From Stenotrophomonas sp. SAU14A_NAIMI4_8 (GTDB lineage: Bacteria; Pseudomonadota; Gammaproteobacteria; Xanthomonadales; Xanthomonadaceae), in assembly GCF_003086695.1 (NCBI RefSeq), contig NZ_CP025999.1, positions 3,796,344 through 3,860,343 on the forward strand: a DNA stretch of 64,000 nt, read 5' to 3'. Numbering within the stretch: the stretch's first letter is position 1; the number at the start of each line of letters is the position of its first letter. The position numbers and the translations under genes are program-made. The notes under the pieces are model-generated. The model had not been told where the DNA came from. It saw only the letters and a list, made by a program, of their open reading frames with translations, and searched no databases. Shown in pieces: positions 1 through 64,000 of this stretch.

Positions 1-21
1 AACGAAGACATCGGCGAATAA
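1..21 (+). CDS. 3' end of a gene that starts outside the window
   Basis: The first seven codons read NEDIGE followed by TAA. This looks like the tail of a gene entering from the left. It is too short to identify. The only support is an open frame and the absence of any other gene before position 222. Confidence 0.3.
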   Translation, partial: NEDIGE

Positions 22-66
22 GCCGCCGCGCCGTGAAGGCGCTGCACGCTTTATGAATTCTTCAGC

Positions 67-88
67 GCCGGCACCGCCTTGTGCCGGC
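67..88 (+). terminator. perfect 8-bp hairpin, possible terminator of the upstream gene
   Basis: GCCGGCAC and GTGCCGGC flank a CGCCTT loop about 45 bases after the preceding stop codon. No T-run follows, so a classical intrinsic terminator is not proven. It could also be a short REP-like palindrome. Confidence 0.3.
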
Positions 89-221
89 TGCGTCTGCGGC
101 GTTGCGTGCGCACTGCTGCACAGTCAGCCACGTCAGTTGCACACACGCCACTAACATCGCGTGCACGCAAGGGGCCTACGGTGGAATGCACCGGGGCCCG
201 TTGCTCCGGCGGAGCCAGCCG

Positions 222-482
222 ATGAGCGCGCACGCCGCACCTTCCCTGCCCGACCACCCGGCCCTTGCCGGCATCCGCGAACGCCTGCGCCAGCAGTTCG
301 CGCTGCACCGCCGTGGCGCGCCGTTCTGGGCTGCCTACCAAGGCCTGCAGCTGGAAGTGATGCGCGAGCACCCGCGCGATCAGGTGCAGCTGTGCAATGC
401 CATGGCCGACATGGCCGAAGCACTGGGCGCGGTGGAGCATGCGCAACTGCTGGATGCGCACACCGGATGCACGCCGCACTGA
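222..482 (+). CDS. small unknown protein, 86 residues
   Basis: I do not recognise the family. The protein is soluble, slightly acidic, without signal peptide or membrane segment, and looks mostly helical. The ATG at 222 is preferred over an upstream in-frame ATG at 81 because GGAG lies 7 bases before it, and because the sequence upstream of 222 reads as low-complexity Arg/Ala/Cys-rich text typical of spurious GC-rich frames. It is followed at 558 by another small gene on the same strand, and the two may be co-transcribed. Confidence 0.55.
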   Translation: MSAHAAPSLPDHPALAGIRERLRQQFALHRRGAPFWAAYQGLQLEVMREHPRDQVQLCNAMADMAEALGAVEHAQLLDAHTGCTPH

Positions 483-557
483 CACTGCATGCACCGGCAA
501 CCCACGACACTCGGCATCAGCCCCCACTCCCTTTCACCTTCTGCCCATTGGATCGTC

Positions 558-884
558 ATGCACGCTGAAGTCCCCACCATTCCCCCGGTCATCAATGTCG
601 ACGCCGAGCTGGACCACTGGCGCCGCCAGCATGCCGATGGCGCGCTTGCGCACAACTCGTTCGGTTCGTACGTGCCGTGGGTCAAGTTCGCCTGCGATTC
701 GCTGATCACCCAGCCGCGTGCCAGTGATGCGCAGCGCGACGAGATGTTCCAGACCCAGTACGCCCTGCAGATCATGCCGCGCCTGACCGAGGCGCAGGCC
801 CGCGAGTTCGTCGAACGCTGCTGGCAGCACGTCTACCAGAGCAGCCCGGTACGCAGCCAGCAGGCGCCGCGCCTGCGCGCCTGA
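558..884 (+). CDS. small unknown protein, 108 residues
   Basis: Unrecognised soluble protein. The segment VDAELDHWRRQHADG near the N-terminus and LTEAQAREFVERCWQHVY near the C-terminus are well-formed amphipathic helices, so it is probably a real helical protein. The ATG at 558 is chosen because the region upstream in frame (from 489) has no protein-like character. It sits 75 bases after the preceding small gene and 70 bases before the iron-permease-like gene, all on the same strand. Confidence 0.6.
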   Translation: MHAEVPTIPPVINVDAELDHWRRQHADGALAHNSFGSYVPWVKFACDSLITQPRASDAQRDEMFQTQYALQIMPRLTEAQAREFVERCWQHVYQSSPVRSQQAPRLRA

Positions 885-954
885 GCCGCGCTGCTGCACG
901 GCCCGTGCACGGGCCGCTGCCGATCATCCGCGTCATTCCCCTGGAACGACCCCG

Positions 955-1377
955 ATGAGCGCACGCAACCTGTTCAACACCCTGGCCAAGAAGGCCTCCG
1001 CCGCGGCCGGCTCGCCGTGGACCTTCCTGACGGCGATCAGCATCGTGGTGCTGTGGGGTATCAGCGGCCCGGTGTTCGGCTTCAACGACACCTGGCAGCT
1101 GGTCATCAATACCGGCACCACCATCATCACCTTCCTGATGGTGTTCCTGATCCAGCACACGCAGAACTCTGATACCGCGGCGATGCAGATCAAGCTGGAC
1201 GAGCTGATCCGCGCCACGGCCGATGCCAACAACGAGTTGCTGGATCTGGAAGAGATGGATGAGGAGCGGCTGGAGGAGATCCGCGCCGAGTACGAGCGCA
1301 TGGCCCGCGAGGCGGGTGACGCGCTGGCGCGGGTGCGCGCATGCCGCGTTCCCCCGCGCGATGATGAAGCCGTGTAA
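955..1377 (+). CDS. low-affinity iron permease family small membrane protein
   Basis: 140 residues. Residues about 19-38 and 47-67 form two hydrophobic helices, the second ending in the motif VFLIQHTQNSDTAAMQIKLDEL, abbreviated here as FLIQHTQN..D..A...KLDEL, which is the hallmark of the bacterial low-affinity iron permease (Fet4-like, DUF/PF04120) family. The acidic C-terminal half is predicted to be helical and cytoplasmic. The transport role is assumed from the family name and is not well proven in bacteria. Upstream AACGACCCCG gives only a weak ribosome binding site. Confidence 0.7.
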   Translation: MSARNLFNTLAKKASAAAGSPWTFLTAISIVVLWGISGPVFGFNDTWQLVINTGTTIITFLMVFLIQHTQNSDTAAMQIKLDELIRATADANNELLDLEEMDEERLEEIRAEYERMAREAGDALARVRACRVPPRDDEAV

Positions 1378-1544
1378 CGCCCGCGCCTGCAATCCCGCTT
1401 CGGTAGATGCCAACCTTGGTTGGCATGCTCTTCAACGCCCGCGCCCGCAATCCCGCTTTGGTAGATGCCAACCTTGGTTGGCATGCTTTTCAACGCACGT
1501 GCCTGCCACGTGCCTGCGTTGTGCCAACCAAGGTTGGCACCTAC
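1376..1544. repeat. two tandem 58-bp repeats carrying GTAG palindromes, plus one inverted copy
   Basis: A 58-bp unit at 1376-1433 is repeated almost exactly at 1434-1491, with a third partial unit starting at 1492. Each full unit holds a GTAG-headed palindrome (GATGCCAACC and GGTTGGCATG) at 1403-1428 and 1461-1486. An inverted relative, GTGCCAACC/GGTTGGCAC followed by CTACC, is at 1521-1544. These match the SMAG type of REP-like element. The array lies between the convergent iron-permease-like gene and smeF, where it may act as a transcript end. Confidence 0.8.
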
Positions 1545-1597
1545 CAGAGCCAAGGCAACCTCGCGCGGCCTGCGCTGGGCCGTGCCGGGGGCGCGGC

Positions 1598-2983
1598 TCA
1601 GCTGCGCTCGCGCCAGCCGCCGCCCAGTACCTTGTACAGGGTGATGCGGTTGGCCTGCTGCGCCAGCTGCGCCTGCAGCTGGGTCTGCTGTGCGCTGTAG
1701 GCGGTGCGGCGCGCGTCGAGCAGGGTGACGAAGCTGTCCAGGCCGGCGTCATAGCGTGCCTGCGACAGACGATTGGCCAGTTCTGCGGCCTCCACCAGGC
1801 GCTGCTGCGAGGCCACCTGCTCGTCCAGGCTGACGTTCAGCGCCAGCGCATCGGCGGTTTCGCGGAAACCGGTCTGGATCGACTTTTCATACTCGGCCAG
1901 TGCGATATCACGCTCGGCATTGGCCACGGCCAGGTTCGCGCGCAGCTTGCCGCCCTGGAAGATCGGCAGGGTGATGGTCGGCAGGAAGCTCCACACCCGC
2001 GTGCCACTGTCGAACAGCCCGGACAGTTCACCGGAACTGCTGCCCACGCTGCCGGTCAGCTTGATGCTCGGGAAGAACGCGGCGCGCGCGGCACCGATGT
2101 TGGCGTTGGCGGCCAACAGCTGGTGTTCGGCGGCCATGATGTCCGGGCGCTGCAGCAGCACGTCGCTGGGCAGGCCCGCCGGCGGCGGCGCCAGCGCCAG
2201 CACCTGCGGTGCGATGCTGTCCGGCAGCAGCGCCGGATCGACCTGGCCGCCTGCCAGCAGCGCCAGGGCATTGCGGTCCTGCGCCAACTGCCCGCGCAGG
2301 CGCGCGGCGTCGGTGCGCGCGGTTTCCACCAGCGTGCGGGTCTGGCTCAGTTCCAGGCCCGAACTGCCACCGCGCTCGTGGCGTGCTTCGGCCAGGCGCA
2401 GCGAATCCTCGTAGGTCTTCAGGGTCGCTTCGGCAATCTTCAGCTGCTGCTGGTCGGCGCCGTAGGTCAGCCATGCGGTGGCGGTCTCGGCCACCAGGCT
2501 CAGCTGCGCGTTGCGTCGGTTGGCTGCCACGGCGAAGTACTGCTGCAGCGCCGCTTCGCTCAGGTTACGCACGCGGCCGAACAGGTCCAGTTCGAACTCA
2601 GCCACGCCCAGGTTGGCGCTGAACTGTTCGCTGACCGGCACATCACCGCCGCTGCGCTGCATCTGCCCCTGCGCGGTCAGCGCAGGCACGCGGTCGGCGC
2701 GCTGTACGCGGTACTGGCCGCGCGCCTTTTCCACGTTCAGTACGGCCACGCGCAGGTCGCGGTTGTTGGCCAGGGCCTGGTCGATCACCTCCTGCAGGCG
2801 CGCATCGGTGAAGAAATCGCGCCAGCCGACGGCGGCCGCATCGGCCACCTCACCTTCGGTTGCCTCAGCCGGCCACTGCGCGGGAATGCCCGGGGCGACG
2901 GCGGTGTTCTTCGGCACCAGGGTGGAACAGCCGCCCAGCACAAGGGCCACGGCGGCAGAAAGAACAAGGGTATGGAATTTCAT
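1598..2983 (-). CDS. smeF: SmeF outer membrane efflux lipoprotein (TolC/OprM family)
   Basis: 461 residues, normal for OprM-type channels. It starts with a lipoprotein signal ending in LGGC (Cys19). Two outer-membrane-efflux repeats follow, with typical text such as ANNRDLRVAVLNVEKARGQY and RPDIMAAEHQLLAANANIG. It forms the outer membrane exit duct for the SmeDE pump. It is the last gene of the minus-strand operon, 58 bases after smeE. The assignment to SmeF rather than another OprM homologue rests on the smeT-smeD-smeE context. Confidence 0.9.
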   Translation of the reverse strand: MKFHTLVLSAAVALVLGGCSTLVPKNTAVAPGIPAQWPAEATEGEVADAAAVGWRDFFTDARLQEVIDQALANNRDLRVAVLNVEKARGQYRVQRADRVPALTAQGQMQRSGGDVPVSEQFSANLGVAEFELDLFGRVRNLSEAALQQYFAVAANRRNAQLSLVAETATAWLTYGADQQQLKIAEATLKTYEDSLRLAEARHERGGSSGLELSQTRTLVETARTDAARLRGQLAQDRNALALLAGGQVDPALLPDSIAPQVLALAPPPAGLPSDVLLQRPDIMAAEHQLLAANANIGAARAAFFPSIKLTGSVGSSSGELSGLFDSGTRVWSFLPTITLPIFQGGKLRANLAVANAERDIALAEYEKSIQTGFRETADALALNVSLDEQVASQQRLVEAAELANRLSQARYDAGLDSFVTLLDARRTAYSAQQTQLQAQLAQQANRITLYKVLGGGWRERS

Positions 2984-3041
2984 GGCGACACCTTGGGGTC
3001 ACGATGGCGGCGCCGGACAGGGCCCGGCGCCGCCGGCAGGG

Positions 3042-6000
3042 TTACGCCGCGGTCTTGCGCTTGAACACGCGCTGCACGACCACGAAGAACAACGGGATGA
3101 AGAACACGCCCAGCACGGTGCCGACCAGCATGCCGCCCAGCACGCCGGTGCCGATGGCACGCTGCGCACCGGAACCCGCGCCGGAGGCGATGGCCAGCGG
3201 CAGCACGCCCAGACCGAAGGCCAGCGAGGTCATGATGATCGGGCGCAGACGGTCACGCACGGCGTGCATGGTCGCTTCGATCAGGCCAACGCCCTTCTCC
3301 AGGTTTTCCTTGGCGAACTCCACGATCAGGATCGCGTTCTTGCTGGTCAGGCCCACCGTGGTCAGCATCGCCACCTGGAAGTAGATGTCGCGCTCCATGC
3401 CACGGAAGGTGTTGGCCAGCACGGCACCCAGGATGCCCAGCGGCGCCACCAGCAGCACCGAGGTCGGCACGCTCCAGCTTTCATACAACGCGGCCAGGCA
3501 CAGGAACACGATCATCAGCGACAGCGTGTACAACAGCGGGGTCTGCGAACCGGCCTGGCGTTCCTGGTAGGACAGCGCCGTCCATTCGATCTCGAAGCCC
3601 GGCGGCAGATCCTTGGCGATGCGCTCGATCTCGGCCATGGCATCGCCCGAGGCAACGCCGGCGGCCGGCTCACCCTGGATTTCCATCGCCGACACGCCGT
3701 TGTAGCGTTCCAGGCGCGGCGAACCGTAATCCCAGCGCTTGGTGGCGAAGGCACTGAACGGCACCATCTCGCCCTGCCCGTTCTTCACCGACCAGACGTT
3801 GAAGTCGTCCGGGTTCATGCGGAACGGTGCATCGGCCATCACGTACACGCGCTTGACCCGGCCACGATCGATGAAGTCATCGATGTAGCTGCTGCCCCAG
3901 GCCGCGGCCAGGGTGTTGTTGATCGAGCTGATCGACAGACCCAGCGCGTTGGCCTTTTCCACGTCCACGTCGATGCGCAGCTGCGGCGTATCTTCCTGGC
4001 CGTTGGGGCGCACGTTGGCCAGCAGCTTGCTCTGCCCCGCCGCACCCAGCAGCTGGTTGCGCGCGGCCAGCAGGGCGTCATGGCCCTTGCCGCTGGTGTC
4101 CTTCAGGAAGAACGTATAGCCCGAACCGATGCCCAGCTCCGGCATGGCCGGCGGCGGGAAGGCGAAGATGAAGGCGTCCTTGATCTGGCCCAGCGCGCCC
4201 ATCGCACGCCCGGTGATCGCACCCACGCTCTGGTCGGCATCACGCTCGCTCCAGTCCTTCAGCTTCACGAATGCCATGCCCGCGTTCTGGCCCATACCGG
4301 CGAAGCTGAAGCCCTGCACCGCGAAGATCGACTCGACCGCGTCGGCTTCGTTCTTCAGGAAGTGGTCTTCCAGCTTGGCCATCGCTTCCAGCGTGCGTTC
4401 CTGGGTGGCGCCGACCGGGGTCTGCACCAGCGCCATCATGATGCCCTGGTCTTCATTGGGCAGGAACGAGCTGGGCAGGCGCGCGAACAGCACGCCCATC
4501 ACCACGGCCAGCGCCAGGAAGATGCCCATGAAGCGCCACGGGCGGTGGATGATGCCCTTCACGCCGCGCTGGTAGGTTTCGCTGGAACGGTCGAAGCCGC
4601 GGTTGAAGCCGTTGAAGAAACGACCGACCAGGCCCTTGTGGGCCACGTGGTGCTCGCCCTTCTTCAGCGGCTTGAGCATGGTGGCACACAGCGCCGGGGT
4701 CAGCACGATCGCCACCAGCACCGACAGGGCCATGGCCGAAACAATGGTGGCCGAGAACTGGCGATAGATGATGCCGGTGGAGCCGCTCATGAAGGCCATC
4801 GGCACGAACACCGCCGACAGCACCAGGCCGATGCCCACCAGCGCGCCGGTGATCTGGCTCATCGACTTGCGGGTGGCTTCCAGCGGCGACAGGCCCTCTT
4901 CGGACATGATGCGTTCGACGTTCTCCACCACCACGATGGCGTCGTCCACCAGCAGGCCGATGGCCAGCACCATGGCGAACATGGTCAGCATGTTCACCGA
5001 GAAGCCCAGCGCAGCCAGCACCCCGAAGGTACCCAGCAGCACCACCGGCACCGCGATGGTGGGAATGAGGGTGGCGCGGAAGTTCTGCAGGAACAGGTAC
5101 ATCACCACGAACACCAGCACGATCGCTTCGATCAGGGTCTTGATGACGCCCTTGATCGAGACCTTCACGAACGGGGTGGTGTCGTACGGAATGACCGTTT
5201 CCAGGCCGGCCGGGAAGCTGGCCTTCATGTCATCCAGTGCCGCGCGCACGCCTTCGGCGGTATCCAGCGCGTTGGCGCCGGTGGCCAGGGTGATGGCGAT
5301 ACCGGTGGACGGCTTGCCGTTGTAGCGGGTGACGAAGTCGTAGCTTTCCGCGCCCAGTTCCACGCGGGCGACGTCGCCCAGGCGCAGTTCGCTGCCATCG
5401 GTACCACCGCGCACCAGGATGTTGCGGAACTGTTCCGGGGTCTGCAGGCGGTCCTGCGCGTTGATGGTGGCGTTGAGCTGCTGGCCCTTCACCGACGGTG
5501 CACCACCCAGCTGGCCGATGGCCACCTGTGCGTTCTGCGCGGTGATCGCCGCGGTCACTTCATCGACCGACAGCTTGTAGGTGTGCAGCTTGTTCGGGTC
5601 CAGCCAGATGCGCATGGCGTACTTGCCGCCGAACACCTGGATGTTGCCCACGCCCGGCACGCGGCTGAGCGTGTCGACGATGTTGGAGCCCACGTAGTCG
5701 GCGATGTCGTTGGCATCCATGCTGCCATCGTTGGACACAAAGCCCAGCACCTGCAGGAAGCCGCTGCTGGACTTGGCCACGTTGATGCCCTGCCGCTGTA
5801 CTTCCTGCGGCAGCAGCGGCATGGCCAGCTGCAGCTTGTTCTGCACCTGCACCTGGGCGATGTCCGGGTTGGTGCCGGCTTCGAAGGTGAGGGTGATGGT
5901 GGCCTGGCCGTTGGCCGAGCTGTTGGACGAGAAGTAGATCAGGCCATCCAGGCCCTTCATGTTCTGCTCGATGATCTGCGTGACCGAGTCCTCGACCACC

Positions 6001-6164
6001 TTGGCCGATGCACCCGGGTAGGTGGCGCTGATCTCGACGGCCGGCGGGGCCACTTCGGGATACATCGACACCGGCAGCTTCATCACCGCCAGCGCACCGG
6101 CCAGCATGATGATGATGGCGATCACCCACGCGAAGATGGGTCGATCAATAAAGAAACGTGCCAT
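3042..6164 (-). CDS. smeE: SmeE, RND-family multidrug proton antiporter
   Basis: 1040 residues, the usual length for AcrB-type inner membrane transporters. It begins [17 protein letters not shown]. The fourth transmembrane segment (about residues 400-415) carries the paired aspartates in [16 protein letters not shown] needed for proton relay. Two large periplasmic loops separate TM1-2 and TM7-8. The gene begins 12 bases after smeD. It forms a tripartite pump with SmeD and SmeF, which in S. maltophilia exports quinolones, tetracyclines and chloramphenicol. Confidence 0.93.
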
Positions 6165-6176
6165 GGAATTCTCCGC

Positions 6177-7364
6177 TTACTTCGCGTCGCCGGCCGGCTG
6201 CGCGGCAGGCTGCGGGGCGGCGTCCGGCGTGGCCGGAGCAGCGCCCTTCTCGGTGGCCTGCACGGGCATGCCGGGGCCAATCTTCTGCAGGCCTTCAACG
6301 ATGACCTTGTCACCCGGCTGCAGGCCGTCCTCGACCAGCCACTTGTCGGCGATCGCGCGGCTGACCTTCACCGGACGCACTTCCACCTTGTTGTCCTTGC
6401 CCACCACCATGGCGCTGGTATCGCCCTTGGCGTCGCGGGCAATGCCCTGCATCGGCACCAGCACCGCATCGGCGCGCACGCCGCCGCCGATCACCGCGCG
6501 CACGTACATGCCCGGCATCAGCAGGCCATCGGGGTTGTCCACCTTCACCCGCAGCGCGTAGCTGCCGGTGGTCGGGTCCACGCTGACTTCGGAGAACTCC
6601 AGCGCGCCCTTGTGCGGGAACTCGCTGCCGTCTTCCAGCAGGATGGTGACCGGCAGGGTCTGGTTGTCCTGCAGGCGACCGGCGGCCAGTTCGCGGCGCA
6701 GCTGCAGCAGCTCGGCCGAGGACTGGGTCAGGTCAACGTAGATCGGGCTGAGCTGCTGGACGGTCGCCAGCGCGTCGGCCTGGCCGGCGCTGACCAGCGC
6801 ACCCTGGGTGACGCTGGACTTGCCGATGCGGCCGCTGATGGGCGCGGTGATGCGGGCATAGCCCAGGGTGACGTTGGCCGCATCCAGCGAGGCCTTGGCG
6901 GCACCGACATCGGCCTCGGCCTGCTTCTGCGCGGCCACGGCGTTTTCCAGGTCCTGCTGGCTGACCGCATCGACCTTGGCCAGTTCGGTAATGCGCTTGG
7001 CGCTCAGGCGCGCGGCGTTGGCGGTGGCTTCGGCGCGGGCCAACTGGGCGCGGGCGCTGTTGGCCTGGGCGCGGTAACTGGCGTCTTCAATCTGGTACAG
7101 CGGCTGCCCTTCCTTCACCAGGCCGCCTTCGGCGAACAGCCGCTTGGCCACGATGCCGCTGACCTGCGGGCGCACTTCGGCCACCAGGAAAGCATTGGTG
7201 CGGCCCGGCAGCTCGCGGGTCAGGCCCACGCTTTCCGACTTCAGGGTGACCACGGTCACCTGGCCGGGGCCTTGCTGGGGCTGTTCGGGTTGGCCACCGC
7301 AGGCGGCCACGGTCGCGGCGATGGCCAGCGACAGCAGGAAAGGACGGATTCGGGTCAGGTGCAT
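6177..7364 (-). CDS. smeD: SmeD, periplasmic adaptor (membrane fusion) lipoprotein
   Basis: 395 residues. The ATG at 7364 gives a lipoprotein signal ending VAAC (Cys22); frame further upstream is not protein-like. A lipoyl/barrel-sandwich half, a helical hairpin of repeated Ala/Glu-rich heptads (about residues 100-165) and the C-terminal membrane-proximal domain follow the order of AcrA/MexA. It links SmeE to SmeF. It is the first gene of smeDEF, divergent from smeT across 226 bases that carry the operator. Confidence 0.92.
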   Translation of the reverse strand: MHLTRIRPFLLSLAIAATVAACGGQPEQPQQGPGQVTVVTLKSESVGLTRELPGRTNAFLVAEVRPQVSGIVAKRLFAEGGLVKEGQPLYQIEDASYRAQANSARAQLARAEATANAARLSAKRITELAKVDAVSQQDLENAVAAQKQAEADVGAAKASLDAANVTLGYARITAPISGRIGKSSVTQGALVSAGQADALATVQQLSPIYVDLTQSSAELLQLRRELAAGRLQDNQTLPVTILLEDGSEFPHKGALEFSEVSVDPTTGSYALRVKVDNPDGLLMPGMYVRAVIGGGVRADAVLVPMQGIARDAKGDTSAMVVGKDNKVEVRPVKVSRAIADKWLVEDGLQPGDKVIVEGLQKIGPGMPVQATEKGAAPATPDAAPQPAAQPAGDAK

Positions 7365-7508
7365 GGGGCTGGGGGCTCGCGACAAGGGGGAATTCTCAGG
7401 GCGCCCTGATACGACTGCCGGGCGCCAGAAGGCGGGCTGGGTGGTCGCAGAGGGAGCCCTCCCCGAGGCATGGGCTGACGCACATACACGGCGGGGAGCG
7501 TGGATGCG

Positions 7509-7549
7509 AAATATACATACATGCTTGTTTGTTTGTAAAGCGGTACAAT
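7509..7549. promoter_or_regulatory. smeT/smeD divergent promoter with SmeT pseudopalindrome
   Basis: This is the only AT-rich patch between the two genes. TACATACA (7514-7521) and TGTTTGTA (7530-7537) are inverted arms differing at one position around an 8-base centre. It matches my memory of the SmeT operator, a pseudopalindrome of about 28 bp. TATATT on the minus strand (7510-7515) is a candidate -10 for smeDEF and TACAAT on the plus strand (7544-7549) a candidate -10 for smeT. Both overlap or touch the operator, so SmeT would repress both directions. Confidence 0.75.
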
Positions 7550-7590
7550 TCAGCCAGGTTTCACCGGCATTCGTACCCACTCACCGACCC

Positions 7591-8244
7591 ATGGCGCGCA
7601 AGACCAAAGAGGACACCCAGGCCACCCGCGAAGGCATCCTTGATGCGGCCGAGGCCTGTTTCCATGAACACGGGGTGGCCCGCACCACGCTGGAGATGAT
7701 CGGCGCGCGCGCCGGCTATACCCGCGGCGCGGTGTACTGGCACTTCAAGAACAAGACCGAGGTGCTGGCCGCGATCATCCAGCGGGTGCACCTGCCCTTC
7801 ATGCAGGAGCTGGAACGCACGTCCAGCGATGAGCGGCAGACGCCGATCCACGACCTGCGCGCGGTGATGATCTATTCGTTCATCGAACTGTCCGAGGACG
7901 AGCGCCTGCGCAAGACCATGGAAATCATGCTGCGCAGTGATGCCTCGTCGGAAAGCCGGGCGCTGGCCGAACTGCAGCAGTCCGGTTTCCGCGATGCGCT
8001 GGACCGGATGGAACGTGCGCTGCGCCGGGCGCAGGACCTGGGCCAGCTGCGCGCCGGTGCCGACCCGAAGATTGCCGCGCGCATGCTGCACGCCACCGTG
8101 CTGGGCGTGCTGCACGGGGCGATGGTGGAACCGGAGCTGATGGACCTCAAGCGCGACGGCATGCTGGCGCTGGACATGACCCTGGCCGCCTACGTGAAGG
8201 ACGGCGTGTTCGTGCCGGGATCGATTCCCGAGCCGCTGCCGTAG
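7591..8244 (+). CDS. smeT: SmeT, TetR-family repressor of smeDEF
   Basis: 217 residues. Residues about 10-57 are a TetR DNA-binding domain (EGILDAAEACFHEHGVARTT..GYTRGAVYWHFKNKTEVL), followed by an AcrR/TtgR-like ligand domain. The sequence is very close to what I recall of S. maltophilia SmeT. Loss of SmeT causes smeDEF overproduction and multidrug resistance; nothing here suggests a broken gene. The stop codon TAG is part of a GTAG repeat element (8241-8279). Confidence 0.92.
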   Translation: MARKTKEDTQATREGILDAAEACFHEHGVARTTLEMIGARAGYTRGAVYWHFKNKTEVLAAIIQRVHLPFMQELERTSSDERQTPIHDLRAVMIYSFIELSEDERLRKTMEIMLRSDASSESRALAELQQSGFRDALDRMERALRRAQDLGQLRAGADPKIAARMLHATVLGVLHGAMVEPELMDLKRDGMLALDMTLAAYVKDGVFVPGSIPEPLP

Positions 8245-8279
8245 CGTCGGAGCCCTCGCGATGCGAGGGATCCGACCCC
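8241..8279. repeat. GTAG palindrome overlapping the smeT stop codon
   Basis: GTAGCGTCGGAGCCCTCGCG leads into an inverted GAGGGATCCGAC, forming a hairpin. The TAG of the GTAG head is the stop codon of smeT. Its body is related to the GGGGTCAGAGCC...GATCCGACCCC half of the 116-bp repeats downstream. Confidence 0.7.
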
Positions 8280-8281
8280 AT

Positions 8282-8305
8282 GAAAAAGGCCGCCTTTCGG
8301 CGGCC
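8282..8305 (-). terminator. intrinsic terminator reading leftward
   Basis: GGCCGCC and GGCGGCC flank a four-base loop. On the minus strand the hairpin is followed directly by TTTTT (complement of 8283-8287). It would stop minus-strand transcripts coming from hslU before they run antisense into smeT. On the plus strand there is no T-run. Confidence 0.6.
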
Positions 8306-8317
8306 TCATGCGTTATG

Positions 8318-8710
8318 GGTCGGGGGGTCAGAGCCCTCGCTGGCGCGAGGGATCCGACCCCATCCCGCGCTACCTGGTAGATCCACGCCATGCGTGGATG
8401 GGCACGTGCATGGAATCCGACCTCATGCACTACGGGTCCGGGGTCAGAGCCCTCGCTGGCGCGAGGGTTCCGACCCTGCCCCGCGCTACCTGGTAGATCC
8501 ACGCCATGCGTGGATGGGCACGTGCATGGAATCCGACCTCATGCACTACGGGTCCGGGGTCAGAGCCCTCGCTGGCGCGAGGGATCCGACCCCATCCCGC
8601 ACTACCTGGTAGATCCACGCCATGCGTGGATGGGCACGTGCATGGAATCCGACCTCATGCACTACGGGTCCGGGGTCAGAGCCCTCGCTGGCGCGAGGGA
8701 TCCGACCCCG
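8318..8710. repeat. 116-bp tandem repeat, about 3.4 copies
   Basis: The segment starting TCAGAGCCCTCGCTGGCGCG recurs at 8328, 8444, 8560 and 8676, an exact period of 116 bases with only a few substitutions between units. Each unit contains two palindromes: a GGGGTCAGAGCC...GGATCCGACCCC hairpin and a GTAGATCCACGCCATGCGTG element. No gene is present in 8245-8717. The fourth unit is cut after the first hairpin, 8 bases before the hslU stop codon. Confidence 0.92.
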
Positions 8711-8717
8711 TCTGGCA

Positions 8718-10091
8718 TTACAGGATGTAGCGGCTCAGATCCGGGTCCTGCACCAGTTCGCCCAGGTGCGCATCGACGTACGCACTGTCGATGGCCAGGG
8801 TCTCACCATCACGGTCCGGTGCTTCGTAGCTGAGCGAATCCAGCAGGCGTTCCAGCACGGTGTGCAGACGACGGGCACCGATGTTCTCCTGGCGCTCGTT
8901 CACCTGGAAGGCGATCTCGGCCAGACGATCAATGGCATCGGCGGTGAAGCTGACCTTGACACCTTCGGTGGCCAACAGCGCTTCATACTGCTTGGTCAGC
9001 GCGGCCTTGGGCTCGGTCAGGATGCGCACGAAATCGCTCTTGCTCAGCGCGCCAAGTTCCACGCGGATCGGGAAACGACCCTGCAGTTCCGGAATCAGGT
9101 CGCTGGGCTTGGCCAGGTGGAACGCACCGGAGGCGATGAACAGGATGTGGTCGGTCTTGATCGTGCCGTACTTGGTGGACACGTTGGAACCTTCCACCAG
9201 CGGCAGCAGGTCGCGCTGCACGCCTTCGCGCGACACATCGCCACCACCCACGTTGTCTCCGCGCTTGGCGACCTTGTCGATCTCGTCGATGAAGACGATG
9301 CCGTGCTGTTCGCAGGCTTCGATCGCGGCAGTGCGGATGTCGTCTTCGTTGACCAGCTTGCCGGCTTCTTCTTCCACCAGCAGCGGGCGCGCGGCCTTGA
9401 TGGTCAGCGTGCGCTTGTGCGCCTTGGCGCCACCGCCCAGGTTGGCGAACATCGACTTCAGCTGCTGGCCCATTTCTTCCATGCCCGGCGGGGTCATGAT
9501 GTCCATGCTGACGTTGGCGGCCAGGTCCAGTTCGATCTCGCGCTCGTCCAGCTCGCCGCTGCGCAGCATCTTGCGGAACTTGATGCGGGTTTCGTTGTCC
9601 TGCGCCGACGGTTCGTTGCGTGCGGCTTCCGGATCGAAACCGATGCCGCCACTACGGCGCGGCAGCAGCGCATCCAGGATGCGGTCTTCGGCACGCTCTT
9701 CGGCCTGCGTGCGCACGCGCACCTTGGCCTGCTCGCGGTAGAGCTTGACCGCGGTGTCGGCCAGGTCACGGATGATCTGTTCCACGTCCTTGCCGACGTA
9801 GCCCACTTCGGTGAAGCGGGTCGCTTCGACCTTCACGAACGGCGCATTGGCCAGGGTGGCCAGGCGGCGTGCGATCTCGGTCTTGCCCACGCCGGTGGGG
9901 CCGATCATCAGGATGTTCTTCGGCATCACTTCATTGCGCAGCTCGGCAGGCAGCTGCATGCGGCGCCAGCGGTTGCGCAGGGCGATGGCCACCGCGCGCT
10001 TGGCGTCGTGCTGGCCCACGATATGCCGGTCCAGTTCCTGCACGATCTCGCGCGGGGTCATGGTGGCAGAGGAAACTTCGATCTTCGACAT
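8718..10091 (-). CDS. hslU: HslU, ATPase subunit of the HslUV protease
   Basis: 457 residues from the ATG at 10091. An in-frame GTG at 10103 would add four residues, and neither start has a strong ribosome binding site. Walker A GPTGVGKT lies at about 64-71 and Walker B FIDEIDK near the middle. The HslU-specific I-domain lies between them and the C-terminus ends in the expected LSRYIL tail, which docks on HslV. It unfolds substrates and feeds them to HslV in the cytoplasm. It lies 89 bases after hslV. Confidence 0.96.
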
Positions 10092-10145
10092 GGATGTGCT
10101 CACGAATGCGTTGTCGATGACGCCGGAACCGAACGGCTCCGGCCG

Positions 10146-10170
10146 GTAGCGCCGGGCCCTGCCCGGCGGA
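10146..10170. repeat. GTAG palindrome between hslV and hslU
   Basis: GTAGCGCCGGGC...GCCCGGCGGA, a REP-like hairpin in the 89-base gap between the two subunits of one protease. It may tune the ratio or stability of the two messages. Confidence 0.7.
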
Positions 10171-10180
10171 TCGGGGAGCC

Positions 10181-10732
10181 TTACAGCTCCTCGACCACCA
10201 CGTTGCGGTTGGTGTAGATGCAGATATCGCCGGCAATGCCGATGGCTTCGCTGGCAATCGTGCGTGCATCCAGTTCGGTGTGCGCCATCAGCGCGCGTGC
10301 GGCCGACAGGGCATAGGAACCGCCGGAACCGATGGCGATGATGCCGTCCTCAGGCTCGATCACATCGCCGGTGCCGCTGATGATCAGCGAGGTTTCCTTG
10401 TCGGCCACGGCCAGCAGGGCCTCCAGCTTGCCCAGGCGGCGCTCGGTGCGCCAATCCTTGGCCAGCTCGACGGCCGCGCGCTGCAGCTGACCATGCTTTT
10501 CCAGCTTGGCTTCGAACAGTTCGAACAGGGTGAAGGCATCGGCGGCGGCGCCGGCGAAACCGGCCAGCACCTGGCCGTCGCGGCCGAGCCGGCGGACCTT
10601 GCGTGCATTGCCCTTCATCACCGTGTGGCCCAGCGTGACCTGGCCATCACCGGCGATGGCCACGTGCTCGCCGCGGCGGACGCAGACGATGGTGGTGGCG
10701 TGGAAAACGTTGGGATTCTGACTGGGGTCCAT
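10181..10732 (-). CDS. hslV: HslV, peptidase subunit of the HslUV protease
   Basis: 183 residues. The segment [11 protein letters not shown] gives Thr13 as the mature N-terminal nucleophile after removal of the propeptide. [22 protein letters not shown] and [14 protein letters not shown] are standard for the family. It forms a dodecamer in the cytoplasm capped by HslU. The short N-terminal extension before the Thr is typical of this group. Confidence 0.96.
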
Positions 10733-10844
10733 GCGGCCTCCGATAGCTGTTCACCGGAAATGGGGACAGCGACGGGGGCGATCAAGCCTGCGTGGATGGC
10801 TGCCGTTCAGCGGCGCCGCTGCGCTTACCGGGCATGGGCCAGCG

Positions 10845-11723
10845 CTACCCGGTCGGTTTGCGCTTGGCGCGCGGGTGGGACGCGTCGTAGACCTTGGCCA
10901 GATGCTGGAAATCCAGATGGGTGTAGATCTGGGTGGTGGCGATGTCAGCGTGGCCCAGCAGCTCCTGCACGCCGCGCAGATCGCCCGACGATTCCAGGAT
11001 GTGGCTGGCGAAGCTGTGCCGCAGCATGTGCGGGTGCACGTGCTTGAACAGGCCCTGGCGCTGCGCCAGCTGGCGGATGCGTACCTGCACCGCGCGCTGG
11101 CTGATCGGCCCGTTGCGGCCGGGAAACACCGGCAGGGCCGGCAGTCCGCCACTTTCACTGCGCCAGGCCAGCAACGCCTCGCGCGCCGGCCGCCCGAACG
11201 GTACCCGGCGCTGGCGGTTGCCCTTGCCCATCACGTTCACCAGGCCGCTGGCGAAATCCAGGTCGCGCCAGGTCAGCGCGCACACTTCGCTCAGGCGCAG
11301 GCCCGACGAATAGAACAGTTCCAGCAGCGCGCGGTCGCGGCGGCCCAGCTCGCCTTCCGGCTCCAGCTCGACCAGCTGCACCGCTTCATCGGCATCCAGC
11401 ACCTGCGGCAGGCGCCGCGGCGCGCGCGGTGCCTTCAGGGTGGCCGCCGGGCTGGCCTCGATGCGGCCATGCCGCAGCAGCCAGGCATAGAAACTGCGGC
11501 AGGCCGACAGGCGGCGCTGCAGGCTCTTGGCCGACAGCCCGCGGCGGTGCTCGTCGGCCACGAACTGGCGCACGGCGTCCACGTCCAGCGCCTCCACCGC
11601 CACACCGCGCGGTTCGGCCCAGAGCGACAGCGCATCCAGGTCGCGGCGGTAAGCGTCGAGCGTGTGCGCCGACATCCGCCGTTCCACCTGCAGGTGCTGC
11701 AGGAACTGCTGTACCGCGCTCAT
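10845..11723 (-). CDS. xerC: XerC tyrosine recombinase
   Basis: 292 residues. An N-terminal core-binding domain (residues 1-90) is followed by the catalytic domain with [12 protein letters not shown] (first Arg), [12 protein letters not shown] (His/Arg/His) and the nucleophile in TTQIYTHLD. It resolves chromosome dimers at dif together with XerD. It follows DUF484 by 16 bases in the order lptM-dapF-DUF484-xerC that is conserved in gammaproteobacteria. Confidence 0.95.
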
Positions 11724-11739
11724 CGAGGCAGCGCTCCGT

Positions 11740-12423
11740 TCAGTCGTGGAATCGCTTCAGGCCGGTGGCCAGTGCATCGCCCATCATGCGCAGGAACAGC
11801 GTGCCCATGCCCGGGTAGAAACGATTCGGGTCGTGGCTGCCCACGGCAATCAGGCCGACGCCCGGCAGCGGCAGCAGGGCGGTGGTCTGCACTTCCTCGC
11901 TGCGCACGCCGTACAGCACGGCGTTCTTGTCGGCCTGCAGGCGGCCGCAGATCGGCTCGCCATCCTTCAGGCAGTCGCGGAACGGGCCCAGCTGCGGGTC
12001 ATCGGCGGCAATCACCTGCAGCCAGTCGGCCTGTTCCAGCCCGGCCACCGGCGCATGCACCACCAGCCGCACCAGATCGCCGGCGAAGTCTTCCTGCAGC
12101 GAGGCGGCCATCGCGCGCAGCGTGTCGGCGGCGTTGTCCTGCTTCATCAGGGCCAGGGTCAGCTGGTGGGTACGCACCGCCAGCCGCTCGTTCATCTGGG
12201 CGGTGGCGCCCAGGTCGGCCAGCCGCCGCGCCAGCTCGCGGTTCTTCTCGCGCAGCACTTCCAGCTGGTAGCTGGCCAGCGACGCGGTGGGGCCGTCGTC
12301 GCGTGGCACCACCAGGGTCAGGGCCAGGTCGGGAAACTGCTTGAGGAAGCCCGGATGCCGCCGCAGCCAGCTGGCGACTTCGTGGGCCCCGAGCTTGTCG
12401 GCGGTCTCAGTCATGCACTCCAC
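11740..12423 (-). CDS. DUF484 family protein (GAF-like)
   Basis: 227 residues. It has the family layout: N-terminal [21 protein letters not shown], a coiled coil around residues 45-75, then a GAF-like domain. Its start overlaps the end of dapF by 13 bases and it precedes xerC, as yigA does in E. coli. The function is unknown; context suggests only co-expression with dapF and xerC. Confidence 0.9.
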
Positions 12424-13262
12424 TCCCCTTCGAAGACGAATGCGGTCGGGCCGGCCATCACCACCGGCTGGCCTTCACCGGGCCACTGGATGCGCAGTTC
12501 ACCGCCGGGCAGGCTGATGCGGGCATCGCGCTGCAGGCGGCCGCGCTGCATCAGGGTGACCGCAGCGGCACAGGCACCGCTGCCGCAGGCCAGGGTCTCG
12601 CCCACGCCGCGCTCGAACACGCGCAGGCGCGCATGGTCCGGCGCCATCACCTGGGCAAAGCCCACGTTCACCGAATTGGGGAACGAGGCGTGCTGCTGCA
12701 GCAGGCCACCCACGCGTTCCACCGGCGCGGCGTCGACCAGGCCCACTTCAATCACCGCATGCGGGTTGCCCATCGACACGGCGGCGAAGCGTACGCTTTC
12801 ACCCTGCAGCGGCAGCAGGTATTCCTCACGCGGATGGGCAAAGCCCACCAGCGGCACCTGCGCCGGTTCGAACGCCGGCACGCCCATGGCCACCGAGAAA
12901 CGGCCATCGCCCAGCACCTGCACGGCATGGCTGGCCAGCGGGCTGTCGATGACGAACTGCGCGCCCTGCGCACTGCCCTCGCGCACCAGCCAGGCGGCGA
13001 TGCAGCGCGCGCCGTTGCCACACTGTTCGGAATTGGACCCGTCGGCGTTCCAGATGCGGTACGAGGCCACCGCGCCTTCCGCACGCGGCGGCTCGATGGT
13101 CAGGATCTGGTCGCAGCCCACGCCCGTATGGCGGTCGGCCAGGCGCGCGGCCAGTTCCGGCGACGGCGGCGGGGTGCCGTCGCGCAGGTCGATCACCACG
13201 AAATCGTTGCCTGCGCCGTGCATCTTGCTGAAGCGCAGCGCGTTGTTGCCAGCCTTACTCAT
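12411..13262 (-). CDS. dapF: diaminopimelate epimerase
   Basis: 283 residues from the ATG at 13262. The two catalytic cysteines are in [11 protein letters not shown] and [11 protein letters not shown], and the N-terminal [13 protein letters not shown] is typical. It converts LL- to meso-diaminopimelate for lysine and peptidoglycan synthesis. The start overlaps the end of the lptM gene by 8 bases, which implies translational coupling. Confidence 0.96.
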
Positions 13263-13494
13263 TCCCGTCGTCCACCGGCTTGATCGGGTCGGGGGTGGTG
13301 GACGGGCTGCCGTCGCTGGTCGGCTGGGTGGCCGGCGGCGTGGCCTCGGCATCGGCGGCCGGCTCAACCACCTCTTCCACCGGCACCGGCTTCTGCGGCA
13401 GTACCAGCGGGCCCTTGTTGCCGCAGGCGGACAGGAACAGCAGCGAGGCCGCTGCCAACGGAATCAGAATGGCATTGCGATGGGGGATCTTCAT
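13255..13494 (-). CDS. lptM: LptM/YifL-type small lipoprotein
   Basis: 79 residues. The signal peptide ends in [10 protein letters not shown], the family signature: lipobox Cys followed by GxKGPL. A Pro/Thr/Glu-rich tail follows. In E. coli LptM helps LptD fold at the outer membrane. The gene always sits just upstream of dapF, as here. The ATG at 13494 is chosen because it gives a normal signal peptide. Confidence 0.88.
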
Positions 13495-13529
13495 GGCCCC
13501 GAGTATAGCCATTGGTGGCTGAGCGGTAG

Positions 13530-13551
13530 GTAGAGTCGACCGTTGGTCGAC
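13530..13551. repeat. GTAG palindrome upstream of lptM
   Basis: GTAGAGTCGACCGTTGGTCGAC, a single REP-like hairpin between the DUF454 gene and lptM. Confidence 0.65.
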
Positions 13552-13587
13552 CATCGCGCGCAGCGCGGGGTTTTCGCCCGCGGCCCG

Positions 13588-14010
13588 TCAAGCGTCCGGC
13601 GGCAGCGGCCGCGTCCACAGCCAGATCGCCACCACGGTCATGCTGCCGATGGAAAACCACTTCACCCAGGCAATGGGCACGCACCACAGCATGATGCCGG
13701 CGCACACGGCCATGGTGATCGTGGCCATCCACTTGCCGTAGCGGCTGACCGCGCCGTGCGCCTGCCAGTTGGCGATGGCCGGGCCGAAGCGCGGATGCTG
13801 CAGCAGCCAGGTGTGCAGGCGCTCGGAACCGCGCGAGGCGGCCCAGGCGGAAATCAGGATGAATACGGTGGTGGGCAGGCCCGGCACGAAGATGCCGACG
13901 ATGCCGGTGCCCAGGCTGACGTAGGCCAGCAGCCACCAGGCCCAGCGGAAACGCACCACGCGCGGGGGCGGAGCGGGATCGCGGGCCGGGGGCGGTTCGG
14001 GCAGGGTCAT
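13588..14010 (-). CDS. DUF454 (YbaN-like) inner membrane protein
   Basis: 140 residues. The segment LGTGIVGIFVPGLPTTVFIL followed by AWAASRGSERLHTWLLQHPRFGP is the family signature. There are two hydrophobic helices in the first half and two near the C-terminus. The function is not known. It stands alone between lptM and the oligopeptidase gene. Confidence 0.85.
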   Translation of the reverse strand: MTLPEPPPARDPAPPPRVVRFRWAWWLLAYVSLGTGIVGIFVPGLPTTVFILISAWAASRGSERLHTWLLQHPRFGPAIANWQAHGAVSRYGKWMATITMAVCAGIMLWCVPIAWVKWFSIGSMTVVAIWLWTRPLPPDA

Positions 14011-14064
14011 GGCAGCAAGAATACCGGTTCAGGGTGCCAGGCAGTGCCCGGCACCCCACCCCGC

Positions 14065-16176
14065 TTACGGCTGGGCGACGCCCAGCTGCTGCAGCACGAA
14101 CGCATACGACTCGGACAGTTCGCGGTAGCGCTGGAAACGCCCGGACTTGCCGCCGTGGCCGGCTTCCATGTTGGTGCGGAACAGGATCGGCAACGATCCG
14201 GTGTTGTCATCGCGCAGCTTGGCCACCCACTTGGCCGGTTCCCAGTACTGCACCTGCGAATCCCACAGGCCGGTACCCACGAACAGCGCCGGGTAGGCCT
14301 GGCGCTTCACGTTGTCGTAGGGCGAGTAGGACAGCATGTAGTCGTAGTACGGTTTCTGTTCCGGATTGCCCCACTCGTCGTACTCGTTGGTGGTCAGCGG
14401 AATGGTCGGGTCGAGCATGGTGGTGACCACGTCCACGAACGGCACCTGCGCCACCATCACCCGGTAATCCTGCGGCGCCTGGTTGGCCACCGCGCCCATC
14501 AGCAGGCCACCGGCGCTGCCACCGGAGGCGGCCACCCGGTCCTTCGCCGCCCAGCCCTGCGCCACCAGCGCGCGGGTGACGTCGATGAAGTCGTTGAAGG
14601 TGTTCTGCTTGTGCAGCAGCTTGCCGTTCTCGTACCAGTCGCGGCCCATTTCCTGGCCACCGCGGATGTGCGCGATGGCATACACCACGCCCCGGTCGAG
14701 CAGGCTGACTGCCGTCTGGTTGAAGTACGGGTCCATCGACATGCCGTAGCTGCCGTAGGCGTACTGGAACAGCGCGCCCTTGCCATCCTTCTGGTAGCCC
14801 TTGCGATACACCAGCGACACCGGCACCTTCACGCCGTCGCGCGCGGTCACCCACACACGGTCGGTTTCATACTTGCTGGCGTCGTAGCCGATCACCGGCT
14901 GCACCTTCAGCTGGCGGCGCTCGCCGGTGGCGGTATTCAGTTCGAACACCGTGGTCGGGGTGGTCATCGAGGTATAGACGTAGCGCAGCCACGGCGTATC
15001 GGCCTCGGTGTTGTCGCCCAGGCCCATCGAGTACGCCGGCTCGTCGGCCTTCACGTAATCGGTGCGGCCGTCCTTGAACAGCAGGCGCACGCGCTCCAGG
15101 CCTTCGGAACGCTCGGCAATGGCGGTGTAGCTGTCGAACAGCTCGAAGCCTTCGATGAACACCGCATCGTCGTGGGCGATCCAGTCCTTCCACTGCGCGC
15201 GCGAGGTGGCATCGGTGGGCGCGGTGACCAGCTTGAAGTTCTTCGCGCCATCGTTGGTGCGGATCACCCAGCGGCCATCGTAGTGGTCGGCATCGTATTC
15301 CACGTCGCGCTGGCGCGGGGCCAGTACGGTGAAGGTGGTCGGGTCGCTGGCCGGGGCGTAGCGCTCTTCCGAAGACACCGTGCTGTGCACGCCGATGGTG
15401 ATGAAGCGATCGTCGCGGGTGCGGCCGATGCCCATGTAGAAGCTGTCGTCCTCTTCTTCGTAGACCACGGTATCGGCGCTGGCCGGGGTGCCCAGCACGT
15501 GCTTCTTCACCCGCACGGTCAGCAGGGTTTCCGGGTCGTTTTCCACGTACAGCACGGTGCGGTTGTCATCGGCCCAGACCAGATCGCCGGAACTGCCGGT
15601 GATCACATCGGGCAGCACCTTGCCGGTGCGCAGGTCCTTGAAGCGGATGGTGTACTGGCGGCGGCCCACGTCATCGTCGGCCCAGGCCAGCAGCTGGTTG
15701 TCCTGGCTTACTTCCATCGAACCGACGTTGAAGTAGCCCTTGCCGGCGGCCATCGTGTTCACGTCCAGCAGCACTTCTTCCGGCGCTTCCATGCTGCCCT
15801 TGCGGCGCGCATGGATGGGATAGTCCTGGCCGGTCTCGAAGCGGCTGTAGTACCAGTAGCCGCGCTCGCGCGCCGGCACGCTGGCATCGTCCTGCTTGAT
15901 GCGGCCGACGATTTCCTTGTAGAGGGTGTCTTCCAGCGGCTTCAGCGGCGCCAACAGCTGGTCGGCGTAGGCATTCTCGGCCTGCAGGTAGGCCAGCATG
16001 TCCTTGTTTTCGCGCGTGTCGTCGCGCAGCCAGTAATAGTCATCGTTGCGGGTCGCGCCGAACGGCGCCTTGACCTCGTGCGGACGCTTCTGGGCGTCCG
16101 GCGGAACGGGCGGGGTGGCGGCGGTAGCGGTGCTGGTCATCAGGCTGGCAAGCAACAGGCAGAGGGTGGGTTTCAT
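14065..16176 (-). CDS. ptrB: exported oligopeptidase B-like S9 peptidase
   Basis: 703 residues. It has an N-terminal seven-bladed propeller and a C-terminal hydrolase domain with GGSAGGLL (Ser near 551), LWDSQVQYWEP (Asp near 638) and MEAGHGGKSGR (His near 672). E. coli oligopeptidase B is cytoplasmic, but this protein begins with a clear signal peptide ending TATAA, so it should be periplasmic. It should cleave short peptides after Lys or Arg. It is a single-gene unit. Confidence 0.88.
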   Translation of the reverse strand: MKPTLCLLLASLMTSTATAATPPVPPDAQKRPHEVKAPFGATRNDDYYWLRDDTRENKDMLAYLQAENAYADQLLAPLKPLEDTLYKEIVGRIKQDDASVPARERGYWYYSRFETGQDYPIHARRKGSMEAPEEVLLDVNTMAAGKGYFNVGSMEVSQDNQLLAWADDDVGRRQYTIRFKDLRTGKVLPDVITGSSGDLVWADDNRTVLYVENDPETLLTVRVKKHVLGTPASADTVVYEEEDDSFYMGIGRTRDDRFITIGVHSTVSSEERYAPASDPTTFTVLAPRQRDVEYDADHYDGRWVIRTNDGAKNFKLVTAPTDATSRAQWKDWIAHDDAVFIEGFELFDSYTAIAERSEGLERVRLLFKDGRTDYVKADEPAYSMGLGDNTEADTPWLRYVYTSMTTPTTVFELNTATGERRQLKVQPVIGYDASKYETDRVWVTARDGVKVPVSLVYRKGYQKDGKGALFQYAYGSYGMSMDPYFNQTAVSLLDRGVVYAIAHIRGGQEMGRDWYENGKLLHKQNTFNDFIDVTRALVAQGWAAKDRVAASGGSAGGLLMGAVANQAPQDYRVMVAQVPFVDVVTTMLDPTIPLTTNEYDEWGNPEQKPYYDYMLSYSPYDNVKRQAYPALFVGTGLWDSQVQYWEPAKWVAKLRDDNTGSLPILFRTNMEAGHGGKSGRFQRYRELSESYAFVLQQLGVAQP

Positions 16177-16257
16177 GAAATAAGGGTCCTGGTGCGGTTA
16201 CGCAATGGCGTCCGTGGCGTAGGTCGGGTCGGGCTTGCTCGGCTGACCGCAACAGCA

Positions 16258-16278
16258 GTCGAGCAAGCTCGACTCTAC
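16258..16278. repeat. GTAG palindrome (inverted copy)
   Basis: GTCGAGCAAGCTCGACTCTAC in the gap between the divergent oligopeptidase and aminotransferase genes, about 40 bases before the aminotransferase start. A promoter for that gene would have to lie over or beside it. Confidence 0.65.
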
Positions 16279-16321
16279 CATTGCCGCAGCGCCCCCCCGG
16301 CGTGCGGCGTACCATGGGCGC

Positions 16322-17506
16322 ATGAGCACCCTGCCCCACACGCCGGGCTACAGCCGGCGCAGCCATGAAATCGCCCCGTTCCACGTGATGTCCCTGCTGG
16401 CCCGCGCACAGGCGCTGGAACAGGCCGGCCACGATGTGATCCACCTGGAGATCGGCGAGCCGGACTTCACCACCGCCGAACCCATCGTGCGCGCCGGCCA
16501 GGCCGCACTGGCCGCCGGCCACACCCGCTACACCGCTGCGCGCGGGCTGCCGGCGCTGCGCCAGGCGATCAGCGGTTTCTATGCCCGCCATTACGGGCTG
16601 GACATCGATCCCGAGCGCATCCTGGTCACCCCCGGCGGTTCGGGCGCGCTGCTGCTGGCCAGCAGCCTGCTGGTCGATCCGGGCCGGCACTGGCTGCTGG
16701 CCGATCCGGGCTATCCGTGCAACCGCCACTTCCTGCGCCTGGTGGAAGGCGGCGCGCAGCTGGTGCCGGTCGGCCCGGACACCGCCTACCAGTTGACCCC
16801 TGCACTGGTGGAACAGCACTGGAACAGCGACAGCGTCGGTGCGCTGGTGGCCTCACCGGCCAACCCGACCGGCACGGTGCTGTCGGCCGATGAACTGGCC
16901 GCCCTGTCGACGTCGCTGCATGCGCGCGGCGGCCACCTGGTGGTGGACGAGATCTACCACGGCCTCACCTATGGCCTGGATGCGCCCAGCGTGCTGCAGG
17001 TGGATGACAGCGCGTTCGTGCTGAACAGCTTCTCCAAGTACTTCGGCATGACCGGCTGGCGCCTGGGTTGGCTGGTGGCGCCGCCGGCCGCGGTGCCCGA
17101 GCTGGAAAAGCTGGCGCAGAACCTGTACATCAGCGCCTCGAGCATTGCCCAGCATGCGGCGCTGGCCTGTTTCAGCGACGAATCGATGGCGATCTTCGAG
17201 CAGCGCCGGCAGGCGTTCCAGCAGCGCCGTGACTTCCTGCTGCCCGCGCTGCGCGAATTGGGTTTCCGTATCGAGGTGGAACCGCAGGGCGCGTTCTACC
17301 TGTACGCCGATGTCAGCGCGTTCACCGACGACGCGCAGGCGTTCTGCGCGCACTTCCTGGAAACCGAGCACGTGGCGTTTACGCCGGGCCTGGACTTCGG
17401 CTTCCACCGGGCCAACCAGCACGTGCGGTTGGCGTACACGCAGGAAGTGCCGCGGTTGCAGGAAGCGGTGGTGCGCATCGCGCGCGGGCTGCAGCGGTTC
17501 CGGTAG
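16322..17506 (+). CDS. PLP-dependent class I/II aminotransferase
   Basis: 394 residues, fold type I. Substrate-binding text HLEIGEPDFTTAEP, cofactor motifs ASPANPTGTVLS and VVDEIYHGLTYG, and the PLP lysine near 239 in NSFSKYFGMTGWRLGW. Close to aspartate/aromatic aminotransferase subgroup I gamma; the substrate cannot be told. It is monocistronic and ends inside a GTAG repeat that supplies its TAG stop. Confidence 0.88.
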   Translation: MSTLPHTPGYSRRSHEIAPFHVMSLLARAQALEQAGHDVIHLEIGEPDFTTAEPIVRAGQAALAAGHTRYTAARGLPALRQAISGFYARHYGLDIDPERILVTPGGSGALLLASSLLVDPGRHWLLADPGYPCNRHFLRLVEGGAQLVPVGPDTAYQLTPALVEQHWNSDSVGALVASPANPTGTVLSADELAALSTSLHARGGHLVVDEIYHGLTYGLDAPSVLQVDDSAFVLNSFSKYFGMTGWRLGWLVAPPAAVPELEKLAQNLYISASSIAQHAALACFSDESMAIFEQRRQAFQQRRDFLLPALRELGFRIEVEPQGAFYLYADVSAFTDDAQAFCAHFLETEHVAFTPGLDFGFHRANQHVRLAYTQEVPRLQEAVVRIARGLQRFR

Positions 17507-17564
17507 CGCCGGGCCATGCCCGGAGAACGCACCGCGCACCGGTAGATCCACGCCATGCGTGGAT
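17503..17564. repeat. two GTAG palindromes, the first overlapping a stop codon
   Basis: GTAGCGCCGGGCCATGCCCGG starts at 17503 and its TAG is the aminotransferase stop codon. GTAGATCCACGCCATGCGTGG starts at 17542 and is the same type as that in the 116-bp repeat at 8318-8710. Confidence 0.75.
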
Positions 17565-17579
17565 ACGTGCCCCCCAACG

Positions 17580-17607
17580 AAAAACGCCGCCCGGGGGCGG
17601 CGTTTTT
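17580..17607. terminator. bidirectional intrinsic terminator
   Basis: AAAAACGCCGCC and GGCGGCGTTTTT flank a short GC loop. It lies between the convergent aminotransferase and prolyl oligopeptidase genes and has T-runs in both directions. Confidence 0.9.
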
Positions 17608-17614
17608 CATTCCA

Positions 17615-19711
17615 TCACTTGCCGCCCAAACGCTCCCACAGGAAGCTGTAGGCCAGCGCAGACATATGCGCGGCCTGCGCATTGTTGGCTGCACCGCCGT
17701 GACCGCCTTCGATGTTCTCGTAGTAGGTCACATCCTTGCCGGCGTCGATCATCTTGGCCGCCATCTTGCGGGCGTGGCCCGGATGCACGCGATCATCGCG
17801 GGTGGAGGTGGTGAACAGCACCGGCGGGTAGTTCTTCTTCGCGTCGAACAGGTGGTACGGCGAGAAGGTCTTGATGAACTCCCAGTCGCTGGTGTCCGGG
17901 TTGCCGTACTCGGCCATCCACGAGGCACCGGCCAGCAGGTGGCTGTAGCGCTTCATGTCCAGCAGCGGCACCTGCACCACCACCGCACCGAACAGTTCCG
18001 GGTACTGGGTGAGCATGTTGCCGGTCAGCAGGCCACCGTTGCTGCCGCCCTGCACGCCCAGGTGCTTGGCGCTGGTGATCTTGCGCGTGACCAGATCCTG
18101 GGCGACGGCCGCCATGTCCTCATAGGCCTTGTGACGGTTCTGCTTCAGCGCCGCCTGGTGCCAGCGCGGGCCGTACTCGCCACCGCCGCGGATGTTGGCG
18201 ACCACGTACACGCCGCCCTTTTCCAGCCACGCGCGGCCCATGCCGCCGGAATAGTTCGGGGTGAGCGAGATCTCGAAACCGCCGTAGCCGTACAGCAGGG
18301 TCGGGTTGGAGCCATCCAGCTTCATCGCCTTGTCGTGCACCACGAAGTACGGCACGCGGGTGCCATCCTTGCTGGTGGCGAAATGCTGTTCGATCACCTT
18401 GCCGTCGGCATCGAAGAAGGCCGGCATGGTCTTCAGCGTTTCCGGTGCCTTGCCGATCTCGGCCAGGGCCAGGGTGGTCGGGGTCAGGTAATCGGTGGCG
18501 GTCAGCCAGACCGCGTCGCTGTCATTGCTGTCGACCGCGCCCACGGCCAGCGTGCCGAACGACGGCGCACCGACAAACTCGCTCTTCTGCCAGCCCTTGG
18601 CGCCCGGGGTGAGCACCGACAGGCGATTCTTCACGTCATCCAGTACGTTCAGCACCAGATGGTTGCGGGTCCAGGCGGTGCCGGCCAGCGAGGTGGTGGC
18701 CGTGGGCGTGAACAGCACTTCGAAATCACGCTTGCCGGCCTGGAAATCGTCCAGCCTGGTCGCCAGCAGCGAGCCGGAGGCGTAGGTCTTGCCACCCACG
18801 GTCCAGGCATCGCGCAGTTCCAGGGTCAGCCATTGCTTGTGCAGCCCCTTCTCTGCCGAATTCGGCGCATCGATCTTGCTCAGCGTGCCGTCGTCGGCGC
18901 GCAGGTACAGTTCGTTGTTGTAGAAGGCCAGCGTGCGGCTGACCAGGTTGCGCTCGAAGCCGGGGGTGTCATCGTGCATGGCCGCGATGTACATGTCTTC
19001 CGGCTTGCCTTCATAGACCACGCTGGCCGAGGCCATCGGCGTGCCACGCTTCCACAGCTTGGCAATGCGCGGGTAGCCGGAGGTGGTCATCGAACCGGCA
19101 CCGAAATCGGTGTAGACGAACACCGTGTCGCGGTCGATCCAGTTCAGCCCGCCCTTCGATTCGGGGCGGAAGAAGCCGTCCTTGATCCAGGTCTTGCTGG
19201 CCAGGTCGAATTCGCGGGTGACATCGGCGTCGGCGCCACCGCGCGACAGCGCGATCAGGCAGCGGCTGTAATCCGGGCGCAGGCAATCGGCACCGTGCCA
19301 GACCCAGTTCTCACCCTCGGCCTTGTTCAGCGCGTCCAGGTCCAGCACGGTTTCCCACTGCGGCGAGGCCTTGCGGTACTCGGCCAGCGTGGTGCGGCGC
19401 CACAGGCCGCGCTCGTGCTGCTTGTCCTTCCAGAAGTTGTAGTAGTACTCGCCGATCTTCTGCACGCCGGGAATCTTGGCGTCCGAATCGAGCACCTCGC
19501 GGATGCTCGCTTCCATCTGCTTGAACGCCGGCGTCTGCGCCAGGCGCGCCTCGGACTTGGCGTTCTGTTCCTTCACCCAGGACAGCGGCTTGTCGCCGGT
19601 CACGTCCTCCAGCCAAGCGTAACGGTCGGTGTCTTCAGCGGCCACGGCGGTCCCCACCGAGGCGCCGGTCATCATGCCGGCCAACAGGCAGGCGGAAGCG
19701 AATCGCGACAT
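17615..19711 (-). CDS. exported prolyl oligopeptidase family S9 peptidase
   Basis: 698 residues. A signal peptide ending TAVAA is followed by a beta-propeller and a catalytic domain with GGSNGGLL (Ser near 557), STRDDRVHPGH (Asp near 638) and EGGHGG (His near 668). It should act on proline-containing peptides in the periplasm. It is the second exported S9 peptidase within 6 kb. It differs strongly from the oligopeptidase B-like one, so it is not a recent duplicate. Confidence 0.9.
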   Translation of the reverse strand: MSRFASACLLAGMMTGASVGTAVAAEDTDRYAWLEDVTGDKPLSWVKEQNAKSEARLAQTPAFKQMEASIREVLDSDAKIPGVQKIGEYYYNFWKDKQHERGLWRRTTLAEYRKASPQWETVLDLDALNKAEGENWVWHGADCLRPDYSRCLIALSRGGADADVTREFDLASKTWIKDGFFRPESKGGLNWIDRDTVFVYTDFGAGSMTTSGYPRIAKLWKRGTPMASASVVYEGKPEDMYIAAMHDDTPGFERNLVSRTLAFYNNELYLRADDGTLSKIDAPNSAEKGLHKQWLTLELRDAWTVGGKTYASGSLLATRLDDFQAGKRDFEVLFTPTATTSLAGTAWTRNHLVLNVLDDVKNRLSVLTPGAKGWQKSEFVGAPSFGTLAVGAVDSNDSDAVWLTATDYLTPTTLALAEIGKAPETLKTMPAFFDADGKVIEQHFATSKDGTRVPYFVVHDKAMKLDGSNPTLLYGYGGFEISLTPNYSGGMGRAWLEKGGVYVVANIRGGGEYGPRWHQAALKQNRHKAYEDMAAVAQDLVTRKITSAKHLGVQGGSNGGLLTGNMLTQYPELFGAVVVQVPLLDMKRYSHLLAGASWMAEYGNPDTSDWEFIKTFSPYHLFDAKKNYPPVLFTTSTRDDRVHPGHARKMAAKMIDAGKDVTYYENIEGGHGGAANNAQAAHMSALAYSFLWERLGGK

Positions 19712-19780
19712 TGCAGCTCCAGGCAGTCATTAGCCGTGGAACGCTAGCACGGTTCGGACGAGCCGCCCCCGTGTCGAAGG

Positions 19781-20104
19781 TCAGGCTGTGGCCGCCTGCC
19801 CACGTGCGCGCCGCTGCCTGCGCGGCGGACGCCGCCGTGCCTGCTGCTGCGGGCCGCGCAGCCGCCGCAGGGCGGCCCGCACGGGCAACGGGCAGCCCAG
19901 CAGGGCCCACCATGCCACCAGCGGCATGCCCACCAGCCACAGCGGCGCCCAGCCCAGCCAGGCGTGGTGGCCACGCGCAGCCGGCCACACCAGCACCAGC
20001 GCCACGCCCGCCAGGGCCAGCTGCTGCACCAGGCGCAGCACGCGCGGATCGGGGCGCTGCCTGAGGCGTTCAGCCGAGGGGCGATGTGCGGTGCGTGCGT
20101 TCAT
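19781..20104 (-). CDS. small unknown membrane protein, 107 residues
   Basis: Two hydrophobic segments at about residues 26-44 and 52-70 are separated by a short loop, and the C-terminus is very Arg-rich (RRRPPRRQRRARGQ). The ATG at 20104 is preferred to one at 20170. I do not recognise the family. The base composition is like its neighbours. It may be a real small inner membrane protein, but an over-predicted frame is possible. Confidence 0.5.
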   Translation of the reverse strand: MNARTAHRPSAERLRQRPDPRVLRLVQQLALAGVALVLVWPAARGHHAWLGWAPLWLVGMPLVAWWALLGCPLPVRAALRRLRGPQQQARRRPPRRQRRARGQAATA

Positions 20105-20230
20105 GGTCGTTCTCCCGTGGTCGATGGTGCACAGCGTGGCGGCAACGCTTCTCACCGGCTGCGACACCATTGACGGATCGGCTGCACCCAGTGACCATGC
20201 GCGGGCAAGCCTTTTGGAGCCCGCTCCCGC

Positions 20231-20839
20231 ATGTCCCCGATCCGCCCGTTCTGCGCCATGGTGTTGGCCCTGTCACTGGGAGGCGCCGCGCTGGCTGCCG
20301 AAGATCCGCCGGCATCGCGCAGCGCGCTGCCTGACCGTACGGCCATCGATCCGGACGCCCCGGTCGACCTGCAGCGCTTCATGGGCACCTGGTATGTGAT
20401 CGGCCGCGTGCCGAATTTCATCGAGCGTGGCCACGTGGCCAGCGTCAACCAGTACGAACTGCGCGACGACCACAAGGTCGCCATCACCTACCGTTACCGC
20501 GATGGCTTCGGCCAGCCGCTGCAGGAAGTGCGGGCGCGCGCCAGCGTCGATGCGGACAGTGGCAACCACGCGTGGCGCACCTGGTTCTACCGGGTGGTAC
20601 CGACCCATTCGCGCGTGCTGGAAGTGGCGCCGGACTATTCGTGGGCGCTGATCGGCTATCCCGGCCGCGAGATGGCCTGGATCTTTGCCCGCCAGCCGGA
20701 CATGGACAAAGCGTTGTACAAGGAGCTGGCCGAGCGGCTGCGTGACGAGTACGGCGTGAACACCGACAAGCTCAAGCGCGTGCCGCAGCACCCCGAACAG
20801 GTGGGCAAGCTCGGTTACGAAGTGCCGAACGTGCGCTGA
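20231..20839 (+). CDS. lipocalin family protein (Blc-like)
   Basis: 202 residues. A signal peptide ending AALAA is followed by the lipocalin motif MGTWYVIGRVPNF and by YSWALIGYPGREMAWIFAR, the conserved third strand region. E. coli Blc is a lipoprotein; this one has no lipobox cysteine, so it is likely soluble in the periplasm. It probably binds lipids and helps maintain the envelope. Confidence 0.88.
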   Translation: MSPIRPFCAMVLALSLGGAALAAEDPPASRSALPDRTAIDPDAPVDLQRFMGTWYVIGRVPNFIERGHVASVNQYELRDDHKVAITYRYRDGFGQPLQEVRARASVDADSGNHAWRTWFYRVVPTHSRVLEVAPDYSWALIGYPGREMAWIFARQPDMDKALYKELAERLRDEYGVNTDKLKRVPQHPEQVGKLGYEVPNVR

Positions 20840-20847
20840 AAGAGCGT

Positions 20848-20916
20848 TCGCCGGGCATGGCCCGGCGCTACCGTAGCCGCGCGATCATTGCGGTAGCGCC
20901 GGGCCATGCCCGGCGG
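20848..20916. repeat. inverted pair of GTAG palindromes
   Basis: CGCCGGGCATGGCCCGGCGCTACC at 20849-20872 and its mirror GGTAGCGCCGGGCCATGCCCGGCGG from 20892 face each other. They lie between the convergent lipocalin and metI genes and could form one large cruciform or hairpin that ends both transcripts. Confidence 0.8.
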
Positions 20917-20925
20917 ATAAACCGG

Positions 20926-21615
20926 TTACTTGCGGGTGTAATGCGCGACCAGGCGGTCGCCGAGCATCTGCAGCAGCTGCACCAGGATCAGCAGCACCAC
21001 CACGGTGACCAGGGCCACGTCGGTGCGGTTGCGCTGGTAGCCTTCGCGCAGCGCCAGGTCGCCCAGGCCACCGGAACCGATCGCACCGCCCATGGCGGTG
21101 AAGCCGACCAGGGCCACCGTGGTGACGGTAGCGGCCGCGATCAGGCCCGGCCGGGCTTCAGGCAGCAGCACCCGGGTGACCAGCTGCCAGGTGGTGGCGC
21201 CCATCGACTGCGCCGCCTCGACCACGCCACGGTCCACTTCGCGCAGGGCGGTTTCGACCAGGCGCGCATAGAACGGCGCCGCGCCGATCACCAGCGCCGG
21301 CAGCGTGCCGAGCACGCCGATCGACTGGCCCATCAGCCACAGCGACACCGGAATCAGCACCACCATAAGGATGATGAAGGGCACCGAGCGCAGCAGGTTC
21401 ACCACGATCGCCAGCACGCCGTAAGCCAGGGGCCGGCGCTTCATCTGCGGCGCACCGAACACATACAGCAGCACGCCCATCGGCAGGCCGATGGCCAGGG
21501 TGAGCGGCAGCGAGCCGGCCATCATCAGCAGCGTCTCGATGGTGGCCTTGCCGATATCCACCCATTTGTTGGCATCCAGGTGGCGGAAAAAACCTTCAGC
21601 AGTGGCGACGATCAT
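20926..21615 (-). CDS. metI: methionine ABC transporter permease MetI
   Basis: 229 residues with five hydrophobic segments. The EAA-type loop reads [28 protein letters not shown], and the end [11 protein letters not shown] is usual. It is the inner membrane channel for methionine uptake. Its ATG overlaps the metN stop codon (ATGA). Confidence 0.93.
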
Positions 21616-22619
21616 CGGCGCAGTTCCTCAACGTGCACGCCGGCAGCCACGAACGCGGCCTGCGCGGCGGACTGGTCGCCGCCCACCAGGGCGACCACCA
21701 GCTGGCCATACGGGGTGTCCTTGATCCGGTCGATGCGGCCGGACAGGATGTTGTAGTCGATGCCGGTTTCGCGGGCCACGCGGCCCAGCAACGGCTCGTA
21801 GGTGTCACCGCCGAGGAAGGTCAGGCGCACGATGCGCCCGCCCACCACGTCGAAATCACGGTGCAGCACGCCTTCGTCCACGTGTTCGGATTCGCTGACG
21901 AAGCGCCGCGTGGTGGCATGCTGCGGGTGCAGGAAGACCTGGGTGACCGGACCGGTTTCCACCAGGTGGCCGCCATCGAGCACGGCCACGCGATCGCAGA
22001 CGCGGCGGATCACATCCATTTCGTGGGTGATCAGCACGATGGTCAGGCCCAGCTCGCGGTTGATCTTCGACAGCAGCGCCAGCACCGACGCGGTGGTCTG
22101 CGGATCCAGCGCGCTGGTGGCTTCGTCGCACAGCAGGATCTGCGGGCGGGTGGCCAGCGCGCGGGCAATACCCACGCGCTGCTTCTGGCCGCCGGACAAC
22201 TGCGCCGGGTACTTCGTCGCGTGGTCCTGCAGGCCAACGGTCTGCAACAGCTCGGCCACGCGCGCGTCGATCTCGGCCTTCGGCGTGCCGGCCAGTTCCA
22301 GCGGGAAGGCCACGTTGCCGGCCACCGTGCGCGAAGACAGCAGGTTGAAGTGCTGGAAGATCATGCCGATGCGACGGCGCAGCGCGCGCAGGCCGTCGGC
22401 ATCCAGCGCCGTGATGTCTTCACCGCCGATCAGCAGCTTGCCACCGCTGGGTTCTTCCAGGCGGTTGATCATGCGGATCAGGGTCGACTTGCCCGCGCCG
22501 GAATGGCCGATGATGCCGAACACTTCGCCGGCGTCGATGGTCAGGTCCAACGGTTGCAGCGCGCTCACTTGGCGGCCGGCAACGGCATAGGATTTGTGCA
22601 GGCGCTGGAACTCGATCAC
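21612..22619 (-). CDS. metN: methionine ABC transporter ATP-binding protein MetN
   Basis: 335 residues. Walker [10 protein letters not shown], signature [15 protein letters not shown] and Walker [13 protein letters not shown] are complete. The last 80 residues form the NIL domain that senses cytoplasmic methionine and inhibits transport. It is the first gene of the operon. No metQ (substrate-binding lipoprotein) follows metI or precedes metN in this window. Confidence 0.95.
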
Positions 22620-22747
22620 GGGCGTGGCTCACCGGCGGGGCGGAAGAAGGGGCGTGCAGCCTACCAGCGCCGGCGGTTCCGCGCCTGCGCCTTGGGCCAG
22701 AATGTTATTTCTTTTGGTTCTAAGCCGCGTGTACCGGCGATGACGGC

Positions 22748-22812
22748 GGGGGTCAGAGCCCCTGCGGGGGGGCTGACCCCGGGGTCGGATCCCCGCAGGA
22801 GCTCCGACCCCC
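22748..22812. repeat. two adjacent GGGGTC...GACCCC hairpins
   Basis: GGGGTCAGAGCC...GGCTGACCCC and GGGGTCGGATCC...GCTCCGACCCC lie back to back, 13 bases after the end of the DMT exporter gene. They are relatives of half of the 116-bp repeat at 8318. They probably act as the exporter's transcript end, upstream of metN. Confidence 0.75.
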
Positions 22813-22824
22813 GACCCGCCACGA

Positions 22825-23721
22825 TTACGGGTGGTCCAGCGGCTTCGGCGGCTGCACCCGGTTCAGGCGCTCCCGGTGCAGCAGGTACAGGCCCGAGGCC
22901 ACGATGATGGCCGCGCCCACCCAGGTGTAGGCGTCCGGCAGCTGGCCCCAGAACGCCAGGTCCCAGCCGATCACCCATACCAGGCCGCTGTACTCCAGCG
23001 GCGCGATCATCGAGGCCTCGCCCAGCTGGAAGGCACGGGTCAGGGCAATCTGGCCCAGTGCGCCGGCCAGGCCCATGCCGGCGATCAGCGGCGCATGGGC
23101 CAGCTGCAGCGGCACCCAGTCAGGCAGCGCCAGCAGGCCGGCGCCGATGGCCATGATGACCAGAAACCAGACGACCATCGACTGCGATGTATCGGTGCGG
23201 GTGAGCAGGCTGACGGTGATGGCGGCGATGGCATAGGCCGTGGCTGCGGCCAGCACCATCAGGCCTGGGATGGAAATGAAGCCGTCCACGCCCGGCCGCA
23301 GCACCACGATCACCCCCAGCAGGCCGACGCCGATGGCCACCCAGCGGCGCGGCCCCACCCGCTCGCCCAGCAGCGGCACCGACAGTGCGGCAATCAGCAG
23401 CGGGGCGACGAAGTAGATGCTGTAAGCGGTGGACAGGGGCAGGTCGCGCAGGGCGAACACGAAGCAGCCGATCATCGCCATGCCCAGGCCGCCGCGCAGC
23501 AGATGCAGGCCCCAGCGGCGCGGAATGAGCGAGCGCGGGCCGGCGCTGGCCAGCACCCAGACCAGCACGAACGGCAGCGAGGCCGCACCGCGCAGGAAGG
23601 TGACTTCCAGCGAGGGGTAACTGGCCGACAGCTGCTTCATGCCGGCGTCCATCAGCGAGAAACAGGCCACCGCCGCGACCATCCAGGCCACCGCGCGCGA
23701 AGGGGAGCGTTGCAGGTTCAT
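22825..23721 (-). CDS. EamA/DMT family transporter
   Basis: 298 residues with ten predicted transmembrane helices made of two EamA repeats (residues about 10-140 and 150-285). The substrate is unknown. It belongs to the RhaT/drug-metabolite transporter group, most often exporters. It is a single gene flanked by repeats on both sides. Confidence 0.88.
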   Translation of the reverse strand: MNLQRSPSRAVAWMVAAVACFSLMDAGMKQLSASYPSLEVTFLRGAASLPFVLVWVLASAGPRSLIPRRWGLHLLRGGLGMAMIGCFVFALRDLPLSTAYSIYFVAPLLIAALSVPLLGERVGPRRWVAIGVGLLGVIVVLRPGVDGFISIPGLMVLAAATAYAIAAITVSLLTRTDTSQSMVVWFLVIMAIGAGLLALPDWVPLQLAHAPLIAGMGLAGALGQIALTRAFQLGEASMIAPLEYSGLVWVIGWDLAFWGQLPDAYTWVGAAIIVASGLYLLHRERLNRVQPPKPLDHP

Positions 23722-23750
23722 GGCCCATTATCGCCCGGCAACCGCCGTCT

Positions 23751-23819
23751 GTAGAGTCGAGCTTGCTCGACTGGCAGCACGGGCACGGGCACGGGGCAGT
23801 CGAGCAGGCTCGACTCTAC
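23751..23819. repeat. inverted pair of GTAG palindromes
   Basis: GTAGAGTCGAGCTTGCTCGAC at 23751 and CAGTCGAGCAGGCTCGACTC followed by TAC at 23798-23819 face each other. They separate the divergent DMT exporter and yajQ. Confidence 0.8.
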
Positions 23820-23878
23820 GAACACCGCGGGGCCTACGCGATAGAATGGCCGCCACTGAATTCCGCGGAGCCACGCCC

Positions 23879-24361
23879 ATGCCTTCCTTCGACGTCGTGT
23901 CTGAAGTCGACACCCACGAGCTGACCAACGCCATCGACCAGGCCAACCGCGAACTCGCCACCCGCTTCGATTTCAAGGGCGTGGATGCGAAGTTCGAACG
24001 CGATGGCGATGTGATCAACCAGACCGCACCGACCGAATTCCAGCTCAAGCAGATGAACGACATCCTGCGCGCGCGTCTGGCCGCCCGCGGCATCGACGTG
24101 CTGAGCTTGGAATTTGGCGATATCGAAACCAACCTGGCCCAGGCCCGGCAGAAGATCACCGTCAAGCAGGGCATCGAGCAGAAGATCGCCAAGAAGATCG
24201 CCGCAGCGCTGAAGGAAGCCAAGCTGAAGGTGGAAAGCCAGATCAACGGCGACAAGCTGCGCGTGCAGGGCAAGAAGCGCGACGACCTGCAGGATGCGAT
24301 TGCCGTGCTGAAGGCCGGCAAGTTCGAACTGCCGCTGCAGTTCAACAACTTCCGCGATTGA
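23879..24361 (+). CDS. yajQ: YajQ family cyclic di-GMP/nucleotide-binding protein
   Basis: 160 residues. MPSFDVVSEVDTHELTNAID at the start and the two ferredoxin-like halves match YajQ. In Xanthomonas and Stenotrophomonas, YajQ-type proteins bind cyclic di-GMP and influence transcription and virulence. The ATG at 23879 is the family start. It is a single gene between two repeat pairs. Confidence 0.95.
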   Translation: MPSFDVVSEVDTHELTNAIDQANRELATRFDFKGVDAKFERDGDVINQTAPTEFQLKQMNDILRARLAARGIDVLSLEFGDIETNLAQARQKITVKQGIEQKIAKKIAAALKEAKLKVESQINGDKLRVQGKKRDDLQDAIAVLKAGKFELPLQFNNFRD

Positions 24362-24366
24362 TTCTT

Positions 24367-24425
24367 TCGCCGGGCATGGCCCGGCGCTACCCGCGCCTCA
24401 GCGGTAGCGCCGGGCCATGCCCGGC
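24367..24425. repeat. inverted pair of GTAG palindromes
   Basis: CGCCGGGCATGGCCCGGCGC with CTACC and the mirrored GGTAGCGCCGGGCCATGCCC, between the convergent yajQ and regulator genes. Confidence 0.8.
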
Positions 24426-24436
24426 GGACTGCGCGA

Positions 24437-25522
24437 CTAATCGCGCAGCAGCTTGTACAGCGTGGTGCGCGAGACACCCAACTGGCGTGCGGCCAGGCTC
24501 AGGTTGCCATCGGCGGCATGTGCCGCACGTCGCGCCGCTTCGCGCTGCTGCTCGCGCAGGGGCGCGGCAGCCACCGCTGCAGGCGCCGGCGCACGTGTGC
24601 GCGGTGCCCGTGGGGCCCGCAGGTGCTGCAGATAGACCGCACTGCCCTCGCCCAGCCGCACCCGGTGCGCAGGGCCAGGCTGCAGCAGATGGCGACGCTG
24701 CGCCGCACTGGCGCCAGCAAACACGGTTTCCATCGACAACAGGGGCAATGGCCCCCGCCGCGGCAGGCCCAGCAGGCGCCGCGCCACACGGTTGGCCGCA
24801 CGCAGCTGCCCGTCCTCCTGCACTGCCAACAGCCCCTGCAGGGGCGTGGCCAGCCAGCGCGGATCATGCTGCACGGCCAGCAGGTGCACATCGGCCAGGG
24901 TATGGAACAAGCGGTTTTCACTGGCCAGCGCGGCCTGCCGGAAATAGCCCTGCAGCAGCGCCGGATCACGCTCGCCCAGCCCGGTGATGTCGATCGCCCC
25001 GCAGACCTGGCCGTCCAGATCGTGCAGTGGCTCACTCAGGCAGAACACCGGCGCGAAGCGCTGCAGGTAATGCTCGTTGCCGCGCACCAGGGCGGGCATG
25101 TCGTCGGCCAGGCTGACTGCCGGCGCGGTGGTGCCGATCTCCGCTTCACCCAGCTGCCGCCCGACCTGGATCGGCCGCAGCAAGGCGGCATCTTCCAGGC
25201 CGTGGGCCTGCTGCGCGATCACCATGCCGTGGCGGTTGGCGCAGAACATCGTCCAGCCACGCCCGCCGAAGGCCGCCCACAGCTGTTCCAGTTCCGGCTG
25301 CACGCAGCGCGCCAGGCGACGGTCGTCGGCATCGCGCAGGCGTCGGCCATCGCCCTGCAGCGGCGGGTAATACGGTTCCTGCCCGGGCAGCACCCCGGCC
25401 GCCCGCGAGCGCTGCCAGGACTGCTGCAGGGGCAACGGCAGCCCGGCCAGCGACGCCATGTCGCCTTCGACGAACGCATCGCGCGCCGCCACCAACTGTT
25501 GTTGCCCGACTGTCGTGGCCAT
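24437..25522 (-). CDS. GAF-PAS-Fis regulator without an AAA+ domain
   Basis: 361 residues. The N-terminal 200 residues resemble the sensor half of AcoR-type activators (QQSWQRSRAAGVLPG, then a GAF domain with IGTTAPAVSLADDMP and GAIDITG). A PAS-like stretch is near 215-275 and the C-terminus is a Fis-type helix-turn-helix, AARQLGVSRTTLYKLL. The central sigma-54-activating AAA+ domain with GAFTGA is absent and no frameshift explains it. The gene follows the aryl-alcohol dehydrogenase gene in the same direction, so it probably regulates that pathway. An ATG at 25540 is an alternative start. Confidence 0.8.
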   Translation of the reverse strand: MATTVGQQQLVAARDAFVEGDMASLAGLPLPLQQSWQRSRAAGVLPGQEPYYPPLQGDGRRLRDADDRRLARCVQPELEQLWAAFGGRGWTMFCANRHGMVIAQQAHGLEDAALLRPIQVGRQLGEAEIGTTAPAVSLADDMPALVRGNEHYLQRFAPVFCLSEPLHDLDGQVCGAIDITGLGERDPALLQGYFRQAALASENRLFHTLADVHLLAVQHDPRWLATPLQGLLAVQEDGQLRAANRVARRLLGLPRRGPLPLLSMETVFAGASAAQRRHLLQPGPAHRVRLGEGSAVYLQHLRAPRAPRTRAPAPAAVAAAPLREQQREAARRAAHAADGNLSLAARQLGVSRTTLYKLLRD

Positions 25523-25576
25523 CATCGCAACAGCGTACACCTACCCGTGCCATGCCCGCGTTATGTGGTCGTTTGC

Positions 25577-25617
25577 GGGGTCAGAGCCGTTTTCCTCTGG
25601 AAAACGGATCCGACCCC
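25577..25617. repeat. GGGGTC...GACCCC hairpin
   Basis: GGGGTCAGAGCCGTTTTCC and GGAAAACGGATCCGACCCC flank a TCT centre, giving a long imperfect hairpin in the 129-base gap between the dehydrogenase and regulator genes. It may lower expression of the regulator relative to the enzymes. Confidence 0.75.
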
Positions 25618-25651
25618 TTGCTCGTTCCCCGCAACCGGACCCACCCCACCC

Positions 25652-26779
25652 TTACGCGGCAATACGCAGGATCGGCTTCAACGTAATGCCCTTGGTGCTG
25701 TCCTCGGCCGCCTGGTTGATCTGCTCAAGCGGATAGAACTTCACCAGCTTGTCGAACGGGAACCGGCCCTGCTGGTACAGCGTCACCAGCTGCGGAATGA
25801 ATACCTGCGGCACGCTGTCACCTTCCACGATGCCGCGGATGCTGCGCCCGCCCAGCAGCAGGTTATTCACATCGAAACTGGCCGTGGTACCCAGCTTCGG
25901 CGCGCCCACCACACCCATCATGCCCAGCCCACCCAGCGCCTCGATGCCGGCCGACAACACTTCCGGGCGACCGGTGGATTCCAGCGCGTAATCCGCACCA
26001 CCACCGGTGATCGCGCGCACCGCCTCGATCACGTCGGTCTCGCGGCTGTTCACCACGTGGGTGGCGCCCAGTTCCAGCGCCAGTTCCAACCGCGAAGACA
26101 CCACATCAATGGCGATGATGGTGGTCGCGCCGGCCACCTTGGCCGCCATCACCGCACTCAGGCCGACCGCACCGGCACCATAGCTGGCGAAGCTGCTGCC
26201 CGAACGCACCTGCAGCGAATTGAGCACCGCACCGGCACCGGTCTGGATGCCGCAGCCCAGCGGGCCCAGCAGTTCCAGCGGCGCATCGTCGGGCACCTTG
26301 ATGGCATTGATCTCGCGCGCGATGGCAAACGTCGCGAACGAGGACTGCGCGAAGAAATGATCGTGCAACGGCTGCCCCTGCGCATCGGTGATGGCGGTAT
26401 GGCCGTGGCCATCATCGCCGCCGAAGTTGAGCCCGAAGAAATCCTTGCAGTAGGCACCATGGCCGCCGCGGCAGGGATTGCAGTGGCCGCAGGCGCCGTA
26501 GGTCAGCACCACGTGGTCGCCCACCTTCAGGTCACGCACATTCGGGCCCACGGCTTCGACGATGCCCGCGCCTTCGTGGCCCAGCACCGCCGGCAACGGC
26601 ACCGGGTAGTACTGGTCGCGCACGATCAGGTCGGTGTGGCACAGACCGGTGGCCACCACCTTCACCAGCACTTCGTCGTCCTGTGGACCGCGCAGGTGCG
26701 CCTGCTCGATCACGAAGGGTTGTTCCTTGCCGCGCACGACGGCCGCGGTGATGTCACGGCCTGCAGTAGTGTTGCTCAT
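25652..26779 (-). CDS. zinc-dependent aryl-alcohol-type dehydrogenase
   Basis: 375 residues of the medium-chain family. Catalytic zinc ligands are in GLCHTD (Cys47) and GHEGAG (His68, Glu69). Structural zinc cysteines are at 97, 100, 103 and 111. The nucleotide-binding motif is GAGAVGLSAV. It is closest in style to benzyl/aryl-alcohol dehydrogenases such as XylB. It starts 18 bases after the aldehyde dehydrogenase gene, which supports oxidation of aromatic alcohols to acids; glutathione-dependent formaldehyde dehydrogenases are related but longer in the zinc loop. Confidence 0.85.
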   Translation of the reverse strand: MSNTTAGRDITAAVVRGKEQPFVIEQAHLRGPQDDEVLVKVVATGLCHTDLIVRDQYYPVPLPAVLGHEGAGIVEAVGPNVRDLKVGDHVVLTYGACGHCNPCRGGHGAYCKDFFGLNFGGDDGHGHTAITDAQGQPLHDHFFAQSSFATFAIAREINAIKVPDDAPLELLGPLGCGIQTGAGAVLNSLQVRSGSSFASYGAGAVGLSAVMAAKVAGATTIIAIDVVSSRLELALELGATHVVNSRETDVIEAVRAITGGGADYALESTGRPEVLSAGIEALGGLGMMGVVGAPKLGTTASFDVNNLLLGGRSIRGIVEGDSVPQVFIPQLVTLYQQGRFPFDKLVKFYPLEQINQAAEDSTKGITLKPILRIAA

Positions 26780-26797
26780 CGCGATGTTCCTCCTGGA

Positions 26798-28264
26798 TCA
26801 GATCGGGTAGGCGGGCGCTTCGCCCTTGACGGTCATCCACTGCCACTGGGTGAACTCTTCCCAGTTGGCCGGGCCGCCGATGCTGGTGCCGTTGCCGGAC
26901 GCACCCACGCCGCCGAAGGGATTGATCACTTCGTCATTCACCGTCTGGTCGTTGATGTGCAGCAGGCCGGTGCGCAGGCGCTCGCCCAGCTTCAGCGCGC
27001 GGCCCACGTTGCTGGACACGATGGCCATCGACAGGCCGTACTCGCTGTCGTTGGCCAGCTGCACCGCATGGTCGTCATCGTCGAACGGCACCACCACCGC
27101 CACCGGCGCGAAGATTTCTTCGTTGAACGCCGGGTTGTCGGCGGCCACGTTGCCCAGCACGGTGGGGGCGAAGAACAGGTCCTGATGGGTGCCACCGGCT
27201 TCCAGCGTGGCACCGGCCTGCACTGCATCGGCCACCACGCGCGCAGCATGGTCGCGCTGGGTGGCGTTGATCAGCGGCCCGATGGCCACGTCTTCGCGTG
27301 CCGGGTCGCCCACCTTCAGCGACTTCGCCTTGGCCACCAGTTTTTCCAGGAAGGCAGCGTGGATCTTCCGATGCACCAGCACGCGGCCGGTGGCCATGCA
27401 GATCTGGCCCTGGTGCAGGTACACGCCCCAGGCGGTGTTGGCCACGGCCAGATCCAGATCGGCATCGTCCAGGATGATCAGCGAATTCTTGCCGCCCAGC
27501 TCCAGCGACACCTTCTTCAGGTGCTTGCCGGCCGCTTCGCCCACCTTGCGGCCGGCCGCGGTGGAACCGGTGAACTGGATCATTGCCACGTGCGGGTCGC
27601 TGGTCAGCGCGGCACCGGCGGCACCATCACCGGGCAGCATGTGCAGCACGCCAGCGGGCAGACCGGCCTGCTCGAACAGGCGTGCGATGACCGCGCCACC
27701 GCAGACCGCCGTGCGCGGATCGGGCTTGAGCACCACCGCATTGCCCAGCGCGATGGCCGGGGCCACCGCGCGCATGGCCAGGTACAGCGGGAAATTGAAC
27801 GGCGAAATGACCCCGACCACGCCCAGCGGGCGGCGCCGCGCCAGGCTCAGCCGGCCCGGTTCGGAAGGCAGGATTTCGCCGGTGCTGCGCGAGGGCAGCG
27901 CGGCCGCTTCGTGCAGCGCCTTGATGGTCACCTTGGCCTCGAAGCCGGCCTTCAGGCGGGTCGAGCCGCTTTCGCGCACCAGCCAGTCCACCAGCGTGTC
28001 GATGTTGTCTTCGGCCAAGCGTGCGGCCTGGCGCAGCACCTGCGCGCGCTGTTCGTAGGGCGCGGCGGCCCAGTCGCGCTGTGCCTGCGCGGCGGCCGCG
28101 GCCGAACGTGCCACCTGCGCGGCATCGGCCAGGCCCACCTGGCCCAGCGTCTGGCCGGTGGCCGGTTCAAGCACCGGCTGCTGCTGCGCGGCGGCGCGCC
28201 ACTGGCCGTCGAAGAAAGCACCGGACCAGAGATCGGCCGGCAGCCACGGGGAAGATGCAGTCAT
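26798..28264 (-). CDS. benzaldehyde dehydrogenase-type aldehyde dehydrogenase
   Basis: 488 residues. The active-site cysteine is near 288 in GQICMATGR and the general base region is SLELGGKNS. PFNFPLYLAMRAVAPAIALGNAVVLKP lines the NAD site. The text ISPFNFPLYLAMR and GVYLHQGQICMATGR resembles XylC-like benzaldehyde dehydrogenases. It is the first gene of a minus-strand operon with the zinc alcohol dehydrogenase. ATG at 28264 chosen as the first start with normal family N-terminus. Confidence 0.85.
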   Translation of the reverse strand: MTASSPWLPADLWSGAFFDGQWRAAAQQQPVLEPATGQTLGQVGLADAAQVARSAAAAAQAQRDWAAAPYEQRAQVLRQAARLAEDNIDTLVDWLVRESGSTRLKAGFEAKVTIKALHEAAALPSRSTGEILPSEPGRLSLARRRPLGVVGVISPFNFPLYLAMRAVAPAIALGNAVVLKPDPRTAVCGGAVIARLFEQAGLPAGVLHMLPGDGAAGAALTSDPHVAMIQFTGSTAAGRKVGEAAGKHLKKVSLELGGKNSLIILDDADLDLAVANTAWGVYLHQGQICMATGRVLVHRKIHAAFLEKLVAKAKSLKVGDPAREDVAIGPLINATQRDHAARVVADAVQAGATLEAGGTHQDLFFAPTVLGNVAADNPAFNEEIFAPVAVVVPFDDDDHAVQLANDSEYGLSMAIVSSNVGRALKLGERLRTGLLHINDQTVNDEVINPFGGVGASGNGTSIGGPANWEEFTQWQWMTVKGEAPAYPI

Positions 28265-28354
28265 GTTGGGTCCTCCAGTTACGTGGGGCCATTGCACGCC
28301 TTTCACTGCCGGGGCGGCAATCGGCCATTGGCTGTGCGCGGCCAGGTGATTGAA

Positions 28355-28398
28355 TGCACACGGCTTTCCAGCATCGCCGCTGTCCAGTTCGTGGACAG
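28355..28398 (-). promoter_or_regulatory. candidate sigma-54-like promoter and regulator palindrome of the dehydrogenase operon
   Basis: On the minus strand, TGGAAAGCCGTGTGCA (28370 down to 28355) has the GG-N10-GC spacing of sigma-54 promoters and matches 9 of 12 consensus positions. Just upstream, CTGTCCAGTTCGTGGACAG (28380-28398) is a perfect 7+7 palindrome of the TGTCC-N7-GGACA type expected for Fis-like helix-turn-helix dimers. Both are upstream of the benzaldehyde dehydrogenase gene; the palindrome could instead serve the divergent gene at 28460. Confidence 0.45.
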
Positions 28399-28459
28399 TG
28401 AACAGCGCGGCGGTGACCGCACGCCTACAATGGCGGCCCCGCCAGCCGATGTGCCCGCC

Positions 28460-29026
28460 ATGACCGATACCGCCCTGCCCACCGACGACCCGATCGCCGC
28501 CACCCGCCTGTGGCTGGAGCGCATCGTGATCGGCCTGAACCTGTGCCCGTTCGCCAAGGCCGTGTACGTGAAGGACCAGGTGCGTTTCGTGCTGAGCGAT
28601 GCCACCACGCCGGAAGCGCTGGTGGAGCAGTTGGCCGAAGAGCTGGTGCTGCTGCGCGACACCCCGGCCGAACAGATCGACACCACGCTGATCGTGCATC
28701 CGCAGGTGCTGGTGGACTTCCTGGACTACAACGATTTCCTCGACAACGCCGACGCGGCGATCGAGGCACTGGACCTGCAGGGCATCCTGCAGGTGGCCAG
28801 CTTCCACCCGGATTACCAGTTCGACGGCGTGGCCGCTGACGATGCCAGCAACTACACCAACCGGGCCCCCTTCCCCACCCTGCACCTGCTGCGCGAAGAC
28901 AGCGTGGCGCGCGCGGTGGACGCCTTCCCGGACCCGGACGTGATCGTGGAGCGCAACATCCAGACCCTGGACCGCATTGGCGTGGACGGCTGGTACCGCC
29001 GCCTGCGCGGGGAAGACCTGTCGTGA
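28460..29026 (+). CDS. DUF1415 family protein
   Basis: 188 residues. The family signature WLERIVIGLNLCPFAK is at the N-terminus and ASFHPDYQFDG near the middle; PFPTLHLLREDSVARAV is near the end. The function is unknown. It overlaps the next gene by four bases (GTGA), so the two are likely translated together. Confidence 0.9.
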   Translation: MTDTALPTDDPIAATRLWLERIVIGLNLCPFAKAVYVKDQVRFVLSDATTPEALVEQLAEELVLLRDTPAEQIDTTLIVHPQVLVDFLDYNDFLDNADAAIEALDLQGILQVASFHPDYQFDGVAADDASNYTNRAPFPTLHLLREDSVARAVDAFPDPDVIVERNIQTLDRIGVDGWYRRLRGEDLS

Positions 29027-29826
29027 GTGCGGCACCGCCGATCGCCAGGTGGCCTGCGGCGCCCCTGCAGGGCAAGGTGGTGCTGGTCACCGGCGGTGCC
29101 AACGGCATTGGCCGCGGCATCGCCCAGGCGGTGCTGGGCGCCGGCGGCCGCGTGCTGATCGGCGATCTGGACACCGAGGCGGGCCAGGCCTGCCTGGACG
29201 AATGGCAGCGCGGCGATGATGCCGCGTTCCAGCGTCTGGACATTGCCGACGAAGGCAGCGTGCGCGACTTCATCGCCGTGGCGCAGCAGCGCTTTGGCCG
29301 CATCGACGGCCTGGTGAACAACGCCGGCATTGCCGGCCCGCATGGCACCACCCTGGAAAACATGGAGTGGGACGAATGGCAGCGGCGGCTGTCGTCGCTG
29401 CATGGCGCGTTCCTGTGCTGCAAGCACGCGCTGCCGGCACTGACCGCCAGTGGCGCAGGCGCGGTGATCAACATCGCTTCCACCCGTGCCTGGCAGTCCG
29501 AAGCGCACAGCGAAGCCTACGCCGCCGCCAAGGGTGGCCTGGTGGCCTTCACCCATGCACTGGCCATCAGTGCCGGGCCGGCGGTGCGGGTGAACAGCAT
29601 CAGCCCGGGCTGGATCGGCACCAGTGCCTGGCAGGCGCCGTCGCGCCGCTACGCGCCGGACTATTCGCCCAGCGACCACGCCCAACACCCGGTCGGCCGC
29701 GTCGGCCAGCCCGAAGATATCGGCGCGCTGGCGGTGTACCTGCTGTCGTCACTGTCCGGCTTCAGCACCGGCCAGGATTTCATCGTGGACGGCGGCATGA
29801 CCCGGAAGATGATCTACACCGAGTAG
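29023..29826 (+). CDS. short-chain dehydrogenase/reductase
   Basis: 267 residues. Cofactor motif TGGANGIGRGIA, NNAG motif at NNAGIAG, catalytic Ser in INIAST and Tyr/Lys in EAYAAAKGG. It starts with GTG inside the stop codon of the DUF1415 gene. The substrate cannot be told. The TAG stop lies next to a repeat cluster. Confidence 0.88.
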   Translation: MSAAPPIARWPAAPLQGKVVLVTGGANGIGRGIAQAVLGAGGRVLIGDLDTEAGQACLDEWQRGDDAAFQRLDIADEGSVRDFIAVAQQRFGRIDGLVNNAGIAGPHGTTLENMEWDEWQRRLSSLHGAFLCCKHALPALTASGAGAVINIASTRAWQSEAHSEAYAAAKGGLVAFTHALAISAGPAVRVNSISPGWIGTSAWQAPSRRYAPDYSPSDHAQHPVGRVGQPEDIGALAVYLLSSLSGFSTGQDFIVDGGMTRKMIYTE

Positions 29827-30080
29827 AGCACCGCTGCTCGGTAGGTGCGGACCTTGGTCCGCACCATTGCCAGCAAGTGCCAACCAAGGTTGGCACCTAC
29901 CACAGCACCACCGCTTGAAGGTTGGCACCCACCGCAGCACCACCGCTTGAAGGTTGGCACCCACCGCAGCACCACCGCTCTTCGGTAGGTGCGGACCTTG
30001 GTCCGCACAAATGCCGGACAGTGCCAACCAAGGTTGGCACCTACCACGGCATCACCGCTTCAAGGTTGGCACCCACCACA
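29827..30080. repeat. cluster of GTAG elements with 32-bp and 144-bp direct repeats
   Basis: A GTAGGTGCGGACCTTGGTCC element starts at 29841 and again at 29985, 144 bases later. A mirrored GTGCCAACCAAGGTTGGCAC with CTACC follows each. Between them the 32-bp unit GCTTGAAGGTTGGCACCCAC... occurs twice in tandem (29913 and 29945), with a third relative near 30056. No gene is present. It lies between the convergent SDR and M3 peptidase genes. Confidence 0.85.
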
Positions 30081-30091
30081 GCACCACCGTG

Positions 30092-32122
30092 TTACGCCAT
30101 GCCCGAATGCCGCAGCAGCGCGTCGATCTGCGGTGCGCGGCCGCGGAAGGCCTTGAAGTTTTCCGCCGCGGCACGGCTGCCGCCGCGCGAAAGAATCTCG
30201 TCGCGGAAACGCGCACCGGTTTCGGCCAGTGCCTGCGGCGCTTCTTCGAAGGCCGCATACGCATCGGCACTCAGCACTTCGGCCCACTTGTAGCTGTAAT
30301 ACCCCGCCGCATAGCCGCCGGCAAAAATATGGCTGAACTGGTGCGGGAAGCGATTCCACACCGGCGGATGGTTCACCGCCACTTCCGCGCGCACGCGATC
30401 CAGCAACGCCAGCACGCTGTCCTGCGCCGGTTCGAACTGGCTGTGCAGCAGCATGTCGAACAGGCCGAATTCAAGCTGGCGCACGGTCGCCATGCCGCTA
30501 TGGAAGTTACGCGCGGCCAGCATGCGCTCGTACAGCGCGCGCGGCAGCGGCTCGCCACTGTCCACGTGCGCGGTCATCGCCTGCAGGTGGTCCCATTCCC
30601 AGCAGAAGTTCTCCATGAACTGGCTGGGCAGCTCCACCGCGTCCCATTCAACGCCGTTGATGCCGGCCACGCCCAGCTCACCGATGCGGGTCAGCAACTG
30701 GTGCAGGCCATGGCCCATTTCATGGAACAGGGTGGTGACTTCGTTGTGGCTGAAGGTGGCCGGCTTGCCGTCGGCACCGCGACCGAAGTTGCACACCAGG
30801 TAGACCAGCGGCGTCTGCACGCTGCCATCGGCGCGTACGCGGCGGTTGCGGCAGTCGTCCATCCACGCGCCACCGCGCTTTCCTTCGCGCGCGTACAGAT
30901 CCAGGTAGAACTGGCCCACCAGCGCGCCCTGCGCATCCACCAGCCGGAAGAAGCGCACATCGTCGTGCCACATCGGTGCGCTGTCAGGCTGCACGCGCAG
31001 GCCGTACAGCTGCTCGATCACCGCGAACAGGCCAGCCAGCACCTTCGGCTCGGTGAAGTACTGCTTCACCTGCTGCTCGGAATAGCTGTAGCGCGCCTGC
31101 TTCAAGCGGTCGGCGGCGAACGCCAGATCCCAGGCCTGCAGCGGTGCAATGCCCAGCTGTTCGCTGGCGAACTGTTCCAGTTCGGCGCGATCCTGTGCGG
31201 CGAACGGCTTGGCACGCACGGCCAGGTCACGCAGGAAGCCCAGCACTTCGGCCGGGTCCTGCGCCATCTTGGTGGCCACCGAATAGTCGCCGTACGAGGC
31301 GAAGCCCAGCAGCGCCGCCAGCTCGCCGCGCAGGGCCAGGATGCGGTCGATGTTGCCGCTGTTGTCCAGCGCGTCATCGCCGAATTCCGAGGCGCGCTGC
31401 GCGCTGGCGCGGTACAGGATCTCGCGCAGGTCGCGGTCTTCGCCCCAGGTCTGCACCGGCAGATAGCACGGCATCTGCAGGGTCAGCTTCCAGCCATCGT
31501 GGCCGTCCTTCTGTGCGGCCGCACGCGCGGCGGCCTTCACGTCGTCGGGCACACCGGCCAGGCGCGCTTCGTCGTCCACCACCAGCGACCAGGCGTCGGT
31601 GGCATCGAGCACGTTCTGCGAGAACTTCGCCGACAGTGCCGACAGCTCCTCCTTGATTGCGGCGAAGCGCTGCTGCGCGGCCGGCTCCAGTTCGGCACCG
31701 CCCAGGCGGAAATCACGCAGGGTGTTGTCCAGCACCTTGCGCTGGGCCGCATCGAAGTGCGCCGCTTCGGCGCTGGCGGCCAGGGCCTGGTACTGGCGGA
31801 ACAGCGCCAGGTTCTGGCCCAGCGCACTGGCGAAGCGGGTCACCCGCGGCAGGTTGCTGTTGTAGGCCTCGCGCAGCTCAGGGGTGTTCACCACGCCCTG
31901 CAGATGGCTGACCAGGCCCCAGGCACGCCACAGGCGCTCGGTGGCATCGTCCAGCGGGGTTACGAAGGTCTGCCAGGTGACCGGCCGCACCTGCTCGGCC
32001 GCGCTGACCGCCGCCTCGGCCTGGGCCAGCAGCACATCCAGCGCCGGTGCCAGGTGCTCGGGGCGGATCGCCTCGAAACGCGGCAGGCCGGAAAAATCGA
32101 GCAGAGGGTTGGCTTCGGTCAC
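30092..32122 (-). CDS. M3 family zinc oligopeptidase (oligopeptidase A/Dcp type)
   Basis: 676 residues from a GTG at 32122, which has GGAG 9 bases upstream; the frame further upstream is not protein-like. The zinc motif HEMGH is near residue 466-470 in LFHEMGHGLHQLLTR, with FCWEWDHL further on. No signal peptide, so it is cytoplasmic and degrades short peptides, including cleaved signal peptides in E. coli. Confidence 0.92.
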   Translation of the reverse strand: MTEANPLLDFSGLPRFEAIRPEHLAPALDVLLAQAEAAVSAAEQVRPVTWQTFVTPLDDATERLWRAWGLVSHLQGVVNTPELREAYNSNLPRVTRFASALGQNLALFRQYQALAASAEAAHFDAAQRKVLDNTLRDFRLGGAELEPAAQQRFAAIKEELSALSAKFSQNVLDATDAWSLVVDDEARLAGVPDDVKAAARAAAQKDGHDGWKLTLQMPCYLPVQTWGEDRDLREILYRASAQRASEFGDDALDNSGNIDRILALRGELAALLGFASYGDYSVATKMAQDPAEVLGFLRDLAVRAKPFAAQDRAELEQFASEQLGIAPLQAWDLAFAADRLKQARYSYSEQQVKQYFTEPKVLAGLFAVIEQLYGLRVQPDSAPMWHDDVRFFRLVDAQGALVGQFYLDLYAREGKRGGAWMDDCRNRRVRADGSVQTPLVYLVCNFGRGADGKPATFSHNEVTTLFHEMGHGLHQLLTRIGELGVAGINGVEWDAVELPSQFMENFCWEWDHLQAMTAHVDSGEPLPRALYERMLAARNFHSGMATVRQLEFGLFDMLLHSQFEPAQDSVLALLDRVRAEVAVNHPPVWNRFPHQFSHIFAGGYAAGYYSYKWAEVLSADAYAAFEEAPQALAETGARFRDEILSRGGSRAAAENFKAFRGRAPQIDALLRHSGMA

Positions 32123-32294
32123 GGCAGATCTCCAGGGGGACAGGCCCGGCGCGCGGGCATCACCGTCGATATGGCGCTGGCAGCGGCAGCAGACAAGGGG
32201 GCGGCGCACCGGGCATTCACACCGGCCTTACGGCACCGCGCCGAAGCTGGCCGCGCGGGGGAGACCGCAGCGGTACGTACCGACGAGGCCCCAC

Positions 32295-32699
32295 ATGGAA
32301 GGTCTGGCTCCAGCCCCAACCGCAGCACCGGGCCGGTCGATGGCCCTGACGGCCAGTGCCAACGAACTGGCCTGGATCGCCGCGTTGTGCGACGCCGGCG
32401 ACGATGCGCCGCGCCATCTTGCCCAGTTGCAGGCCGTGCAGCAGCAGGGCGGTCGATTGAACGAGACCCAGGAGTGGTACCCGTTCGAGGTGATCGAACG
32501 GGGCGCCAGCCACCTGCATCCCGGGCATGAGCGCGAGTTCGTGATCTGCGTGCTGCTGTGGCTGCAGGCACTGGCCCAGGGCCGGGCCAGCAGCCTGGAC
32601 CCGCACCTGCACCTGGATGACCGCGCGATGGATATCGAGGCGCTGCCCGATGCACTGCGCGATGCGGTGCTGGATGCGTTCATGGCGGCGGGGTATTGA
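32295..32699 (+). CDS. small unknown protein, 134 residues
   Basis: I do not recognise it. A soluble, helical, acidic protein ending DALRDAVLDAFMAAGY. The ATG at 32295 has GAGG six bases before it; the next ATG at 32340 has none. It is divergent from the M3 peptidase gene. Confidence 0.6.
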   Translation: MEGLAPAPTAAPGRSMALTASANELAWIAALCDAGDDAPRHLAQLQAVQQQGGRLNETQEWYPFEVIERGASHLHPGHEREFVICVLLWLQALAQGRASSLDPHLHLDDRAMDIEALPDALRDAVLDAFMAAGY

Positions 32700-32713
32700 G
32701 ACGCCATCGCGAC

Positions 32714-32820
32714 CGCCGGGCATGGCCGGGCGCTATCTTGACCACCGCTTCGCTCGCCGGGCGTGGCCCGGCGCTACCGTGCCACCCACCGTGGTAGCGC
32801 CGGGCCATGCCCGGCGGATG
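32714..32820. repeat. three GTAG-type palindromes
   Basis: Two CGCCGGGC...GCCCGGCGCTA copies (near 32715 and 32757) and one mirrored GGTAGCGCCGGGCCATGCCC near 32791, in the gap between convergent genes. Confidence 0.8.
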
Positions 32821-32831
32821 AGGTCGCTGCG

Positions 32832-33944
32832 TTACAGCGCTTCCAGGCTGCAGCATGCCAGCTCGGGCAGCCCCTGTCCGGCCACGGCGGCGGCCAGCTG
32901 TGCATCGGCGCCGTCCACATCGATGCCCTGCTTCAGGTACCACTCGGGGTTGTAATAGCTGTGCGCGTAGCGCTCGCCGGCATCGCACAGGATGCTGACG
33001 ATGCTGCCGCTGCGCCCGGCCGCCCGCATCCACTGCGCGGCCTGCAGCACGCCGATGAAATTGGTGCCGGTGGAACCGCCCACGCGGCGCCCCAGCTGGC
33101 GGCTGACATGGCGCATGGCGGCCAGGCTCAGCGCGTCGGGCACCTTCACCATCGCATCCACGCTGGTCGGAATGAAGCTGGGTTCCACCCGCGGCCGGCC
33201 AATGCCTTCCACCCGCGAACCGCCGCTGCAGGTCAGCCCGCGCCAGTCCTGTTCACCGGCCACGGCCGCCTGGTAGCCGGCGTAGAACACCGAGACTTCC
33301 GGGTCGGCGCACAGGATGCGCGTGTCGTGGCGGCGGTAGCTGACATAACGGCCCAAGGTGGCGGCGGTGCCGCCGGTGCCCGGGCTGCACACGATCCAGT
33401 CCGGCACCGGGCTGGGCTCTTCGGCCATCTGCTTGAAGATGGATTCGGCGATGTTGTTGTTCGCACGCCAGTCGGTGGCGCGCTCGGCGTAGGTGAACTG
33501 GTCCATGAAGTGGCCGCCGGTTTCGCGGGCCAGGCGTTCGGATTCGCAGTTCAGGTCGCAGGCACGCTCGACCAGGTGGCAGCGCCCACCATGGAATTCG
33601 ATGGCCGCGATCTTTTCCGGCGACGTGCTGGCCGGAATGACCGCCACGAACGGCAGCCCCAGCAGGCGCGCGAAGTACGCTTCGGACACCGCGGTGGAGC
33701 CGCTGGAGGCCTCGATCACCGGCCGCCCTTCACGCAGCCAGCCGTTGGCCAGCGCATACAGGAACAGCGAGCGCGCCAGCCGGTGCTTCAGGCTGCCGGT
33801 GGGGTGGCTCGACTCGTCCTTCAGATAGACATCGATCCCGGCAAACCCGGGCAGCGCCAGCGGGATCAGATGGGTATCGGCGGAGCGGTTGAAATCGGCT
33901 TCGATCTTGCGGATGGCGGCAGCCACCCATTCACGCTGCGACAT
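32832..33944 (-). CDS. PLP-dependent cysteine synthase-family enzyme
   Basis: 370 residues, fold type II. The PLP lysine is Lys53 in [13 protein letters not shown]. The phosphate loop reads [15 protein letters not shown] and the substrate loop [15 protein letters not shown]. It is longer than CysK and lacks a CBS domain. The sequence style matches the Cds1-like L-cysteine desulfhydrase group, but that is from memory, and another beta-replacement activity is possible. Confidence 0.82.
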
Positions 33945-34068
33945 GGCGGAGAGTCGTTGTCAGGACGGAACGGTGCGATCCGTCCATTGTATGTCGCAAT
34001 CAGCACGGTGGGCGCCCGTTAGAATGGTCCATCCGGCCGTTCCCGGCCCTGTCTGAAGGACTTCCCCC

Positions 34069-34587
34069 ATGACCCTTGCCGCCCTGCGCGACGTTCCCGG
34101 CGTGGCTGCCCAGGCCCCGGCCGAAACCCACGGCTTCGTGTTCAACCACACCATGCTGCGGGTGAAGGACATCACCGCCTCGCTGGACTTCTACACCCGC
34201 GTGCTGGGTTACCAGCTGATCGACAAGCGCGATTTCGCCGAAGCCCAGTTCAGCCTGTACTTCCTGGCCTACGTGCCGGCCGGCGTGACCGTGCCGGAGG
34301 ACGATGCCACCCGCCGGGTGTGGATGGCCGGCCTGCCGGGCGTGCTGGAACTGACCCACAACCACGGCACGGAAAGCCAGGACGGCCCGGTCTACCACGA
34401 CGGCAACAGCGACCCGCGCGGCTTCGGCCACCTGTGCGTGTCGGTGCCGGCCCTGGAAGCGGCCTGCCAGCGCTTCGAGGATCTGGGCGTACCGTTCCAG
34501 AAGCGCCTGACCGACGGTCGCATGAAGAACATCGCATTCATCAAGGACCCGGACGGCTACTGGGTCGAGATCATCGCCAATACCTGA
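34069..34587 (+). CDS. gloA: lactoylglutathione lyase (glyoxalase I)
   Basis: 172 residues, one VOC domain. Metal-ligand and substrate regions are recognisable: FNHTMLRVKDITASLDFYTRVLGYQ, LELTHNHGTE and IKDPDGYWVEII. It converts the methylglyoxal-glutathione adduct to lactoylglutathione. The length with a 20-residue N-terminal extension is like the eukaryotic/pseudomonad zinc form. Confidence 0.93.
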   Translation: MTLAALRDVPGVAAQAPAETHGFVFNHTMLRVKDITASLDFYTRVLGYQLIDKRDFAEAQFSLYFLAYVPAGVTVPEDDATRRVWMAGLPGVLELTHNHGTESQDGPVYHDGNSDPRGFGHLCVSVPALEAACQRFEDLGVPFQKRLTDGRMKNIAFIKDPDGYWVEIIANT

Positions 34588-34609
34588 TCCAAAAGAAGGT
34601 ATCGTTCCG

Positions 34610-34703
34610 GTAGCGCCGGGCCATGCCCGGCGGCCGCCTCCGGGCTTCACGGCACCGGAAGCAGACCGCGCCAAGCGCTCGCCGGGCACGGCCCGGCGCT
34701 ACC
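34610..34703. repeat. facing pair of GTAG palindromes
   Basis: GTAGCGCCGGGCCATGCCCGG at 34610 and CGCCGGGCACGGCCCGGCGC with TACC ending at 34703. The second lies just upstream of the VOC gene start region. Confidence 0.8.
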
Positions 34704-34728
34704 AACGAGCCACTTTGATGAGGTGCGT

Positions 34729-35157
34729 ATGGAAACGATGGAGCTGCACCGCGGCCGCCTGATCGACCACCTGCAACTGGTGGTGCGCGATCTGGCCGCC
34801 AGCCGCCGCTTCTACCAGGCGGTGTTCGACACGATCGGCATTCCGGTGGCCGGCGAAGGCCCGGACTATTTCTGGGCCGACGAACTGTTCATTTCCACCG
34901 CCAGCAGCGGGGCCGCCGCCGGCCAGCTGACCGGCCGCCACCATCTGGCGTTCCAGGCCCGTGATGCGGCCACCGTCGATGCCTTCCACCGTGCCGCCCT
35001 GGCCGCTGGCGGCATCGACAACGGCGCCCCCGGCGAGCGCCCCTACCACCCCGGCTACTACGGCGCCTTCGTGCTCGACCCCGATGGCAACAATATCGAA
35101 GTGGTCTACCACGGCCCGGCCCGCTACAGCGCCGACTCGGTGAAAGTCACCTTCTGA
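34729..35157 (+). CDS. VOC family (glyoxalase/bleomycin resistance-like) protein
   Basis: 142 residues. RLIDHLQLVVRDLAASRRFYQAV at the start and FVLDPDGNNIEVVYHG at the end are VOC signatures. The ATG at 34729 has GAGG five bases upstream, which decides the start. Substrate unknown. Confidence 0.85.
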   Translation: METMELHRGRLIDHLQLVVRDLAASRRFYQAVFDTIGIPVAGEGPDYFWADELFISTASSGAAAGQLTGRHHLAFQARDAATVDAFHRAALAAGGIDNGAPGERPYHPGYYGAFVLDPDGNNIEVVYHGPARYSADSVKVTF

Positions 35158-35245
35158 ACCCAGCGACGAAGGGGATCGCGTCGCTCTACCTCAGTGGGAC
35201 GGAAGCGAGTTGATCCCCGCCGTCCCTGTCTGCAAGGAGCGTGCA

Positions 35246-36076
35246 ATGAGGATGTGGTTGTCGTGCCTGTTGCTGTGGACCCTGCTGGGCCAGAACGCCG
35301 CTGCGCAATCGCGCTGCACCGAAACACCACGCGGCCTGCTGACCCCCGCGCGGGTGACCTGCACGCACCAGACCGCGTGGATCGATTCGGGCGTGGTCGG
35401 CCAGCGCCGGGTGACCTACCAGCTGCCGCTGGGCACACCGCCGGCACATGGCTGGCCGGTGGTACTGGTCTACCAGGGCTCGTTCTTCCCGCTGCAGAAT
35501 TTCGATTACCGCAGCAACCAGCCGTTTGGCGGCTATTACGAAGGCAAGCTGATCCAGACCCTGCTCGACCACGGTTACGCGGTGGTGGCACCGGCCGCGC
35601 CGGCTGATCTGTTCTGGCAGACCAATGTGCCGGGCCTGAGTGCGGCCTACGAGCTGGGCACCGATTACGATTTCCTCAGCAACGTCTTCGATGCGATTGC
35701 CGCTGGCCAGTTCGGCCCGCTCGACCCGCTGCGGCGCTATGCCACCGGCATTTCCAGCGGCGGCTACAACACCAGCCGCATGGCCGTTTCGTTCCCGGGC
35801 GAGTTCCGCGCGCTGGCCATCCAGTCCGGCTCGTACGCCACCTGCAGCGGGCCGCTGTGCGATGTGCCGGCGGTGCTGCCGTCCGACCATCCGCCCACCT
35901 TGTTCCTGCAGGGCTTTGTCGACACGGTGGTGCCGTGGTGGACCACCAACCGCTACTTCAACCGCTTGCAGGACCAGGGCCTGGAAACGGCGTTCTACAC
36001 CGAACCGCTGGGCGGGCATGAATGGTTCGCCAGTTCACCGGCGCGCGTATTGGCCTGGTTCGACGCACATCCGTAA
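35246..36076 (+). CDS. exported alpha/beta hydrolase, depolymerase-like esterase
   Basis: 276 residues. A signal peptide ending NAAAQ is followed by a hydrolase with nucleophile motif GISSGGYNTSRM (Ser near 171), a likely Asp in GFVDTVVPW and His in LGGHEWFA. The layout and two Cys pairs near CSGPLC resemble extracellular polyhydroxyalkanoate depolymerase-like esterases; the substrate is unproven. GGAGCGTGCA precedes the ATG at 35246. Confidence 0.78.
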   Translation: MRMWLSCLLLWTLLGQNAAAQSRCTETPRGLLTPARVTCTHQTAWIDSGVVGQRRVTYQLPLGTPPAHGWPVVLVYQGSFFPLQNFDYRSNQPFGGYYEGKLIQTLLDHGYAVVAPAAPADLFWQTNVPGLSAAYELGTDYDFLSNVFDAIAAGQFGPLDPLRRYATGISSGGYNTSRMAVSFPGEFRALAIQSGSYATCSGPLCDVPAVLPSDHPPTLFLQGFVDTVVPWWTTNRYFNRLQDQGLETAFYTEPLGGHEWFASSPARVLAWFDAHP

Positions 36077-36126
36077 GGCGCAGATCGCAGGCTAGACGCC
36101 CGTTGCACTTGTCATCGTGCGTACCG

Positions 36127-36150
36127 GTAGCGCCGGGCCATGCCCGGCGG
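36127..36150. repeat. GTAG palindrome
   Basis: GTAGCGCCGGGCCATGCCCGG between the convergent esterase and CBS-protein genes. Confidence 0.75.
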
Positions 36151-36242
36151 ACCGGAACATCGGAACGTCTGCGTTGTTGCAGCTTTTCCGCTGTACGAAT
36201 ACCTGCTGCGCGCCGGGGCCGACGCCGGCGCGCACACGGCAC

Positions 36243-36674
36243 TCAGTGTGCCGCCATGTAGATGTCCTGCAGCACAGCCTTTTCCAGCTCCAGCTCGCCC
36301 AGCAGGTTCTTCACGATATCGCCCAGGCTGAGGATGCCGACCAGGGTGTTGCCTTCGGTCACCATCAGGTGGCGGCGGCGCGAGTACGTCATCAGCGACA
36401 TGGCCTGCTTCAGCGTGGCGTCCGGCGCAATGCCTTCCAGGCCGGTGGACGGCAGCGTGGAAATGACCCGGCGGCCGGCCTGCGGGCCGTCGTCGGCCAG
36501 CACGCGCACGATGTCCTTTTCGGAAATGATGCCCACCGGGGCACCGTCCTTGACCACGACCAACGCGGCGATACGGTTCGCGCTCATCTTGTGCGCGGCG
36601 GCACCGATCGTGTCTTCGGCGTCGATGGTGATGACAGCTTCTTTCTTCGATTGCAGGAGTTCGCGGACGTTCAT
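36243..36674 (-). CDS. CBS-domain pair protein
   Basis: 143 residues made of two CBS motifs (residues about 8-63 and 78-130) and nothing else. Such proteins bind adenine nucleotides and act as small energy sensors. AGGAAAC lies 7 bases before the ATG at 36674. It follows the pectinesterase gene in the same direction but 367 bases away, so it is probably a separate unit. Confidence 0.88.
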   Translation of the reverse strand: MNVRELLQSKKEAVITIDAEDTIGAAAHKMSANRIAALVVVKDGAPVGIISEKDIVRVLADDGPQAGRRVISTLPSTGLEGIAPDATLKQAMSLMTYSRRRHLMVTEGNTLVGILSLGDIVKNLLGELELEKAVLQDIYMAAH

Positions 36675-37041
36675 TCTTGTTTCCTGGTGCAGGTCACTGA
36701 AGTCAAAAAAGTGTGCTCTTCCGAATCGCCCCCTCCCCGGGAACAGACCTTTCAGCGCACGTCTGGCGCATGCCACCTGCCGGTGGAATCAGTGGGCAGG
36801 CAGCGTGCTGCAACGCGATCGAAACCGAACGCTGCAGCAGCAGCGAAGGCCCCGGTCGATTCGATTCTACGACTGCCCTGTGCGGCCACTACCGGCACCG
36901 GTGGGACAGTTCGTCGTGGAACCTGTCGACGATTCCGAGAATCGCACCCGCGCTGAAACCGGCGCTGAATACAGCCGCCGGCCAACGCTAAAGTTGGCGC
37001 CGCGCCGGCCGACGCACACGCAGCCGCCCGACCCTGCAAAG
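36675..37041. other. gene-free stretch upstream of the CBS protein gene
   Basis: I find no convincing gene, repeat or hairpin here. The left end holds the ribosome binding site and probably the promoter of the CBS gene, with TTTTTT near 36707 on the plus strand. The right end borders the pectinesterase stop codon. Confidence 0.5.
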
Positions 37042-38001
37042 TCAGGGGAACGGGCGCCAGCTGCCCAGCACCGCCTCGGTGCTGTACTGCGCCGCTTCAT
37101 CGCCCGACAGATGGTGCGACCACGGCACACGTTCCTCCGGCGAGGCACCGGGCCCGGTGCTGCCGAACTCACCGTAGTAAGTGGTACGTTCGGCATCGGG
37201 CTTGTCCCAGTTATGCCAACCGGCCTGCACGATGTGCGGGCCCAGGTTGGACTGCAGGAACACCGTGCGCGCGAACGGCCGCCACGGCCTGCCCAGGTAG
37301 GTGGTGCCGGCACCTTCGCCACGCAGCAGCGCACGCCGGAACACGTAACCGAAGCGCTGGCCTTCCGGCGTGGATGCAGCAGTCACCCAGCCCAGCCGAC
37401 CCTTGGACACGATCGTGCAGTCATCGAACAACGCGGTGGCCGCGCCGAAGATGAAGTCCACCGTGCCTTCGATATAGCAGTCCTTGAAATGCAGCACGCT
37501 GCCTTCGTGGGTGTACAGCGTGTCCTGGTTGCCAAGCAGGCGCACGTTGCGGAAGCCACCGCGCGGCGGCGCCGCATAAAGTGCCAAGGCTTGGCCGACA
37601 TTGCCGGCCGTATTCTCGATGGTCAGGTCTTCGGCGATGAACTCATCGCCGTACACATAGACCGTGGCCGAGCCACTGGTGCGCATCGCCTTGCCGGTGG
37701 CCGGGTCAATCAGGTCGGCGTAGTTGTTCCAGCTGATGATCGAGGCGCCTGCACCCGCTCCGCGCAGGGTGACCCGGCTCTTCTCCTTGGGCACTTTCAC
37801 TACGCCGCGGTACAGGCCTTCGCGCAGCACGATCACCTGGCGCGTGCGGTTGCCATCGGGCACCGCATCAATGGCGGCCTGCACGCTGCGGTAGTCGCCG
37901 CTGCCATCGGCGGCCACCACCCAGTCACGGGCAGTGGCCGGCAGGCTGGCACACAGCAGCAGCACCGCCAGGGGAAGGAAACGACGGCATGGTTTGCGCA
38001 T
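37042..38001 (-). CDS. secreted pectinesterase (CE8)
   Basis: 319 residues. A signal peptide ending LPATA precedes a right-handed beta-helix domain. Active-site text is complete: GNQDTLYTHEG (Gln, Asp), VDFIFGAATALF (Asp) and YLGRPWRPFA (Arg, Trp). It demethylates pectin. It begins 27 bases after the TonB receptor gene, so the two form an operon, with the receptor a likely importer of the released products. Confidence 0.92.
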   Translation of the reverse strand: MRKPCRRFLPLAVLLLCASLPATARDWVVAADGSGDYRSVQAAIDAVPDGNRTRQVIVLREGLYRGVVKVPKEKSRVTLRGAGAGASIISWNNYADLIDPATGKAMRTSGSATVYVYGDEFIAEDLTIENTAGNVGQALALYAAPPRGGFRNVRLLGNQDTLYTHEGSVLHFKDCYIEGTVDFIFGAATALFDDCTIVSKGRLGWVTAASTPEGQRFGYVFRRALLRGEGAGTTYLGRPWRPFARTVFLQSNLGPHIVQAGWHNWDKPDAERTTYYGEFGSTGPGASPEERVPWSHHLSGDEAAQYSTEAVLGSWRPFP

Positions 38002-38028
38002 GTTGGCTCCTGCTGGACGTGGCAACGG

Positions 38029-40770
38029 TCAGAACTTGTAGCGCAGGCCGACCAGGTATTCGCGTCCGGTCTGGGTGTAGGTCAGCGGCAGCTTCCACGC
38101 CGTCGTGCCCACCCATTCGTTGCTGGTTTCGTTGGTCAAGTTGATCGCTTCCAGGCTGATTTCCAGCTGGTCATCAATCTTCCAGCTGATCGAGGCATCC
38201 ACCGTGTCCACCGCATCCATGCCGTGGAAGCTGAAGCCCTGCACGCTGGCCGGCACCTGCGTGTAGTAGCCATCGCGGTGGGTGTAGGACACGCGCGCGC
38301 CCAGCTTCTCGCCTTCGTAGAACAGCGTGCTGTTGTACGCATTCTTCGACAGCCCGGTCAGATCGGTCTTCAGCGATGCCGCACCGGTGGAGGTGAGGTA
38401 CTGGATCTGCGAATCCACCCAGGTGTAGTTCAACTGCAGGCCCAGGTTGCTCCAGCGCCCGGGCAGGAAGCTGAAGGGCTGCACGTAGTTGAACTCGGCG
38501 CCCTTCAGGTCACCGCCGGGCGTGTTCAACGGGCGGGTGAAGGTGAAGTCCTCGTTGGGCGATACGCCGGTGCCGTCCAGCAGACTGGCCGGCAGGCCGC
38601 TGGCGGTGAACGGCATGACCGTGCTGGTGCCCTGCACGAAGCTTTCGATGTCCTTGTGGAACAACGCCAACCCCAGCAGACCGCCTTCCTGGAAGTACCA
38701 CTCCACGCCCAGATCCAGCGTGCGCGCACGGATCGGGTCCAGGTTGGGGTTGCCGCCGTTCACGTAGCGGTGGCCGCTGGACAGGCTGAGCGTGGTGCCC
38801 GGGGTAAGCGATGACAGCCCCGGCCGCGCCATCACCTTGGCCGCACCAAAGCGCAGCATCACGTCGGGGCCCAGCTCGGCCACCAGGTTCAGCGAGGGCA
38901 GCGTATCGGTGTAGTCGCGCGAGACATGGGTCAGCACCATCGCACCGTCCACGGTGGAATAGCCGGTGGACGACTGGGTGGTCTTCACCCGGCGCACGCC
39001 CACGTTGCCCGACACCGGCACGCTGCCGATATCGAAGCCGAACTCACCCATCAGCCAGGCACCGCGGTCGCGCTCTTCCACGCTGCGGCGCGTGGCGTTG
39101 CGTTCGTACAGTTGGTAGATGCCCTGCCCGCTGTAGATGCCCAGCAGCTGCGACAGCGCCGCAAGATCCGGCACGGCCCAGGCGTCGGGCGAACCCGCCA
39201 CGCCGCCCAGGCGCGCGATGTCCACCATCGCCGCCGGCACGGTGTAGCTGCCATCGGCGAAGGCCGGTACCACCGTCTCGCTCTGCCGGCGGTATTCGCT
39301 GGTGTCGAACTGGTAGTCCTTGGCCAGCAGACCGCCCTTCAGAGTGAACGACGGCCCGAAGTTCCAGCTGAAATCCAGCGCGGCGGTGTCGAAGGTATTG
39401 GTGGCGTACTGCGGGCGCAGGCGCACTTCGGCCAGGGTCCAGCCACTGGCGTCGGTGGGATCGATGCCGTAGTTGAAGGTCGGGTGGGTGACGCTGTCGC
39501 GGAAATCGTAGCTGTAGCCGGCCACGTTGGCCTTGTCCATGATCAGCGTGGTCTGCACCGGGTTGGCGTGCTTGGAACTGGAATGCCCGGCCAGCAGGTT
39601 GATCTTGAACGCATCGCTGAAGCGGTGTTCGCCGCTGAGCGAGACCTGCTTGAACTCGGTGCTCCATTCGTCGCGGCGCTGTTCCGAGCGCACGCCGGCG
39701 CCATCGAACACGCCGTACAGCAGCGCGCCGGAGGTCGGATCGATGTAGCCATCGCGCAGCAGCATGTTCTGCTTCTGCGCCGAGTAGGCGAACGAGATCG
39801 CTTCGATGTACTTCTCGCTGCGCACGGTATCGATCTTCGAATACAGCGCATCCAACGCGAATTCGGTGTTGTCGGTCGGCTTCCACTGCAGCGCGGCAGT
39901 CACGCCCAGACGCTTCTGGTCGTGTTCCAACAGCGTGTAGCGCGGGAAGTACGGGTGCCACACGCCATCGGCCAGGCCGGCGGTGAACGGCGACGCCGGA
40001 TTGAAGCCGCCATTGCTGCTGGCGCTGTACCAGCGCCCGGTGTTGCTGCCTTCTTCGCGCACCTGGCGCTCGGAATAGGCCACCGACAGCAGGCCACCGA
40101 AGCGGCCATCGGCCCAGGTATCGGCAATCAGCGCGGCCGCGCGCGGGCTGGCCTTGTTCGACAGATCGTTGAAGCTGCCCTGCCCGCTGGCAGCGAAGGT
40201 GAAGCCGTCGTAGTCGAACGGACGCGCGGTGCGCAGGTCCACCGTGGCGCCCAGCGAACCCTCTTCCACGTCGGCCGAGGCGGTCTTGCGCACGATCAGC
40301 TGCGAGAACAGGTCCGAGGCGAACACGTTGAAGTCGAAGCCGCGGCTGCGGTTGGTGCCGCCGGACTGGTCCGAGCCGCCCACGGTGGTCAGCGCTTCCA
40401 GGCCATTGATGCGCACGCGGGTGAAATCCGGGCCCAGCCCGCGCACGGAAATGTTGCGGCCTTCGCCGGCGTCGCGGGTGATGGTCACCCCGGGAATGCG
40501 CTGCAGCGATTCGGCCAGGTTCAGATCGGGGAAGTTGGCGATGTCCTCGGCCACGATCGCATCGACCATGCCCTTTTCAGAGCGCTTGATGTCCAGCGCC
40601 TTTTCCACGCTGGCGCGATAGCCGGTCACGGTCACCGCATCCAGGTCGGTGGGGTTGGCGCCGCTGTCCTGCGCGGCGGCCGGGCCGGCCAGGGCCAGCA
40701 TCACGGCGCTGGCCAGCGCGCTGGCGACGAAGGTAACCGGTGTCTTTTTGCGATTCAGCCTGTGCGTCAT
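38029..40770 (-). CDS. TonB-dependent receptor, likely pectin-oligosaccharide uptake
   Basis: 913 residues. Signal peptide, then the plug with DLDAVTVTGYRASVEKALDIK (TonB-box region) and SLQRIPGVTITRDAGEGRNISVRGLGPDF, then a large barrel ending in GLRYKF with terminal Phe. This N-terminal style is common to Xanthomonas/Caulobacter carbohydrate receptors. The substrate is inferred only from the adjacent pectinesterase. Confidence 0.88.
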   Translation of the reverse strand: MTHRLNRKKTPVTFVASALASAVMLALAGPAAAQDSGANPTDLDAVTVTGYRASVEKALDIKRSEKGMVDAIVAEDIANFPDLNLAESLQRIPGVTITRDAGEGRNISVRGLGPDFTRVRINGLEALTTVGGSDQSGGTNRSRGFDFNVFASDLFSQLIVRKTASADVEEGSLGATVDLRTARPFDYDGFTFAASGQGSFNDLSNKASPRAAALIADTWADGRFGGLLSVAYSERQVREEGSNTGRWYSASSNGGFNPASPFTAGLADGVWHPYFPRYTLLEHDQKRLGVTAALQWKPTDNTEFALDALYSKIDTVRSEKYIEAISFAYSAQKQNMLLRDGYIDPTSGALLYGVFDGAGVRSEQRRDEWSTEFKQVSLSGEHRFSDAFKINLLAGHSSSKHANPVQTTLIMDKANVAGYSYDFRDSVTHPTFNYGIDPTDASGWTLAEVRLRPQYATNTFDTAALDFSWNFGPSFTLKGGLLAKDYQFDTSEYRRQSETVVPAFADGSYTVPAAMVDIARLGGVAGSPDAWAVPDLAALSQLLGIYSGQGIYQLYERNATRRSVEERDRGAWLMGEFGFDIGSVPVSGNVGVRRVKTTQSSTGYSTVDGAMVLTHVSRDYTDTLPSLNLVAELGPDVMLRFGAAKVMARPGLSSLTPGTTLSLSSGHRYVNGGNPNLDPIRARTLDLGVEWYFQEGGLLGLALFHKDIESFVQGTSTVMPFTASGLPASLLDGTGVSPNEDFTFTRPLNTPGGDLKGAEFNYVQPFSFLPGRWSNLGLQLNYTWVDSQIQYLTSTGAASLKTDLTGLSKNAYNSTLFYEGEKLGARVSYTHRDGYYTQVPASVQGFSFHGMDAVDTVDASISWKIDDQLEISLEAINLTNETSNEWVGTTAWKLPLTYTQTGREYLVGLRYKF

Positions 40771-40908
40771 GAAAATCCCTTGCAATCACTGCTACTGGCG
40801 GTCGTAGGTGCGCATCAGTTGATGACACCGGGGGACAGGCAACGTAACAGTGTCATCCGGCTGAAACATCGTGCGGCGCAACACGGCGCCACAGGCAGCC
40901 AAGGGATA

Positions 40909-41862
40909 TCAGGCGGTATGTGCGGCCGGCGGCGCCGGCGGTGGCAGCGCGCGCGGCGGGCGGGTGGCCCACCAGCACAGCAGGGAACCGGCGGTCACGC
41001 AGGCCACCCCACGTACGAAGCCCATGCCCGGCTGCAGCGACAGCCACAGGCTGCTCCACAGCACCGACAGCACCGGCGCGAAGTAGGAAAAGATCGCCAT
41101 CGAGGTGACGTTGCCGTGCTGCAGGCCGTGGTTCCAGCAGCCATAGGCGGTGGCGGTCAGCAGGCCGAACACCGCCACCTGGGCCAGCCCGCCCCAGTGC
41201 AGGTGCAGCGGCGGCGCATCGCCCAGCAGGTACTTCAGCCACAGCACGACCGCGGTGGCGGCCATGAACAGCGGTACCGCATTGCGGGTGCCGCCGATGC
41301 GCTTGGTCACCAGCGAATAGGTAGCCCACATGCAGGCCGCGCCCAGTGCCAGCGCATAGGCCAGCGGGTTGCTGCGCAGGTTGCCCCACAGCACCGCCGG
41401 CGACCACGCGCCCTCGCCGGTCACCACCATCACCACGCCCAGCAGGCACAGCACCGTGGCCGGCAGCAGCAGCCAGTTGCCGCGCTGCATGCGGGTCAAC
41501 ACCGTCAGCAGCACGGTCAGGCACGGCCACAGGTAATTGATCATCACCAGTTCCAGCGCCTGCCCACGGTGGTGGGCCAGGCCGATGGACAGCGACAGCG
41601 ACGCCTCGGTACCGATGAACAACGCACCGCCCAGCAGCAGGTAACGTCGCGGCAGCTGCGATGGCCGCGGCATGCCCAGCATCAACGCGGAAAAGAACGC
41701 AGCAGCGGTGAAGATCAGTGCGGCGCCACCGGTGGCACCGAAGATCTCGCTGATCGTGCGCAGCATGCCCAGCGTGGGGCTCCACAGCAGCACGGCACTG
41801 GCGCCGATCAGGGTAGGAAGATGGGGGGACGCAGAAGCGCGCAGCGCGCGGAAGCCGTACAT
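40909..41862 (-). CDS. YddG-like DMT exporter
   Basis: 317 residues, ten transmembrane helices, two EamA halves. Text such as GALFIGTEASLSLSIGLAHHRGQALELVMINYLWPCLT is typical of the YddG aromatic amino acid exporter group, shortened here as LALELVMINYLWP-like. The ATG at 41862 starts the conserved part. It stands alone, opposite in direction to nothing nearby with a clear link. Confidence 0.82.
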   Translation of the reverse strand: MYGFRALRASASPHLPTLIGASAVLLWSPTLGMLRTISEIFGATGGAALIFTAAAFFSALMLGMPRPSQLPRRYLLLGGALFIGTEASLSLSIGLAHHRGQALELVMINYLWPCLTVLLTVLTRMQRGNWLLLPATVLCLLGVVMVVTGEGAWSPAVLWGNLRSNPLAYALALGAACMWATYSLVTKRIGGTRNAVPLFMAATAVVLWLKYLLGDAPPLHLHWGGLAQVAVFGLLTATAYGCWNHGLQHGNVTSMAIFSYFAPVLSVLWSSLWLSLQPGMGFVRGVACVTAGSLLCWWATRPPRALPPPAPPAAHTA

Positions 41863-42113
41863 GGGGGCGACGACAACAAGGGCAGTTCGGTTGAAAGGCA
41901 CGCGCCCGCCTGCGCCCGGCCCCGACAACGGGACAGGCAGGACAGGGGGACAGGTGAGTCCTGGGAAGTACGCTGGTCCGTAGCGACGTCCCCGGAATGC
42001 CCCGGCACTGTGCGTTGCAGGGGAAAACGGCGGGAGGCGGGTTACAGCAGCCGACTGGCCGAAGCGGATTGTACGCCTTCGATGTTGCGCCGCAATAGAA
42101 CCCTGTTCAGGCG

Positions 42114-43004
42114 CTACGTGGCGCGGTCGCGGCGGAAGCGCGGCAGCCCGCGCAGGCGCTCCACCAGCCACTGCGCCGCGCCCGACAACGGCCACTCCGC
42201 ACGGTGGATCAGCCACAGCGTATCGCGCACCGGATCGCCACATTCCACCGTATCGATCAGCGCCGGCTGCGCGAACGATTCGCGTGCGTGGCGCGGAATG
42301 ACAGTGAAGCCCAGGCCGCGCGACACCGGCTCCAGGATCAGCGCGACCTGGTTGGTGAAGCCGTGCACCGGCAGCGTGCCCACCCCGGGGTTGCCCGGGA
42401 AGCGCCGCGACAACAGGCGGGTAGCCATCGCTCGTCCATCGGGGTGGTCGATGAAGCCCAGCCGCTGCAGATCTGCCCAGTCTTCGGCCTGCGCACCGGC
42501 AGGCACCACCAGTTCCAGCACTTCCTCGGTGAAGGCCGAGGCGGCCACGCGCGGGTCGTCCGGCTTCAGCGTCACCAGGCCCAGTTCGTACTGTTTGTTC
42601 ACCACGGCCTGCAGCGCTTCCGGGTCGGGCGCGAAGCGGTGGCGGATCACCAGCCCGGGGTGATTGCGCTGGTAGTCCAGCAGGATGGGATACAGCGCCA
42701 GGCCCACGCTGCCGGGGCTGATCAGGCTCACCTCACCCTGGTCTGAAACCGTCTGCGACAGGCTCGCTCGCAAGCGCCCGTGCGCGCGCTCCATGTCCTG
42801 GATGAAGGCCAGCAAGGCGGTGCCCGCCGGGGTCAGCTCGACCTGCCGCGGCCGGCGGATCAACAGCGGCCCCAGTTCGTCTTCCAGGTGGCGTACGTGC
42901 TGGCTCACCGCGGCCTGGGTCAGGCCGAGCTGCTGCGCCGCACGGGTGAAGCCCCCGTGGGCGACCACGGCCGCGAACGAGCGCAGCCACTGCGGATTAT
43001 GCAT
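42114..43004 (-). CDS. LysR-family transcriptional regulator
   Basis: 296 residues. N-terminal winged helix (residues 1-60: FTRAAQQLGLTQAAVSQHVRHLEDELG) and a substrate-binding domain. It is divergent from the SRPBCC/flavin reductase pair with only 101 bases between, and a T-N11-A palindrome sits in that gap, so it probably controls the pair and itself. Confidence 0.9.
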   Translation of the reverse strand: MHNPQWLRSFAAVVAHGGFTRAAQQLGLTQAAVSQHVRHLEDELGPLLIRRPRQVELTPAGTALLAFIQDMERAHGRLRASLSQTVSDQGEVSLISPGSVGLALYPILLDYQRNHPGLVIRHRFAPDPEALQAVVNKQYELGLVTLKPDDPRVAASAFTEEVLELVVPAGAQAEDWADLQRLGFIDHPDGRAMATRLLSRRFPGNPGVGTLPVHGFTNQVALILEPVSRGLGFTVIPRHARESFAQPALIDTVECGDPVRDTLWLIHRAEWPLSGAAQWLVERLRGLPRFRRDRAT

Positions 43005-43013
43005 AAGCAGATT

Positions 43014-43028
43014 TTATCCACGGGATAA
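43014..43028. promoter_or_regulatory. LysR-type operator palindrome
   Basis: TTATCCACGGGATAA is a perfect palindrome apart from its 3-base centre and contains the T-N11-A form (43015-43027). It lies 10 bases upstream of the LysR start and about 80 bases before the divergent gene. Confidence 0.55.
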
Positions 43029-43105
43029 GTCGCCATTAGACCACCTATGGGCATGGGCCACCTACGCTTGTAAGGCCCTCTTTCCCTTCCCTGCACCACT
43101 CCCCC

Positions 43106-43630
43106 ATGAAAATGAACGCCATCCACTGGCCCGACGGCTACCTGCCGGGCCTGACCGACAACTTTGTCTCCAACGAAGTCATCGTCGCCGGCCTGACCGC
43201 CGCCGACCTCTGGCCGCTGCTGGCCACCCCGGCGCACTGGCCGACCTACTACGCCAACTCGGCCAACGTGCGCTTCCACGATGGCCGTGGCCCGGTGCTG
43301 GCAGCCGGCGACCGCTTTTACTTCGAAACCTTCGGCTTCCCGGTCGAAGCCCGCTGCACCGAATACGTTGCGCCCACCGCCGGCGCGCCGGGCCGGGTGG
43401 CGTGGCACGGCTGGGCCGGCGAGGAAGGCGCCGCCGATCGGCTGGATGTCCACCATGCCTGGCTGGTGGAAGACCTGGACGCTGGCCGCGTGCGCATCCT
43501 CACCCAGGAAACCCAGAACGGCGCACCGGCCAAGGCGCTGCAGGCGGCCAAGCCCAACCCGATGATCAACGGCCACCAGGACTGGCTGGACGGTCTGGTC
43601 GGCGCTGCCCGCGCCCTTCCGCCGCGCTGA
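43106..43630 (+). CDS. SRPBCC family (polyketide cyclase-like) protein
   Basis: 174 residues with the START/SRPBCC layout: VIVAGLTAADLWPLLATPAHWPTYY near the start, and a long C-terminal helix. It probably binds a hydrophobic ligand. It precedes the flavin oxidoreductase gene by 47 bases and likely shares its promoter. Confidence 0.82.
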   Translation: MKMNAIHWPDGYLPGLTDNFVSNEVIVAGLTAADLWPLLATPAHWPTYYANSANVRFHDGRGPVLAAGDRFYFETFGFPVEARCTEYVAPTAGAPGRVAWHGWAGEEGAADRLDVHHAWLVEDLDAGRVRILTQETQNGAPAKALQAAKPNPMINGHQDWLDGLVGAARALPPR

Positions 43631-43677
43631 TCCCATCGCTCCCCGCCCGTTCGCTGCACCCCGCTACCGAGATCTTC

Positions 43678-44793
43678 ATGACCGCTCTGTTCAGTCCCTT
43701 CACCCTGAAGGGCATCACGCTCCGCAACCGCATCGCCATTCCGCCCATGTGCCAGTACTCGGCGCACGAGGGCTATCTCAGCCCGTGGCACACCACCCAT
43801 TACGCCGGCATGGCGCGGGGTGGCGCCGGTCTGGTCATCGTCGAAGCCACCGCCGTTTCCGCTGAAGGCCGCATCACCCCCGGCTGTGCCGGGCTGTGGG
43901 AAGACGGCCAGATCGAAGGCATGGCGCAGGTTGCCGCGGCGATCAAGGCCGCCGGCGCCGTGCCGGGCATCCAGATCGGCCATGCCGGGCGCAAGGCCAG
44001 CGCCAACCTGCCGTGGGAAGGCGACGACCATATCGCCGAGGGCGACCGCCGTGGCTGGCCGACACTGGCGCCGTCCGCGCTGGCCTTCGGTGGCGGGCTG
44101 GGCAAGGTGCCGCAGGCGATGACGCTGGACGACATCGCGCGCGTGCAGGCCGATTTCGTAGCCGCCGCCCAACGCGCGCTTGCCGCAGGTTTCCAGTGGC
44201 TGGAACTGCACTTCGCCCATGGCTATCTGGCACAGAGCTTCTTCTCGCCGGTGGCCAACCAGCGTACCGATGCCTACGGCGGCAGCGCTGAAGACCGCGG
44301 CCGCTTCCTGCGCGAAACCCTGGCCGCCGTGCGCCGCGTGTGGCCCGAACACCTGCCGCTGACCGCGCGCTTCGGCGTCGTGGAATACGACGGCAACGAC
44401 GAGCGCTTCTACGACGAAGCCGCGCAGCTGGTGCGGGAGATGCGCGATGGCGGGCTGGACCTGATCGACGCCAGCATCGGCTTTTCCACCGCCGCCAGTC
44501 GCGCGCCGTGGGGACCGGGCTTCTTCGTTCCGGTAGCCGCACGCCTGAAGCGCGATGTGCAGATGCCGGTGGCCGCGAGCTGGTGCATCGACGATCCGCA
44601 CATGGCCGAAAAGGCCGTGGCCGAGGGCAGCATGGACCTGGTGCTGATCGCCCGTGCGCACCTGGCCAACCCGCACTACCCGTACCAGCTGGCGCTGGCA
44701 CTGGGCGAACAGAACCCGGCCGGTGTGCTGCCGCCGCCCTACGCGTACTGGCTGTCGCGCTACCGCGGCCCCGGCAAGGGCGCCGCGCAGTAA
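43678..44793 (+). CDS. old yellow enzyme, NamA/YqjM-type NADH:flavin oxidoreductase
   Basis: 371 residues, TIM barrel. IAIPPMCQYSA contains the conserved Cys that tunes FMN in YqjM-like enzymes. IQIGHAGRKAS, LHFAHGYLAQSFFSPVANQRTDAYGGS and the FMN loop near DLVLIARAHLANP are complete. It reduces activated alkenes and nitro compounds. It forms an operon with the SRPBCC gene under the LysR regulator. Confidence 0.9.
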   Translation: MTALFSPFTLKGITLRNRIAIPPMCQYSAHEGYLSPWHTTHYAGMARGGAGLVIVEATAVSAEGRITPGCAGLWEDGQIEGMAQVAAAIKAAGAVPGIQIGHAGRKASANLPWEGDDHIAEGDRRGWPTLAPSALAFGGGLGKVPQAMTLDDIARVQADFVAAAQRALAAGFQWLELHFAHGYLAQSFFSPVANQRTDAYGGSAEDRGRFLRETLAAVRRVWPEHLPLTARFGVVEYDGNDERFYDEAAQLVREMRDGGLDLIDASIGFSTAASRAPWGPGFFVPVAARLKRDVQMPVAASWCIDDPHMAEKAVAEGSMDLVLIARAHLANPHYPYQLALALGEQNPAGVLPPPYAYWLSRYRGPGKGAAQ

Positions 44794-44814
44794 CGGCGCA
44801 GCACCGGCGCCGTT
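44792..44814. terminator. hairpin between convergent oxidoreductase and kdpE genes
   Basis: AACGGCGC and GCGCCGTT pair over 8 bp around AGCACCG. The left arm contains the end of the oxidoreductase stop codon and the right arm ends two bases before the kdpE stop. T-runs are short, so termination may be partial. Confidence 0.5.
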
Positions 44815-44815
44815 G

Positions 44816-45526
44816 TCAGCCGCTGCCGTGGAACTGCAGCCCCACCCCGGGCAGCGTCTGGATGTAACGCGGTGCGGCGGCGCTGTCGCCGATCTTCGGC
44901 CGCAGGCGTGCCAGCAGGATGCGGATGTAGTGCGCATCGCGGTTGTGGGTGGGACCCCATATGCCGGTCAGGATGACCGGCTGGGTCACCACCCGCCCGG
45001 CGTTGCGGGCCAGCAGCAGAAGCAGCGCGTACTCCTTGCGCGACAGCGCAAGGGGGCTGCCCTGGAAGGTGACCACGTGGGTCTGGTCGTCGATGCACAG
45101 GCAACCGTCGTCGAAGCGGAACGGCTCATCGCCGCTGCGGCTGGCCGAGCGCAGCAGCACCCGGATGCGCGCCATCAGTTCATCGATGCCGAACGGCTTG
45201 GTGACGTAGTCATGTGCACCGCCATCGAGCGCGGCCACTTTCTCGCGCTCACCGGCGCGCGCCGTCAGCATGATCACCGGTGCCGGCGAAAACGCCCGCA
45301 GCTGGGCCAGCACCGCGTGCCCGTCCATGTCGGGCAGGCCGACATCCAGCACCACGATATCCACGCTGCAGCTGCGGGCCACGTCCAGCCCGCCCTGCCC
45401 GTTCTCGGCCAGCAGCACCGTATAGCCCTGCGCACGCAGGCTGATCTGCAGGAAGCGACGGATATGCGGCTCATCATCGATGACCAGCACGTTGATGCCC
45501 GATTCCACGGCGGCAATCTGCGTCAC
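44816..45526 (-). CDS. kdpE: KdpE response regulator
   Basis: 236 residues from a GTG at 45526, preceded by GAGGA 8 bases upstream. Receiver domain with VIDDEP, phospho-Asp in VVLDVGLPDMDG and VTKPFG; an OmpR-type winged helix follows, ending RYIQTLPGVGLQFHG. It activates the kdp operon when potassium is low. It starts 10 bases after kdpD. Confidence 0.94.
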   Translation of the reverse strand: MTQIAAVESGINVLVIDDEPHIRRFLQISLRAQGYTVLLAENGQGGLDVARSCSVDIVVLDVGLPDMDGHAVLAQLRAFSPAPVIMLTARAGEREKVAALDGGAHDYVTKPFGIDELMARIRVLLRSASRSGDEPFRFDDGCLCIDDQTHVVTFQGSPLALSRKEYALLLLLARNAGRVVTQPVILTGIWGPTHNRDAHYIRILLARLRPKIGDSAAAPRYIQTLPGVGLQFHGSG

Positions 45527-45536
45527 ATCGGGTTCC

Positions 45537-48179
45537 TCATGCCGCCGTGGGCCGCAGCATCGGCAGGGTGATGCGGATGACGGTGCCCACGCCATCCGGC
45601 CCGGCAAACGCTTCAACCGATCCGCCATGCGCGCCGATCATGCCCTGCGCGATGGTCAGGCCCAGCCCGGTGCCCTTGCGGTTCCTGTCGCCACGCTCGA
45701 CGCTGTAGAACATGTCGAAGATGCGCTTGCGCTCGTCTTCGGGAATGCCGGGGCCACGATCGCGCACGTCGATCTGCAGGTTGCCGCCGAGCAGGCGAGC
45801 GGACACATCCACCGCCGCGCCCGGCGGGGAGAACTTGGCGGCGTTCTCCAGCACGTTGAACAGCCCCTGTTCGACCAGGGCCGGATGCACCCAGATGGGC
45901 GGCAGTTCCGCGGCGATGGCCACATCCAGCGTGACCCCCGGCTGGTACCGGCGCAGACGCCCGGCGGCCGATCCGATCAGTTCATCCACGCCCACCCAGT
46001 CCCGGTTCAACGTCAGCCCATCGTGGCCCAGCCGGGTCATGTCCAGCAGGTTCTGGATGTAGCGGTCGAGCCGATCGCCCTCCTCCAGGATGGTGTCGAG
46101 CAGGTTCGCCTTGTCCTCGGCCGACAGCGCATCCGGGTAGCTCACCAGGCTGCTGGCCGAACCAATCATCGACGCCAGCGGCGAGCGCAGGTCGTGCGAC
46201 ACCGACGACAGCAACGCCGAACGCAGGCGCTCGGTTTCATTGCTGACCCGCGCGCCCTCCAGATCGGCCACCAGCCGGGTGCGCATGATGGCCTGGGTCA
46301 CATCGTCGATCATCGCTTCGGCAAGGCGGCGCTGCTCGGGCGCCAGGCGCGCGGTGTCCTCGCCCCAGCGCAGCCCCATCACGCCCACCACGGTGCGGTT
46401 GGCCAGCAGCGGAACGAACCACCACGGTGAGGCAGCCAGCGTATCGGTGAAGCGCCCGGCCTGCTGGCGATGCGCCAATGACCAGTCCGCCGCCGCTTGA
46501 TCGGTGGCCTGCAGCACCGTGCCAGGCGACTGCTCGGTGCGATCGGCGGACTGGATCCACACCGCAACCCCCAGGCTGCGTTCCATCGCAATGCGCCCCA
46601 CATGCAGCACCTGGCCCAGGTCGGCCGCGCTGCTCAGGCCGCGCCCCAGCCGTTCCATCATCGTGGCCTGCGCATTGACCGCGCGCAGCGCCAGGATCTG
46701 CGCGCGCAGCCGGGTGGCCAGGCTGCCGCAGACCAGTGCGGCCACCAGGAAGATGACCACCGTGGCCACGCCACGGTTGGCGCTGATGCTGAAGGTGAAG
46801 GTGGGTTCGATGAAGAAGAAGTTGTAGCTGAAGAAGCACAGCGCCGCGGTGCCAACCACGCCCAGCATGCTGGTGCGGGTGGCCACCAGGATCACCGCCA
46901 CGATGAAGACCATCGACATGTCGTCGATACCGAGCCATCGCTGCGCCATCCACGAAGCCACGATCGCGCCCAGGGTGGCCAGCACGGCAGCGCTCAGATC
47001 GTGCCGCAGCAGCGAACGGTCGGGAATGCGCAGGCGGCGGCGCGCACGCGCACGTGCTTCGGGCGAGCTGATGATGACCAGTTCGTAATGCGCCCCGCGC
47101 TGCAGCAGTTGTTGGGTCAGCGTGCGGTTGATCATGCGGGCCAGCGGCCGCTCGCGGGTGCGGCCCACGATCAGCGTGGATGCACCGCAGCGTTCGGCGT
47201 GGTCCAGCAGCGCATCGGCCACGTGGGTGCCGTGCACCACCTCGGCGTCCGCACCCAGGCTGCGTGCCAGTGCGAAGGCGCGGTCCAGCTCGGCCTGGCG
47301 TGTGGCCTCCACCGGCTTGCCGGACTGCACGGTCACCACCGTCCAGGGCGCATCACGGCGCTGGGCGATCCTGCGCCCCGCGCGCACCATGTATTCCGAT
47401 GCGCCCATGCCATCGATGGCGATCAGCACCCGGTTGCGCAGCGCAATGCCGGGCAGGCCGCGTGCGATCTGCGATTCGCGCAGGTCTTCTTCCACGTGGT
47501 CGGCCGCCGTCTGCATGGCCAGTTCGCGCAGCGCCGCCAGGTTGGACGGCGAAAAGAACGCCTGCAAGGCGTGGGTCGCCTGCTCGGGCAGGTAGACCTT
47601 GCCCTGGTTCAGGCGTTCAATCAGTTCGCGCGCGGGAAGGTCGACCAGGCGGATGTCGCGCAGGCGGTCGAACACCGCATCGGGCACGGTCTCGCTGACG
47701 CGGATGCCGGTGATGCGATGGACGACGTCGTTCAGGCTTTCCAAGTGCTGGATGTTGATCGTGGTGTAGACATCGATGCCCGCATCCAGCAGATCGATCA
47801 CATCCTGCCAGCGCCGTTCATGGCGGCTTCCCGGAACGTTGCGATGGGCCAGTTCATCGATCAACGCCACCTGCGGACGGCGCGCCAGGATTGCATCGAC
47901 ATCCAGTTCCTGCAGCTTGCGGCCCTGGTATTCAATGCGCCTGCGCGGAATCAGCTCCAGCCCGTCCACCAGCGCGGCGGTTTCGGAACGGCCGTGGGTT
48001 TCGACGATCCCCACCACCAGGTCGATGCCCTGGCGGCGCAGCTCGCGTGCGCGCGACAGCATGGCGTAGGTCTTGCCCACGCCGGGCGCGGCGCCCAGGA
48101 AGACGGTCAGGTGGCCGCTGTTCTGCCGGCGCAGTTCGCCCGCCAGCGCATCGGCCTTGGCGTTGCGGTCATCGTTCAT
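45537..48179 (-). CDS. kdpD: KdpD potassium sensor histidine kinase
   Basis: 880 residues. The N-terminal KdpD domain has Walker A GAAPGVGKT near residue 31 and Walker B LIDELAHRNVPGSRH; a universal stress domain follows around 250-370, then four transmembrane helices (about 400-500), a GAF region and the kinase core with SHDLRSPLASMIGSAS and GLGLTIAQGM. All parts are intact. It works with KdpE. Confidence 0.95.
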   Translation of the reverse strand: MNDDRNAKADALAGELRRQNSGHLTVFLGAAPGVGKTYAMLSRARELRRQGIDLVVGIVETHGRSETAALVDGLELIPRRRIEYQGRKLQELDVDAILARRPQVALIDELAHRNVPGSRHERRWQDVIDLLDAGIDVYTTINIQHLESLNDVVHRITGIRVSETVPDAVFDRLRDIRLVDLPARELIERLNQGKVYLPEQATHALQAFFSPSNLAALRELAMQTAADHVEEDLRESQIARGLPGIALRNRVLIAIDGMGASEYMVRAGRRIAQRRDAPWTVVTVQSGKPVEATRQAELDRAFALARSLGADAEVVHGTHVADALLDHAERCGASTLIVGRTRERPLARMINRTLTQQLLQRGAHYELVIISSPEARARARRRLRIPDRSLLRHDLSAAVLATLGAIVASWMAQRWLGIDDMSMVFIVAVILVATRTSMLGVVGTAALCFFSYNFFFIEPTFTFSISANRGVATVVIFLVAALVCGSLATRLRAQILALRAVNAQATMMERLGRGLSSAADLGQVLHVGRIAMERSLGVAVWIQSADRTEQSPGTVLQATDQAAADWSLAHRQQAGRFTDTLAASPWWFVPLLANRTVVGVMGLRWGEDTARLAPEQRRLAEAMIDDVTQAIMRTRLVADLEGARVSNETERLRSALLSSVSHDLRSPLASMIGSASSLVSYPDALSAEDKANLLDTILEEGDRLDRYIQNLLDMTRLGHDGLTLNRDWVGVDELIGSAAGRLRRYQPGVTLDVAIAAELPPIWVHPALVEQGLFNVLENAAKFSPPGAAVDVSARLLGGNLQIDVRDRGPGIPEDERKRIFDMFYSVERGDRNRKGTGLGLTIAQGMIGAHGGSVEAFAGPDGVGTVIRITLPMLRPTAA

Positions 48180-48250
48180 GGGCAGGTTCCATCAGGTGTG
48201 CGCAGGCCCCTGTGCGTACACAGGGGCGGCTCGATCCGAGCGTGCCGCGC

Positions 48251-48877
48251 TCAGTTCCGGGTCGGGGCCGGTGCCACCTGGTCCAGCGCCAGGTTCAGCT
48301 CCAGCACGTTCACGTGCGGCGCACCATAGAGGCCAAAGCGCATGCCTTCGGTGTGCTTGGCCAGCAAGGCCTGCACATCGGCAGCCTGCATGCCGCGTGC
48401 CTTGGCCACGCGCTGCACCTGGATCTGCGCGGCCTGCGGCGAGATGTGCGGATCGATGCCGCCACCAGACTGGGTCACCAGGTCGCTGGGCACCGCTTCC
48501 GGCGCCACGCCGTCGCGCGCCGCCACGGCCGCGCGGGCCTCGTCCACCCGCGTGCGCAGGTCCGGGTTGGTGCGGGCCTGGTTGCTGCCGGCCAGCGCCA
48601 TCACGTCGTAGGACGCCGCCGACGGGCGCGACTGGAAGTAGCGGTCATCGGCAAACGGCTGCGCCACCAGTGACGAGCCGACCACCTTGCCGTCGCGCTC
48701 GATCAGGCTGCCACTGGCGGCGGCCGGGAACATCAGGTTCCCCAGGTTCGTGGCCGCCAGCGAGTAGACGAAACCGAAGCCCAGCAGCGAGGTGATCGCC
48801 AGGCCGATGGAAGCGCGCCAGACGCCACTGCGGGTGGGAGCGGAGTGCGACGAAGCGTGTTCAATGATGTTGTTCAT
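48251..48877 (-). CDS. kdpC: KdpC subunit of the K+-transporting ATPase
   Basis: 208 residues, one N-terminal membrane helix and the periplasmic domain with SRPSAASYD and QSGGGIDPHISPQAA. It begins 9 bases after kdpB. Confidence 0.95.
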   Translation of the reverse strand: MNNIIEHASSHSAPTRSGVWRASIGLAITSLLGFGFVYSLAATNLGNLMFPAAASGSLIERDGKVVGSSLVAQPFADDRYFQSRPSAASYDVMALAGSNQARTNPDLRTRVDEARAAVAARDGVAPEAVPSDLVTQSGGGIDPHISPQAAQIQVQRVAKARGMQAADVQALLAKHTEGMRFGLYGAPHVNVLELNLALDQVAPAPTRN

Positions 48878-48886
48878 GGCAGGTCC

Positions 48887-50950
48887 TCAGGCACCGAACA
48901 CGGCGGCCAGCGCAATGTCGATCAATTTGATGGCCGGGAACGGCAGCAGCACGCCGCCCAGGCCGTACACCAGCACATTGCGGCGCAGCAGCGCGGTGGC
49001 GCTGGCGGCACGGAAGCGCACACCGCGCAGGGCCAGCGGAATCAGGATCGGAATGATGATCGCGTTGAAGATCAGCGCGGCCACCACCGCGTTGGTCGGG
49101 CTGGACAGGTGCATCACGTTCAGCGCGGCCATCGAGGGAACGGCGGCGAACATCGCCGGCAGGATGGCGAAGTACTTGGACACGTCATTGGCCAGCGAGA
49201 ACGTGGTCAGCGCGCCGCGGGTGATCAACTGCTGCTTGCCCAATTCCACCACCTGCAGCAGCTTGGCCGGGTCCGAATCCAGGTCGACCATGTTGCCGGC
49301 TTCCTTGGCTGCCTGCGTGCCCGAGTTCATCGCCAGGCCGACGTCGGCCTGCGCCAGCGCCGGCGCATCGTTGGTGCCGTCGCCAACCATCGCCACCAGG
49401 CGCCCCGAGGCCTGTTCCTGGCGGATACGGGCCAGCTTGTCTTCCGGGCGTGCCTCGGCGATGTAGTCGTCCACGCCGGCTTCGGCAGCGATGGCCGCGG
49501 CGGTCAGCGGGTTGTCGCCGGTGATCATCACCGTCTTGATGCCCATTGCACGCAGCTGCGCGAACTTTTCCTTGATGCCGTGCTTGACCACGTCGGACAG
49601 CTCGATCACCCCCAGCAGGTGGCGACCATCGGCCACCACCAGCGGCGTCGCGCCATTGCGGGCTACCTGCTCCACGCGCGCCGACAGTTCCGGCGAGGGC
49701 TCCGAGCCCAGCGACTGCGCGTACTTCACCATGGCGTCGATGGCGCCCTTGCGGATGGCACGCACCTGGCCATCGGACAGATTCAGATCGACACCGGACA
49801 TGCGGGTGTGCGCACTGAACGGCACGAAGTGCGCGTTGGTCGGCTCTTCGATGGGCGTGTTCGGCTGGCGGGCCAGCTTGACGATCGACTTGCCTTCCGG
49901 AGTCGGGTCGGCCAGCGAGGACAGCAGCGCTGCTTCGCGCAGTCGCTGCATGTCCACGCCCGCCAGCGGATGGAACGCCGTGGCCTGGCGATCGCCGTGG
50001 GTGATGGTGCCGGTCTTGTCCAGCAGCAGCACGTCCACGTCACCGGCCACTTCCACCGCCTTGCCCGACTTGGCCAACACGTTGGACGACAGCGCGCGGT
50101 TCATGCCGGCAATGCCGATGGCCGGCAGCAGGCCACCGATGGTGGTCGGAATCAGGCAGACCAGCAACGCGACCAGCAGCAGCGGGTCCAGCGAAATACC
50201 CACGAAACCGGCGATGGACGGCAGGGTCAGCACCACGATCAGGAAGGTCAGCGTCATGGTGACCAGCAGCAGGCCCAGCGCGATCTCGTTGGGGGTCTTC
50301 TGCCGGTTGGCACCTTCCACCAGCGAGATCATGCGGTCCAGGAAGCTGTTGCCTGGTTCGGCGGTTACCCGCACCACGATTTCGTCGGACAGCACCTTGG
50401 TGCCACCGATCACGCCGGAGCGGTCGGTACCGGCCTCACGCAGTACCGGTGCCGATTCGCCGGTCACCGCCGATTCGTTGATGGTGGCCAGGCCACGGAT
50501 GATCTCGCCGTCGGCGGGCACGATCTCGCCCGCCGACACCACCACCAGATCGTCCGGGCGCAGCTCGGCGGCCGGCACCGAGACCGCGCTGGCCGGCATG
50601 GCCGCATCGCTGATCCTGCGTGCCACCAGATCCTTGCGTGCACGGCGCAGCGAGGCGGCCTGGCCGCGACCGCGCGCTTCGGCCACGGCCTCGGCGAAGT
50701 TGGCGAACAGCACGGTGACCAGCAGCAGTGCGGTAACCGCCCAGCCGGTACCGGTGGCGGCCTTGCCGGTAATGGTCAGGCCCGCCGTGAGCAGGGTGCC
50801 CAGCCACACCACGGCCATCACCGGGTTGCGGAAGGCATGGCCAGGCGACAGCTTGGCGAAGGACGCAATGACAGCGGCCTTGAACCCGGCGGCATCCAGC
50901 AGCGCCGGGCGACCGGGGCGATGCCCGGTGTGCATGGAAGTATCAGTCAT
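48887..50950 (-). CDS. kdpB: KdpB catalytic subunit of the K+-transporting P-type ATPase
   Basis: 687 residues. The phosphorylation site DKTGTIT is near 310, TGES in the actuator domain, and [16 protein letters not shown] in the hinge. It hydrolyses ATP for KdpA. It begins 10 bases after kdpA. Confidence 0.97.
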
Positions 50951-50960
50951 TGGGAAATCC

Positions 50961-52694
50961 TCAGAAGGCCTTGAGCGCCAGGTGATCGGCGATGGGGCCC
51001 AGCACCAGAACCGGCATGAACTGAAGCAGGGTCAGGATGACGACCACCGCGATCAGGGTGAGTGCGAAGGTGGGCGTTTCCACGTGCAGCGTGCCCGGGC
51101 TTTCCGGAACGGCACGCTTGCGCGCCAACATCGCCGAAATGACCAGCGGGATGATCAGTGCCGGGTAACGGCCCAGCGCCAACACCACCGCACAGGTCAG
51201 GTTCCACCAGTAGGTGGCATCGCCCAGACCTTCGAAGCCGGAGCCGTTGTTGGCAAAGGCCGAAGTGAATTCATAGAACACCTGGCTGATGCCGTGGAAG
51301 GACGGGTTGGAATTGCCGGTCAGGCTGGGCACGGCCAGGGTGATGGCGGTAAGGGACAGCAGCACCAGCGGCTGCAGCAGCACCAGCACGGCCAGCAGTT
51401 TCACTTCCGGCGCTTCGATCTTGCGGCCGAACAGTTCCGGGGTGCGGCCGGTCATCAGGCCGGCCAGGAACACGCTCAGCAACAGATAGACCAGGAACTG
51501 CTGCAGGCCGCAGCCGATGCCACCCCAGATGGAGTTGACCAGCATGTTGCCGATCGTGACCAGGCCGGTCAGCGGCGCCAGCGAATCGTGCATGGCGTTC
51601 ACCGAGCCGTTGGAGGTCTGCGTGGTCAACGCCGCCCACAGCGCGGAAGCGTCGGCGCCGAAGCGCACTTCCTTGCCCTCCATCAGTGCAATGTCGGTAC
51701 TGGTGGACGACAGCGATTCAGACCACAGGGCCACACCGGTGGAAACCAGCGACATGGCCAGCATGGTGCCGACCACCAGCGCGGTGAAGCGGCGGCGCCC
51801 GGTGAAGGCGCTTACCATGAAAGCGATGCTGACCGGAATCAGGATCAAGGCCAGGGTTTCCAGCAGGTTGGAAAGCGCGGTCGGGTTTTCCAGCGGCACG
51901 GCACTGTTGGGGCCATACCAGCCACCGCCATTGGTACCCAGCTGCTTGGCCGCCACCATCGAGGCCACCGGCCCCAACGGAATCTTCTGCTCGGCCATGC
52001 CCGCAGACGCGTCGATGGGCGTGGCCACCGGGCCGCCGTTCAGAGTGGACGGCACGCCCTGCCAGGTCAGCAGCAGCGACCACAGCAGGCACAGCGGCAG
52101 CATCAGGCGCACGGCCGGGCGGATGACATCGGCCCAGTAGTTGCCCAGGTCGGGTTCGCCATCGGTTGCAGCGACCGGCGTCGCGCGATCCTTGCCCGTT
52201 GCGGCCAGCACATCGCGCCTGCGCCCGCCGAACAGGCCGCGCAGGGTTGCCACCACCAGGGCCAGGCCCATCATCGGGGTGATCACCTGCAGGCCGAGAA
52301 TGCCGGTCATCTGCGCGAAGTAGGACAACTGCGCCTGGCCGGAATAGTGCTGCTGGTTGGTGTTGGTCAGGAACGAGACCATGGTGTGCAGCGCCAGGTC
52401 CCAGTGCATGTTCGGCGCATTGTTGGGGTTCAGCGGCAACCAGGCCTGGGTCATGAAGATGGCCAGGGTCAGCACGGCCAGCACCAGGTTGCTGACCAGG
52501 AACGCCGTAACGTACTGCTTCCAGCCCATACCCTGGCCAGGCGCAACGCCCAGCATGCGATAGAGCGGCCGTTCGATCAGGCCAAACACGCGGTCACCCC
52601 ACATGGGGTTGCCACGCATCACCGCCGCCAGATAGCGGCCAATGGGCCAGCCCAGCAACAGGGCCAGCGCAAATACGGAAAGGAACTCGAACAT
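50961..52694 (-). CDS. kdpA: KdpA potassium channel subunit
   Basis: 577 residues with about ten membrane helices and four selectivity-filter repeats ([23 protein letters not shown], and NNGSGFEG near the end). The ATG at 52694 is preceded by AAGGTGG, which favours it over the in-frame GTG at 52706. No kdpF-like peptide precedes it; the 71-base gap to the porin gene is not hydrophobic in any frame. Confidence 0.96.
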
Positions 52695-52765
52695 GGGATG
52701 TCCCACCTTGTTGTGGTTGGATCGCCGTGCGCGCGGGGGCGCCTGTCAGCGATGCCGGACTCAGT

Positions 52766-53494
52766 TCAGAACGACGCCTGCAGCGCGGCTTCGACGCGCG
52801 AACCCGCCAGATCGGGGAAGATGCGCTTGGCCGCCGAATCGGTGGCGTGCGCGGTCACGCGCAGTTCGAACGGCGCCTTGAAGGCCCAGATGCCGCTCAG
52901 TTGGCCGTGCGTGTAGCTGTCGTTGTAGGCGTCTTCCAGCCAGTAATGGCCCACGGCGGCCTCGAAGCGCACGCTGTCGCTGACCGGCAGTCGCGCGCCC
53001 AGCTGCGCGTACACGCCGCGCTCGTCGGTGGCCAGGGCATCGGGCGAGTACGCCACCTGCAGCCAGTAGTTCTGCTTCCAGGTCACGGTGCTGTTCAATT
53101 CGGTCCAGTTCAGATCCACCGTGGTGGACGGGTACCGGTAATGGATCAGGTTGACGTCCAGCGCCCAATCGTCAGACAGGCCACCGGACCAGCCGGCAAT
53201 GAAATCCAGCTCGCTGCTGGCATGGGTCTCCGGCGCGAATTCGACGTTGGAGCCCCAGACCGACGCGTACCAGCCCGATTCGGCACTGGCCTTGAAGCCG
53301 GCCTGCACGGCCGCATCGCCCTGGGTCTGGCTGGAACCACGCCACACATAATCATTGGCAATGGCGGCCGAGCCGGACACGGTGGCCGCATGGCTGCTGA
53401 GCGCGGTGCCGGCGAACAGGACCAGGCCGGCCAGGCTACGGGTGGCAATGACCTGGGCGCTGACGCGCTGGCCCGGGAAGAGGTGCAGAGACAT
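52766..53494 (-). CDS. TorF family putative porin
   Basis: 242 residues. A signal peptide ending SHAAT is followed by a beta-barrel with alternating residues and terminal Phe (AALQASF). VSGSAAIANDYVWRGSSQTQ is the TorF/Gcw_chp opening. It is the first gene of the kdp operon, so it may let potassium cross the outer membrane. The start at 53494 is chosen to give a proper signal; upstream in-frame ATGs at 53566 and 53608 exist. Confidence 0.85.
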   Translation of the reverse strand: MSLHLFPGQRVSAQVIATRSLAGLVLFAGTALSSHAATVSGSAAIANDYVWRGSSQTQGDAAVQAGFKASAESGWYASVWGSNVEFAPETHASSELDFIAGWSGGLSDDWALDVNLIHYRYPSTTVDLNWTELNSTVTWKQNYWLQVAYSPDALATDERGVYAQLGARLPVSDSVRFEAAVGHYWLEDAYNDSYTHGQLSGIWAFKAPFELRVTAHATDSAAKRIFPDLAGSRVEAALQASF

Positions 53495-53586
53495 GAAATG
53501 ACAACTCACAGGATGGCTGTTCAGCCGATGCGAAAATTGTCGAATCGATGCCTGTAAAAAGCCCATTCCCGCGTTGATACGCCGCG

Positions 53587-53692
53587 TAAAATCTTCATAA
53601 AATTTCACGCCCCGCTGGCGGCGATGCAGCGCACCGCGCCGGCCGTTACGTTGATTTTATGCAGGGGCGGCAGAACACGGCTGGCGATTTTA
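53587..53692. promoter_or_regulatory. ATTTTA boxes in the kdp/AroQ-like divergent region
   Basis: TAAAAT occurs at 53587 and 53598, exactly 11 bases apart, as expected for the tandem half-sites of OmpR-family regulators such as KdpE. In the opposite orientation, GATTTTA occurs at 53653 and 53686, 33 bases (three turns) apart. The first pair lies about 95 bases upstream of the porin start, the second 60-95 bases before the divergent gene at 53750. Binding by KdpE is inferred. Confidence 0.5.
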
Positions 53693-53749
53693 CGTAGCCC
53701 ACCGCGACCATGGCATCACCGCACCGCAGGGTGTGAAACCAGAACCGCC

Positions 53750-54151
53750 ATGACCGTGATCGTGATTCGCCACGCAACCCCCAGCAGTGTGCCGCCGAGC
53801 CTGCCTGCGCACTTGGGCAACCATCCCGTGGTCTGCAAAGACTGCAGTGGCGTGGAAGAGATTCGCCAGTGTCTGTGCCAGATCGACGCCCAGCCCCGCG
53901 ACTGGGTGGTGCTGGAACTGGGTGCCGTGGACGAGCAGCAATGGTGCGAACAGGCCGCCGCGCTGGGCCACGCGCTGGACCAGTTGCCGGCGCAGTACAT
54001 TGAAGTCCAGGCCACCTGCGAACTGGATCTGCAGTCGCGGCTGCGCCTGCAGCATGCACCGGCCGCCGTGGTGGTCGACCATCGCAACGCGCAGGGCGGC
54101 TATCCGCTCTCGCTGGGCATCATCCGCCACCGTCTGGCCATGGAGGCCTGA
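53750..54151 (+). CDS. AroQ-like degenerate protein 1
   Basis: 133 residues. The layout follows type II dehydroquinase: a strand at the start (TVIVIRH), EEIRQCLCQIDAQ, DWVVLELGAVDEQQW in place of the IINPGA segment, and PAQYIEVQ where AroQ has PVVEVH. The catalytic Tyr loop, the Asn of NPGA and the His of EVH are all missing. It is probably a non-catalytic relative; similarity is judged by eye and is weaker than for the next gene. Only 3 bases separate it from that gene. Confidence 0.65.
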   Translation: MTVIVIRHATPSSVPPSLPAHLGNHPVVCKDCSGVEEIRQCLCQIDAQPRDWVVLELGAVDEQQWCEQAAALGHALDQLPAQYIEVQATCELDLQSRLRLQHAPAAVVVDHRNAQGGYPLSLGIIRHRLAMEA

Positions 54152-54154
54152 GCC

Positions 54155-54601
54155 ATGTCGATCTTCATCATTCGTGGCCCGGAAGCCAGTGGCCGTCTTA
54201 TCCGCACGGCTGCACCGCTGCCCAGCCCCGTGCTGAAGGCACTGGTGGAACGCGCCATCGATGCCGGCACCACCATCGCCATCCGCGCGTGCGGTTCCGA
54301 ACAGGAACTGCTGGACGCACTGCGCGTGGCCGACCACAGCCGCGGCGAGATCACCCTGCTCGACCCCGGTGCGTGCGCCGACAGCACCCGCCTGCAGCGC
54401 CTGCTGCCGCATCTGCATAACGCCTATGTGGAAGTGCACGACGATGGCGCGCAGCGCGAGACCTGCATTCCGGCTGGTGCTGGGCGCCGGCTGGCGGTGG
54501 CCAGTGGCTACGGTGCGCAGAGCTATGCGTTGGGGCTGGAGATCGCGCTGGAACACCTGGGGCTGGCCGAAGACAGCAACCGCTTCCACGTGGGGACCTG
54601 A
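54155..54601 (+). CDS. AroQ-like degenerate protein 2
   Basis: 148 residues. Clear type II dehydroquinase pattern: IFIIRGP for ILVINGPN, EQELLDALRVAD for EGELIDWIHEA, ITLLDPGACADST for IIINPGAYTHTS, AYVEVHDDGAQRE for PVIEVHISNIHARE, and SGYGAQSYALGLE for the C-terminal helix. The active-site Asn is Asp, the His of the THTS loop is lost and the Tyr loop is gone; His of EVH and an Arg remain. Likely a pseudoenzyme or a protein with a new role. It is co-transcribed with the preceding gene. Confidence 0.75.
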   Translation: MSIFIIRGPEASGRLIRTAAPLPSPVLKALVERAIDAGTTIAIRACGSEQELLDALRVADHSRGEITLLDPGACADSTRLQRLLPHLHNAYVEVHDDGAQRETCIPAGAGRRLAVASGYGAQSYALGLEIALEHLGLAEDSNRFHVGT

Positions 54602-54619
54602 GCCGCACCCGGAAGATCT

Positions 54620-54642
54620 GTAGCGTCGAGCCTTGCTCGACG
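54620..54642. repeat. GTAG palindrome
   Basis: GTAGCGTCGAGCCTTGCTCGAC, 18 bases after the stop of the second AroQ-like gene. Confidence 0.7.
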
Positions 54643-54747
54643 AACCGTCGGCAACCGGTGTCGCAATCGGCGCGCCGCCGCGTGCGTCTGCAGCGCATCG
54701 GTGTATTGCAACAATTTCGATCTTTCCAACTTTCCTCATTGGCGGCC

Positions 54748-55027
54748 AAGGCGACCCATGCGAAATATGGGTGGCCACCGAAAACGGGTGGCACGGGCTT
54801 GCAATCCCGTGGGTAGTTTCTGCTGGTTACGCTTGCCTGTCGGCGTCGCCCATTCCCTGTGGGTGGCGTCGGCAGGCACTCTGTCCGCGCACCTATGGCG
54901 GGCGGTGCGTGGGGGCCTCGTGCCCGCCGGCTTTTGCAGAAGCTCCCCGGTATTGCAACCACGCACCGTCCGCCACCCTTGCTGTTAAGCGGGGTGGCTT
55001 CTTCGCCGCATGCAGAAGGAAGCCGCC
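54748..55027 (+). ncRNA. candidate structured cis-regulatory leader RNA
   Basis: This 426-base gap holds no convincing gene. On the + strand it folds as follows. Hairpins: 54754-54759/54767-54772, 54774-54779/54787-54792 with a GAAAACG loop, and 54793-54797/54806-54810. A 19-bp stem: 54834-54852/54860-54878, with all four non-Watson-Crick positions G-U. A pseudoknot: 54885-54893/54904-54912, whose loop (54897-54903) pairs with 54922-54928. A competing 16-bp stem: 54897-54912/54959-54974, one G-U. Near the gene, 54972-54978 pairs with 54992-54998, and the exclusive alternative 54996-55004/55015-55024 hides the ribosome binding site AGAAGGA. It looks like an on/off leader; the ligand and the family are unknown to me. 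Confidence 0.6.
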
Positions 55028-55429
55028 ATGAGCACCTCGCGATACCCGTACCTGTTCGCCACTTTGGGCGAGGCCGCCAACACCCTGCCCGATGAACTTG
55101 CCCAGCCGCTGGAAACCACGCTTGCCGCCCAGCAGACCGATGCGGGCATCACTCTGCTGGGCAGCCTGCAGCGCATCCGCCAGGTAGATGCCGCCGATGG
55201 CCAGCCGCTGCAGCGCAAGGGGCGTAGCAACGGCCAGTGCATGGCGCTGGCGCGCATCCATCGCGCCAACGCCGGGCTGACGCTGCTGCTGGAACTGCTG
55301 CACGCCAGCGAGCGCGTGCGCGTGGATGGCGACGAAGCGCAGCAGGTCGGCAACGATGTGCGCGAAGGCCTGCTGCTCGCGTGCCGTGGCCTGGCTGAGT
55401 ATGTGGATGTGCAGGTGCACGCGGCCTGA
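55028..55429 (+). CDS. unknown protein controlled by the structured leader, 133 residues
   Basis: I do not recognise the family. It is soluble, mostly helical, without signal peptide. The middle, RSNGQCMALARIHRANAGL, is basic, and the C-terminal third (LLLELLHASERVRVDG, then EGLLLACRGLAEYVDVQVH) is a pair of amphipathic helices. AGAAGGA lies 8 bases before the ATG at 55028 and is the sequence that the leader hairpin would sequester. Confidence 0.7.
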   Translation: MSTSRYPYLFATLGEAANTLPDELAQPLETTLAAQQTDAGITLLGSLQRIRQVDAADGQPLQRKGRSNGQCMALARIHRANAGLTLLLELLHASERVRVDGDEAQQVGNDVREGLLLACRGLAEYVDVQVHAA

Positions 55430-55436
55430 GGCATGC

Positions 55437-55532
55437 CGCCGGGCATGGCCCGGCGCTACCGATGGTGGCCGAGCCGTGCCCCGCGGCGCCGGTGTTGCCC
55501 GGCCCCTGGTAGCGCCGGGCCATGCCCGGCGA
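55437..55532. repeat. facing pair of GTAG palindromes
   Basis: CGCCGGGCATGGCCCGGCGC with TACC at 55437-55460 and GTAGCGCCGGGCCATGCCCGG from 55509. They lie between the convergent unknown gene and glmS. Confidence 0.8.
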
Positions 55533-55549
55533 CCACAGGCCCTTCCGGC

Positions 55550-57388
55550 TTATTCCACCGTAACGCTCTTGGCCAGGTTGCGCGGCTTGTCCACGTCGGT
55601 GCCGCGTGCCAGCGCGGTGTGGTAGGCCAGCAGCTGCACCGGAATGGTGTGCACCACCGGGCTGAGCACGCCGGCATGGCGCGGGGTGCGGATCACGTGC
55701 ACGCCTTCGGACTCGTTGAAGTTGCTGTCCTGGTCGGCGAACACGAACAGTTCGCCGCCACGCGCGCGCACTTCCTGCATGTTCGACTTCACCTTTTCCA
55801 GCAGGCTGTCGTTGGGCGCGATCACCACCACCGGCATGTCTTCGTCCACCAGCGCCAGCGGGCCGTGCTTCAGCTCACCGGCCGGGTAGGCCTCGGCATG
55901 GATATAGGTGATTTCCTTCAGCTTGAGCGCACCTTCCAGTGCGATCGGGTAATGCAGGCCACGGCCCAGGAACAGCGCGCTGCTCTTGCGCGCGAAGCGC
56001 TCGGCCCAGGCGGCGATCTGCGGTTCCATGTTCAGGGCGTGCTGCACGCTGCCCGGCAGGAAACGCAGCTGTTCCAGGTATTCCGCTTCCTGTGCTGCAT
56101 CCACCCGGCCGTGCAGCTTGCCCAGCACCACGGTCAGCTGGAACAGCGCGGCCAGCTGGGTGGTGAAGGCCTTGGTGGAGGCCACGCCGATTTCGGCGCC
56201 GGCACGGGTGTAGCAGACCAGTTCGCTGGCACGCGGAATCGCACTTTCCGGCACGTTGCAGATCGACAGCGTGTGGGTGTGGCCCAGCGACTTGGCGTAC
56301 TTCAGCGCTTCCATCGTATCCAGCGTTTCGCCGGACTGGGAAATGGTCACGATCAGGTGCTTGGGATTGGCATACGCGGCGCGGTAGCGGTACTCGCTGG
56401 CGATTTCCACGCTGCACGGCAGGCCGGCGATGGATTCGATCCAGTAACGCGCGGTCAGGCCCGAGTAGTAGCTGGTACCGCAGGCCAGGATCTGCACGCC
56501 TTCAATGCCGGCCAGCACGGTTTCGGCATTCTTGCCGAAAAGCTCGGCCGGGAAACCACCGGCGTCGATCGCCGCTTCGATGGTGTCACCCAGCGCGCGC
56601 GGCTGCTCGTGGATTTCCTTCTGCATGAAGTGGCGGTACGGGCCCAGTTCCAGCGAGGCCAGCGACACATCGGACAGATGGGTGTCGCGCTGCACCGGCT
56701 GGTCGTGTTCGTCGAACACCTGCACGCCATCACGGCGGATATCGGCGGTGTCGCCCTCTTCCAGGAAGATGACCTTGCGCGTGGCCGAGATCACGGCCGA
56801 CACATCGGACGCGACGAAGTTTTCGCCCTCGCCCAGGCCCACCAGCAGCGGGCAGCCCATGCGCGCGCAGACGAAGTGGTCCGGCTCGGCGCGGCTGACC
56901 ACGGCCAGGGCGTAGGCACCGGTCAGCTCCTTCACCGTGCGCTGCAGCGCGCCCAGCAGGCTGTCGCCGCCCTTCAGGTGGTGGTGCATCAGGTGCGCGA
57001 TCACTTCGGTGTCGGTCTGCGACTCGAAGGTGTAGCCCAGCGCGCGCAGCTTCTCGCGCTGCTCTTCGTGGTTTTCGATGATGCCGTTGTGCACCAGCGC
57101 CACGCCGTGGCTGATGTGCGGGTGCGCATTGGCCTCGGTCACCCCGCCATGGGTGGCCCAACGGGTGTGGCCGATGCCCAGGCTGGCGTTGAAGCCCTCG
57201 GCCTCGGCGGCGGTGGCCATTTCCGAAACACGGCCGGTGCGGCGCACGCGGCGCACGTCCGGGCGCTCGCCCTGGTCGATCACCGCAATACCGGAAGAAT
57301 CGTAGCCGCGGTATTCCAGTCGTTTCAGTCCTTCGATCAGCACCGGCACCACATCGCGATCAGCGATCGCACCTACGATTCCACACAT
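55550..57388 (-). CDS. glmS: glucosamine-6-phosphate synthase
   Basis: 612 residues. Cys2 of [12 protein letters not shown] is the glutaminase nucleophile; [14 protein letters not shown] and [10 protein letters not shown] follow. Two SIS domains (SQSGETLDT and the C-terminal half) bind fructose-6-phosphate, and the end is LAKSVTVE. It makes glucosamine-6-phosphate for peptidoglycan and LPS. Monocistronic; its upstream region is shared with the sigma-54 operon on the other strand. Confidence 0.97.
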
Positions 57389-57428
57389 GTCGCGTTTCCT
57401 TCAAGACGGTGTCGGCATTCTAGCGTGG

Positions 57429-57556
57429 GTGTCCGCCCTCCCCCGCCTGTCCGCTTAATGAAAGTGTCCGCTGCAGTGTCCGCGGACACCCGGACACCGA
57501 TCACGGGCCGCTAAATCACTGATTCATAACACCAAAAAGTTGGCACGCGACGTGCT
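57429..57556 (+). promoter_or_regulatory. sigma-54 promoter with clustered TGTCCG enhancer boxes
   Basis: TGGCACGCGACGTGCT at 57541-57556 matches the sigma-54 consensus at 11 of its 12 fixed positions, with GG and GC ten bases apart. Transcription would start near 57567, 23 bases before the adaptor gene. Upstream are GTGTCCG or CTGTCCG at 57429, 57447, 57464 and 57476 and inverted CGGACAC at 57483 and 57491. The pair at 57476-57489 makes the perfect palindrome GTGTCCGCGGACAC, centred near -85. This is the expected site for the response regulator at 62275. Confidence 0.85.
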
Positions 57557-57589
57557 TGGTATGGACTACCACCGACAGGCACGTACCCG

Positions 57590-58873
57590 ATGATCCGCGA
57601 CACCTCTGCCCAGGACCAGATCGTTTCCTCCGCCCCGGCCGGCACCTCCCGCTCGGGCGCCGCCCTGCGCCGTTACCGCTGGCCGGTGCTGGGCGGGCTT
57701 GCCCTGCTGACCGCCATCGGCTGGGCGGTGCATGCCTGGTCCAATGCCAGCCGCTCCTTCGACAGCAGCCGGGTGCGCATTGCCGAAGTGCAGCGCGGCG
57801 ACCTGGTGCGCGACATCGCCGCCGACGGCCGCGTGATCGCCGCCAACAGCCCCACCCTGTACGCCATCTCGGCCGGCACCGTGGACCTGAAGGTGGTGGC
57901 CGGTGACGTGGTGAAGAAGGGCCAGGAGCTGGCGATCATCGACAGCCCGGAACTGCGCAGCAAGCTGGCCCAGGAACAGGCCACCCTGGCCGGCCTGGAA
58001 GCCGAAGCCAGCCGCGCCGCGCTGGACGCCACCCTGGCCCGCGCCAAGTCGCGCAAGGAAACCGACCAGGCCAGCATCGAACGGCAGGCCGCCGACCGCG
58101 ACCTGCAGCGTTACCAGCGCGGCTACGACGGCGGCGCGGTGCCGCAGATCGACCTGGCCAAGGCCCAGGACAGCCTGAAGAAGGCCGACATCACCCTGGC
58201 CAACGCCACCACCGACGCCCGCCTGCAGAGCCAGGGCGCCGACCTGGATGCGCGCAACAAGCGCCTGCTGGCCGACCGCCAGAAGGCCGTGGTGACCGAA
58301 GTGCAGCGCCAGGTGGACGCGCTGACCCTGCGTGCCCCGTTCGACGGCCAGGTGGGCCAGGTGCAGGCCACCCAGGCCACCAACCTGGCGGCCAACGCGC
58401 CGGTGCTGGGCGTGGTGGACCTGTCCAAGTTCGAAGTGGAGATCAAGGTGCCGGAAAGCTTCGCCCGCGACCTGGCCATCGGCATGCCGGCGCAGCTGAC
58501 CGGCGGCAACGGCAAGCCGTTCGCCGGCGAGATCAGCGCCGTCTCGCCGGAGGTGGTGAACGGTGAAGTGAACGCCCGCGTGCGCTTTGCCGCCGCACAG
58601 CCCGAAGGCCTGCGCCAGAGCCAGCGCATGTCGGTGCGCGTGCTGCTGGATACGCGCAGGAACGTGATGAAGGTCGAGCGTGGCCCGTTCGTCGAACAGG
58701 GCAACGGCGTGGCCTACGTGATGGACGGCCGCACCGCGGTGCGCCGGCCGGTGGAACTGGGCGTCAGCAGCCTGGGCGAAGTGGAAATCAAGTCGGGTGT
58801 GCAGCCGGGCGACCGCATCGTGGTCTCTGGCAGCGACCTGTTCAAGGACGCCGAACGCGTCTCCGTCAACTGA
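57590..58873 (+). CDS. membrane-anchored periplasmic adaptor (HlyD/MacA-like)
   Basis: 427 residues. One membrane helix at about 30-48, then a barrel-sandwich domain, a long coiled-coil hairpin (about 110-225) and a C-terminal beta domain ending VQPGDRIVVSGSDLF. It should link the ABC transporter encoded downstream to an outer membrane channel, which is not encoded here. It is the first gene of the operon. Confidence 0.9.
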   Translation: MIRDTSAQDQIVSSAPAGTSRSGAALRRYRWPVLGGLALLTAIGWAVHAWSNASRSFDSSRVRIAEVQRGDLVRDIAADGRVIAANSPTLYAISAGTVDLKVVAGDVVKKGQELAIIDSPELRSKLAQEQATLAGLEAEASRAALDATLARAKSRKETDQASIERQAADRDLQRYQRGYDGGAVPQIDLAKAQDSLKKADITLANATTDARLQSQGADLDARNKRLLADRQKAVVTEVQRQVDALTLRAPFDGQVGQVQATQATNLAANAPVLGVVDLSKFEVEIKVPESFARDLAIGMPAQLTGGNGKPFAGEISAVSPEVVNGEVNARVRFAAAQPEGLRQSQRMSVRVLLDTRRNVMKVERGPFVEQGNGVAYVMDGRTAVRRPVELGVSSLGEVEIKSGVQPGDRIVVSGSDLFKDAERVSVN

Positions 58874-58897
58874 CACATCCTGGAGAGAGGACACCCC

Positions 58898-59620
58898 ATG
58901 TACATGCTCGAAATGCGTTCGGTCGCCAAGGTCTTCCGCACCGAACAGGTGGAAACCCATGCACTGCGCTCGCTGGAACTGCAGGTGAAGGAAGGCGAAT
59001 TCGTGGCCGTCACCGGCCCGTCCGGCTCCGGCAAGACCACCTTCCTGAACATTGCCGGCCTGCTGGAAACCTTCACCAGCGGCACCTATCTGCTGGACGG
59101 CCAGGACGTAAGCACGCTGGGCGATGATGCGCGCAGCCGCCTGCGCAACCAGAAGATCGGCTTCATCTTCCAGGGCTTCAACCTGATTCCCGACCTGAAC
59201 CTGTTCGACAACGTGGACGTGCCGCTGCGCTACCGCAAAATGAGCGCCAACGAGCGCCGCGAGCGCATTGAAAAGGCGCTGACCCAGGTCGGCCTGGGCT
59301 CGCGCATGAAGCACTACCCCAACGAACTGTCCGGCGGCCAGCAGCAGCGCGCGGCCATTGCCCGTGCCCTGGCCGGCAGCCCGCGCCTGCTGCTGGCCGA
59401 CGAACCGACCGGCAACCTGGACACGCAGATGGCACGCGGCGTAATGGAGCTGCTGGAAGAAATCAACGCCGCCGGCACCACCATCGTCATGGTCACCCAT
59501 GACCCGGAACTGGCCGCGCGCGCGCAGCGCAACGTGCACATCGTCGATGGCCAGGTGACCGACCTGGTGCGTGAGCCGGTGCTGGCTACGCCGCGCCGCA
59601 TCGTTGCCGTGAACGAGTGA
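58898..59620 (+). CDS. ABC transporter ATP-binding protein (LolD/MacB type)
   Basis: 240 residues. Walker A GPSGSGKTT, signature LSGGQQQRAAIARAL and Walker B LLLADEPTGNLD are intact. The insertion style belongs to the MacB/LolD/FtsE class that drives mechanotransmission rather than classical transport. GGAGAGAGGA precedes the start; 24 bases follow the adaptor gene. Confidence 0.94.
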   Translation: MYMLEMRSVAKVFRTEQVETHALRSLELQVKEGEFVAVTGPSGSGKTTFLNIAGLLETFTSGTYLLDGQDVSTLGDDARSRLRNQKIGFIFQGFNLIPDLNLFDNVDVPLRYRKMSANERRERIEKALTQVGLGSRMKHYPNELSGGQQQRAAIARALAGSPRLLLADEPTGNLDTQMARGVMELLEEINAAGTTIVMVTHDPELAARAQRNVHIVDGQVTDLVREPVLATPRRIVAVNE

Positions 59621-59630
59621 GGGCCTGACC

Positions 59631-60932
59631 ATGTTCGCCTACTACGCCCGCCTGGCGGCGCGCAGCTTCCGCCGCAACAAGGTGCTGACCGCGCTGATGG
59701 TGGTGGCCATCGCGCTGGGCATCGGTGCCTCGATGACCACCCTGACTGTTTTCCACGTGCTTTCCGGCGATCCGATCCCGGAAAAGAGTGATCGCCTGTT
59801 CTACGTGCAGCTGGACCCGGGCCAGCGCGGTGGCTACGTGCCCGGCGAGGAACCCAACTCGCAGATGACCCGCTTCGACGGTGAGGCACTGCTGCGCGAG
59901 GCCAAGGCCGAACGCCAGGCGTTGATGAGCGCCGGCGGCGGCACCATCGAACCGGACAACAGCACCCTGCAGCCGTTCACGATCGATACGCGCTGGACCT
60001 CGGCCGATTTCTTCCCGATGTTCAACGTGCCCATGCAGTACGGCCGCCCCTGGACCCGCCAGGACGATGACGCCCGCGCGCGCGTGGTGGTCATTTCCAA
60101 GGCGCTGAACGACAAGCTGTACCAGGGCGGTAACAGCGTGGGCAAGGACATCCGCATGGATGGCCAGAGCTTCCGCATCGTGGGCGTAATGAAGGAATGG
60201 AATCCCGAACCGCAGTTTTTCGACCTGACCACCGGCAGCTACGGCAAGGATGAAGACCTGCTGCTGCCGGTCAGCACGTCCTTCGAAATGAAGCTGGGCA
60301 GCAGCGGCAACATGAACTGCTTCGGCGAGAACCCGGACGGCAACAGCTACTCGTTGAACGCACCCTGCACCTGGCTGCAGTACTGGGTCGAGGTCGACCC
60401 GGCCAAGGCCGACGACTATCGCCGCTACCTGGAAAACTATTCCAGCCAGCAGCGTGAGGCCGGTCGCTTCCAGCGCCCGCCGAACGTGCGCCTGCGCAAC
60501 GTGATGGAGTGGCTGGACTTCAACGGCGCGGTGCCCAGCGATGTGCGCCTGCAGCTGTGGCTGGCCCTGGGCTTCCTGGGCGTGTGCCTGGTCAACACGG
60601 TGGGCCTGCTGCTGGCCAAGTTCCTGCGCCGCAGCGGTGAAATCGGCGTGCGCCGTGCGCTGGGCGCCAGCCGTGGGCAGATCTTCCTGCAGTGCCTGGT
60701 GGAAGCCGGTGCGGTGGGCGTGGTCGGCGGCGTGCTCGGCATCGGCGTGGCCCTGCTGGGGCTGTTCGCGGTGCGCCAGCAGCCGGTGGACTACGCCAAG
60801 CTGGCCCACCTGGACGGCAGCATGCTGCTGCTGGCCATCGGCCTGACCTTGTTTGCCAGCCTTGCTGCCGGCTTCCTGCCCGCCTGGCGCGCGATGCAGG
60901 TCACCCCGGCCATCCAGCTCAAGTCGCAGTAA
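59631..60932 (+). CDS. MacB-like ABC transporter permease 1
   Basis: 433 residues. One N-terminal membrane helix (about 19-40), a large periplasmic domain, then three C-terminal helices with RRSGEIGVRRALGASRGQIFLQ, the FtsX/MacB signature. It differs from MacB in being separate from its ATPase. It begins 10 bases after the ATPase gene. Confidence 0.9.
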   Translation: MFAYYARLAARSFRRNKVLTALMVVAIALGIGASMTTLTVFHVLSGDPIPEKSDRLFYVQLDPGQRGGYVPGEEPNSQMTRFDGEALLREAKAERQALMSAGGGTIEPDNSTLQPFTIDTRWTSADFFPMFNVPMQYGRPWTRQDDDARARVVVISKALNDKLYQGGNSVGKDIRMDGQSFRIVGVMKEWNPEPQFFDLTTGSYGKDEDLLLPVSTSFEMKLGSSGNMNCFGENPDGNSYSLNAPCTWLQYWVEVDPAKADDYRRYLENYSSQQREAGRFQRPPNVRLRNVMEWLDFNGAVPSDVRLQLWLALGFLGVCLVNTVGLLLAKFLRRSGEIGVRRALGASRGQIFLQCLVEAGAVGVVGGVLGIGVALLGLFAVRQQPVDYAKLAHLDGSMLLLAIGLTLFASLAAGFLPAWRAMQVTPAIQLKSQ

Positions 60933-60952
60933 GCACCCGAACGAGGACTCCC

Positions 60953-62170
60953 ATGGACATCCGCCCCATCCTCAGCACCCTGCGCCGGCACAAGACCGCT
61001 GCCGCGCTGATCGTGCTGGAAGTCGCCCTGACCTGCGCCATCGTCTGCAATGCGCTGTTCCTGGTCAGCCAGCGCGTGGAAAAGATCAGCATGCCCAGCG
61101 GCATCGCCGAGAACGAACTGGTAATGGTGCGCGTGAGCGGCATCGGCAAGCAGACCAACGGCCTGGCCCGCACCCGCGAAGACCTGGCCGCGCTGCGCGC
61201 CATTCCCGGTGTCACCAGCGCCACCATCATCAACCAGGTGCCGTTCCGCGGCGGTTCTTCAAGCAGCAGCATCCAGCGCCAGCAGGACCAGGAACAGCCC
61301 ACCACCGAAGCATCGATGTACACGATGTCCGAAGATGGCATCCGCACGATGGGCATCAACGTGATCGCCGGCCGTGACTTCCAGCCCGACGAATACCGGG
61401 ACTACGAAGTGGTCAGCAAGGCCGGTTCGCAGGACAAGGCGATCCCGGTGATCTTCACCCAGGCCACTGCCGCGAAGATGGAACCCAATGGCAATGCGCT
61501 GGGCAAGACCTACTACATGGGCAAGCAGCCGCTGCATGTGATCGGCATCGTCGACACCCTCACCACCCCCACCGGCTGGGCCAACAACTGGTCCGAATCG
61601 ATGCTGCTGCCGCTGCGCCGTGGCTTCGACGAAGGCGGCACCTACATGCTGCGCACCGCACCGGAGCGCCGCGACGAGGTGCTGAAGGCTGCGGTGGCTG
61701 CGCTGGAACGCAACGATCCCAACCGCCTGATGCGCGAAAAGATGACCTATGAAGAACAGCGCCAGAAGTACTTCAGCAACGACCGCGCCATGGTCGGCCT
61801 GCTGGTGACGGTGTGCGTGGCGCTGCTGGTGGTCACGGCCCTGGGCATCGTCGGCCTGGCCAGCTTCTGGGTGCAGCAGCGCAGCAAGCAGATCGGCATC
61901 CGCCGTGCGCTGGGTGCCACCCGCGGGCAGATCCTGCGCTACTTCCAGACCGAGAACTTCCTGCTGGCCACCCTGGGCATCGTGCTGGGCATGCTGGCGG
62001 CCTACGCCATCAACCTGGCCCTGATGAACATGTACGAGCTGCCGCGCATGCCGCTGCTGTACCTGCCGCTGGGCGCCCTGCTGCTGTGGGTGCTGGGCCA
62101 GATCGCAGTGTTCGGCCCAGCCCGGCGCGCCGCCGCGGTACCGCCGGCGGTGGCCACCCGCGGGGCCTGA
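60953..62170 (+). CDS. MacB-like ABC transporter permase 2 (FtsX domain permease)
   Basis: 405 residues with the same layout as the preceding permease and the signature RSKQIGIRRALGATRGQILRYF. The two permeases are only distantly alike, so they probably form a heterodimer over an ATPase dimer. The ATG at 60953 follows ACGAGGACTCCC, which gives a GAGGA binding site; 20 bases after the previous gene. Confidence 0.9.
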   Translation: MDIRPILSTLRRHKTAAALIVLEVALTCAIVCNALFLVSQRVEKISMPSGIAENELVMVRVSGIGKQTNGLARTREDLAALRAIPGVTSATIINQVPFRGGSSSSSIQRQQDQEQPTTEASMYTMSEDGIRTMGINVIAGRDFQPDEYRDYEVVSKAGSQDKAIPVIFTQATAAKMEPNGNALGKTYYMGKQPLHVIGIVDTLTTPTGWANNWSESMLLPLRRGFDEGGTYMLRTAPERRDEVLKAAVAALERNDPNRLMREKMTYEEQRQKYFSNDRAMVGLLVTVCVALLVVTALGIVGLASFWVQQRSKQIGIRRALGATRGQILRYFQTENFLLATLGIVLGMLAAYAINLALMNMYELPRMPLLYLPLGALLLWVLGQIAVFGPARRAAAVPPAVATRGA

Positions 62171-62274
62171 GACGTACCCCCGGGCCCTGCGCGGCCACGG
62201 GTTTGGCTATGCTTGATGGGTGGCGCCGGTCACGGCTCTCTTGGCGCCACCCATCCCTTCTCCAGAATGCGTCC

Positions 62275-63621
62275 ATGCCTGCGATCCTGATCATCGACGA
62301 CAACGCCAGCGTAGCCACTGCGTTGGACGTGCTGTTTTCCCTGCATGACATCGACACCCTGCAGGCGCAGAGCCCGGCCGAAGGGCTGGCCCTGCTGGAA
62401 TCGCAGCCGGTGGATCTGGTGATCCAGGACATGAACTTCACCGAAGACACCACCTCCGGTGAGGAAGGCGAAGCACTGTTCGCGCAGATCCGCGCGCGCC
62501 ACCCCGATCTGCCGGTCATCCTGCTGACCGCCTGGACCCACCTGAGCAGTGCGGTGGACTTGGTCAAGGCCGGTGCCGCCGACTACCTGGCCAAGCCGTG
62601 GGATGACCGCAAGCTGCTGACCACGGTGAACAACCTGCTGGAGCTTTCCGAGGCGCGCCGCGAGCTGGACCAGCGCCGCGCCCGCGAACAGCGCCAGCGC
62701 ACCGCCCTGGAAACGAAGTACGAGCTGTGTGATGCAGTGTTCGCCGATCCGGCCAGCGAGCGCATCATCGCCCTGGCCTGCCAGGTCGCACGCTCGGAAC
62801 TGCCGGTGCTGATCACCGGCCCCAATGGCGCCGGCAAGGAAAAGATCGCGCAGATCATCCAGGCCAATTCACTGGCCGCCAAGGGCCCGTTCGTGGCGGT
62901 GAACTGCGGCGCGCTGCCCTCGGAACTGATCGAAGCCGAACTGTTCGGCGCCGAGGCCGGTGCCTATACCGGTGCCAACAAGGCACGCGAGGGCAAGTTC
63001 GAAGCGGCCGACGGCGGCACGCTGTTCCTGGATGAGATCGGCAACCTGTCCCTGGGCGGACAGATGAAACTGCTGCGCGTACTGGAAACTGGCCGCTTCG
63101 AGCGCCTGGGCTCCAACCGCGAGCGGCAGGTGAAGGTGCGCGTGGTCAGCGCGACCAATGCGGACCTGCCGGCGATGATCCGCGACGGCAGCTTCCGCGA
63201 AGATCTGTATTACCGCTTGAACACCGTGGAGCTGGCACTGCCGCCGCTGGCCGAGCGTCCCGGTGACATCCTGCCGCTGGCCGAGCGTTTCCTGGCCGCC
63301 GGCAAGCCGCTGTCCAGCGCCGCCGCGGCCGCGCTGCAGCGCCACCCGTGGCCGGGCAACGTGCGCGAACTGCGCAATGTGATCCAGCGCGCCGAACTGC
63401 TGGCCAGTGGCCCGCGCATCGAGGTGACCGATCTGAACCTGCCGCGTGCGCCGGCCGCAGCACGCCCCGCGCCGAGCGCCGGCAACGACCCGGACCGTGC
63501 GCGTATTGAAGAGGTGCTGGCACGCAACCACGGGGTGATCGCGCAGGCGGCCGCCGAACTGGGGCTGAGCCGGCAGGCGCTGTATCGCCGCATGGACCGC
63601 CACGGCATTCCGCGCGAATGA
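62275..63621 (+). CDS. sigma-54-dependent response regulator (NtrC family)
   Basis: 448 residues. Receiver domain with acidic pair at 8-9, phospho-Asp52 in VIQDMNF and Lys in [11 protein letters not shown]+ domain with GPNGAGKEK near 182, the sigma-54 contact loop GAYTGA instead of the common GAFTGA, and LDEIGNLSL; a Fis-type helix-turn-helix at the end ([16 protein letters not shown]). The pattern implies activation of the sigma-54 promoter at 57541. It lies 104 bases after the permease gene. Confidence 0.94.
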
Positions 63622-64000
63622 AGCGGCGCTCGTTCACCTTCCGCCTGTTCCTGCGCCTGCTGCCGGTGCTGGCGCTGGCTGCGGCATTGCCGTGGTTGCT
63701 GGCCTACTGGCTGGACCACGGCTGGGCGGTCACCCTGGTGTCCACCGTACTGCTGCTGGCGCTGATGTGGTGGGCGCTGCGCCGTGCCACCGCACCGGTT
63801 CGATCGCTGATGCGGGCATTGGCCGGCACCACCAGCAGCTACCGCGACGGCGAATACAACTTCAGCGTGCATTGGCCGGGCAACGACGAGTTGGGTGACC
63901 TGGTACAGGCCCACCGCGAACTGGGCGATGTGCTGCGCGAACAGCGCCAGGGGCTGGTGCAGCGCGAGCTGCTGCTGGACACCATGGTGCAGAACACGCC
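63618..64000 (+). CDS. sensor histidine kinase, cut by the window end
   Basis: The first 127 residues are visible. Two membrane helices (about 8-30 and 37-55) enclose a very short periplasmic loop, followed by a HAMP-like linker and the start of a coiled coil with ELLLDTMVQNTP, as in PAS-containing kinases. Its ATG overlaps the regulator stop codon (ATGA), so it is the cognate kinase. A loop this short suggests it senses through the membrane, perhaps through the transporter. Confidence 0.85.
   Translation, partial: MKRRSFTFRLFLRLLPVLALAAALPWLLAYWLDHGWAVTLVSTVLLLALMWWALRRATAPVRSLMRALAGTTSSYRDGEYNFSVHWPGNDELGDLVQAHRELGDVLREQRQGLVQRELLLDTMVQNT

Follow-up and report, generated by a model that had tools for sequence, protein, structure and literature searches.

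The leader of the gene at 55028-55429, in the window (the whole stretch of DNA analysed, 64,000 nucleotides), almost certainly holds an antisense RNA of the C4 type together with its own upstream target. Read directly from the DNA are the C4 fold, a matched target upstream of it, a unit of this kind before 23 of the 24 genes of one protein family, a preference of the copies for their own targets, and the joint change of the two pairing segments, a in the target and a' in the C4 RNA. We give a probability of roughly 0.6 to the whole reading, in which the leader would be an antisense unit of the P1/P4 immunity type that represses its own gene and whose private specificity turns over fast.

The leader spans 54766-55027. 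An earlier sequence-only reading had described a structured RNA of a class that it did not recognise and had named C4 antisense RNA as a comparison to make. That comparison settled the class: the Rfam C4 family (RF01695) matched over its full length (1-87) at 54891-54980, with 68.4 bits compared to a gathering score of 45. It was the sole Rfam family above its own cut-off within the 64-kb window, where no known riboswitch family scored above cut-off. The features of the locus are as follows.

54774-54792, + strand: H1, leader hairpin GCCACC/GGTGGC; 98.7% paired, with both-sided changes at 4 of 6 pairs (78 leaders)
54793-54810, + strand: H2, target hairpin, its loop (54799-54805) being b; stem 70.0% paired in the 78-leader alignment
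54799-54805 with 54952-54958, + strand: b (the H2 loop) with b'; both-sided changes at 7 of 7 pairs, 78.8% of cells paired
54815-54823, + strand: a, the private part of the target, which pairs with 54936-54944 of the a' loop over 9 bp, one of them G-U
54834-54878, + strand: H3, the 19-bp stem of the sequence-only reading; both-sided changes at 16 of 19 pairs (78 leaders)
54891-54980, + strand: C4 domain, the RF01695 match
54896-54912 with 54959-54975, + strand: P1 of C4, the 16-bp rival stem of the sequence-only reading
54913-54925, + strand: P2 of C4, part of the RF01695 match
54927-54950, + strand: P3 of C4, with the a' loop at 54931-54946
54952-54958, + strand: C4 linker b', before the 3' strand of P1
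54972-54998, + strand: 3' hairpin overlapping the 3' end of P1; 89.8% paired, one pair going from A-U to G-C in 7 sequences
55014-55020, + strand: ribosome binding site AGAAGGA, by direct reading; mostly paired in the predicted fold
55028-55429, + strand: gene for a 133-aa protein of a family with 24 genes in its own genome

The two pairings of b with b' and of a with a', both absent from the earlier reading, join partners about 110-160 nt apart on one transcript. On the + strand, the fold of 54766-54990 reached -126.9 kcal/mol, with z = -6.2 against dinucleotide shuffles versus z = -3.6 for the other strand. The locus is flanked by REP-like palindromes with GTAG, presumably of the SMAG type of S. 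maltophilia, at about 54620-54650 and at 55437-55530, and it could by that token be a DNA element of the same kind with no RNA function. We give this next to no chance, since the G-U pairs and the covariation fall on one strand, the folding scores differ between strands as given above and the locus matches an RNA family model; the earlier claim of an RNA rather than a DNA palindrome is upheld.

No promoter was found by consensus and no intrinsic terminator, the single terminator-like match being H2, and the isrK family (RF01394) gave no match at E up to 1. An NTG precedes a TTTACGC-like motif in 45 loci, where the three frames are open in 35, 29, and 31 of the 45; since no frame is open in all of them, a leader peptide is not claimed. 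The open reading frames of 48-64 kb, presumably a kdp-type potassium operon, glmS and an ABC or efflux set, are by reading not prophage-like. Two adjoining genes lie at 54155-54601 and 53624-54151, the first of them weakly similar to type II dehydroquinase (PF01220 below cut-off). DNA similar to that of 54155-54601 was found in 87 of the 91 genomes of the genus, with several short, weak matches among them; where complete genomes were listed, its map position usually differed from that seen here.

Covariation was assessed in 78 of 81 non-redundant leaders of the main subfamily, the window row replacing that of locus L077. Set aside before alignment were 28 loci of a second subfamily, copy C15, loci without an ORF, and near-duplicates; left out of the alignment were both rows of L125 (a tandem C4 pair) and L090 (copy C16, with a changed target), an omission that works in favour of the b/b' figure. 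At least four rows stop short at a start codon further upstream. For a model combining H1, H2, H3, P1, P2, P3, and b/b', 90.2% of the cells were paired and 39 of 62 pairs showed both-sided changes. The both-sided cells numbered 305 versus 111.5 in shuffled alignments, with none of 500 shuffles reaching the observed count, a control that may be inflated by relatedness; slid versions of the model, which keep relatedness and use a structure read from one row, were 32-48% paired. The stems of homologous leaders therefore covary, as the sequence-only reading had proposed to check, and the two long stems that it drew are both present: 54834-54852/54860-54878, of 19 bp with four G-U pairs, and 54897-54912/54959-54974, of 16 bp with one G-U, which extends to 17 bp when 54896/54975 is counted and is 99.2% paired in the 78 leaders. 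The H-type pseudoknot of that reading (54885-54893/54904-54912 with 54897-54903/54922-54928) exists as complementarity in the sequence, its first helix 72-75% paired, its second 92.5%, and the whole 82.8% in the 78 leaders, but covariation does not uphold it. It had 4 both-sided cells, where shuffles averaged 1.5 (20 of 500 reaching 4) and slid versions had 2 to 10, and its covariation score was 0.108 versus 0.103 in shuffles and 0.094 for the best slid version. The long-range pairing that covaries is not the pseudoknot; it is that of upstream b/a with b'/a' of C4.

According to the earlier interpretation, a ligand- or fold-driven switch would set P1 against the 3' hairpin and thereby hide or free the ribosome binding site. 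The hairpin (54972-54978/54992-54998) is indeed present and conserved and overlaps P1, with 9 both-sided cells versus 1.7 in shuffles, a limited covariation. Pairing against the ribosome site was also slightly above that of shuffles, weakly so in Stenotrophomonas (0.28 versus 0.33, p = 0.011, with the lower value at 65 of 104 loci) and clearly in 21 loci elsewhere (0.26 versus 0.41, lower in 18 of the 21). Formation of the hairpin did not free the site in folding: the mean probability of being unpaired was 0.27 in both states across 93 loci, and the window itself gave accessibilities of 0.18 and 0.04 in the two states, a change in the wrong direction. As the pseudoknot on which it drew is without covariation too, we consider such a switch very improbable, and the earlier reading is partly confirmed in what it observed and partly supported in what it concluded.

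The window comes from a genome (G000) of 4,479,100 bases in one contig, which contains 26 C4 matches above cut-off, here numbered C1 to C26; other genomes and loci carry G and L numbers. A profile search with the downstream protein found 24 family genes in this genome, and 23 of them lie directly 3' of a C4. The earlier assignment of the element to the leader of the downstream gene was right. Twenty of the 26 copies share a common plan of H1, H2 with a short loop, a variable stretch, H3, C4, 3' hairpin, ribosome site, and start codon. Five others (C10, C20, C22, C23, and C26) form the second subfamily, and C15 is separate from both. The second subfamily, which comprises these five and 23 loci in other genomes, is marked by GCCAACCC in C4, and in its five G000 copies b' is ACGCCAA, b is TTGGCGT, and the region from a to C4 is different. 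Three C4 copies are without a family gene, namely C12 (a tandem leader copy before C25), C15, and C23. At C15 (G000:C1:2383545-2383635) the C4 precedes a different ORF of 82 aa, and a complementary segment lies only about 20 nt upstream of the C4. The sole family gene without an above-cut-off C4 directly upstream (G000:C1:1902735-1903022) has a weak score and is possibly a decayed unit. In another genome, a single gene at locus L125 (G066:C1:1301900-1302093) is preceded by two tandem C4 RNAs, which are separated by about 20 nt and differ in their a' loops.

Copies of C4 were found in 57 of 91 genomes of the genus (46 with 6 to 26 matches and 11 with 1 or 2), in 53 of 247 genomes of a family sample (9 of the 53 from the genus, and at most 5 copies outside it), and in 24 of 369 genomes of a class sample (at most 6 copies outside the family); the copy numbers are lower bounds, since the larger searches score fewer candidates per genome. 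In nine complete genomes including G000, 115 of 156 C4 units are head-on to replication (21 of 26 in G000 and only 9 of 21 in G069), with the origin taken at base 1 and the terminus at mid-genome; the nine genomes are related, so these counts are not independent. All nine sequences presumably begin with dnaA. Among the papers listed from an open-licence library, none was on C4 RNAs of Stenotrophomonas.

The family proteins are about 115-141 aa long and are under purifying selection (dN/dS 0.03-0.19 in the 12 pairs computed). The window protein had at least 548 relatives at E up to 0.001; among the 120 matches listed, the named organisms were Stenotrophomonas apart from one "compost metagenome" and one family-level name, and one was labelled DUF3077. 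Its AlphaFold2 model is all-helical (pLDDT 86.5, pTM 0.60), and a fold search with it gave no match better than E 0.75 in the PDB and E 0.91 among viral structures. Neither Pfam nor PHROGs matched the window protein, and NCBIfam returned only TraB at the chance level of E 0.053. Searches with 17 paralogues gave three Pfam matches, one member each (E 0.086-0.18), and PADLOC gave PDC-S02 (E 0.0053) and PDC-M16B (E 0.025), again one member each, all of which we took as chance. With tblastn at E up to 0.01, the window protein had no match among 50,697 phage records and the C5 paralogue none among 72,556 plasmid records, and a phage or plasmid origin was rejected on these results.

The upstream targets prefer the C4 of their own leader. 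When duplex energies were computed for the 26 targets against the 26 C4 loop regions of G000, self pairs averaged -36.2 kcal/mol and non-self pairs -24.7 (sd 4.0), the own C4 was the best of 26 for 20 targets, and the self sum of -941 lay beyond the best of 20,000 permutations (-757). The same held in six complete genomes with 116 loci (out of 117 above cut-off, one of the 21 in G069 being missing): in each genome the self sum was more favourable than in any of 10,000 permutations, and for 90 of the 116 targets the best partner was the own C4. Restricting the pairing to a/a' gave about -17 self versus about -9 non-self, with the own partner best in 70 of 116 and the sum again beyond all permutations. 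The linked leader is in this sense complementary to a' and b' in the manner of C4 systems, at an upstream target and self-specifically. Six copies in G000 break the rule: C15, which has no target of this kind at the usual place, ranked its own C4 25th, and C5, C16, C19, C23, and C26 ranked theirs second. The C4 loop of C16 (G000:C1:2203132-2203220) is nearly identical to that of C19 (2209591-2209678), and the upstream target of C16 has changed, so that its RNA fits the C19 leader better (-42.6 kcal/mol, versus -39.0 for C19's own); judging by these energies C16 may act in trans on its neighbour.

No fewer than 114 of the 116 a' regions are distinct, a diversity that suggests selection against cross-talk. 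Of the non-self pairs, 2.9% within genomes (n = 1132) and 3.9% across genomes (n = 5186) reached -15 kcal/mol, and for proteins at least 70% identical the shares were 1.4% (n = 74) and 6.0% (n = 200), respectively; these are plain percentages, and this within- versus cross-genome comparison did not demonstrate avoidance of cross-talk. That result, and the self matching as such, would be expected if the pairing were a contact in cis, with b-a/a'-b' folding the leader into one pseudoknotted RNA (the a/a' helix beside P1) that sets expression, and no C4 RNA acting in trans. Both partners do lie on one transcript, and b' ends at 54958, next to the 3' strand of P1 at 54959, so that the two helices could stack in one RNA. 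We nevertheless find a purely cis role unlikely, though credible. Among 156 copies, all 156 have a T/C-GG start and 152 an RCC 3' end, RNase P-like marks that speak against it. C4-like RNAs of A. baumannii, moreover, appear in RNA-seq to be processed and abundant (PMC5320573, cited, like the other papers here, from excerpts). A cis contact also gives no obvious reason for so many distinct a' loops, or for their changing faster than the flanks and the protein.

Such change is seen between paralogues and at fixed loci. In 19 pairs of paralogues from one genome with proteins at least 85% identical, a' identity was 0.57 compared to 0.50 in random pairs, and the C4 stems, spacer, and ORF averaged 0.88-0.95; three of the 19 are an artefact of the tandem L125 with its one shared gene, and the identities of H1, H2, and a (0.65-0.69) and of H3 (0.79), compared by fixed offsets, are partly shift errors. 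The change of a' against a kept scaffold is visible base by base in the tandem copies C11 and C24. Orthologous loci were compared among the 116 loci plus 10 each from G088, G063, G024, and G043 (which have 10, 14, 13, and 12 above cut-off), and 24 locus pairs shared at least 80% identity in both flank and ORF. Of these, 15 had an a' identity below 0.65 with a scaffold identity of 0.90; the pairs are non-independent and fall by our grouping into 9 sets of loci, 7 of which include such a change. In these 15 pairs a and a' have both changed and still match, with -16.3 kcal/mol for own versus -7.8 for crossed pairing, although among single pairs one crossed value of about -13 equals a weak own value. 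Across 23 reciprocal-best protein pairs (mean 87% identical), a' identity averaged 0.58.

The clearest single case is C1 and its counterpart in G088, which are 94.3% identical over 1151 upstream bases and 92.6% in the ORF and have an identical spacer. In their a and a' patches, 11 of some 24 bases are different and two one-base gaps occur, and pairing is -16.9 and -21.8 kcal/mol for own versus -7.0 and -6.6 for crossed combinations. By a count made by eye, these 11 differences are more than would be expected even of synonymous change at about 25% per base (p = 0.02, for this one pair). With two patches changed and the sequence between them nearly unchanged, import of a whole cassette is argued against; the pattern would suit diversifying selection with stepwise, compensated change as well as copying from one complementary patch to the other. 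We tentatively picture, at slightly less than even odds, some two dozen orthogonal RNA lock-and-key units of one fold on one chromosome, each privately silencing its own paralogue. Two patches of about 12 nt, lying about 100 nt from each other, would change together and so replace the specificity of a fixed locus, faster than protein or scaffold change and driven by diversifying selection against cross-talk or by templated copying.

The C4 RNAs might instead protect the cell from phages or satellites under C4-type control, the self target being merely inherited from a phage unit. Such a role would agree with C4 being the immunity RNA of P1/P7 (PMC8198154, PMC12197685), and the excerpts of PMC5320573 make the same proposal for A. 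baumannii. We consider it improbable for these loci: most units precede genes of a family under purifying selection, the units change and yet keep matching their own leader, and the window protein is without a match among the phage records searched.

The preferred reading is an antisense RNA that silences its own gene. That it is expressed and processed, and that its pairing leads to repression, is proposed by analogy with known C4-type systems. The C4 RNA of P1/P7 is processed by RNase P to an RNA of about 77 nt. By the same route the leader would be transcribed and RNase P would cut C4 out at the conserved GG of P1; the freed RNA would bind b-a of its own nascent leader, and this would stop productive transcription into the gene, as the P4 CI RNA does on seqA. 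Each family gene would in this way limit itself, and a and a' would diversify because cross-repression between copies is harmful. Many chromosomes carry C4 RNAs, and here the target can be read directly: it is the leader to which the copy itself belongs. As many as 26 natural pairs per genome, together with the changed orthologous pairs, make the rules of orthogonal antisense control and the evolution of private specificity open to direct test; candidates for insulated RNA regulators can be drawn from the set of C4 leaders, and the tie of many paralogues to C4-type control provides a handle on an unnamed protein family.

In the Stenotrophomonas units only the upstream target is detectable. Downstream, where b2/a2 would cover the ribosome site, self pairing equalled non-self pairing in all six genomes. 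Among 33 loci outside the genus, an upstream target was detected in 27 and a downstream one in 4 (z < -2, mononucleotide shuffles, contiguous-window test); 33 of 34 loci were scored (L105 was too short), L102 and L117 were excluded, and several are from the same genome or near-duplicates. By eye, several of them (L063, L066, and L069) have a second b just 3' of C4 and, beyond it, a second a within which the next gene's ribosome site lies, an arrangement described for P1/P7. The anti-ribosome-site motif occurs in a' of 20 of the 33 loci elsewhere versus 21 of 116 Stenotrophomonas copies. Like the C4 of P1/P7 (RF01695), the units described here have the P1-P2-P3 fold, with the a' loop and b' as antisense, in the leader of the gene controlled; in P1/P7 a second target covers the ribosome site of the next gene and heteroimmunity is determined by a' (PMC5320573 and PMC12197685, in the portions consulted). 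They differ from P1/P7 in their 26 copies, in an upstream target that is the only detectable one, in a window protein that has no phage-family match and in the 95 of 116 a' loops that lack the anti-ribosome-site motif. Because no downstream target is detectable and the motif is rare, the step from pairing to repression is not transferable from P1.

P4 CI (seqA/seqB/seqC) and the IsrK-C4 units of Gifsy-1 and Burkholderia likewise have their target in the leader that holds the antisense RNA, on its upstream side. The P4 CI RNA pairs with seqA upstream and seqC downstream, which leads to premature termination (excerpts of PMC4825925), and in B. cenocepacia isrK and C4 form one transcription unit (excerpts of PMC4603805). 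No seqC-type downstream target was found here, unlike in P4, and the place of the IsrK terminator hairpin is held, by eye, by H3 with no U tract. Another parallel is the Group 1 C4-homologous sRNAs of A. baumannii (21 copies), which are also dispersed over the chromosome, have a variable a' loop, and seem to be cut from longer precursors; their targets are discussed as either phage or cell transcripts, and in the part of PMC5320573 consulted no matched target or linked gene family is given for them. Most copies here have a matched target and a linked paralogue. A further likeness is to plasmid copy-control antisense RNAs, whose incompatibility loops are short, complementary, and of private, diverging specificity. 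The C4 leaders differ from these in lying before a chromosomal gene family and having no replication control, and resemble them in their private, diverging loops.
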